The notes under the pieces are model-generated. The model saw nothing but the letters and a program-made list of their open reading frames with translations. It did not search any database and had not been told where the DNA came from. Below are positions 1 to 36,985 of a DNA stretch of 36,985 nt, piece by piece. A program made the translations under genes and the position numbers. The DNA is from Treponema sp. (lineage in GTDB: Bacteria; Spirochaetota; Spirochaetia; Treponematales; Treponemataceae): contig JAILHD010000177.1 of the NCBI GenBank assembly GCA_024696155.1, forward strand, positions 1 to 36,985. Direction: 5' to 3'. The number at the start of each line of letters is the position of its first letter. Within the stretch, counting starts at the first letter, position 1.

Positions 1-2
1 TT

Positions 3-1253
3 GCCACTTTTCTTATCAACCACTTTTTAGAGTTTATTGACTATCGCGCGCGATGTAAAAACGGCGGTACAATTCCTTCTGTTTTACAAAATATTCCGCT
101 TGCTGCAGAAACTTTTGATTCTGCAAAGCTTAAAAATATCAGCGACTATGAAAACGCAAAATATTTTAAATGGTGCATTGCTTCTATTTGTTCACTTATG
201 CTGGATTTGAGTCTTGTTCTGTTTGGCTTTTATCCTTTTATTTTTAATGCAATCTGCTTTTTTACAGATTCTCCTGTGACAATTGCAAGCACTTTTGAGG
301 CCTTCTTCCTTTTTATGATTCTTTCGGGGCTTCCTTCTACAATCCTTGGCTTGCCTTTTTCCCTTTACGGTGAATTTGTTATAGAAAAAAAGTTTGGCTT
401 TTCTAAAATGACCTGGAAACTTTGGATTACAGACCAGATTAAGGGCCTTTTTGTTGGTCTGATTCTTATATCACTTTTGACCTTTATTGCTGCTGTACTC
501 TTTGTAAAGTTTGAAACAAGCTGGTGGTTCATACTTGCTGCTGTTATGATAGCCTTTACATTCATTATGCAGGTTGTTTACCCTAAGTTTATTGCACCGC
601 TTTTCAACAAATTTACTCCGCTTGAAGAAGGCGATGTAAAAGACAAAATCACAGAAGTTTTGAACAAGGTCGGTTTTAAGAACGGCGGGCTTTTTGTAAT
701 GGATGCTTCTAAGCGCAGCGGTCATAGTAATGCATACTTCAGTGGTTTTGGAAAAACAAAGCGCATCGTTCTTTATGATACACTCTTAAAATCACTTACT
801 GCTGATGAACTTGCAGCAGTTCTGGGACATGAACTTGGGCACTTTAAGCTTCATCACATTACAAAGCGACTTTTTGTTATGATTCCAATGGAATTTGTAG
901 TTATGTTTATTCTGTATAAAATGGCTCATCTTTCAGGCCTTTATACTGCTTTTGGTTTTAGCGATATTACAGTTTTGGGCTTTCAGTTTATCGGAATTTT
1001 CCTTGCTTCTATGCTCTGGGGCTCTGTAAGTGAGATTGTAACCCCTGTTTCAAACATTTTCTCACGCAAGCAGGAGTATCAGGCTGATGCTTTTAGTGCA
1101 AAGGTTTTAGGAACGCCGGAGCCTTTAATCACAGGTCTTATCAAATTGAACAGCGAAAATCTTTCGGAACTGATTCCGCCAAAGCTCTACGTCTTCTGGA
1201 ATTATTCACATCCTACACTTATTGAACGTATAGAGCACTTAAGAAAATTGTAA
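3..1253 (+). CDS. M48 family (Ste24/CAAX prenyl protease-like) integral membrane metallopeptidase, 5' end truncated by the window edge
   Basis: The frame is open from base 3 (ATFLINHFLEFIDYRARCKNGG...) into the listed ORF at 198, so the true start lies outside the window. HELGHFKLHH zinc motif, multiple TM helices, Ste24-like C-terminus (FSRKQEYQADAFSAKVLG). Confidence 0.9.
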   Translation, partial: ATFLINHFLEFIDYRARCKNGGTIPSVLQNIPLAAETFDSAKLKNISDYENAKYFKWCIASICSLMLDLSLVLFGFYPFIFNAICFFTDSPVTIASTFEAFFLFMILSGLPSTILGLPFSLYGEFVIEKKFGFSKMTWKLWITDQIKGLFVGLILISLLTFIAAVLFVKFETSWWFILAAVMIAFTFIMQVVYPKFIAPLFNKFTPLEEGDVKDKITEVLNKVGFKNGGLFVMDASKRSGHSNAYFSGFGKTKRIVLYDTLLKSLTADELAAVLGHELGHFKLHHITKRLFVMIPMEFVVMFILYKMAHLSGLYTAFGFSDITVLGFQFIGIFLASMLWGSVSEIVTPVSNIFSRKQEYQADAFSAKVLGTPEPLITGLIKLNSENLSELIPPKLYVFWNYSHPTLIERIEHLRKL

Positions 1254-1255
1254 AA

Positions 1256-1293
1256 AAAAGGCACTTTCATCAATTGAAAGTGCCTTTTTTTTA
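1256..1293. terminator. Bidirectional intrinsic terminator between convergent genes
   Basis: A-run, GGCACTTTCA / TGAAAGTGCC perfect 10 bp stem, T8 run. Confidence 0.9.
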
Positions 1294-1308
1294 ATTTAAA
1301 TGATTAAT

Positions 1309-2058
1309 TTACTCTTCGTAAGCATCAGCTTCTGTAGAAGCGTAATCGTCCTGTTCTTTAAGAATCTTGTTCTGGAATCCAGAAACTTTTGCGTCGTATT
1401 CATTCTGAAGAACATCCAGCTGATCCTGAGAAAGTTTTTCAACAAAATCTTTTGCCTGAGCGCGGGTAAAGTACATTGTAACAGTAGGGAATTCTTTTAC
1501 TGTGTATTCAGGCTGGTTTGGAGCTTCGTCCTTTGCGCCCTGAACAGAAATTACAAAGTACGGTGATTTTTTTTCAAAACGATAGCCAGTAAGGAATGTT
1601 GTATTTGCTTCGTGGCCCATCATCATTTTTACAGTTCCAAATTCAGCGTAGCATTTTCCTTTTCCGTACATTTTTGTTGATTTATTGTTGTTGTGAATAA
1701 GACGTTTGTTTTCAAAATCAGAAAAGTAGCTGTCTACAGCTTTAATAATCAGTTCGCGGTCTGACTCGCTAAAAAGAAAGTTAAAGTACATTGTCTGGAA
1801 ATATGTTGAAACGCCACCTTTTTTTGTCATCGGGTTATAAATCATTGTAGAAAGGCGTTCTTTCTGCTTCTGAAAAACGTTGTTTGTCTGAAGTTCAACA
1901 TCATCATATTCAATATATTTCTGCTTTCCTACGAATAATTCCTTCCAGAAGCTTACCGACTGTCCGTTTGCGTCAAAGTTTGATTTTGCAGTAAGTGTAG
2001 CTGTAACACTAAGTGTAAGTACCAGTCCAAAGATGGCCAGTTTAGTTGTTTTTTTCAT
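1309..2058 (-). CDS. Secreted/exported protein of unknown function
   Basis: 249 aa, N-terminal signal peptide-like MKKTTKLAIFGLVLTLSVTATLTA, SD GGAG upstream. No family recognised. Confidence 0.8.
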   Translation of the reverse strand: MKKTTKLAIFGLVLTLSVTATLTAKSNFDANGQSVSFWKELFVGKQKYIEYDDVELQTNNVFQKQKERLSTMIYNPMTKKGGVSTYFQTMYFNFLFSESDRELIIKAVDSYFSDFENKRLIHNNNKSTKMYGKGKCYAEFGTVKMMMGHEANTTFLTGYRFEKKSPYFVISVQGAKDEAPNQPEYTVKEFPTVTMYFTRAQAKDFVEKLSQDQLDVLQNEYDAKVSGFQNKILKEQDDYASTEADAYEE

Positions 2059-2137
2059 TTTTTTAACTCCATAATTTGTTCTATATTAATAATATTTTGA
2101 ATCTTATTTTGTTACAAATTATAGCAGATTTTTGAGT

Positions 2138-2165
2138 TTGTTTTAACGGCTTTTTACGCTATAAT
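2138..2165 (+). promoter_or_regulatory. Sigma70-type promoter for the 2170 gene
   Basis: TTGTTT (2138-2143), 16 nt spacer, TATAAT (2160-2165), 4 nt before ATG at 2170. Confidence 0.55.
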
Positions 2166-2169
2166 TTGA

Positions 2170-3246
2170 ATGATGAAATTTCCGGTGATATGGTTTTGTG
2201 CTGCATTTTTAATTTTTTCTGTTTTCGCCAAGGGATTTATTAAACCAGAAAAAAAATCTAAAGGTTTTAAATCTTCTGTTACCGTTCAAGCTAAAAAAAT
2301 ACCAGTTCCAATAAAAGAACCTGATGAAGTGATTGAAATCAGGACTTTTATGAGTTTTTATCCAGATCTTGAATATGATGTTTTTTATGATGATGAGTCT
2401 GGCGACTGGCAGATTAACATTTCTGCCAACGTATTTCTTAATCGCGAAGAAAAATCTGATAGCGAAAAAGCGCTAAAAAGAAGTGCGACTTTCTACTGGG
2501 CTGGCGGCAGAATGCTCCCTAAAGACCAGCTTTCTAAAAAAAATGAATACTGGGTACTGCAGTATCCTTACAATAATGTTTTACGTGACCCAAAAAGTTA
2601 TGATGAAGATGAACTTGCAAAAATAAGGAAGATGGCTTCTGCAGAAAACCGCAAATCTGACGGTGGAACTCCAATGTTCTTTTTTGATTTTATCTATTCT
2701 GCTCAGTCGCGTCCTGTTATAGAAGAGCATATTGTGCGTACCCGTTTTTTAGGTAAAGGCACAAAAGTTCATGAACGCATTTTTCCAGCACTTAAGAGGG
2801 TAGAATCAGAAATTTGCCGTGCAGCAGGGCTTTCTGTCGAAACTTTAAGTTCTGCAGAAAAAATTGCAAAAATCGACACAAAAAGCGAATCTTTGACGAC
2901 GGATCAAAAAGAAATCCGCGAATTTATTATGAGTCTTCGTTCGTGTGATGCATATTACTGGCGCGAAATTGCAGGTACAAAAAGAAAGTCTTTCCACAGC
3001 TATGGAATTGCTATTGATATTCTACCGCGAAGACTTGGCGGACGTTCAATTTACTGGGGATGGGAAAAAGAACGCAGCGGCGAAAACTGGATGCTTGTTC
3101 CTCTAAATAGCCGCTGGATGCCTCCAGAAACGGTAATCCGTATTTTTGAAAAAGAAGGCTTTATCTGGGGCGGCTTCTGGACAATTTTTGACAACATGCA
3201 TTTTGAATATCATCCTGAATTAATTGGAAGCGTTCAGGAAGATTAA
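2170..3246 (+). CDS. M15-family (D-Ala-D-Ala carboxypeptidase/VanY-like) peptidase, exported
   Basis: N-terminal hydrophobic segment; FHSYGIAIDI and HFEYHPEL motifs typical of M15 zinc peptidases. Confidence 0.7.
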   Translation: MMKFPVIWFCAAFLIFSVFAKGFIKPEKKSKGFKSSVTVQAKKIPVPIKEPDEVIEIRTFMSFYPDLEYDVFYDDESGDWQINISANVFLNREEKSDSEKALKRSATFYWAGGRMLPKDQLSKKNEYWVLQYPYNNVLRDPKSYDEDELAKIRKMASAENRKSDGGTPMFFFDFIYSAQSRPVIEEHIVRTRFLGKGTKVHERIFPALKRVESEICRAAGLSVETLSSAEKIAKIDTKSESLTTDQKEIREFIMSLRSCDAYYWREIAGTKRKSFHSYGIAIDILPRRLGGRSIYWGWEKERSGENWMLVPLNSRWMPPETVIRIFEKEGFIWGGFWTIFDNMHFEYHPELIGSVQED

Positions 3247-4634
3247 AACTCTGCCGGGCAGATAAAATGCATTGGTTCTTTTGTTGCAGGGTGCGTAAAA
3301 GTGATTTCCTGTGCATGGAGCATTAAGCGTTCTTCTGGTGCGCAGGTGCCATAGAGAGTGTCTCCGATTATTGGCAGATGAAAGCCGTGCCTGTCGCTTG
3401 AATGTAAGCGCAGCTGGTGTGTGCGGCCTGTACGTGGAATAAAAAGAATACGTGTTGCTTTTTTTGCAGTGCCATCTGGTGCACGGTAGGTTACTACTCC
3501 AAGATTTTGCCAGTCGGTAATTCCAAGTTTTCCAAATTCTTCGTCATAAATCTGATGCGGACGGTTATTCGGGTTCAGTCGGAATTTTAATTCTATATGG
3601 CCTGATTTTTCTCCGTGTTTTGGGGCCAGTTCACCATCAGCTTTTTCTAGTATGCCGTCTAAAAGTGCCACATACTGTTTTTGCACTTCTTTGGCTTCAA
3701 ACTGGCGGTTTAGTTCGCGGTGTGCTTCTTTTGTAAAGGCAAGCAACATAATGCCAGAAGTTTCCATATCAAGACGGTGAACTGCAGGTTGATTAAGTTC
3801 ATTTGTAAATGGGAACAGTGCCTTCATGCGGCTTTCTATGCAGTCCTGCTTGTCTGGTGTGCGTCCAGGAACAGAAAGTAAGCCAGACTGCTTATTTACT
3901 ACAAGAATATGCTCATCGCGGTATAGGATTTCCAGCCCAAGAATAAAAGGTAAAATGTAGCCGCAGCGTTCGTCGCAAGGCGCATAGCTTTGACCGCATT
4001 TTTTATTCGGACTGTCTTTTCCGTAAAACACTTCATCCATGCTTACAGGAATAAGGTTGTGTTCAAATGCGTAGGAAATCAGTTTTGGAGCACAGCAATC
4101 GCCAGTGCCTGTTGGTGGAAGTCGTCCTTTGTGCTGGGCAATAATCTTGTTCAGTGTGATTTTTTTGCCGTCAAAGCGGGTAAAAGTGTAAAGGTCAAAT
4201 ACTTTCTGAAGGGATTGTGTGGTAAGGGCGGTGCGCTGGAGTTTTAATGCCTTCACATCCTCTTTTAAGGTCTCTTTGCTGTTAATCTTTTCTGTCAGTT
4301 CGTGGATTTTGCGGTCGTTGGCAGAAAGTGCCAGATTAATTGCATTTGCGTCAGCAATTGGTGGCACTACCACGCTGGCTGGAGGCATTGTACCATCCGT
4401 CAGCGAATCATTCTTAAACTCTAGCTGCATACTGATTCCAGAAACGGCATGTAATACTACTTCCTCTCCAGAATCAGTTTTTTTGCAGATTAAAGTTCCC
4501 AGCATCACGCCGTGGCCTTTTCGCTCTTCACTTTCCTCTGTAATCTGGCAAAGGTATGCGTTACCTTCGTTCAGTTTTTCTATTAATGCGAGGTTTTGTG
4601 CATGGGCTTGTTCTGTTGTGAACGGTGGAAACAT
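3243..4634 (-). CDS. RluA-family 23S rRNA/tRNA pseudouridine synthase with ~220 aa N-terminal extension
   Basis: HRLDMETSGIMLLAF catalytic motif, RTGRTHQLRLHSS. N-terminal region with GTGDCCAPK and CGQSYAPCDERCG. Confidence 0.85.
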   Translation of the reverse strand: MFPPFTTEQAHAQNLALIEKLNEGNAYLCQITEESEERKGHGVMLGTLICKKTDSGEEVVLHAVSGISMQLEFKNDSLTDGTMPPASVVVPPIADANAINLALSANDRKIHELTEKINSKETLKEDVKALKLQRTALTTQSLQKVFDLYTFTRFDGKKITLNKIIAQHKGRLPPTGTGDCCAPKLISYAFEHNLIPVSMDEVFYGKDSPNKKCGQSYAPCDERCGYILPFILGLEILYRDEHILVVNKQSGLLSVPGRTPDKQDCIESRMKALFPFTNELNQPAVHRLDMETSGIMLLAFTKEAHRELNRQFEAKEVQKQYVALLDGILEKADGELAPKHGEKSGHIELKFRLNPNNRPHQIYDEEFGKLGITDWQNLGVVTYRAPDGTAKKATRILFIPRTGRTHQLRLHSSDRHGFHLPIIGDTLYGTCAPEERLMLHAQEITFTHPATKEPMHFICPAEF

Positions 4635-4657
4635 CGGTGTGTGCTTTTAAATCTGTT

Positions 4658-5380
4658 TTAGTCCAGATTTCTGATTTCTACTTTTCCGTCATCAGTTCCA
4701 AGGAATACAATCGGCTTTTTCTTGCTAAAAAGCCCAACTTCTACAACGCCAGTAAATGAGTTGATTTTGTCTTCCATAGCTGGAACATCAATTGGTTTTT
4801 CCCATGTGCAGTCCAAAATCCAGTTGTTGTTGTCTGTAATAACTGGACCGCATTTACGAACGCCTTCGCGAAGTACAGGTTTTGCACCAGTTGCTTCAAG
4901 GGCGCGTGTAACGCTTGCGCGTGCTTCTGGAATTACTTCTACAGGAACAGGGAATTTTGTTCCGATTGTATTTACTCGTTTTGTTGAGTCTGCAACTACA
5001 ACAAAGATTTTTGAATTATATTCTACAAGTTTTTCGCGAACATGAGCTGCTCCGCCACCTTTAATAAGATTGCAGTCGGGATCAACTTCATCTGCTCCGT
5101 CAAAAGTAAGGTCTAGTTCGCCGTTGATTTCAGGGTGATTCATAGAATAAACTGGAATTCCGTATTCAAGACATGCATTCTGTGCCTGAAAACTTGTTAC
5201 AACAGCTTTTACATTTTTGATTGTGCCTTTTTTAAGGTGCTCAGCAAGGCGTGTGATGGCTGGCATAGCGGTAGAACCGGTTCCAAGTCCGATTTTCATT
5301 CCGCTAAAAATCAATCCTTTTTCAATAAGAGTATCAATCGCAGTATTTGCGACCATTACTTTTTGTTCTGACTGTGTCAT
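4658..5380 (-). CDS. rpiA: Ribose-5-phosphate isomerase A
   Basis: GLGTGSTA, LTFDGADEVDPDCNLIKGGGAAH motifs, 240 aa. Confidence 0.95.
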   Translation of the reverse strand: MTQSEQKVMVANTAIDTLIEKGLIFSGMKIGLGTGSTAMPAITRLAEHLKKGTIKNVKAVVTSFQAQNACLEYGIPVYSMNHPEINGELDLTFDGADEVDPDCNLIKGGGAAHVREKLVEYNSKIFVVVADSTKRVNTIGTKFPVPVEVIPEARASVTRALEATGAKPVLREGVRKCGPVITDNNNWILDCTWEKPIDVPAMEDKINSFTGVVEVGLFSKKKPIVFLGTDDGKVEIRNLD

Positions 5381-6873
5381 TAGTAGTCAACTCCTGTGAA
5401 TAATTTAAACTGTTCGTATGCCTGATATTCGAGCATCTTATAACCGTTGCAGACCTTACAGCCCGCGGCAGACGCACGTCTCATGACCGGTGTAGAAGCC
5501 GGTACATAAACTATATCAAACACCTTTTCAGTTCCACGGAATTTGTAGAAATAGATTGGATCATTTTCCTGTGAAATTGGGCCTTCTGAGTTCATACCAA
5601 CTGATGTTGTCTGAATGATAAGAGAAGAATATTCATCCAGAACCATAGCCGCAGTTTCATCAAGTTTTGCTGCTTCAAAATCATAACGCTCGGCAAGCTT
5701 CTGTGCATTTTCCAAAGTACGGTTAAAAATGCAGGCTTTCATACCAAGTTTTTTTACAGTGTAAGCAATGGCTTTTGCAGCTCCACCGGCACCAATAATG
5801 GCAACCTTCATCTTTTTAGTCTTTACAGGGCCAAGGAATTCAAGCAAAGCTCTTTCGAATCCTGTGCAGTCTGTATTATAACCAATCCATTTATAATTTT
5901 TGCGTACAACAGTGTTGCAGGCTCCAATCTGCATAACTTCAGGCGAAAGCTCGTGCAGGTAGTAAAGAACAGATTCCTTAAACGGAATTGTTACACTCAT
6001 ACCTTTTACGTCCAGCTGTTCAGCAAAGTTCAGCGATTCAGAAATCAACTGAGAGCGGATTGGAATATAAACTGCATCAATATTGTGATGGTGATAACCT
6101 GTGTTATGAATTTCCGGGCTGGAAGTTTTTACCAGCGGCCATCCTGTAATACCAAAAAGCTGAGTCTGTTTTGTAAGAGTCTTATAGTTGTAAAGTTCGT
6201 TCAGCGTTACAGGATCAATGTGACCTATTCCCGCAGTTTTTGCGATTGTTTCTTGCGGAGAAGTATAAGTCATATAAGAGTTTGAAATGCTTGTAAGAAC
6301 ACGGCTAGGAAATCCTTCCGGACCCATTGCCAGAAGAATATGATCGTAGCTTGTCATAAGTGAACTTTCGTGAAAGAGGTTTACTACATCCGAAAGTGTT
6401 TTTGGCATAAATGCGATTTTTGGGATTTCGTAACCTGTTTTTCGCATTGAATCACATTTTTTTCTAAGATTATGGATCGGCTCTGTCATATTATGACAGC
6501 TTCTGATAATTCTTACACCAAAAGCCATAGCCGCATCCTGAATGCTAGGAATGTGATAATCTTCTTCAAAATCTACATACGCAAAGTTTCTGCGCTTGTC
6601 AGGATCTGCAAAGGCAAGAGCGCGTCCAAATAGATTAGTGCGCGAAAAGTCGTTTCCAGACCAGAGTCCGCCATCAGAATCGCGGCGAATTGTAAGAATA
6701 CATGGCTTGTTTATAAGCGCTGGAAACTTTCTGATTAAAAGCTGTTCGTTTTCATCAAGGTGATCGGCACGAAGTTCAACCACATCACAGTATTTTTCAT
6801 ATTTCTGTGTAAGTTTTACATCTTCTTCAATTGTTTTACCAGTTAGCGTCATGCAGATTAATGGAGAACTCAT
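5380..6873 (-). CDS. aroDE: Bifunctional 3-dehydroquinate dehydratase (type I) / shikimate dehydrogenase
   Basis: N-terminal type I DHQD (VVELRADHL, SCHNMTEP, PKIAFMPKTLSDV) fused to AroE (SSPEIHN, SVTIPFKE, NTDCTGF, GAGGAAKAIAY). Confidence 0.92.
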   Translation of the reverse strand: MSSPLICMTLTGKTIEEDVKLTQKYEKYCDVVELRADHLDENEQLLIRKFPALINKPCILTIRRDSDGGLWSGNDFSRTNLFGRALAFADPDKRRNFAYVDFEEDYHIPSIQDAAMAFGVRIIRSCHNMTEPIHNLRKKCDSMRKTGYEIPKIAFMPKTLSDVVNLFHESSLMTSYDHILLAMGPEGFPSRVLTSISNSYMTYTSPQETIAKTAGIGHIDPVTLNELYNYKTLTKQTQLFGITGWPLVKTSSPEIHNTGYHHHNIDAVYIPIRSQLISESLNFAEQLDVKGMSVTIPFKESVLYYLHELSPEVMQIGACNTVVRKNYKWIGYNTDCTGFERALLEFLGPVKTKKMKVAIIGAGGAAKAIAYTVKKLGMKACIFNRTLENAQKLAERYDFEAAKLDETAAMVLDEYSSLIIQTTSVGMNSEGPISQENDPIYFYKFRGTEKVFDIVYVPASTPVMRRASAAGCKVCNGYKMLEYQAYEQFKLFTGVDY

Positions 6874-8009
6874 TAGTTTACCACCTTTCTGCTAACAACT
6901 TTGTCTACAACGTAAAGTGTAAGAGTTGTGCCCTTTGGAACAGCATACGGAATAGTAAGCTCTCCGCCCGGATGATTAAAACTGATGATTGTGTATGCAT
7001 CGCCTTCCGAAGGAGTTGCTTCCAGTCTCATTGGAACAGGATATGGATAAACCTGAAGAGTCTGAGAATAAATGCCAAAGATATTTTCATCAATTGCATT
7101 CTTTGGAAGCGCCATTTCAACTTTCATGCGTGTATAGTTTGGAATAAATTCGTCTGCAAATTCTTCCTGACTTACAACAGTACCTGGAATTTCGCCGTCT
7201 TCTGCTTTATGACCTGTAATGTCAAAAATAATCTTATGACGTGTAATTGACTGCAAAAGGTCATTTACAGTCTGGCCAATAAGACGAGGAGGTCGTGTGC
7301 TTTCAAAGTTAGGACCGCGGCTTACTACAAGATGAACAGTAACTGGTTCAGAAATACCAGTTCCCGCAGGAGGATCCTGTTCAAGAATTGTTCCAGCATC
7401 TGCTGTGTCTGGAATGTATTCTGGAGTTGCAAGAATAATTAACGGCTTTGTCTGACCCGCAAAAAGAGTCTGAATCTTAAGCTGAACTTCATCAAGTTTC
7501 TGACCAATGTAATCATCAACTTTGTCTACAATTACACCACGACTTACAACCAGAGAAACACGGCTGTAGCCTTTTGTGATTGAACCAGCTTGTGGTGACT
7601 GATCAAGGATTTTTCCTTCATCGCCTGGAGTGTCTGAATAGCGCAGGTTGATTTTTGGATAAAGCTCTTTTACCTGAAGTTCAAGCAAAGCATCTTCTAG
7701 ATTTTTTCCAATTACGTCTGGTACAAGAACCTTTTCTGGTCCCTTAAGAACTGTAAAGAAAATTGCAGTTGCAGAAAGTGCCATAATCACAAGAGCAACA
7801 AAGCAGGTAAAAAGCATTACAGGCACATTAGTTTTTACATTCTGGTAAGAATCTTCAACCTTAATGTCTATGTTTTTAATACGGTTTGGAAGCTCTTTTA
7901 CTTCTGTTACCATTTTATCTGCGGCCTTTTTACCGATTTCTTTTGCTCTTTCTTTGATGTTTTCAATATTGTCGTTTTTGTTCTCTGTTGTGTTCTGTGT
8001 ATCGTCCAT
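6873..8009 (-). CDS. Membrane-anchored PASTA-domain protein without kinase domain
   Basis: Single TM (VPVMLFTCFVALVIMALSATAIFF) followed by three PASTA-like repeats (VPDVIGKNLEDALLEL..., ...VVSRG). Confidence 0.85.
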   Translation of the reverse strand: MDDTQNTTENKNDNIENIKERAKEIGKKAADKMVTEVKELPNRIKNIDIKVEDSYQNVKTNVPVMLFTCFVALVIMALSATAIFFTVLKGPEKVLVPDVIGKNLEDALLELQVKELYPKINLRYSDTPGDEGKILDQSPQAGSITKGYSRVSLVVSRGVIVDKVDDYIGQKLDEVQLKIQTLFAGQTKPLIILATPEYIPDTADAGTILEQDPPAGTGISEPVTVHLVVSRGPNFESTRPPRLIGQTVNDLLQSITRHKIIFDITGHKAEDGEIPGTVVSQEEFADEFIPNYTRMKVEMALPKNAIDENIFGIYSQTLQVYPYPVPMRLEATPSEGDAYTIISFNHPGGELTIPYAVPKGTTLTLYVVDKVVSRKVVN

Positions 8010-8047
8010 TTTGACCTCACTAATTTCTGTAATTTCGACTTTTTATA

Positions 8048-9001
8048 TTATTCCAGAACGGTTCCAATAAATTCTTTTGCGCCATTCATAAAGTCCTTGT
8101 AACCCATGGATTTTTTGCCCTGACGCTGCAATTCTTTTACACACAAAAGTCCGTCGCCGGTTTTAATATATATTCCTTCTGATTTTACAAACTGAACAAC
8201 CTTACCAGCAGGTTCAACAATGTAGCCGCTGGCTCTGTCATCTGACTGAGGAATAAAGACTGCATTTAGAATGCGAAGAGTTTCTCCTTTTTCAAGGCAC
8301 CAGCAGCCAGGATCTGGTGAGTAAGCGCGGATTTTTGCCTGAATTACTTCTGCGCTTTCCTGCCAGTTAATTCTTGCATCTTCTTTTGTGATGATTGATG
8401 TATAACTTGCTTCACCAGTCTGAGTTTTTCCTTCCGGCAGGTGATTTTTGTTTAATAAGTTGCAGAAAAGTTCTGCGCCGATCTCTGCCGATTTTAATAA
8501 AAGGCTTTCACCAGTTTCTGTGCCGTCCAAATCTATGAACTGTTGGGCAAGAATATTGCCTTCGTCCATTTTAGGACTTACATACTGAATTGTAGCAGCA
8601 GTTTTTTCATCGCGGTTTAAGATTGCTGCTGGAACTGGTGTACAACCCCGGTATTTTGGAAGTAATGACGGATGAAGGTTTATTCCACCCATCGGAAAAA
8701 GTGCCATAAATTTTGGCCCAAAAATATGACCATATGCAAAAACTACAAGAAGATCTGCATTAAGAGGTGCAATCTGTTCGCGGGCAGCAGAATCCAGATG
8801 TTCTGGTGTAAATACCGGAATATTATTTTCTTCTGCAAGTGCCGCTACAGGAGTTGGAGTAGGGGTCTTATGACGTCCCTTTGCCGTTGGAGGATTAGAA
8901 AGAACGCCTGCAATTTCAAAACCGCATTCTTTCTGTCTTTCAATGAGAATCTTTAATGTTACAGCTGCCGCCTCTGGGCTTCCTGCATAAAGAATTTTCA
9001 T
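8048..9001 (-). CDS. fmt: Methionyl-tRNA formyltransferase
   Basis: MKILYAGSPEAAAVTL, GGINLHPSLLPKYRGCTPVPAAIL, upstream neighbour def. Confidence 0.95.
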   Translation of the reverse strand: MKILYAGSPEAAAVTLKILIERQKECGFEIAGVLSNPPTAKGRHKTPTPTPVAALAEENNIPVFTPEHLDSAAREQIAPLNADLLVVFAYGHIFGPKFMALFPMGGINLHPSLLPKYRGCTPVPAAILNRDEKTAATIQYVSPKMDEGNILAQQFIDLDGTETGESLLLKSAEIGAELFCNLLNKNHLPEGKTQTGEASYTSIITKEDARINWQESAEVIQAKIRAYSPDPGCWCLEKGETLRILNAVFIPQSDDRASGYIVEPAGKVVQFVKSEGIYIKTGDGLLCVKELQRQGKKSMGYKDFMNGAKEFIGTVLE

Positions 9002-9010
9002 TCAGGCTCC

Positions 9011-9583
9011 TTATTTCTTTTTAGCTTCTTTTGCAGCAATTTTAGCTGCAATCTTTCTGGCTTTTGCTTCCTTTTCTTTGCGCTTTTGTTCAGCACGTTC
9101 CTGACGTTTTTTGAACTGGGCGGTTGTTTTTTCTGCAAAATCCTTGTCGCCACGGTCAATAAATACAATTCCATCCAGATGATCATATTCATGCTGAATG
9201 ATTCGTGCTAAAAGGCCATCTGCCTCAAGTGTAAATGGCTTACCGTTTTCATTTAATGCCTGAACTGTTACTTTTACAGGGCGGCGGATTGTTTCATAAA
9301 CCTGTGGAATGCTAAGACAGCCTTCGTCGTAGTCGCCAAGTTCTTCTGAAGTCTTAATAATCTGCGGGTTGATAAAAACGCGGCGTACATCATCATCTGC
9401 CATTGCAACAAACATACGCAGTTTTTTACCAACCTGAGGGCCTGCAAGTCCAACACCGTCTGCTTCTATCATTGTGTCGAACATGTCTTCTGCAAGCTGG
9501 CGGATTTCATCATTTACTTCTGCAACTGGCTCTGCTTTTTCTCTTAAAATGTCCTCGCCAAGTTTTACAATGTCTAAAATCAT
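9011..9583 (-). CDS. def: Peptide deformylase with Lys/Ala-rich C-terminal tail
   Basis: GVGLAGPQVG, EGCLSIP, QHEYDHLDG motifs. Confidence 0.95.
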   Translation of the reverse strand: MILDIVKLGEDILREKAEPVAEVNDEIRQLAEDMFDTMIEADGVGLAGPQVGKKLRMFVAMADDDVRRVFINPQIIKTSEELGDYDEGCLSIPQVYETIRRPVKVTVQALNENGKPFTLEADGLLARIIQHEYDHLDGIVFIDRGDKDFAEKTTAQFKKRQERAEQKRKEKEAKARKIAAKIAAKEAKKK

Positions 9584-9592
9584 CTTGTTTCC

Positions 9593-10963
9593 TTATTTTT
9601 CAATTCGTGCACGAGCTGCACGTGCATGTCCTGCAAGACCTTCTGCATCGCCAAGGTAACCAGCAGCAACTGCACTTCTGTGAGCACCAGATTTATCTGA
9701 CTGAACGCGAAGTGTTGTAACAGTTTTAAGGAACATTCTTACGCTAAGTCCGCCTGTGAATCTTGCAGAACCAGATGTTGGCAATGTGTGGTTCAAACCT
9801 GCTGCGTAATCGCCGAATACTTCTGCTGCTGCGTGGCCAATAAAGAGTGAACCATAGTTGTGTACAAGGTTTTCAATATTATCGCGCTCTTTACCTTCGT
9901 CCATAGCAAGTTCAAGGTGTTCCGGAGCTTTTTTATTTGCAATTTCTGCTGCCTGCTCAAGAGTATCTGTAATAATGATTTTGCCATAGTTTTCTATACT
10001 CTGTCGGGCAATTTCCTTAGTTTTAAGAGTTTCCAGCTGGTGTTCAATTTCATCACTGACTTTTTTTGCAAGGTCATCACTGTTTGTTACAAGCACTGCC
10101 TGTGCAACTACGTCATGTTCTGCCTGTGCAAGAAGATCTGCTGCAATCCAGTCTGGTTTAGCATTTTTATCTGCAATAACCATAACTTCTGTTGGGCCTG
10201 CAATCATATCAATTCCAACAGTTCCGTATACTTCGCGCTTTGCACCTGCTACAAACTTGTTACCAGGACCTGCAATTACATCAACCTTTGGAATGCTTTC
10301 TGTGCCGAATGCCATGGCACCAATTGCCTGTGCACCGCCTACTGCATAAAGGTGATTTACACCGCAGATATATGCTGCAGCCATAATTCCTTCGTCTGCA
10401 TAAGGTTTTCCGCCGGCAAAAGCGTGTCCTGGAACTCCAGCTCCCTGCTTTCCTGCAGTGTCTTTGTCATCCGGGTGTACGCGTGGTGGTGTACACATAA
10501 TTACTTCTTTTACGCCGGCTGCAACAGCTGGTGTAATTGTCATAATTACAGATGATACAAGAGGGAATCTTCCAGCTGGAACATAACAGCCTGCGCGTTC
10601 TACAGGGATTGTTTTCTGGCCTGTAAAAACACCAGGGGTAAGTTCAGCTTCAAAATCTTTAAAAGATTCGCGCTGTTTCTTTGCAAAATCAAGTGCAAGA
10701 GTGTGTGAATAAACAAGTGCGTCGTAAAGGTCGCGGTTCTGAATCATCAGTTTTTCTGCTGCGGCCTTTAATTCTTTCTGTGATACTTCAAAAGAAGCAG
10801 GAACCGAAACATCAAATTTATTACCGTAAATGCGAAGAGCTGCGTCGCCTTTTTTCTGAACTTCTTCCAGAACAGATTTTACGGTTTCGTTGGCGCTGTT
10901 TTCAAAATCGCGTCCTTTAAAAAAGTTTTCTTCTAGTTCTGTGTATTTTACTGTCTTAATCAA
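9593..10963 (-). CDS. hisD: Histidinol dehydrogenase
   Basis: RAGCYVPAGRFPLVSSVIMTITPAVAAGV, GPGNKFVAGAKREVYG, GPTEVMVIAD. Confidence 0.95.
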   Translation of the reverse strand: MIKTVKYTELEENFFKGRDFENSANETVKSVLEEVQKKGDAALRIYGNKFDVSVPASFEVSQKELKAAAEKLMIQNRDLYDALVYSHTLALDFAKKQRESFKDFEAELTPGVFTGQKTIPVERAGCYVPAGRFPLVSSVIMTITPAVAAGVKEVIMCTPPRVHPDDKDTAGKQGAGVPGHAFAGGKPYADEGIMAAAYICGVNHLYAVGGAQAIGAMAFGTESIPKVDVIAGPGNKFVAGAKREVYGTVGIDMIAGPTEVMVIADKNAKPDWIAADLLAQAEHDVVAQAVLVTNSDDLAKKVSDEIEHQLETLKTKEIARQSIENYGKIIITDTLEQAAEIANKKAPEHLELAMDEGKERDNIENLVHNYGSLFIGHAAAEVFGDYAAGLNHTLPTSGSARFTGGLSVRMFLKTVTTLRVQSDKSGAHRSAVAAGYLGDAEGLAGHARAARARIEK

Positions 10964-10980
10964 TTTAATCTTTCTCCAAA

Positions 10981-12273
10981 TTATTTTTTATGACGTTTAT
11001 CCAATTCGTCATATACGTCTTTCCAGGTTACGCCTTCTTTGTACATAAGCACGTTTACAAAGTAGATTAAATCTGCGGCTTCCCAGATAACGTCATCTTT
11101 TGATTCTGCTTCGCAAAGTTCTTCGGCTTCTTCCATAACCTTTTCGCGTACACGTTCGTCGTTCAAAGTTGCTGTGTAAGAGCCTGGACGTGGATTTGCA
11201 AAGCGGTCTGCAATTACGTCGTAAAGGCGTCCCATACTTGATTTTTCCTGCGGATCAGTTCCAAAGCAAGTCCAGCTGCCGGTATGGCATGCAGGTCCGT
11301 GTGGAATGACTGTAGCTAATACGGTGTCGCGGTCGCAGTCTGCACGAAGTTTTACAACTTCAAGGAAATTTCCGCTTGTTTCACCTTTTGTCCAGAGCTT
11401 CTGACGTTCGCGGCTAAAGAAAGTAAGCTTTTTAGTTTCAAATGTTTTAGCAAAAGCTTCGGCGTTTGCATAACCTTCCATCAAAACTTCACCGTTTACG
11501 CTCTGAGCAATAACTGGAATCAATTTTACTTTTTCAAAATCAAGGCAGCTGATAAAGGCATCAGAAAGATTTACCTTTCCAGTGTACAAAGCCATTCCAA
11601 GCTGAACATCACAATGAAGTTTTCCCAGCTCTGCAATTTCTTCAACACTGCTTACACCGCCTGCAACTACAACGCGGCAATTAACAGCCTTGCGCAAGTC
11701 GCGTACGTAGTCCATATTTGTGCCCTGCATGCAGCCTTCTTTTTCTACACAGGTAAATAAAAGTTCTGAACAGAATTTTTCTGCCTGTTTTGCGCCTTCT
11801 ACCAAAGGTATGTCTACAGTTTCTGTCCAGCCTTTTACGGCGATTTTTCCGTTTATAGCATCAACACTGATGATAATTCTGTCTTTTCCGATTGCATCTG
11901 CAAGTTCGTTCAAAAAATCTTCGTTTAAAACAGATTCGCCAGCCACTGGATTCGACTTCCATGCAGCCGAGCCTATGATAACTTTTTCTGCTCCAAGACT
12001 GATAAGTTCTTTTGCACGTTTTACAGTACGGATTCCACCTCCAGTACGAACGTTTCCATGATGGAGTAGAGATTTTAATAAATGGGTATTTTCTGTATTA
12101 CCTTTTTCGTCAATGTTTCCCAAAGCCGCATCCAGATCAATAACAGCGACTTCGCCATACATGTCGAACTGTGCAATTAAAGCATCAGCATCATCGCGCT
12201 GAAGCACAAGTTCCTTGCCGTTTTTAAGCTGAACAACATGTCCATTTTTTAAATCTATAGAAGAAATTACCAT
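10981..12273 (-). CDS. HisA-HisI-HisE fusion: ProFAR isomerase / phosphoribosyl-AMP cyclohydrolase / phosphoribosyl-ATP pyrophosphatase
   Basis: Residues ~1-245 HisA-like (SSIDLKNGHVVQL, RTGGGIRT, IISVDAINGKIAVKGW). Then HisI (WTKGETSGNFLEV, DCDRDTVLATVIPHGPACHTG). Then HisE (EEAEELCEAESKDDVIWEAADLIYF). Confidence 0.9.
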   Translation of the reverse strand: MVISSIDLKNGHVVQLKNGKELVLQRDDADALIAQFDMYGEVAVIDLDAALGNIDEKGNTENTHLLKSLLHHGNVRTGGGIRTVKRAKELISLGAEKVIIGSAAWKSNPVAGESVLNEDFLNELADAIGKDRIIISVDAINGKIAVKGWTETVDIPLVEGAKQAEKFCSELLFTCVEKEGCMQGTNMDYVRDLRKAVNCRVVVAGGVSSVEEIAELGKLHCDVQLGMALYTGKVNLSDAFISCLDFEKVKLIPVIAQSVNGEVLMEGYANAEAFAKTFETKKLTFFSRERQKLWTKGETSGNFLEVVKLRADCDRDTVLATVIPHGPACHTGSWTCFGTDPQEKSSMGRLYDVIADRFANPRPGSYTATLNDERVREKVMEEAEELCEAESKDDVIWEAADLIYFVNVLMYKEGVTWKDVYDELDKRHKK

Positions 12274-12437
12274 AAATAAGAGTTTACCAAATTTATATGA
12301 TTTAGAATAGTATAGGTATTTTTTTGTTTTTTTACTTTTTTTAGTAACTATTCTCTTGCACGGTGTTTATATATATGAAAACCAAACGAACCAAAAACGA
12401 TTGATTTTTCATTTCTAACCTTTTTTATTTTTCCTTT

Positions 12438-12480
12438 AAGACCGCGGATTACCTCCTTTGCCGCGGTCTTTCTTTTTATT
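12438..12480 (+). terminator. Intrinsic terminator-like hairpin in the tpiA leader, anti-SD-like loop
   Basis: AAGACCGCGG (12438-12447) / CCGCGGTCTT (12461-12470) perfect 10 bp stem, 13 nt loop ATTACCTCCTTTG, T-rich tail TCTTTTTATT. Confidence 0.75.
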
Positions 12481-12551
12481 AATCAATTCATTATTATAAA
12501 ATCAGAAAATTTTGCGGAAGGCCTGACTGCCCCGCGTTATAGGAGATATAA

Positions 12552-13301
12552 ATGGCACGTACACATTACATTGCTGGAAACTGGAAGATGAACACTTCTA
12601 AAGCAGAAGCTGTTGCTTTGGCAAAAGACCTCGTTGAGCAGCTTAAAGGAAAAACTAACAAATACATGATTGGTGTTCCTTTTGTTTACCTTGATGCAGT
12701 TGCTCAGGTTGTTAAGGGAAGTAACATCATTTTGGCAGCACAGGACTGTGCCGCTACAGATAACGGAGCTCACACAGGTGAAGTTTCTACAACTATGCTT
12801 AAAGACATCGGATGTCAGTGTGTAATCCTTGGTCACTCAGAACGCCGCCACGAAATCGGTGAATCTGATGAACTTATCAACAAAAAGGTTCGCAAGGCTT
12901 TGAAAGATGGTCTTGAAGTTGATCTTTGTATTGGTGAACTTTTGAGCGAACGCGAAGCTGGCGAAGCTGAACAGGTTTGTGCATTCCAGCTTTCTGCAGG
13001 TCTTGCAGGCGTTACAGAAGAACAGATGAAGAATGTAACAATCGCTTATGAACCAGTTTGGGCTATTGGTACAGGTAAAACTGCTACTCCAGCTGACGCT
13101 CAGGCTATCCACAAGTTCATCCGCGGTTATATCGCAAAACTTTACAACCAGAAGGTTGCTGACGAAGTAATCATCCAGTACGGTGGATCTATGAAAGCTT
13201 CTAACGCTCCAGAACTTCTTGCTCAGCCAGATATCGACGGTGGTTTGATTGGTGGAGCTTCTTTGAAGGCAGAAACATTTGTTCCTATCTGTGTACTTTA
13301 G
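12552..13301 (+). CDS. tpiA: Triosephosphate isomerase
   Basis: AGNWKMN, ILGHSERR, AYEPVWAIGTGKTA, IQYGGSM; SD AGGAG at 12541. Confidence 0.97.
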   Translation: MARTHYIAGNWKMNTSKAEAVALAKDLVEQLKGKTNKYMIGVPFVYLDAVAQVVKGSNIILAAQDCAATDNGAHTGEVSTTMLKDIGCQCVILGHSERRHEIGESDELINKKVRKALKDGLEVDLCIGELLSEREAGEAEQVCAFQLSAGLAGVTEEQMKNVTIAYEPVWAIGTGKTATPADAQAIHKFIRGYIAKLYNQKVADEVIIQYGGSMKASNAPELLAQPDIDGGLIGGASLKAETFVPICVL

Positions 13302-13325
13302 TTTAGAAATTATGTAGATATGAAA

Positions 13326-13354
13326 GGCACTTCCACTACGGAGGTGCTTTTTTT
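13326..13354 (+). terminator. Intrinsic terminator of tpiA
   Basis: GCACTTCC ACTAC GGAGGTGC followed by T7. Confidence 0.85.
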
Positions 13355-13364
13355 ATGCTCGAAG

Positions 13365-13525
13365 CGGAAATGCGTAGCGGGGGTTCTTGATTTGCGGAGC
13401 ATAGAAACGCTATCAGAACGCTACCCATAAAAAAAAATCGGTAACGAATAAGATTAGCTTTTTCGTTACCGAGTTCCTGCATTTCTCGGCGGAGCAAATT
13501 AAGGTTCCCCGCGAGAGCATTTCCG
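13365..13525. repeat. Long imperfect inverted repeat surrounding the htrA terminator
   Basis: Outer arms CGGAAATGC (13365-13373) / GCATTTCCG (13517-13525) and CGGGG / CCCCG, with weaker inner matches (ATTTGC/GCAAAT). Confidence 0.6.
13429..13472 (-). terminator. Intrinsic terminator of htrA
   Basis: TCGGTAACGAA / TTCGTTACCGA perfect 11 bp stem; T9 on the minus strand (A9 at 13429-13437). Confidence 0.88.
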
Positions 13526-13526
13526 T

Positions 13527-14996
13527 TTAGAATTTATAAGTACCTGTAGTAATAGTTCCACCGTTAGAGTAAACGTCAAAGTTTACAGATTTCTGAGCGT
13601 TAGCAAGTTCTGCATAGAACTCAGAAACATCTTTTACAGCCTTTCCGTTTACAGCAGTAATAACATCACCATTCTGGAGTCTGAGAGCTGCTGCCGGAGA
13701 TTTTTCCTGAACTGCAGTTACTACAACACCCTTAAGCTTCTTATCATCAATCTTAAGGTCTTCTTTAATGTCGTCTGTAAGAGGAGCTGCAATAAATCCT
13801 GGCCAGAGCTTGTTGTTAAGGTTAGAAACATCCTTAAGACGCTCTTCGACCTTTACATTAATCATAGGAAGACGCTTTCCACCGCGGATTACAGTAAATG
13901 TTGCTGTACTTCCAGTCTGAAGGCTTCCTACCTCACGTACAAGCTGATTTACAGTCTTAACAGGCTTTCCGTTCAATTCAACAATGTAGTCACCAGGTTT
14001 AAGTCCGCCCTTGAATGCTGGAGCGTTAGAATATACTTCTGCGGCAAAGGCACCTTCAATGCCTTCTACCCCAAGCTGTTTTTTGTATTCGTCTGTAAGT
14101 TCAAGAAGACTTACACCAACCCAGCCGTAAGTAATTTTTCCGTCCTTAATAAAGGCATCAATAGAATTTTTGATGTTGTTGATTGGAATTGCAAAGCCTA
14201 ATCCCTGTGAACCGCCTGACTGAGAAGCAATCCATGTGTTGATTCCGATTACTTCTCCATAAATGTTTACAAGAGGACCACCAGAGTTACCCTGGTTGAT
14301 AGCTGCATCTGTCTGAATGTAGTCGCTGATGCTGGACATGTGTGCTTCTGAACGGCCTGTTGCACTTACAATACCCTGTGTTACAGACTGTGCGTATCCA
14401 AGAGGTGCACCAAATGCCATACAAATATCGCCAGGCATTACGTTGTTTGAATCACCAAGAGCTGCAACTGGAATTGATTTATCATCTGATTCAAAAGAAA
14501 CAAGAGCTACGTCAATGCGTTCATCAGCACCAACAAGTTTTGCATCAAAAGAGCGTCCGTCGTTCAATTTGATGTTGATTTTTGTAGCAGCACCTGCAAC
14601 GTGGTTATTTGTAAGAACATAAAGTGTGTTTCCTGTGCGGCGAACAATTACACCTGAGCCAAGGCCTTTCTGTTCATATTCGCGTTCACGCTTTTTGTTG
14701 TCCTTATTGTCTTTGTTATCCTTTTTGTCGCTTTCTGGATCAGGACGTCCAAAAAAGAATTCAAATGGACTTGTAAATCCCTGAAAAGGATCTATGTAAG
14801 TCTTTTTTTCTGTTACATCAACTTCTACAACTGACGGCAAAAGAGAGTCGCTTATAGAACGGAATGTTGTCTGAAAGGCTTCTACTACACTTAAGGCCTG
14901 TGCCTGTGCAGCAGTTTTGGCAGGAGCCGCAAAAAGTGACGCTGCAAAAATCGCCATAGCTCCCGCTGATACGAATCGTTTTACATATCTATTCAT
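13527..14996 (-). CDS. htrA: HtrA/DegP (Do) family periplasmic serine protease with two PDZ domains
   Basis: Signal peptide, VLTNNHV, DERIDVALV, GNSGGPLV triad; two PDZ-like segments. Confidence 0.92.
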   Translation of the reverse strand: MNRYVKRFVSAGAMAIFAASLFAAPAKTAAQAQALSVVEAFQTTFRSISDSLLPSVVEVDVTEKKTYIDPFQGFTSPFEFFFGRPDPESDKKDNKDNKDNKKREREYEQKGLGSGVIVRRTGNTLYVLTNNHVAGAATKINIKLNDGRSFDAKLVGADERIDVALVSFESDDKSIPVAALGDSNNVMPGDICMAFGAPLGYAQSVTQGIVSATGRSEAHMSSISDYIQTDAAINQGNSGGPLVNIYGEVIGINTWIASQSGGSQGLGFAIPINNIKNSIDAFIKDGKITYGWVGVSLLELTDEYKKQLGVEGIEGAFAAEVYSNAPAFKGGLKPGDYIVELNGKPVKTVNQLVREVGSLQTGSTATFTVIRGGKRLPMINVKVEERLKDVSNLNNKLWPGFIAAPLTDDIKEDLKIDDKKLKGVVVTAVQEKSPAAALRLQNGDVITAVNGKAVKDVSEFYAELANAQKSVNFDVYSNGGTITTGTYKF

Positions 14997-15028
14997 TTTT
15001 TTACCTCGCTGAGTTATTTACTATAAAT

Positions 15029-15057
15029 ATAATATGAATTTTAGAAATTGGTTACAA
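15029..15057 (-). promoter_or_regulatory. htrA promoter
   Basis: Minus strand TTGTAA (15057-15052), 17 nt spacer, TATTAT (15034-15029). Confidence 0.55.
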
Positions 15058-15080
15058 AAAATTGTGTGTTATGGTAAGAT
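15052..15080 (+). promoter_or_regulatory. map promoter
   Basis: TTACAA (15052-15057), 17 nt spacer, extended -10 TGGTAAGAT (TAAGAT at 15075-15080). Confidence 0.5.
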
Positions 15081-15099
15081 AACAAACGAGGCAAAAATC

Positions 15100-15882
15100 A
15101 TGATTTATATTAAGAACGAAGAACAGATTAACGGAATCAGAAAGGCATGCCACCTTACAGCAGATATGTTCAACGAACTGATTCCAAAAATTCACGCCGG
15201 AATGAGCACAAAAGATATCGATAATCTTTTTAAGAATTATATTATCGGCCACGGCGGAAAACCAGCATGGTACCGCGAAGACTTTCCTGGTGCTGTGTGC
15301 ATTAGTATTAATGAAGAAGTTATTCATGGAATTCCTTCTAAAAAACGCATTGTTCAGGACGGCGATCTTGTAAGCCTTGATGTTGGAATTGATCTGAACG
15401 GCTTTATAAGCGATACAACTCATTCTCTTGTGATTGGAAACGCAAATCCAGAAGTTCGCAAGCTTCAGAAAGTAACAGCTGAATGTCTTGATGCTGCAAT
15501 TAAAGCTTGTGTTGTTGGTAACAGAATCAGCGATATTTCAAATGCTGTTTTCAATATTGCAAGTTCACATGGTTACGGTGTAGTTTACGATTACTGCGGT
15601 CACGGGGTTGGAATTGATGTTCACGAAGATCCAAGTGTTCCAAACTGTCCAAGCCGCGGTGCAAACCCTCGTATTGTCCCTGGAATGGTACTTGCTCTTG
15701 AGCCTATGATTAATATGGGAACTGCCGATGTAGAAACTGCAAAAGACGGATGGACTGTTCTTACAGCAGACGGAAGTGTTTCCTGCCATGAAGAGCACAC
15801 TGTTGCCGTGTTTGAAGATCACACCGAAGTTCTTACCGATCTGGACTACAATGGTCAGAGTGTTTTGAAAAAAATGGCATAG
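15100..15882 (+). CDS. map: Methionine aminopeptidase type I
   Basis: SLDVGIDLNGFISDTTHS, GHGVGIDVHEDPSVPN, LEPMINMG. Start reassigned from 15034 to 15100 (MIYIKNEEQI) by SD GAGG and family N-terminus. Confidence 0.92.
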   Translation: MIYIKNEEQINGIRKACHLTADMFNELIPKIHAGMSTKDIDNLFKNYIIGHGGKPAWYREDFPGAVCISINEEVIHGIPSKKRIVQDGDLVSLDVGIDLNGFISDTTHSLVIGNANPEVRKLQKVTAECLDAAIKACVVGNRISDISNAVFNIASSHGYGVVYDYCGHGVGIDVHEDPSVPNCPSRGANPRIVPGMVLALEPMINMGTADVETAKDGWTVLTADGSVSCHEEHTVAVFEDHTEVLTDLDYNGQSVLKKMA

Positions 15883-15943
15883 AGGAAATCCAACAACTTG
15901 CGCTTGCGCAAGTTAAAGCAAGGTACGTGGCCTTCGGAAGTTG
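15882..15943 (-). repeat. Partial third copy (R3) of the structured intergenic repeat found upstream of purL
   Basis: Minus strand CAACTTCCGAAGGCCACGTACCTTGCTTTAACTTGCGCAAGCGCAAGTTGTTGG aligns to R2 CAACTTCCGAGTGCCACGTACCGGCTATCACTTGTCGCAAAGCGCCAAGTGTATGG. Confidence 0.75.
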
Positions 15944-15952
15944 ATGTTTAGA

Positions 15953-16699
15953 TTATGCCTTGCTCGCATTAAAACAGATTTCGGCCGTTACTTCATCACC
16001 TATGCGCAGATATTCTTCTGCCATTTTCTGAAGAAAGAAACGGTCGGCTGTTTTTCCAAAGCCTAAATCAAGGGCGCGTTCATAAACATCCAGCGCAAGT
16101 TCATCATTTATAACGCCATCAATATTATTCTTAAGAATAGCATAAGTAAAATCCATAACTTCTGGAAAGAAAATCTTAAAATAATTAAAAGAATATTCCA
16201 TTTTAATAATCTGTTCCAAAAGCAAAAAAGCATCGTAATATTCTGCGCGGATTACAAGCTCTTCTGCAAGAATATAGCCGTAGTCCATAAAATCTTCGCG
16301 GCTGAACCATTTTTTAAGCGAAAAATCCACATGATTCATCTGCATGCGTTTGAACTCTGCAACGGCTTCATCTTCTTTCTGGTGCATAAGGGTGTAGAAA
16401 ATCAGTTTAGAACGGCTTTCTTCGTCCTGTCGTTCGTTAAGCCATGTATAATAATCAAAAGTATCTCTGTGCTGGTAATTTCTGCCAAAACGCATAAAAA
16501 AAGATTCATCAAAAATTGTGCGCTGGCGTGCATCTGAAAGTACGCGATATGCTGTTACAACCTTTTCAAATTCATCACGTCGGCTTACATCACCGGTAAG
16601 GTCTGGATGGAGAAGTTTTGCTTTTTCGCGATAGGCACGCTTAATTTCGCTAAGTGTAGCGTTCTGGCGGACACCAAGTGTTTTATAATAGTCTGTCAC
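15953..16699 (-). CDS. J-domain (DnaJ-like) protein
   Basis: N-terminal DYYKTLGVRQNATLSEIKRAYREKAKLLHPDLTGD; C-terminal region unrecognised. Confidence 0.85.
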   Translation of the reverse strand: MTDYYKTLGVRQNATLSEIKRAYREKAKLLHPDLTGDVSRRDEFEKVVTAYRVLSDARQRTIFDESFFMRFGRNYQHRDTFDYYTWLNERQDEESRSKLIFYTLMHQKEDEAVAEFKRMQMNHVDFSLKKWFSREDFMDYGYILAEELVIRAEYYDAFLLLEQIIKMEYSFNYFKIFFPEVMDFTYAILKNNIDGVINDELALDVYERALDLGFGKTADRFFLQKMAEEYLRIGDEVTAEICFNASKA

Positions 16700-16708
16700 G
16701 CCGTCATT

Positions 16709-17197
16709 CTAAAAGATTTTGAACTCTGCTTCAATATTAGGTTTTTGAACAATCATTACAGGACAGGTTGCATTAGAAAGAATTCCTGTTTCTGCGGTAG
16801 AAAGAGAGCTGTGTTTAATGCCTGTTTTATTTACTTCGCGTAAGTTTCCTCCAAGCAGAATTAAATCTGCACAAAAGTCCTGTGCAGATTTTAATACTTC
16901 AGAAAAAACTCCACCTTTGCGTAAGTCTTTTTCGCACTTTACACCTTTACTTACAGAAAGCATTTCTACATATTCAAGGTAGCGCTTTCCGTCTGCTTCC
17001 AGGCGTTCTTCCAGATCATCAGAAATAATCAGTTTATTAATAGAAAGAAACTTTATGGTGGCAGTATCAATAACAAAAACAAAACGCAGTTCAAGGTTGT
17101 AAGATTTTGCCATCATAATTGCATACATAGCAGTCTGAATAGAACTCTGCTTACCATTAATAGCAACTACAATTTTCTTAAAAAAACTTTTCGCCAT
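16709..17197 (-). CDS. Universal stress protein (UspA) family
   Basis: KKIVVAINGKQSSIQTAMYAIMMAK, LILLGG, ATCPVMIVQ. Confidence 0.8.
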   Translation of the reverse strand: MAKSFFKKIVVAINGKQSSIQTAMYAIMMAKSYNLELRFVFVIDTATIKFLSINKLIISDDLEERLEADGKRYLEYVEMLSVSKGVKCEKDLRKGGVFSEVLKSAQDFCADLILLGGNLREVNKTGIKHSSLSTAETGILSNATCPVMIVQKPNIEAEFKIF

Positions 17198-17208
17198 ATT
17201 TTTTCCTT

Positions 17209-17820
17209 CTATTTTCGTTTTTTAAGGGCTTTGAGCACAAAAGTATTATCGCGCTCGCGCTCTTCCAAAACACTCTCTATATAAGCCTTTGTTTCTTTTG
17301 TCTGCGGAATAATCATTTTATCAAGTGCATTTACACGTCTTTGGGTTTTGCGGACTTCTTCTGCAAGGCGCCAGACAATTGTTCTGATGGACGCCATCTG
17401 AGTCAAAAGCGAAAGCAGTTCAAAAAACTCGTTGATAACGGCATCTGTGTTTGCAAAAGTTCCGTTGAAGGAATAAAAAAGTTCCTTTTGCGGCAGTGCA
17501 ACATCAATTGAAGAAAAGGTCATGCCGCCAACGTTAACCTTTTTTTCTGTCATTTCAAAATCATAGTGAACCGCATGCGAAATTCGCTCTACCTGATCAG
17601 AACCGTCCAGCATGAGCATGCGTTTTAGGGCAGGGTAGGCCTTTGCGGTTACTTTTTCTATGTCTTTTTCCAGAAGTTTTACCTGCTCAACCATGTGCAT
17701 AAGTTCACGCACTAAGATTTCTCTTTTTTCTTCCAGAAGTTCGTAACCGTTGGTAGAAACTGCCAGCTGCTCTTTCATTGCGAGTAAATTAGATTTTGTT
17801 GGTGCAATGTTTAGTTTCAT
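17209..17820 (-). CDS. atpD: V/A-type ATP synthase subunit D
   Basis: [17 protein letters not shown] start, coiled coil, [33 protein letters not shown]. Confidence 0.9.
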
Positions 17821-19193
17821 TCGGCTCCCATATATTTTTCTATAAATTCAGGTTTGATTCTTGTAAGCTCTTCGCGTGGTAATTCTGAAAGAAGTTTCCA
17901 GCCAAGATCCAGAGTCTGTTCGATTGTACGGTCTTCAAATTCATCCTGCCCGAAAAACTCCTTTTCCAGCTTATCGCCAAATTTAAGATACTGTTTATCC
18001 AGCGGGCTAAGTTCTTCTTCGCCAATAATTGCTGCAAGGTTTCTGATTGATTTTACTTTTGAATACGAAGCAAAAAGCTGGCTCGAAACATTTGCGTGAT
18101 CTTCGCGGGTCATATCAGGACCAATACCGTCTTTCATAAGGCGCGAAAGGCTTGGAAGTCCGCTTACAGGCGGGTAGAGTCCTTTCTGACTCATTTCGCG
18201 GTCAAGTACAATCTGGCCTTCTGTGATGTAACCGGTAAGGTCTGGAATAGGGTGCGAAATATCATCATTAGGCATTGTAAGAATTGGAATCTGAGTGATT
18301 GAACCTTCGCTGCCTTTGATTTTTCCTGCGCGCTCGTAAAGTTCTGCAAGGTCGGAATAAAGGTAACCCGGGTAGCCTTTACGTCCTGGAACTTCTCCGC
18401 GGGTTGTAGAAATTTCTCGCAGGGCTTCACAGTAGTTTGTCATATCTGTCATTACAACAAGAACGTGCATGCCTTTTTCAAATGCAAGATATTCTGCTGC
18501 CGTTAATGCACAGCGCGGAGTAATAATTCGTTCAATAGAAGGTGCGTCTGCAAGGCTCTGAAACATTACTACGTTACTCAAAACTCCAGACTCTTCAAAA
18601 GTATCTACGAAGAATTTTGCAACGTCATATTTAATACCCATGCCTGCAAAAACCATTACGAATTTTTCATCACTGTTTCGCAGTTTTGCCTGACGGATAA
18701 TTTGTGCCGCAAGTTTGTTGTGTGGAAGGCCGTTTCCACTAAAAATTGGAAGTTTTTGACCTCGAACAAGGCTGTTCATTCCGTCAATTGCAGAAATTCC
18801 AGTTTGAATAAAGTCTCGCGGATAGATTCGGGCATAAGGATTAATCGGGTAACCGTTTACATTCATCTTTTTGTCAGAGATGATTGCAGGGTATCCGTCA
18901 ATCGGTTCACCAAGTCCGTTAAATACACGTCCTAAAAGTCCGTCTCCAACGCGAAGTTCAAGCGGTTCTTCCAGAAATTCAAATGATGTTTCTTCCAGAT
19001 CAAGCCCTGTAGTACTTCCAAAAATCTGAACAACAACAGCTTCGTCATTTATATCTACAATTTTTCCGATTCGTTTTTCGCCTTTTCGGTCTCGGACGCA
19101 GACTGTTTCGTTGTAAAAAACATTTTCTGTGCGCTTAAGAACGATAATCGGTCCGTCTACCGAAGTTACGCCTCTATATTCAACACTCTTCAT
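17817..19193 (-). CDS. atpB: V/A-type ATP synthase subunit B
   Basis: [55 protein letters not shown]. Confidence 0.95.
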
Positions 19194-19202
19194 AATTCCA
19201 CC

Positions 19203-20978
19203 TTACACTGCGGCTGTTCTTACCGAATATGTGCGCTCAACTTCGCCCATCTGAGCATGAAGATTGTCGCGAACCTTTTCGATTTTATCCATTTCATCAT
19301 TTGAATAAACCATCTTGATTCGTACAATTTCATCACAAACTGGAAGCGAAGAAACCTTAATAAGCGGGGCACCTGCTTTTATACAGCTAAGTGCCAGCTT
19401 AAAATAATCCATAATCAGTTCCAGAATCGCAATCTGCTTTTCTGTAGAACAGTATTTGTCTATGTCGTCGTAGGCATTCTGCTGCAAAAATCCGTTTTTA
19501 ATCATGTCTGCAACTTTCAGAATAAGACGCTCGCTGTCTGGAAGAGCGTCAGGGCCAATAAGGCGTACAATTTGCTGCAGGCGGTTTTCTGTCTTTAGCA
19601 GATTGATTGCTTCCAGTCGCAAAGTGCCCCAAAGCGGATTATTGATTTCCCACCAGTCTTTTACTTCGTCGGCATATTCAGAATAAGAATCAATCCAGCC
19701 AATAGCAGGGTAGTGGCGGGCATTTGCAAGTTCGCGGTCGAGCGCCCAGAAACAGCGGATAAAGCGTTTTGTGTGCTGTGTAACTGGTTCAGAAAAGTCT
19801 CCTCCTGGTGGCGAAACAGCTCCAATAATAGAAACACTTCCTTCCTGACCTTCAAGACTGATGACTCGGCCAGCTCGTTCGTAGAATGAAGCAAGGCGTG
19901 TAGGTAAGTATGCCGGGAAACCTTCTTCTGCAGGCATTTCTTCCATACGTCCCGAAAGTTCGCGTAAGGCTTCGGCCCAGCGGCTGGTAGAGTCTGCCAT
20001 AATTGCAACGTGCATTCCCATGTCGCGGAAGTATTCTGCAAGGGTAATTCCCGAATAAAGCGAAACTTCGCGCGCTGCAACTGGCATGTTAGAAGTATTT
20101 GCAATCAAAATTGTGCGCTCCATAATTGAGCGTCCAGTGCGAGGGTCAATAAGTTCAGGGAATTCCGAAAGAACTTCTGTCATTTCGTTACCGCGCTCAC
20201 CGCAACCAATGTAAACAATAAGGTCTGCGTCGCACCATTTTGCAATGGCGTGCTGAGTCATGGTTTTTCCTGTACCAAAGCCGCCAGGAATTGCTGCAGT
20301 GCCTCCCTTACTAAGCGGGAAGAAAACATCAATTACGCGCTGACCTGTAATCAGCGGTTCGCTTACACCAAGTTTTTGTGTGTATGGGCGAGGTTTTCGT
20401 ACTGCCCAGTAATGAGCAAGCCGGATTTCTTCGTCAAACTCTGTGGTGGCAATTACATCATCTACGGTGTAGTCGCCGCTGCCCTTAAAAGTTTTAAGGC
20501 TTCGTCCGCGAATGTCTGCCGGAACCATAATTTTTTGCGTAATTGACTCAGTTTCCTTTACGGTGCCCAGAACAAATCCTGGTTTTATGGCAGTTCCTTT
20601 TTCTACGCCTTCTGTCGCGTCAAAATGCCATACTTTTTTTATGTCCAGCGGCTCTGTTCGTTCACCAGGAAGCAGAAATGCACCTGATGCATCGTACATA
20701 TCTTTTAGAGGGCGCTGAATACCATCGTAAATGTTTCCAACAAGTCCTGGTCCCAGTCGCAAAGAAAGAGGGCGCTCTGTACAGACAACCTTTTCTCCAA
20801 GGTGCAGACCAGTATCTTCTTCGTAAACCTGAATGGTCGCGTTACATTTATTCTGGCGGATAATTTCGCCGATTAATCGTTTTTCTCCAACGTCAACTAC
20901 ATCGTAAAGACCGCAGCCGTCTAAGCCTTCTGCATAAACAATAGGTCCTGAAACTCTGGTAATTTTTCCTTCGATCAT
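19203..20978 (-). CDS. atpA: V/A-type ATP synthase subunit A (catalytic)
   Basis: [17 protein letters not shown] Walker [25 protein letters not shown]. Confidence 0.97.
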
Positions 20979-21610
20979 GCAAGACCTCCTTCACCAAAAA
21001 GCGCATCACAAAGTTCCTTGCGGTGATTTTCAAAAAGTCCGTCGATCATCTCACTTAAAGTAAGTCTTACGCGGCAGCTTTTATCGTCGCTTTCAAGAAT
21101 TACGCCTTCTTTTTTTTCTATATTTTCATCTTCTACAGAAATGCGTCCGAATTCAGTTGCTTCGCAGCTTATAAGATTTTTTCCAAGCGCACCTGTAAGT
21201 TTTTTCTTCATTTTTGAAAGATTAAAGCCGTAAACCCAGGCGTTCATTTTTTTATTGTCGAACGCTGATTTTTTGTTTTCCAGCTGATTGATAATCAGTT
21301 CCATGCGTTTTTCTTCGCCCAGAGCTTCCAGATATTTATTTATATTTTGAATGATTGATTTCTGAACAAAAGATACTTCTATACGTTGTTTTTCCAGCGG
21401 AATTGAAGAATCCTGATTTTTTGTGAAGGAATCAAGCTTTTTATTGTAAAAATCTTCCTTTGCTTTTTTAGCTTCCAGTATAGTTTTTTCAACAGAGTTT
21501 AAAATATCTTCGCAGGACTTTTCTGCTTTTTTGAGTATGTTTTCGGCCTTTTTACGTGCGTCGGCCTGAATTTCTCTGTCCAGAATCTCTGTAGATCTTA
21601 ATTCTTCCAT
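20975..21610 (-). CDS. atpE: V/A-type ATP synthase subunit E-like (peripheral stalk)
   Basis: N-terminal charged coiled coil, operon position immediately upstream of A with ATG/stop overlap. Confidence 0.75.
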
Positions 21611-21619
21611 CGTAAAATC

Positions 21620-21952
21620 CTAAATTTCTACTCCAACAGCCTGTTTGATTGCATCGCTAAGGAGTTTTTTACCTTTCACGTGACCATTAAGTCCCGGAAT
21701 TTCAACAATAAGAGGAAATTTTCCTGTTTTTTGCCAGGCAAGTTCTTCTTCTTCAATCTGACTGGCGGCAAGTTCTGTTAAAATAAGAACCTTTGGAATT
21801 TCTCCGCTTGGAACAGCTGCTGTGCCGCCTCTTCCTGTAATGCGGTTAAAGGCATCCAGAACTTCGTTACGGTTTTCAGCAATTGTTCCATCAACACCAG
21901 TCAGTTTGAAGGCAAGAACAAGTTCGCGCTCGCCAATTATGTAAAATTTCAT
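21620..21952 (-). CDS. atpF: V/A-type ATP synthase subunit F
   Basis: 110 aa, IGERELVLAFKLTGVDG start; operon position. Confidence 0.85.
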   Translation of the reverse strand: MKFYIIGERELVLAFKLTGVDGTIAENRNEVLDAFNRITGRGGTAAVPSGEIPKVLILTELAASQIEEEELAWQKTGKFPLIVEIPGLNGHVKGKKLLSDAIKQAVGVEI

Positions 21953-21964
21953 TTACGAAACTTT

Positions 21965-22279
21965 CTACAGAATCAGAATAAGAACTGCAACAAGCATTCC
22001 CCAAAGACAAATACCTTCTGCAAGACCTACAAAAGGAAGTGCCTTTCCCGAAAGCTCAGGATTTTCGCTCATTGCGCCCATAGCTGCCGAACCGATTTTT
22101 CCTACTGCCATACCGCCGGCAATGCAGGCAAGTCCTACTGCAACTGCTGCTGCAATATACTTAATTCCTCCTGCAAGGAATCCGGCTGCTTCAGCTGCAG
22201 GTTCTCCTGCTTCTTCTGCAAAAATTGCTGCGCTTACACAGGCAAGAACTGCCATAAATGCAAAAATCTTTTTTTTCAT
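21965..22279 (-). CDS. atpK: V/A-type ATP synthase subunit K (proteolipid c-ring)
   Basis: Signal-like N-terminus plus two TM helices, GLACIAGGMAVGKIGSAAMGAMSENPELSGKAL...AEGICLWGML. Confidence 0.9.
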   Translation of the reverse strand: MKKKIFAFMAVLACVSAAIFAEEAGEPAAEAAGFLAGGIKYIAAAVAVGLACIAGGMAVGKIGSAAMGAMSENPELSGKALPFVGLAEGICLWGMLVAVLILIL

Positions 22280-22327
22280 ACAACGCTCCTAATATATTTT
22301 GTCATTCCCGTAATTTGTGCGGAAATC

Positions 22328-24316
22328 TTATTCACAAGTAAAAACAAATGGCTGGAATTCACGTCCAGTTTCGTGGAAGAACTTTGAAAAGAATTCATAA
22401 TACTGCAATCGGATAACCTGAATTGCAACAATCATTCCTTCCAAAACTATGATGATGGCGTTTCCTGCAATCAAAATTGCAAGTCCACCTGCACCGCCGC
22501 AAAGCTCTGTCAAAGTCAAAATCAAAAAGTCCAGAACTGCGTGAGAAAGTGCAAAAGCACCAACACGAACAAAGCTTACGGTATTTGAAAGATAGCCCGA
22601 AATTACTTCTATTAATTCTACAACACCACTGATGATGTAAGTTCCAAATCCGTTTTCCAAAAGAGGAGTTTCGTGGCGCATTGCACGTTCAAATGGTGAA
22701 GCAAAAGCTGCAAAGAACAGTGTAATGCCTATGATAATCCAGTCGTAGGCCGCAATTGCGTGGTGGAAGGCAGCGATTCTTACAATCATAACTACCACGT
22801 ACCAGAAGAAGGTTGCACCCGCAAGTCCGTTCTTGCCGAATAAAGCTTCGTCATAGCGCTTAAGAATTATGTTATTTACAATATTAATAATCAGACCGAT
22901 TGTGTTGATTACAAAACCGATTGCAACTGCTACTCCAAATACGCTGAACATTGCAACAATGCTTGAAGGGTCGCTGGAAGGCATCATCTTTATGATTGGT
23001 GCGTGAGGTTTGCCAAAAAGGCCTGTTACCCACATTGCAAACGGCTCTAAAAGCGTCTCATCAGAAAAGAACTCGCCTGTAAGAAGGCCCATTATTGTAC
23101 TTGTAATACCAATTGCCATAAAAATCGGGGCAAACTTGTTCCAGCCGCCAACTTTTATAACATTTAATGCCATCAAAATACCTGCAATAAGGAATACTAA
23201 ACCCTGTCCGCAGTCACCGAACATAATTCCGAACAAAATTGTAAAGAACACTGCAACAAATGGTGTAGGGTCAATTGTTCCGTAAAGCGGAGAGCCATAA
23301 CTAAAAATCATGCGTTCAAAGCTTTTTACAAAACGTCCGTGTTCAAGTTTTACAGGAACCTGCTCTTTTCCGCTGATGACTGAAGGAACTTCCAGTGGAT
23401 TGTATTTTCTGATTGCAATTCTGCTTTCTGTAAGTTCGTCCAGATCGTGCATGTAAACTTTAAATTCTGCTTCTGGAACCCAGCCTGTAATTCTGTAAAC
23501 AAGTTCTGTTGACTGCAAGGTGCTTTCTACTGCAGAAATCTGTTTTCCAATTGCAAAGTTTCCCAAAAGTCGTTTGATAATAACTTTGTGGGTATCAATA
23601 AAATTCTGCTTTTGTTTTTCCAGCTGCTTCATCTGTTCTTCGGCTTCTTCTTTTGTTTTGCGAAGACCTGCAAGCATATCTTCTGGCACGCCCTTAAAAT
23701 CTGTAGGGATTTCAAGTGGAACAAATCCATATTCTTTTAAGATTGAGTCGGCAGCAAATCGGCCTTTTTTAGAAGATGCAACCATAATTCGTGATTTATC
23801 GTCGCCAAGCGGAACTAAGACTGCATTATTTAAAAGAGAATCTCTTAAATCATCATAATTTTCTGCAGGAATTTTTCCTAACTTCAAACTGATAAAAGAA
23901 AGGTGTTCCAGTTCTGAATAAGAAACCCGCAGATTAGAAAATGCCATGGCCTCTTTATAGGCTTCTGTTGCTTTTTCTAATGCCTCCTGCCCATCTGTAA
24001 GACGCTTTTGCAAATCATTAAAGGCAAGAATGAATTTATTTGCTTCTTCGCGGTCACTTTCTCCCGGGGCATTGTAATCAGAAAGGTCTGTAGGAAAATC
24101 TGTAAAATTTAAAACGGCACAGGCTTTTTTAATTTCACTGTAATATTGAACATCAAAATCAAGGACTGCTTTATCTGATTCTTCAGTTTTTACTGCCGAA
24201 AGTTTTTTGCCCTGAAACTGAAAGGAACCTTTTTTTCCTATATATTCAAGAACAGTGTAAACATCCTGTTTTAGAACCATAAATTCAATAAGGCTCATAG
24301 CTGCTGTTTTTGCCAT
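22328..24316 (-). CDS. atpI: V/A-type ATP synthase subunit I (a-subunit)
   Basis: Long soluble N-terminus and multi-TM C-terminus (FVRVGAFALSHAVL). Start moved to MAKTAAMSLIEF at 24316, SD GAGAGGTAGG overlapping the stop of subunit C. Confidence 0.9.
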   Translation of the reverse strand: MAKTAAMSLIEFMVLKQDVYTVLEYIGKKGSFQFQGKKLSAVKTEESDKAVLDFDVQYYSEIKKACAVLNFTDFPTDLSDYNAPGESDREEANKFILAFNDLQKRLTDGQEALEKATEAYKEAMAFSNLRVSYSELEHLSFISLKLGKIPAENYDDLRDSLLNNAVLVPLGDDKSRIMVASSKKGRFAADSILKEYGFVPLEIPTDFKGVPEDMLAGLRKTKEEAEEQMKQLEKQKQNFIDTHKVIIKRLLGNFAIGKQISAVESTLQSTELVYRITGWVPEAEFKVYMHDLDELTESRIAIRKYNPLEVPSVISGKEQVPVKLEHGRFVKSFERMIFSYGSPLYGTIDPTPFVAVFFTILFGIMFGDCGQGLVFLIAGILMALNVIKVGGWNKFAPIFMAIGITSTIMGLLTGEFFSDETLLEPFAMWVTGLFGKPHAPIIKMMPSSDPSSIVAMFSVFGVAVAIGFVINTIGLIINIVNNIILKRYDEALFGKNGLAGATFFWYVVVMIVRIAAFHHAIAAYDWIIIGITLFFAAFASPFERAMRHETPLLENGFGTYIISGVVELIEVISGYLSNTVSFVRVGAFALSHAVLDFLILTLTELCGGAGGLAILIAGNAIIIVLEGMIVAIQVIRLQYYEFFSKFFHETGREFQPFVFTCE

Positions 24317-24318
24317 AC

Positions 24319-25335
24319 CTACCTCTCTATAATGCCAACAGTATTCATAGCATCCTGTCTGCTGATTCCCAGACGCAGGCTTTCTACTGCTGTTCTTATG
24401 CAACTAAGTTCAAATGATTTAACTTTAAACCAGCCGATTAATGATGAAACCGACATTGGCTTTTGGTGGAAGGCAAGAAGTGCCATTCTGGTAAACTTGA
24501 TTCTTCCGTTTTCTTCTATATATCTGGGATCTACGCTCCAGATTTCTCCTGGTGTATGAGGATTTAACAGATTAGCATAACGCCAGTCCTGCCACTGTTC
24601 CCATGCATCAAGGTCTTTGTCTAAAATTGCAAAGACAGGACCCGTAATAGGATCATCTTTTGTAGGGCCTTCGGTAACGTAAATCAGATTTTCTATGATT
24701 TTTTCTTTACTCATCTGATAGTTGATTTTCAGGCGAAGCGCCCATACCAGATTTTTAAGAATATATTCTGTGCAGAAAAGTCTTTTTATAATTTCAAAAT
24801 CTTCGCCGTTCAAAGTGTGAATTGCTTTCCAGAAATTTTTTACACTCTGAATGTCAATTTTATATTCGTTTTTCTGCTGCTCGCTAATCTGCTGAACTGT
24901 GTTGTACCAGCTAAAGCTAGTGCCTTCTGTAATTTTTGCAATATCAGGCCATGCCTTAAAATTAAATTGAGAGAATTCGCCAATGTCTTCCAGAGGCGGA
25001 CATTCCTTCTCTCCCATACAAAGTGCTGCACCTACCGCTTTTAAGTTTTCTGAATCAAAAATGCGCAGCGGCAGCTTTAAAATTTCAGACGGCTTTTCAA
25101 ACTGATTTAGAAAATATACGTACTGACTTATAAGTCTCTTAAAAGCATCTGTTTCTATCTGTCTTGCAAGCAGCACTTCTGGAAGCATTGGAGGCTGGGT
25201 ATTAAAAATTAAAGTCCATAGTTCCGAAAGAGATTTTACGTTAAATAATAAAGATGCCCTTTCTGCTACAAAGGATTTCCCCAGGAGACCGCTGGCTTTT
25301 GCATAAATGTAAGAATGTGCAGCAGACTTATCCAT
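24319..25335 (-). CDS. V/A-type ATP synthase subunit C
   Basis: 338 aa, AHSYIYAKASGLLGKSF start typical of V-ATPase C/V0D; operon context. Confidence 0.75.
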   Translation of the reverse strand: MDKSAAHSYIYAKASGLLGKSFVAERASLLFNVKSLSELWTLIFNTQPPMLPEVLLARQIETDAFKRLISQYVYFLNQFEKPSEILKLPLRIFDSENLKAVGAALCMGEKECPPLEDIGEFSQFNFKAWPDIAKITEGTSFSWYNTVQQISEQQKNEYKIDIQSVKNFWKAIHTLNGEDFEIIKRLFCTEYILKNLVWALRLKINYQMSKEKIIENLIYVTEGPTKDDPITGPVFAILDKDLDAWEQWQDWRYANLLNPHTPGEIWSVDPRYIEENGRIKFTRMALLAFHQKPMSVSSLIGWFKVKSFELSCIRTAVESLRLGISRQDAMNTVGIIER

Positions 25336-25347
25336 AAAATAACCTTT

Positions 25348-25665
25348 TTATGCCTTCAAAATCAGCTTATCAAGAGCTTTAGAAAATGCATCATAATTCT
25401 GGTTTTTTGATTCCAGATAAGACTGATAATCTTCAATCTGTTTTTGATGTTTGTTTGAAACTTCGTTAATAGAGTTTTCGTATTTAGTCTTAAGTTCGTT
25501 GATGATTTTATCAACCTGAGTTTTATACTCTTCGTTGTACTTTGCGCGGGCAGCTTCAATTTTTTTATTAGCTTCTTCCATTGCCTGTGAAATTAAAAGA
25601 TTTGCGTCTTTTTCCACATCCAGAAGATGATTAATCATTTTTAGTTCGTCATTATTTTCTGCCAT
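25348..25665 (-). CDS. Coiled-coil protein, probable V-ATPase peripheral stalk subunit G/H
   Basis: 105 aa coiled coil (KDANLLISQAMEEANKKIEAARAKYNEEYK), first V-ATPase-like gene in the operon. Confidence 0.6.
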   Translation of the reverse strand: MAENNDELKMINHLLDVEKDANLLISQAMEEANKKIEAARAKYNEEYKTQVDKIINELKTKYENSINEVSNKHQKQIEDYQSYLESKNQNYDAFSKALDKLILKA

Positions 25666-25677
25666 ACAAAAACCTCG

Positions 25678-26145
25678 CTAGTATTCAAGACTTACCAGAA
25701 AATCATAAACTTCCTGCTGAGTATTAAATTTTAAGATTTGTTCAAAAAAATCAGGCTTGCTTACCAGATATAGAATATCCCTTAAGATTGTAAGATGACT
25801 GTCTGTGTTTTCCTGCTCAAAGGCAAGCTGAAAGATGATGTTTACAACTGGATTTACTTTATCTGAGGTGTCTACCGGCTCAAACTCAATGCCAGTTTTG
25901 CTTATGCCAATGGCAAGCCGTGTTTCTTTTATGCTTTTACATACAGTGTGAGGTACTGCAACCATCGGAAAAACGGCTGTAGAACATTTGTTCTCTCGTT
26001 GAATTAGTGCGGAAAGATATTCGTTGCGGTTAAGTTCTGGATTGCGTTTTACAATAACTTCTGTAAGTTCTGCAAAGGCTTCCTCTTTTTCCGTGCTTTC
26101 AAGATTCAGTTTTATATCAGAGGGGGTAATGTAATCTGTAAGCAA
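25678..26145 (-). CDS. PTS EIIA type-2 (PtsN/FruA-like) domain protein
   Basis: 155 aa; VFPMVAVPHTVCKSIKETRLAIGISKTGIEF with candidate phospho-His; TTG start preceded by GAGGAAG. Confidence 0.8.
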   Translation of the reverse strand: MLTDYITPSDIKLNLESTEKEEAFAELTEVIVKRNPELNRNEYLSALIQRENKCSTAVFPMVAVPHTVCKSIKETRLAIGISKTGIEFEPVDTSDKVNPVVNIIFQLAFEQENTDSHLTILRDILYLVSKPDFFEQILKFNTQQEVYDFLVSLEY

Positions 26146-26157
26146 ATTCTACTTCCT

Positions 26158-26194
26158 CAAAAAAAAATGAGTAAACACGTAAGTGTTTACTCAT
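26158..26194 (-). terminator. Intrinsic terminator-type hairpin downstream of secG
   Basis: ATGAGTAAACAC / GTGTTTACTCAT perfect 12 bp stem, 4 nt loop; T9 tract on the minus strand. Confidence 0.88.
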
Positions 26195-26196
26195 TA

Positions 26197-26224
26197 ATTA
26201 TAAACCCGAAAATTGAATTTTCAA
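26197..26224 (-). promoter_or_regulatory. Promoter of the EIIA/V-ATPase operon
   Basis: Minus strand TTGAAA (26224-26219), 16 nt spacer, TATAAT (26202-26197). Confidence 0.6.
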
Positions 26225-26254
26225 ATTAAAAGTTGAATTCTTTTTTAGTTCAGA

Positions 26255-26611
26255 TTACTCAGCTTCGCTCAAAGTTGTTTCTTCTGAAGCAGCTTCTGAT
26301 TTCCACCATTCAGCAGATGTTGATTCTTCTGAAGTAGCTTCTACTGCTGTTGGTTCAACAAGGTCTTTAGCAACTGCTGGCTTTTTGTTGATCAAAGCAA
26401 GACCCAAAGAAAGGCCAAAGAATAAAACTACAAATACGAATGTTGTTTTTGTAAGGATTGATGCTGAGTGAGCTCCAAAAGCGGCTGTTCCGCGTCCACC
26501 CAAAAGACCGCCCATTCCGTTTTCTCCGTCATCCTGAATAGAAACCAAGAGAACCAAAAGAAAACAAACAATTACAAATGCAACCAAAAGTACAACACCA
26601 AGAGTACCCAT
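26255..26611 (-). CDS. secG: Preprotein translocase subunit SecG
   Basis: LLVLLVSIQDDGENGMGGLLGGRGTAAFGAHSASILTKTTF, two TM helices, acidic C-tail. Confidence 0.88.
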   Translation of the reverse strand: MGTLGVVLLVAFVIVCFLLVLLVSIQDDGENGMGGLLGGRGTAAFGAHSASILTKTTFVFVVLFFGLSLGLALINKKPAVAKDLVEPTAVEATSEESTSAEWWKSEAASEETTLSEAE

Positions 26612-26653
26612 TTTATATCTCCAAAAAATTTTTCTTTAAAATTAAGTTTTCAA

Positions 26654-26682
26654 ATGATAATGAAAAACGATTTTTTAGTCAA
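26654..26682 (-). promoter_or_regulatory. secG promoter
   Basis: Minus strand TTGACT (26682-26677), 17 nt, TATCAT (26659-26654). Confidence 0.65.
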
Positions 26683-26718
26683 TTTACTATATGGAAGAAA
26701 TATAAAATTGGGCAAGAA

Positions 26719-26872
26719 AAAAAATGGTGCAAGGGAGCGAAGCATTGTTCAAAAACACTCTGTTTGTGGCTGCCGCGAAAGCGGCAAGTTTAATAGTTTC
26801 TTTACCACAAACAGCGTGTAGCGCGTTATCGCGCGGTTTTGGACAATGCTTCGCGACCGGAAACCATTTTTT
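26719..26872. repeat. Long imperfect palindromic element (R0) with nested hairpins
   Basis: AAAATGGT/ACCATTTT, GCGAAGCATTGTTC/GGACAATGCTTCGC, CTGTTTGTGG/CCACAAACAG; inner GCCGC-GAAA-GCGGC and GCGCG-TTAT-CGCGC hairpins. Confidence 0.8.
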
Positions 26873-26886
26873 TTCTTTCATTTATG

Positions 26887-26978
26887 TTTGCCGCGCTGGT
26901 CGCAATTTGTTTTTCTAACTTCCGAATGGCCCGAACCAGCTATTACTTGCTGCTGACGCATCAAGTAATAGGAAACCG
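26887..26978 (+). repeat. Structured tandem repeat unit R1
   Basis: TTTGCCGCGCTGGTCGCAA...AGGAAACCG; stems GCTGGT/ACCAGC and CTATTACTTG/CAAGTAATAG. Confidence 0.85.
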
Positions 26979-27068
26979 TTTGCTGCGCCGGTCGCAATTA
27001 CACTTCCAACTTCCGAGTGCCACGTACCGGCTATCACTTGTCGCAAAGCGCCAAGTGTATGGAAACCG
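26979..27068 (+). repeat. Structured tandem repeat unit R2
   Basis: TTTGCTGCGCCGGTCGCAA...TGGAAACCG; stems GCCGGT/ACCGGC and CACTTG/CAAGTG. Confidence 0.85.
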
Positions 27069-27069
27069 T

Positions 27070-27098
27070 TTGCCCATGATTGCGATTTTCACTATAAT
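27070..27098 (+). promoter_or_regulatory. purL promoter (predicted leaderless)
   Basis: TTGCCC (27070-27075), 17 nt, TATAAT (27093-27098); ATG at 27105. Confidence 0.65.
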
Positions 27099-27104
27099 GC
27101 TCCC

Positions 27105-30100
27105 ATGTATCGTTTATATGTAGAAAGAAGAGCTGGTTTTGAAAATGAAGCCCGCCGCTATTTGTCAGAAATCAACAGTTTTTTGGGAATTTCCAGTGTT
27201 ACTGGAGTTCGTTATTTCAACCGCTATGATGTTGAAAATGTGAGCGATGAAGTTGCTAAAATTGCCGCAACACGCATTTTCAGCGAGCTTCAGAGTGATT
27301 TGTGCTTTACAGAAACTCTTGATGTTGCTGCGGATGAAACAGAAATTGTCTGGGAATATCTTCCTGGCCAGTACGACCAGCGTGCCGACAGCGCTGAACA
27401 GTGTATTTCTTTGCTTCGTGCAGGTCTTACAGGCGTAAAAACTAATTCTGAACCTCCTGTTGTTCGCTGTGCAAAAATTGTCCTTTTAAAAGGAAAACTT
27501 TCTGCATCTGATGTTGAAAAAATTCAGAACTATCTTGTGAACCCTGTTGATTCACGACTTACTGATGAAACAAAGCCCGAAACCCTGAAAATGCAGCTTG
27601 AAGATCCTGCTGACATTCCAGTTGTCGAGGGCTTTATTAAATTTGATGACAAGGCTCTTGAAGAGTACCGCAACAAGATGGGCCTTGCTATGGATCATGC
27701 CGACATCAAATTCCTTCAGGATTATTTTATTGGTGAAAAACGCGATCCTACAGAAACTGAAATCCGCGTACTCGATACATACTGGTCTGACCACTGCCGT
27801 CATACCACTTTCTTGACAGAACTTAAAGACATTAAGATTGAAGACGGTCCTTATTCAGGCCTCTTTAAAAAATCTCTTGAAAGCTACAACGATATGCGTA
27901 CTGAGCTTTATGCAGGCCGCACAGATAAGCCGGTTTGTTTAATGGATATGGCTGTAATCGGAATGAAGTATCTTAAAAAGCACGGAAAGCTTGAAGATAT
28001 GGAAGTTTCTGAAGAAAACAATGCCTGCTCAGTTTATATTGATGTTCATTATACAACTGATGAAAAAGGCGCTCCTCTTGCCGCTGATGATCCGCGCGCA
28101 ACTGAACGCTGGCTTATGATGTTCAAAAACGAAACTCATAACCATCCTACAGAAATTGAACCTTTTGGTGGCGCTGCAACTTGTCTTGGTGGTGCTATCC
28201 GTGACCCTCTTTCTGGCCGTTCATGGGTTTATCAGTCAATGCGTATTACTGGTGCTTCTGACCCTACAGTTCCTCTGGCTGCAACTCTTAAAGGAAAATT
28301 GCCACAGGTAAAAATCTGCCGCGAAGCTGCACAGGGCTTCTCTTCTTACGGAAACCAGATTGGTCTTACAACTGGTCAGGTAGCAGAAATCTATCACCCG
28401 GGTTATGTTGCAAAACGCATGGAGCTTGGTGCCGTAATTGCTGCCGCTCCTGTTGATACAGTTATCCGTGAGCGTCCTGAGCCGGGCGACATTATCATCC
28501 TTCTTGGCGGTGGTACTGGCCGCGATGGTATTGGTGGAGCAACAGGTTCTTCTAAAGTTCATACCGTAAAATCTGTTACAACTGCTGCTGCAGAAGTTCA
28601 GAAGGGTAACGCAGTAGAAGAACGCAAAATTCAGCGCCTTTTCCGCAACAAAGAAGTAAGCCTTATGATTCGCCGCTGTAACGACTTTGGTGCTGGTGGT
28701 GTTTCAGTTGCTGTTGGTGAATTGGCACCAGGCCTCGACATCAACCTCGACGCTGTACCAAAGAAGTATGAAGGTTTGAACGGAACAGAACTTGCAATTT
28801 CTGAAAGCCAGGAACGTATGGCTGTAGTTGTTCGCAAGGGTGACGTTGACCGCTTTATCAATGAAGCTAAAAAAGAAAACCTCAACGCTGTTGTTGTTGC
28901 AACAGTTACAGATACAAACCGCCTTGTAATGAAGTGGCGCGGAAATACAATCGTAAATATTGGCCGCGAATTCCTCGATGCTGCCGGTGCTCACCACGAA
29001 GCTACAGCTTTGATTGAAAGCCCTGCTGAACCAGAAAAATCACCACTTTTGAATCCTCTTGCTTCAGTTTCTGAAGAATTGAACAAAGGGGTAAAGTGCG
29101 AAGGTTGTGTAAAGAATCATCTTACAGAAGCCTGGCTTAAAAATATCAGTGACCTTGCCTGCTGTTCTCAGCGCGGACTTGGTGAACGCTTTGATGGTTC
29201 TATTGGTGCCAGCACTGTTTTGTTCCCTTATGGAGGAAAATATCAGAACACACCGGAAGCTGGTATGTCTGCAAAGATTCCTGTAATGACACCGCGTGAA
29301 ACTTCTACTGCAAGTTTGATGACTTACGGTTTTGACCCTCGCGTTGGAAACTGGTCTCCATGGCACGGTGCAAAAACTGCAGTTTTGAGTTCTCTTGCAA
29401 AAATCACTTGTATTGGTGGTAAGGCACGCACATCACGCCTGAGTTTCCAGGAATTCTTTGGTCGTGCTGTGAACGAAAAACGCTGGGGATACCCTGCTGC
29501 AGCTCTTCTTGGTTCTGTAAACGCTCAGATTGAATCTGGTTGTGCTTCAATTGGTGGTAAAGATTCAATGTCTGGTACTTTTGAAGATATCAACGTTCCA
29601 CATACACTTGTAAGTTTTGCTGTAACTCATGATGAAGCAAAGAATGTTGTAAGCGGTGCCTTCAAAAAAGCTGGAAACAATATCTATCTTGTAAGCGTTC
29701 CTTACTCAGATGCTCTTGATCCTGATTACGAAACCTTCCTTAAAAACAGCGACCTTCTTTATGATTTGAACAAGGCTGGAAAAATCAGCGCTATGTACCC
29801 TGTTGCAGCTGGTGGTATTGCAGAAGCCGTTACAAAAATGGCAATGGGTAATATGACTGGTGTTGAAATTGATGCTAAAGCTTTTTGCTGTGTTAAAAAA
29901 TTCTTTGTTCCAACTTACGGAAACATTGTTGTAGAAACAAGCGAAGCTCTTGAAAATGCAGGTTTTGCAGCAGGTACTCTTACAAAACTTGGAACTACAA
30001 CTGCCGATGCAAAAATTACTGTAAAAAATGCAGAAATTGGAGGAATTACAAATCCTTCTGTTGAAATTGCACTTTCTGATTGTGTTGCATCTTGGGAGAA

Positions 30101-31085
30101 GACATTAAAAGATGTATTCCCTCAGGTAAGCGGGGCAGAAGTTCAGCCTGAACTTCCAGAGTGGGCAAAATCAGTTCATAAATCTTTGAGTGATGTTCGC
30201 AAGGCTCCTGCATTTGTAGAAGCTAAATCACATCCAAAAGTATTGCTTCCTGTATTCCCAGGTACTAACTGCGAAATCGATATGGCACGTGCATTCAATC
30301 TTGCCGGTGCAAATACAAAGATTTTAGTTCTCCGTAACAAGAATCCAGAGATGCTTAATGAATCTCTTGAAGAACTTGCACGTGAACTTAAAGATACTCA
30401 GATTCTTGCTTTGAGTGGTGGTTTCTCTGCTGGTGATGAACCTGACGGTTCTGCAAAATTCATTGCAAACGTTCTTAAGGCTGGAAAAATCAGCGAAGAA
30501 GTAATGAATCTTCTTAAGAAACGTGCTGGTCTTGTTCTTGGTATTTGTAATGGATTCCAGGCACTTGTAAAAACAGGTCTTGCCGTAACTGGCGAAATCT
30601 GCGATATGACAGAAGATATGCCTACTTTGACTTACAACAGAATCGGACGACATATCAGCCGTATTGTTCGCACACGCATTGTAAGTGCAGCTTCGCCTTG
30701 GGCAATGCACCCTAGTGTAGTAGACGGACGTAATCATCTTATTGCAATCAGTCATGGTGAAGGCCGCTTTGTTTGCGATAACGCTACTGCCGAAAAACTC
30801 TTTAAAAACGGACAGGTATTCAGCCAGTACGTTGATGAAAAAGGTGTTCCTGCAATTCTTGAACCAGATAACCCTAACGGATCTGCATTCGCTATTGAAG
30901 GTATTACATCTCCTGACGGCCATGTTCTTGGTAAAATGGGCCACAACGAGCGCGGAATCGGTCTTGAAAACGGGGGAGCAAGCTTTTACCTCTTCAAAAA
31001 TGTTGTTGGAAATCCTCTTACTAACGCAGATGAAACAACCTGCGAAAACATTTTTGCAGCCGGTGTAGCTTACTTTAAGAACTAG
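27105..31085 (+). CDS. purL: Phosphoribosylformylglycinamidine synthase, single chain with C-terminal glutamine amidotransferase
   Basis: 1326 aa; DTYWSDHCRHTTF, FKNETHNHPTEIEPFGGAATCLGG, C-terminal PurQ-like LPVFPGTNCEIDMARAF and LGICNGFQAL. Confidence 0.95.
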   Translation: MYRLYVERRAGFENEARRYLSEINSFLGISSVTGVRYFNRYDVENVSDEVAKIAATRIFSELQSDLCFTETLDVAADETEIVWEYLPGQYDQRADSAEQCISLLRAGLTGVKTNSEPPVVRCAKIVLLKGKLSASDVEKIQNYLVNPVDSRLTDETKPETLKMQLEDPADIPVVEGFIKFDDKALEEYRNKMGLAMDHADIKFLQDYFIGEKRDPTETEIRVLDTYWSDHCRHTTFLTELKDIKIEDGPYSGLFKKSLESYNDMRTELYAGRTDKPVCLMDMAVIGMKYLKKHGKLEDMEVSEENNACSVYIDVHYTTDEKGAPLAADDPRATERWLMMFKNETHNHPTEIEPFGGAATCLGGAIRDPLSGRSWVYQSMRITGASDPTVPLAATLKGKLPQVKICREAAQGFSSYGNQIGLTTGQVAEIYHPGYVAKRMELGAVIAAAPVDTVIRERPEPGDIIILLGGGTGRDGIGGATGSSKVHTVKSVTTAAAEVQKGNAVEERKIQRLFRNKEVSLMIRRCNDFGAGGVSVAVGELAPGLDINLDAVPKKYEGLNGTELAISESQERMAVVVRKGDVDRFINEAKKENLNAVVVATVTDTNRLVMKWRGNTIVNIGREFLDAAGAHHEATALIESPAEPEKSPLLNPLASVSEELNKGVKCEGCVKNHLTEAWLKNISDLACCSQRGLGERFDGSIGASTVLFPYGGKYQNTPEAGMSAKIPVMTPRETSTASLMTYGFDPRVGNWSPWHGAKTAVLSSLAKITCIGGKARTSRLSFQEFFGRAVNEKRWGYPAAALLGSVNAQIESGCASIGGKDSMSGTFEDINVPHTLVSFAVTHDEAKNVVSGAFKKAGNNIYLVSVPYSDALDPDYETFLKNSDLLYDLNKAGKISAMYPVAAGGIAEAVTKMAMGNMTGVEIDAKAFCCVKKFFVPTYGNIVVETSEALENAGFAAGTLTKLGTTTADAKITVKNAEIGGITNPSVEIALSDCVASWEKTLKDVFPQVSGAEVQPELPEWAKSVHKSLSDVRKAPAFVEAKSHPKVLLPVFPGTNCEIDMARAFNLAGANTKILVLRNKNPEMLNESLEELARELKDTQILALSGGFSAGDEPDGSAKFIANVLKAGKISEEVMNLLKKRAGLVLGICNGFQALVKTGLAVTGEICDMTEDMPTLTYNRIGRHISRIVRTRIVSAASPWAMHPSVVDGRNHLIAISHGEGRFVCDNATAEKLFKNGQVFSQYVDEKGVPAILEPDNPNGSAFAIEGITSPDGHVLGKMGHNERGIGLENGGASFYLFKNVVGNPLTNADETTCENIFAAGVAYFKN

Positions 31086-31093
31086 GATTGGTT

Positions 31094-32122
31094 ATGAATA
31101 AGATTGGTTTTAGAAAACTTGCGGTAAGCCTTTTTACTTCTGCTTTAGTTTTTGCCGCAGCACCCGTTTTTGCTTTAGGGAATAGCGGGTTTTATGCAGA
31201 TATGGACTCTGGTCTTGCTGCGGCAAAAAAGTCATCTCAATCTGTGCTTGTTTTTATAACACAGGAAGGGGAGGACGAACTTAGCGCTTCTTTTATGGAG
31301 ACTGTGCGTTCGGACGAGGTTCAGGGCCAGATTGCATCAAAATATGCGCTGGTTCACATGGACTTTAGTCAGAGTGCATTCCAGAAGACGGTTGTTCGCG
31401 ATGCAGACAGTAAAGAGGTTCAGGAAGAATCTAAAAAAGCGGCTGATGTAATGCAGAAAAACTCGCGCTTTGCGGCTTTGATTAATCCTGAATTTACTCC
31501 TGCGGTTTATATGTTTACTTCAGAAGGATATTATGTAAGTCATCTGGTTTTAAAGGGTGATGAAAAAGCTGACGGTTTTATGGCAGCGCTCAAAGCTGAT
31601 GAAGTAAAATTGAATGCCATTCGCGAAATGATTGCAAAAACTAAGGTTGGAAAATCTTTGGAAAAAATTTCTGCAATTGATGCTCTTTTTGAAGCAACTC
31701 AGCCGGAATATCGTTTTTTTTTGATTGATCTTGTAAACGAAGCAATTAATCTTGATAAAAAGAATAAGTCTGGCTTGATGAGTAAATATATCATTACACG
31801 TACTGAATATGATGCAATGATTTGTTTTTACGACAACAATGCATCGGGCGCTGTAAATGCCTATGTTAAAGCTGCAAAGGAAAAGTTTCTGAGTGCAGAA
31901 GAAAAACAGCAGGCTTACTATATGGCTGCCCTTGTATTGGTAAAATCAAGTGGACCTGAAAGTGTTCCAATGATTGTTAATTATCTTGAAAAATCTCTGG
32001 AAGCTGCTCCAAAATCTGCTGTGGCTTCTAAAGTAAAAGATAACTTGGATTACTTTAAAGATTATCAGGCAAAGATGAACGCGGCCGGAAACGGTACTGC
32101 AGCAGGTGGTAAAAACAAGTAG
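31094..32122 (+). CDS. Exported thioredoxin-fold-like protein lacking CxxC
   Basis: Signal peptide MNKIGFRKLAVSLFTSALVFAAAPVFA; AAKKSSQSVLVFITQ...TPAVYMFTSEGYYV. Start moved from TTG 31088 to ATG 31094 (SD AGGA). Confidence 0.65.
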   Translation: MNKIGFRKLAVSLFTSALVFAAAPVFALGNSGFYADMDSGLAAAKKSSQSVLVFITQEGEDELSASFMETVRSDEVQGQIASKYALVHMDFSQSAFQKTVVRDADSKEVQEESKKAADVMQKNSRFAALINPEFTPAVYMFTSEGYYVSHLVLKGDEKADGFMAALKADEVKLNAIREMIAKTKVGKSLEKISAIDALFEATQPEYRFFLIDLVNEAINLDKKNKSGLMSKYIITRTEYDAMICFYDNNASGAVNAYVKAAKEKFLSAEEKQQAYYMAALVLVKSSGPESVPMIVNYLEKSLEAAPKSAVASKVKDNLDYFKDYQAKMNAAGNGTAAGGKNK

Positions 32123-33403
32123 ATGAACGACCCTGCCTCGTCCAAAAAACTGATTATAATTCTCGTGGTGCTGATTGTTCTTTCCATGCTCTTTTCAATT
32201 TCGGAAAGCTCAATTCTTGGAATGAACAAGCTGCGCCTCAGAATCCTAAAAAAAAATAAGAATAAGCGGGCGCTTCGGATTGCAAAACTTCTGGAACGCC
32301 GCGAACGTCTTATTAATTCTCTTTTAGTTTCCAACGATATTGTAAATATTCTGGTTTCTTCTATTCTGGCAACTGTTGCACTTAGTACGTTTGGCGAAAA
32401 AGGTGTTGGAATTGCCACTTTGATTGCTACAATCCTTCTTTTAATTTTTGGTGAAATTACACCAAAAACAATTTCTACCCGCTGTCCAGATCGAATTGCT
32501 TATTTTTTGAGCGGTTTTGTAAAAGTTATTGTTACAATTATGACGCCGATTGTTGCGGTTGTAACTTTTATTGCAAGAATTACTCTGCGCATTGGCGGCG
32601 TTAAAGTTGACTCTAAGAAAAAATCCTATACCGAAGAAGAAATCCGTACTTTTTTTGATTTGAGCGAAGAAAGTGGAATTATAGAAGAAAATGCAAACCG
32701 CTTTATGAACCAGATTTTTAAGTTTTCTGACCTTGAAGCTCAGGATATTATGGTTCCGCGTACAAAAATCCATGCAGTAAGTGATAAAATTTCTTATTCA
32801 GATATTCTTGAACTTTCTCAACGGCTTGGTTTTACCCGCTTTCCTGTTTACCGTAAATCAATTGATGATATTGTAGGTATTATTTACCTGAAAGATCTTC
32901 TGTTTTATAAAGAAAAGCCGGAAACTTTTGACATTTATAAAGTAATGCGTCCTCCGCTTTTTATTATTGGTACAAAAAAAATGTCTTCTGTGCAGACAAT
33001 GCTTTTTGAAAATCGTCAGTCTATGGCAATTGTTATTGACGAATATTCTGGCACAGACGGAATTGTTACAGAAAAAGATATTGCCAGAGAGATTTTTGCC
33101 TTGCCGGGAGATAAGAGTCTTCGTGGTAAGGTTTTTGATTATGATTCTGTAGAAAATAAAGCAGACTTTACAATAAATGGACTTGTGCTTTTAAAGAGCC
33201 TTAAGTCTGCTCTTGGAATAGAACTTGACTCAAATATAAATGAAACAATTGGCGGCTGGATTTGCGAAAAACTTGGGCGCATCCCGGCTGCAGGTGATTA
33301 TGTTGCATATGAAGGATGGATTTTTCAGGCAGTAAAGATTCAGGCACATAGAATTGAACGCGTACGCATTTTTAAGGGTCGCAAAGGAGGTAATGATGCT
33401 TAA
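32123..33403 (+). CDS. CNNM/CorC/HlyC-type membrane protein with CBS pair
   Basis: N-terminal DUF21-like TM segment, DIMVPRTKIHAV, IDEYSGTDGIVTEKDI, CorC_HlyC C-terminal domain. Confidence 0.9.
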   Translation: MNDPASSKKLIIILVVLIVLSMLFSISESSILGMNKLRLRILKKNKNKRALRIAKLLERRERLINSLLVSNDIVNILVSSILATVALSTFGEKGVGIATLIATILLLIFGEITPKTISTRCPDRIAYFLSGFVKVIVTIMTPIVAVVTFIARITLRIGGVKVDSKKKSYTEEEIRTFFDLSEESGIIEENANRFMNQIFKFSDLEAQDIMVPRTKIHAVSDKISYSDILELSQRLGFTRFPVYRKSIDDIVGIIYLKDLLFYKEKPETFDIYKVMRPPLFIIGTKKMSSVQTMLFENRQSMAIVIDEYSGTDGIVTEKDIAREIFALPGDKSLRGKVFDYDSVENKADFTINGLVLLKSLKSALGIELDSNINETIGGWICEKLGRIPAAGDYVAYEGWIFQAVKIQAHRIERVRIFKGRKGGNDA

Positions 33404-34670
33404 AAATATTATTACTGTTGTGGTACTGATAATCCTTATAAAGTGCGTTGGATTTTTTACGTCTTCAGAAACCGCATATCTTTCGCTTCCTCGTGTAAAA
33501 CTTAGAAGTATGCTTGAGCATAAAAAAAAGAATGCAAAAATTGTGGCACGCCTTAAGTCAAATATGGACAGATTGCTTACAGTTGTTTTAATTGGTACAA
33601 ACTTTTTGAATTCTCTTGCTTCGGCTCTTGCTACTGCCTTTGCTATTGCGCTTTTAGGAAGCAAGGGTAGTGGAATTGCACCTTTTGTAACTGCATTTTT
33701 TATTACAACTTTTGCTCAGATTGTTCCAAAAACTGCTGCGGCACTTAATCCAGAAAAATACTGCAGCCGTTCAGCACCAATTCTGTTTATTCTTCAAAAA
33801 TTGATTTTTCCTGTTGTCTGGCTTTTTGAACGACTTTCCCATATTGTTGTGTGGTTTGTAGAAAAAATCATAAGGCCTCAGAATGTAAAAGTAACTCAGG
33901 AAGAACTTAGAACTCTTATTGATGTTGGTGAAAATGAAGGTACAATAGAAAAAGATGAGCGCAAAATGCTTAATAAAATCATTGAATTTAATGATTTGAC
34001 CGTAAACGACATTATGAAGCACCGCTCTCTTTTAAGTTCTGTTAGCGAAACTGCAAGTTATATTCAGGTTATCAGAGAATTTGAAAAATCTGGATTTTCT
34101 ACGCTGACTGTTTATAAAGATTCCAAAGAAAATGTAACCGGCGTCATCAACTATAAGGAAATCCTTTATGGCGATGAAGCTGAACAAAAAGATTTTGATA
34201 AGAATGCCCCAGAATATGCTAAAAAGGTAAAACGCGAAGTTGTATTTATCCCTGGCACTTTAAGCGTTCTGGAAGTTTTGCTGAAATTCAGAACCAATCA
34301 GCATAAGTTTGCAGTTGTTTTGAATGAACAGGGCGAAACAAGTGGAATTGTTACAATGGAAGATATTATCCGTACCGTATTTGGACGTATGACTGATGAA
34401 AACAGTTATGATAATCTTCCTGCAGAAGATAAAATCAAAATGATTTCTTATAATACTTTCCTTGTTCCTGGTGATTTGAAGATTGAAGATGTAAACGAAT
34501 TTTTAGGTCTTACATTGGAAAGCGACAATGTAAACACAATTGGCGGCTGGGTTCTGGAACGTATTGGGCATTTGCCTTCGGTTGGAGATGTATTGCAGGT
34601 TGGAAAATCAATCTTTATTACAGAAGATGTGCTTCAGCGCCGTATTGTTACTGTAAAGATTATTGTCTGA
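33396..34670 (+). CDS. Second CNNM/CorC/HlyC-type protein with CBS pair
   Basis: Same architecture; LNEQGETSGIVTMEDII. SD AAAGGAGGT; start adjusted from 33354 to 33396 (33393 also possible). Confidence 0.88.
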   Translation: MLKNIITVVVLIILIKCVGFFTSSETAYLSLPRVKLRSMLEHKKKNAKIVARLKSNMDRLLTVVLIGTNFLNSLASALATAFAIALLGSKGSGIAPFVTAFFITTFAQIVPKTAAALNPEKYCSRSAPILFILQKLIFPVVWLFERLSHIVVWFVEKIIRPQNVKVTQEELRTLIDVGENEGTIEKDERKMLNKIIEFNDLTVNDIMKHRSLLSSVSETASYIQVIREFEKSGFSTLTVYKDSKENVTGVINYKEILYGDEAEQKDFDKNAPEYAKKVKREVVFIPGTLSVLEVLLKFRTNQHKFAVVLNEQGETSGIVTMEDIIRTVFGRMTDENSYDNLPAEDKIKMISYNTFLVPGDLKIEDVNEFLGLTLESDNVNTIGGWVLERIGHLPSVGDVLQVGKSIFITEDVLQRRIVTVKIIV

Positions 34671-34767
34671 TTTTAACTGCCTTTGACTTGAATTCATTAT
34701 CAAAATTCTATAAACTACTATCCTACCTGTACTTATACAGGCATAAACAAATATATTGGAGTTACAA

Positions 34768-35361
34768 ATGGCTACCAGAAGAACACCTCGATTTAAGGAA
34801 TGTAGAAGATTAGGGGTTAACGTTTGTGGAGATCCAAAAGCTTTGGACCGCGCTAACGACCCAGCATTCAAGAGCAAGAAAAAGATTTCTGACTACGGAA
34901 TGCACTTAATCGAAAAGCAGAAGGTAAAGGCTTATTACGGAATTCTTGAAAGACAGCTCGTAAAATACTACGACAAGGCTTCAAGAAAGTCAGGAAAAAC
35001 AGGCGAGCAGCTTCTTATTTTGCTCGAAACAAGACTTGATAACCTTGTTTACCGCATGGGCTTCGCTAATTCTATCCGTATGGCACACCAGATGGTAAGT
35101 CACGGCCACATTCTTGTTGATGGAAATTGTGTAAATATTCCGTCTTTTGAAGTAAAAGTTGGTCAGACAATTTCTTTGAAAGAAAAAGCTCGCAAAAGCT
35201 CACAGTTCAAAGATACTTTCCTTGCTGACAACAAAGCTCCACTTCCATACTTGGAACGTGATGAACAGAACTTCAGCGGAAAATTGATCAGTTTGCCAGA
35301 GCGTAAAGACATCCCTGTTCAGATTAATGATCAGATGGTTGTTGAATACTACTCTAAGTAA
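34768..35361 (+). CDS. rpsD: 30S ribosomal protein S4
   Basis: KQKVKAYYGILERQ, LETRLDNLVYRMGFANSIRMAHQMVSHGHILVDG. SD GGAG; start adjusted to MATRRTPRFKECRRLG. Confidence 0.96.
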   Translation: MATRRTPRFKECRRLGVNVCGDPKALDRANDPAFKSKKKISDYGMHLIEKQKVKAYYGILERQLVKYYDKASRKSGKTGEQLLILLETRLDNLVYRMGFANSIRMAHQMVSHGHILVDGNCVNIPSFEVKVGQTISLKEKARKSSQFKDTFLADNKAPLPYLERDEQNFSGKLISLPERKDIPVQINDQMVVEYYSK

Positions 35362-35387
35362 TTCGCAATTTTCGAACAAATCGAAAG

Positions 35388-35418
35388 AGGCTGCCCTTGT
35401 GGACAGCCTTTTTTTTTT
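35388..35418 (+). terminator. Intrinsic terminator of rpsD
   Basis: AGGCTGCCC TTGT GGACAGCCT followed by a T run. Confidence 0.88.
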
Positions 35419-35444
35419 GACTTCTACACAATATGGGGTATAAT
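35417..35444 (+). promoter_or_regulatory. ispE promoter (predicted leaderless)
   Basis: TTGACT (35417-35422), 16 nt, TATAAT (35439-35444); ATG at 35451, no SD. Confidence 0.75.
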
Positions 35445-35450
35445 TTTAAA

Positions 35451-36320
35451 ATGATGCAAGAAATATCAGTCAAAGCCTTTGCAAAAGTGAACTTTGGACT
35501 TGCTGTACTTCCTAAAAGGGATGACGGTTTTCATTGTATTGAAAGTATTTTTCAGACGGTGGATTTATCTGATGAGCTGATAATTAAACGTTCTTCTAAA
35601 AAAGGATGTTTTGTTAGCTGCGATTCAATGGAATTACCGGCAGAAAATACAATAACTAATGCTTATAAAGCACTTGGAGAGATATTAGATTCGGAACTCT
35701 TTGGTGTGGAGGTATATATAAGGAAAGGAATCCCGTCTGGAGGTGGACTGGGAGGAGGTTCTTCTGATGCTGCTGCGTTCATCAGGGGAATGGAACAACT
35801 TGGGGACTTTCGTCTGAGTGATGAAAAAAAAGATTATATTGCCGGCAAAACTGGAAGCGATGTTTTCTTTTTTATGCATTGTGATAATAACGGAAGTGGA
35901 TGTGCCCTTGTTTCTGGGCGCGGCGAGGTAATTAAAAAGATTCAGCCTCGTAATGATTTGTGGGTGGTAATGATTTTTCCGGGTGTTCATTCTTCAACAA
36001 AGGAGGCATATTCGTTGGTGGATGACGCTTTTGAAAAAGGTAGAAACATAAATTGTCCTGCTTTTTCTGATTATGAGTTTATTTACAATAAATCAATTCA
36101 GGAATGGACATTTTGTAATACATTTACACCTGTTATTTCGGAAAAATATGAAAAAATCCGAAATGCAATAGGTGCGTTGAAAAAAACTAACTGTTGCTAT
36201 GCTGAAATGTCAGGTTCAGGGGCGACTGTATTTGGTGTGTTTACTTCAAAACAACAAGCTGATTTTGCATATAATTCGCTTGCTAAAACGTGGTGTTGTA
36301 AACTTGTGTCTACTATTTAG
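35451..36320 (+). CDS. ispE: 4-diphosphocytidyl-2-C-methyl-D-erythritol kinase
   Basis: AFAKVNFGLAVLPKRDDGFH, IPSGGGLGGGSSDAAAFI, AEMSGSGATVFG. Start adjusted to 35451 because the ORF start at 35433 lies upstream of the -10. Confidence 0.92.
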   Translation: MMQEISVKAFAKVNFGLAVLPKRDDGFHCIESIFQTVDLSDELIIKRSSKKGCFVSCDSMELPAENTITNAYKALGEILDSELFGVEVYIRKGIPSGGGLGGGSSDAAAFIRGMEQLGDFRLSDEKKDYIAGKTGSDVFFFMHCDNNGSGCALVSGRGEVIKKIQPRNDLWVVMIFPGVHSSTKEAYSLVDDAFEKGRNINCPAFSDYEFIYNKSIQEWTFCNTFTPVISEKYEKIRNAIGALKKTNCCYAEMSGSGATVFGVFTSKQQADFAYNSLAKTWCCKLVSTI

Positions 36321-36347
36321 TGATGGTTAATTTGTGCGGAGGTTAGA

Positions 36348-36626
36348 ATGCAGATTACCGAATTACGAATCAGAAAAGTTGAGGATGAAGGAAAATTACG
36401 TGCCTATGTCACGGTAACTTTTGACGATTGTTTTGTTGTTCATAATGTCAAAATTATTGAAGGAAAAACAGGTTTGTTTATTGCCATGCCAAGTCGAAAG
36501 ACTGCAAACGGCGAGTATAAAGATGTTGCTCATCCTATTAGTCCAGAGTTTAGAAACGAATTACAGGACAAAATTCTTGCTGAATTCAATGCAGGACATG
36601 TTGAAACTGGCAGCGATTCAGAGTAA
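36348..36626 (+). CDS. spoVG: Septation regulator SpoVG
   Basis: MQITELRIRKVEDEGKLRAYVTVTFDDCFVVHNVKIIEGKTGLFIAMPSRK. Confidence 0.95.
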   Translation: MQITELRIRKVEDEGKLRAYVTVTFDDCFVVHNVKIIEGKTGLFIAMPSRKTANGEYKDVAHPISPEFRNELQDKILAEFNAGHVETGSDSE

Positions 36627-36649
36627 AATACAAGAACTCTAACCGAGAT

Positions 36650-36722
36650 TGGGCCGTCGTCAAGCGGTAAGACAAAGGCTTTTGGTGCCTTCATTCCACA
36701 GGTTCGAATCCTGTCGGCCCAG
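36650..36722 (+). tRNA. tRNA-Gln (anticodon TTG), CCA not encoded
   Basis: Acceptor TGGGCCG/CGGCCCA, anticodon stem-loop AAGGC-TTTTGGT-GCCTT, T-arm ACAGG-TTCGAAT-CCTGT. Confidence 0.93.
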
Positions 36723-36729
36723 TTATTAC

Positions 36730-36764
36730 AAGGTCACTGAGATAATCAGTGACCTTTTTTTTAT
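36730..36764 (+). terminator. Intrinsic terminator after tRNA-Gln
   Basis: AAGGTCACTGA GATAA TCAGTGACCTT perfect 11 bp stem plus T run. Confidence 0.92.
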
Positions 36765-36831
36765 GTCTTTAGAGTGAATATTTATAACAAATATTTCTAT
36801 TGATTTTTCAAAAAAAATAAAGGATGAAGTA

Positions 36832-36860
36832 TTGACTAGAAATAGAGAAAGGGATATATT
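36832..36860 (+). promoter_or_regulatory. Strong sigma70-type promoter of a transcript leaving the window
   Basis: TTGACT (36832-36837), 17 nt, TATATT (36855-36860); no ORF follows within the window. Confidence 0.6.
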
Positions 36861-36985
36861 AATTTTCACCGTCGCGCAGCACTGCTGAGCGACTTCAAAC
36901 GAGAAAGTTTTTTGACACAACAGGGAAGGAAATAACTAACTGTATAGTTCAAGTTTTATATGTTTTGTATCATTAAAAACATACC

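Follow-up and report, generated by a model that had tools for sequence, protein, structure and literature searches.

Two-hairpin repeats upstream of purL in Treponema: tandem copies of a probably mobile DNA element that favors gene 3' ends

Two head-to-tail repeats, R1 and R2, lie between the divergent genes secG (26255-26611, minus strand) and purL (27105-31085, plus strand) in a Treponema genome, and the question they raise is what kind of element they represent and whether their paired stems have been kept at the level of RNA or of DNA. The window, meaning the whole stretch of DNA that was analyzed, is an entire contig of 36,985 nucleotides (G000:C176) from a genome of 2.40 Mb in 181 contigs with an estimated completeness of 86%. 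A first-pass annotation had described two units with four stem arms, and all of these were located as claimed to within one base. The 90-92 bp proposed for the repeat unit had to be revised, however, as the site consists of elements of 85 and 83 nt set among three copies (GTTTGCC, GTTTGCT, GTTTGCC) of a target-site duplication of 7 bp. The GTTTGC with which both units start and a downstream stub called R3, formerly taken as parts of the repeat, are copies of this duplication. The element copies in the window and the duplications at the purL site are as follows:

26886-26892, plus strand: target-site duplication copy 1, GTTTGCC (one copy at the unfilled locus L111 of Treponema sp. C6A8, three in the window)
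26893-26977, plus strand: element copy R1, 85 nt (stem A, 26895-26900 with 26935-26940; stem B, 26941-26949 with 26962-26970)
26978-26984, plus strand: target-site duplication copy 2, GTTTGCT, separating R1 from R2
26985-27067, plus strand: element copy R2, 83 nt (stem A, 26987-26992 with 27026-27031; stem B, 27032-27040 with 27052-27060 in part)
27068-27074, plus strand: target-site duplication copy 3, GTTTGCC, the R3 stub, overlapping the -35 box of the predicted purL promoter
15886-15966, minus strand: third element copy of the window, between convergent genes (69.4 bits with covariance model R2)

The orthologous neighborhood of Treponema sp. C6A8 has GTTTGCC once and lacks the element (..TTTCATTTAG-GTTTGCC-CATATATG..), while the filled arrangement in the window is ..TTTCATTTAT-GTTTGCC-R1-GTTTGCT-R2-GTTTGCC-CATG..; R1 and R2 are thus insertions, and the shared starts together with R3 are 7-bp target duplications of GTTTGCC. 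A predicted purL promoter-like site (TTGCCC-17-TATAAT, 27070-27098) is situated downstream of R2. R1 scored 92.9 bits with covariance model R1, whose training set included the R1 copy, and 59.2 bits with model R2, and the corresponding scores of R2 were 85.8 and 64.8 bits. Both compensated changes reported between the two copies are real: stem A is GCTGGT/ACCAGC in R1 and GCCGGT/ACCGGC in R2, a T-A pair against a C-G pair, and stem B contains TACTTG/CAAGTA in R1 and CACTTG (27035-27040) paired with CAAGTG (27052-27057) in R2, the complete stem B of R1 pairing TATTACTTG (26941-26949) with CAAGTAATA (26962-26970). The 5' end of the third copy provides the stop codon of the gene at 15953-16699 (minus strand), and its site is empty in C6A8 (L226), JC4 (L227) and RUG517 (L230). 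Positions 26714-26877 belong to a separate, imperfect inverted-repeat element of ~155-165 bp that is abundant, the same genome having at least 40 copies of it; only its last third is retained in the C6A8 ortholog, and gene ends of JC4 and C6A8 carry copies of it too (L257, L258, L261, L262).

BLAST recovered three convincing additional copies of the two-hairpin element in its own genome (L002, L003, L005), and R1 and R2 gave no matches beyond that genome in a search against 39 relatives; the diverged copies could be reached by covariance models only. A first model from five copies found about 30 copies in the own genome and 20-24 in each of three more genomes among 98 genus members. With a second model built from 22 copies, counts at E<=0.1 were 40 for the own genome (G000), 51 for uncultured Treponema SRR8387715_bin.109 (G004), 40 for RUG517 (G040), 39 for Treponema sp. 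C6A8 (G078) and 36 for Treponema sp. JC4 (G114), with 1-2 matches in G005, G064 and G080 and zero copies in five well-assembled congeners; counts at this threshold may contain chance matches, but these should be few given the zeros in non-carriers. Further genomic copies, whose absence would have counted against the first-pass annotation, therefore exist, at about 40 per carrier genome. All five carriers are rumen Treponema genomes, with orthologous loci roughly 75-93% identical in DNA, and an exact core-motif scan of one genome per species (85,462 species) returned 21 stretches, all of them in Treponema. The exact motif was not found in viral contigs, and phage cargo was rejected. With dozens of diverged copies and a conserved fold, apparently limited to one clade, the element fits the bcr-like type of clade-restricted structured interspersed repeat, which is a class as opposed to a homologous family. 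None of the 4227 Rfam families matched the element, either in the window or at ten other loci, and no description of it was found in the open-licence papers searched; it is apparently an undescribed family of small non-autonomous structured repeats.

Copies are uniformly full length (about 77-94 nt, typically ~83 nt) and fold on one strand into two adjoining hairpins: stem A (8 bp at most) encloses a loop of ~34 nt in which the motifs GGTCGTAAT and CAACTTCCGAAT are conserved, and stem B forms a tight 9-bp hairpin. The consensus reads TGCAAAGGTCGTAAT-n(6-8)-YYCAACTTCCGAAT-n(5)-GAACCTTTGC-TT-AACTTGCGC-n(3-4)-GCGCAAGTT-GTTGGATT. Single-sequence folding was weak (z = -1.9 and -1.2 for R1 and R2, respectively) and would miss this structure. 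In an alignment of 94 copies fitted to the structure, 94.8% of 1507 pair cells held standard pairs (70.9% after shuffling), double changes were present in 17 of 17 pairs, and the covariation score was 0.582 compared with 0.141 ± 0.010 for shuffled alignments, a value reached in 0 of 500 shuffles; slid registers scored 0.103 or less. An alignment of 22 copies made with MAFFT, and so not structure-fitted, gave the same picture (0.419 against 0.143). G-U pairs accounted for only 8 of 1512 standard pairs (0.5%), as opposed to 17 of 213 (8%) in ten tRNAs from the same loci. This near-absence is the main argument that DNA is the level at which the helices are constrained or corrected, and it favors DNA hairpins or correction between arms over ordinary RNA evolution. 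The covariation proposed from R1 and R2 has accordingly held up with more sequences; the reading of paired changes as selection on structure is partly supported, and correction of one arm against the other could also generate them without selection. A third helix (pseudoknot) between the loop segment CAAC/TTCC and the 3' tail GTTGGA was rejected, no register passing the family-wise threshold and complementarity of copies to their own tails being barely above shuffles (12.86 against 12.15 ± 0.25; 2 of 300), and no helix was found between the two variable loop parts. An HDV-like ribozyme, whose topology a loop-tail pseudoknot would have produced, was rejected with the pseudoknot unsupported and Rfam giving no match. 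A GC-rich hairpin followed by a T run, as in an intrinsic terminator, is absent from 26600-27200, and the family tail is GTTGTTGGATT.

Filled and empty sites with target duplications bear out the earlier suggestion that the palindromic DNA is mobile. Comparison of L120 in C6A8 with JC4 (L160) revealed an 8-bp duplication, TACCGAGT; here near-identical copies about 100 bp apart occupy alternative sites in the two isolates, as if one element had moved locally. At L037 the duplication is about 13 bp (TAGTTTACAAATC), single in JC4 and common to a diverged same-site copy in G004 (ortholog L221), at L050 CCATACTG surrounds the second copy, and at L131 the duplication is about 5 bp. The lengths are therefore 5, 7, 8, 8 and about 13 bp, of which only 7, 8 and ~13 are firm. 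Flanking repeats of at least 8 bp were found at 4 copies against 0.3 expected, one of the 4 being R2, whose repeat is partly R1 itself; candidate empty sites at L149/L159/L169, L151 and L140 are too diverged for a duplication to be read. The ends defined by empty sites (GCGCTGG...GGAAACC and ATTGGCG...GTAGGACT) bear no terminal inverted repeats. The Y1 transposase domain (PF01797) is absent from the carriers G000, G004, G040 and G078, and RVT_1 was found in 2 of 5 carriers and not in G000, G004 or JC4, with the reservation that G000 is only 86% complete and that a lost or distant enzyme is conceivable. At L256 the stem A loop was lost by a deletion between the stem A arms, a typical behavior of DNA hairpins. 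Two decayed copies (L259, L260) are 3'-truncated. At L261 in JC4 only TGCAAAGGTTGTAAT is present at the gene end, the remainder being replaced by the abundant inverted repeat, while G004 and RUG517 have the full element (L148, L265); the JC4 sequence may be a remnant or a target resembling the element's 5' end. Another palindromic repeat (ccacagatgggacacagatt ... aatccgtgtcctatctgtg) encloses many of the copies and was seen in the flanks of L053, L117, L138, L122, L146, L124, L143, L126, L128, L134 and L149, so that repeat families stack in the carrier genomes.

The position of the element relative to genes is strongly biased. Among 67 distinct loci, 35 had a gene edge no more than about 25 nt from the 5' end of the element, and 32 of these edges were 3' ends of same-strand genes as opposed to 3 others (p = 4e-7); edges were taken from a simple ORF finder, so that single distances may be off but the pattern is not. 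The element started exactly behind the stop codon at 10 loci and its own GTCGTAA served as the stop codon at 6 (p about 1e-9 for stop-codon abutment). Empty sites indicated that the stop codon was native at L158, L047 and L115, and that the last codons had been replaced by the element at L045/L119/L141 and L140. TAA or TAG was rare before copies away from gene ends, and the stop codon is thus probably not a mere sequence target. Copies at orthologous sites were 95-100% identical in most between-species pairs, compared with 47-87%, mostly below 75%, at fourfold sites in neighboring genes. Selection on the element itself is therefore likely from these comparisons, though not proven, because the near flanks of orthologous copies are often well conserved too. 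The L033 copy lies between divergent genes. Directly behind purL, C6A8 carries the element (L115) and two relatives carry another GC-rich hairpin (L241, L236); neither occurs at 30916-31234 of the window. The element also lies directly behind an apparent tRNA gene 3' end (GTTCAAGTCTCTTCTCCGGTA) in JC4 (L161), C6A8 (L121) and RUG517 (L170), and in JC4 (L161) the block of tRNA end and element is duplicated.

The family thus has a defined fold, inserts with target duplication and is placed strand-specifically at gene 3' ends. We consider it probable that R1 and R2 are both copies of a short non-autonomous mobile DNA element made of two DNA hairpins and moved in trans. Copy number, filled and empty sites, full length, covariation without G-U pairs and the L256 deletion argue for this reading; against it, no mobilizing enzyme was identified and duplication lengths vary, whereas most cut-and-paste transposases produce target duplications of constant length. 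A trans-supplied enzyme would recognize the folded DNA, that is, the hairpins together with the conserved unpaired motifs, and move the element. The tandem arrangement may have arisen when a second copy inserted into the GTTTGCC duplication or when recombination took place there, and many insertions may persist because they are at gene ends, at some of which insertion would have replaced the last codons and provided the stop codon. Judged from sequence comparison, a purely selfish element would not show orthologous copies that are 95-100% identical, and insertion at the level of DNA does not by itself account for the exact registration with stop codons; this registration, together with the conservation of copies in place, would be compatible with an RNA role linked to translation at some of the loci.

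Such a role could be the principal one, with copies retained after insertion because they act as RNA at mRNA 3' ends and in the gaps between cistrons; the two hairpins, directly behind or overlapping the stop codon and coupled to translation termination, would stabilize, process or terminate the transcript. The excess of same-strand gene 3' ends, the exact abutment and in-element stops, the strong conservation of orthologous copies and the presence of the element behind purL in C6A8, where two relatives have a different GC-rich hairpin, all fit this explanation, but the near-absent G-U pairs, the missing T run behind stem B, the likewise conserved near flanks, and the location of the window pair (and of L033) between divergent genes, for the window pair upstream of a predicted promoter, make it rather doubtful as the main account. 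Of the two possibilities raised originally, RNA or hairpin DNA, the scarcity of G-U pairs and the position upstream of the predicted purL promoter between divergent genes favor DNA for the pair upstream of purL, and the exact registration with stop codons means that an RNA role may exist at other loci. The covariation itself might be unselected if template switching in replication corrected arm against arm, in which case any palindromic mobile repeat would appear covarying; double changes without G-U intermediates and the one copy with an arm-to-arm deletion agree with such a process. It seems an unlikely explanation, since pairing kept in 94.8% of cells over very diverged copies and the conservation of unpaired motifs imply that more than correction keeps the element intact, and hardly any double changes were seen among close orthologs. 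Retroposition of a small RNA in the manner of a SINE, with RNA copies reverse transcribed into targets, would yield both variable duplications and a lack of inverted ends and would suit the strand-specific placement, yet it is very improbable in view of the missing 3' tail, the few truncated copies, the near-absent G-U pairs and the absence of RVT_1 from G000 (only 86% complete), G004 and JC4. A bolder and distinctly tentative proposal ties insertion or retention to stop codons: the element would land exactly behind, or replace, a same-strand stop codon, supply a stop of its own from the loop (GTCGTAA), and act at translation termination or mRNA 3' ends, moved by a class of enzyme not yet linked to small bacterial repeats, one that leaves no inverted ends and makes variable duplications.

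Small structured repeats are common in bacteria, and they raise the questions of what moves most of them and how they affect genes. The two-hairpin family combines insertions readable in the C6A8 and JC4 isolates with a well-defined, strongly covarying fold and a sharp stop-codon registration, so that both questions become directly testable. The near-absence of G-U pairs may in addition help covariation screens to distinguish palindromes that act at the DNA level from structured RNA.

Among known systems, the integron attC site is a folded single-strand recombination site directly behind a same-strand stop codon, a placement that the Treponema element resembles. The latter differs in its two separate hairpins, its target duplications and its association with native chromosomal genes instead of cassette arrays, and attC was rejected since the complementary RYYYAAC ... 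GTTRRRY boxes are missing: the GCTTAAC that precedes stem B can pair with no more than GTT, and the 3' box is GTTGTAG or GTTGTTG. The bcr1-bcr18 interspersed repeats known from the Bacillus cereus group, which form families of structured intergenic sequences restricted to one clade, are alike in kind, a comparison by description only with an unrelated host, and exact stop-codon registration is a feature of the Treponema element that the part of that source drawn on here does not mention for them (PMC3446304). With bacterial MITEs such as Correia and ERIC, which are small, dispersed, non-autonomous and intergenic with target duplications (PMC10969869), the element shares all of these properties, and an ERIC copy located at the 3' end of a gene can influence the mRNA (PMC10969869); a classical MITE of a DDE transposase was rejected for lack of terminal inverted repeats and of a constant duplication length (7, 8 and about 13 bp firm; 5 and 8 bp weaker). 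REP/REPIN sequences with TnpAREP (RAYT) are likewise extragenic hairpins in many copies, probably recognized as folded single-stranded DNA (PMC8266576, PMC3116915). A REP/RAYT system was rejected because the Y1 (HUH) transposase PF01797 is absent from the four carriers searched (G000, G004, G040 and G078) and because the unit is not a 20-40 nt palindrome with a GTAG foot; the Treponema element instead joins two unlike hairpins in 83 nt, with a consensus that starts TGCAAAGG, and is accompanied by target duplications.
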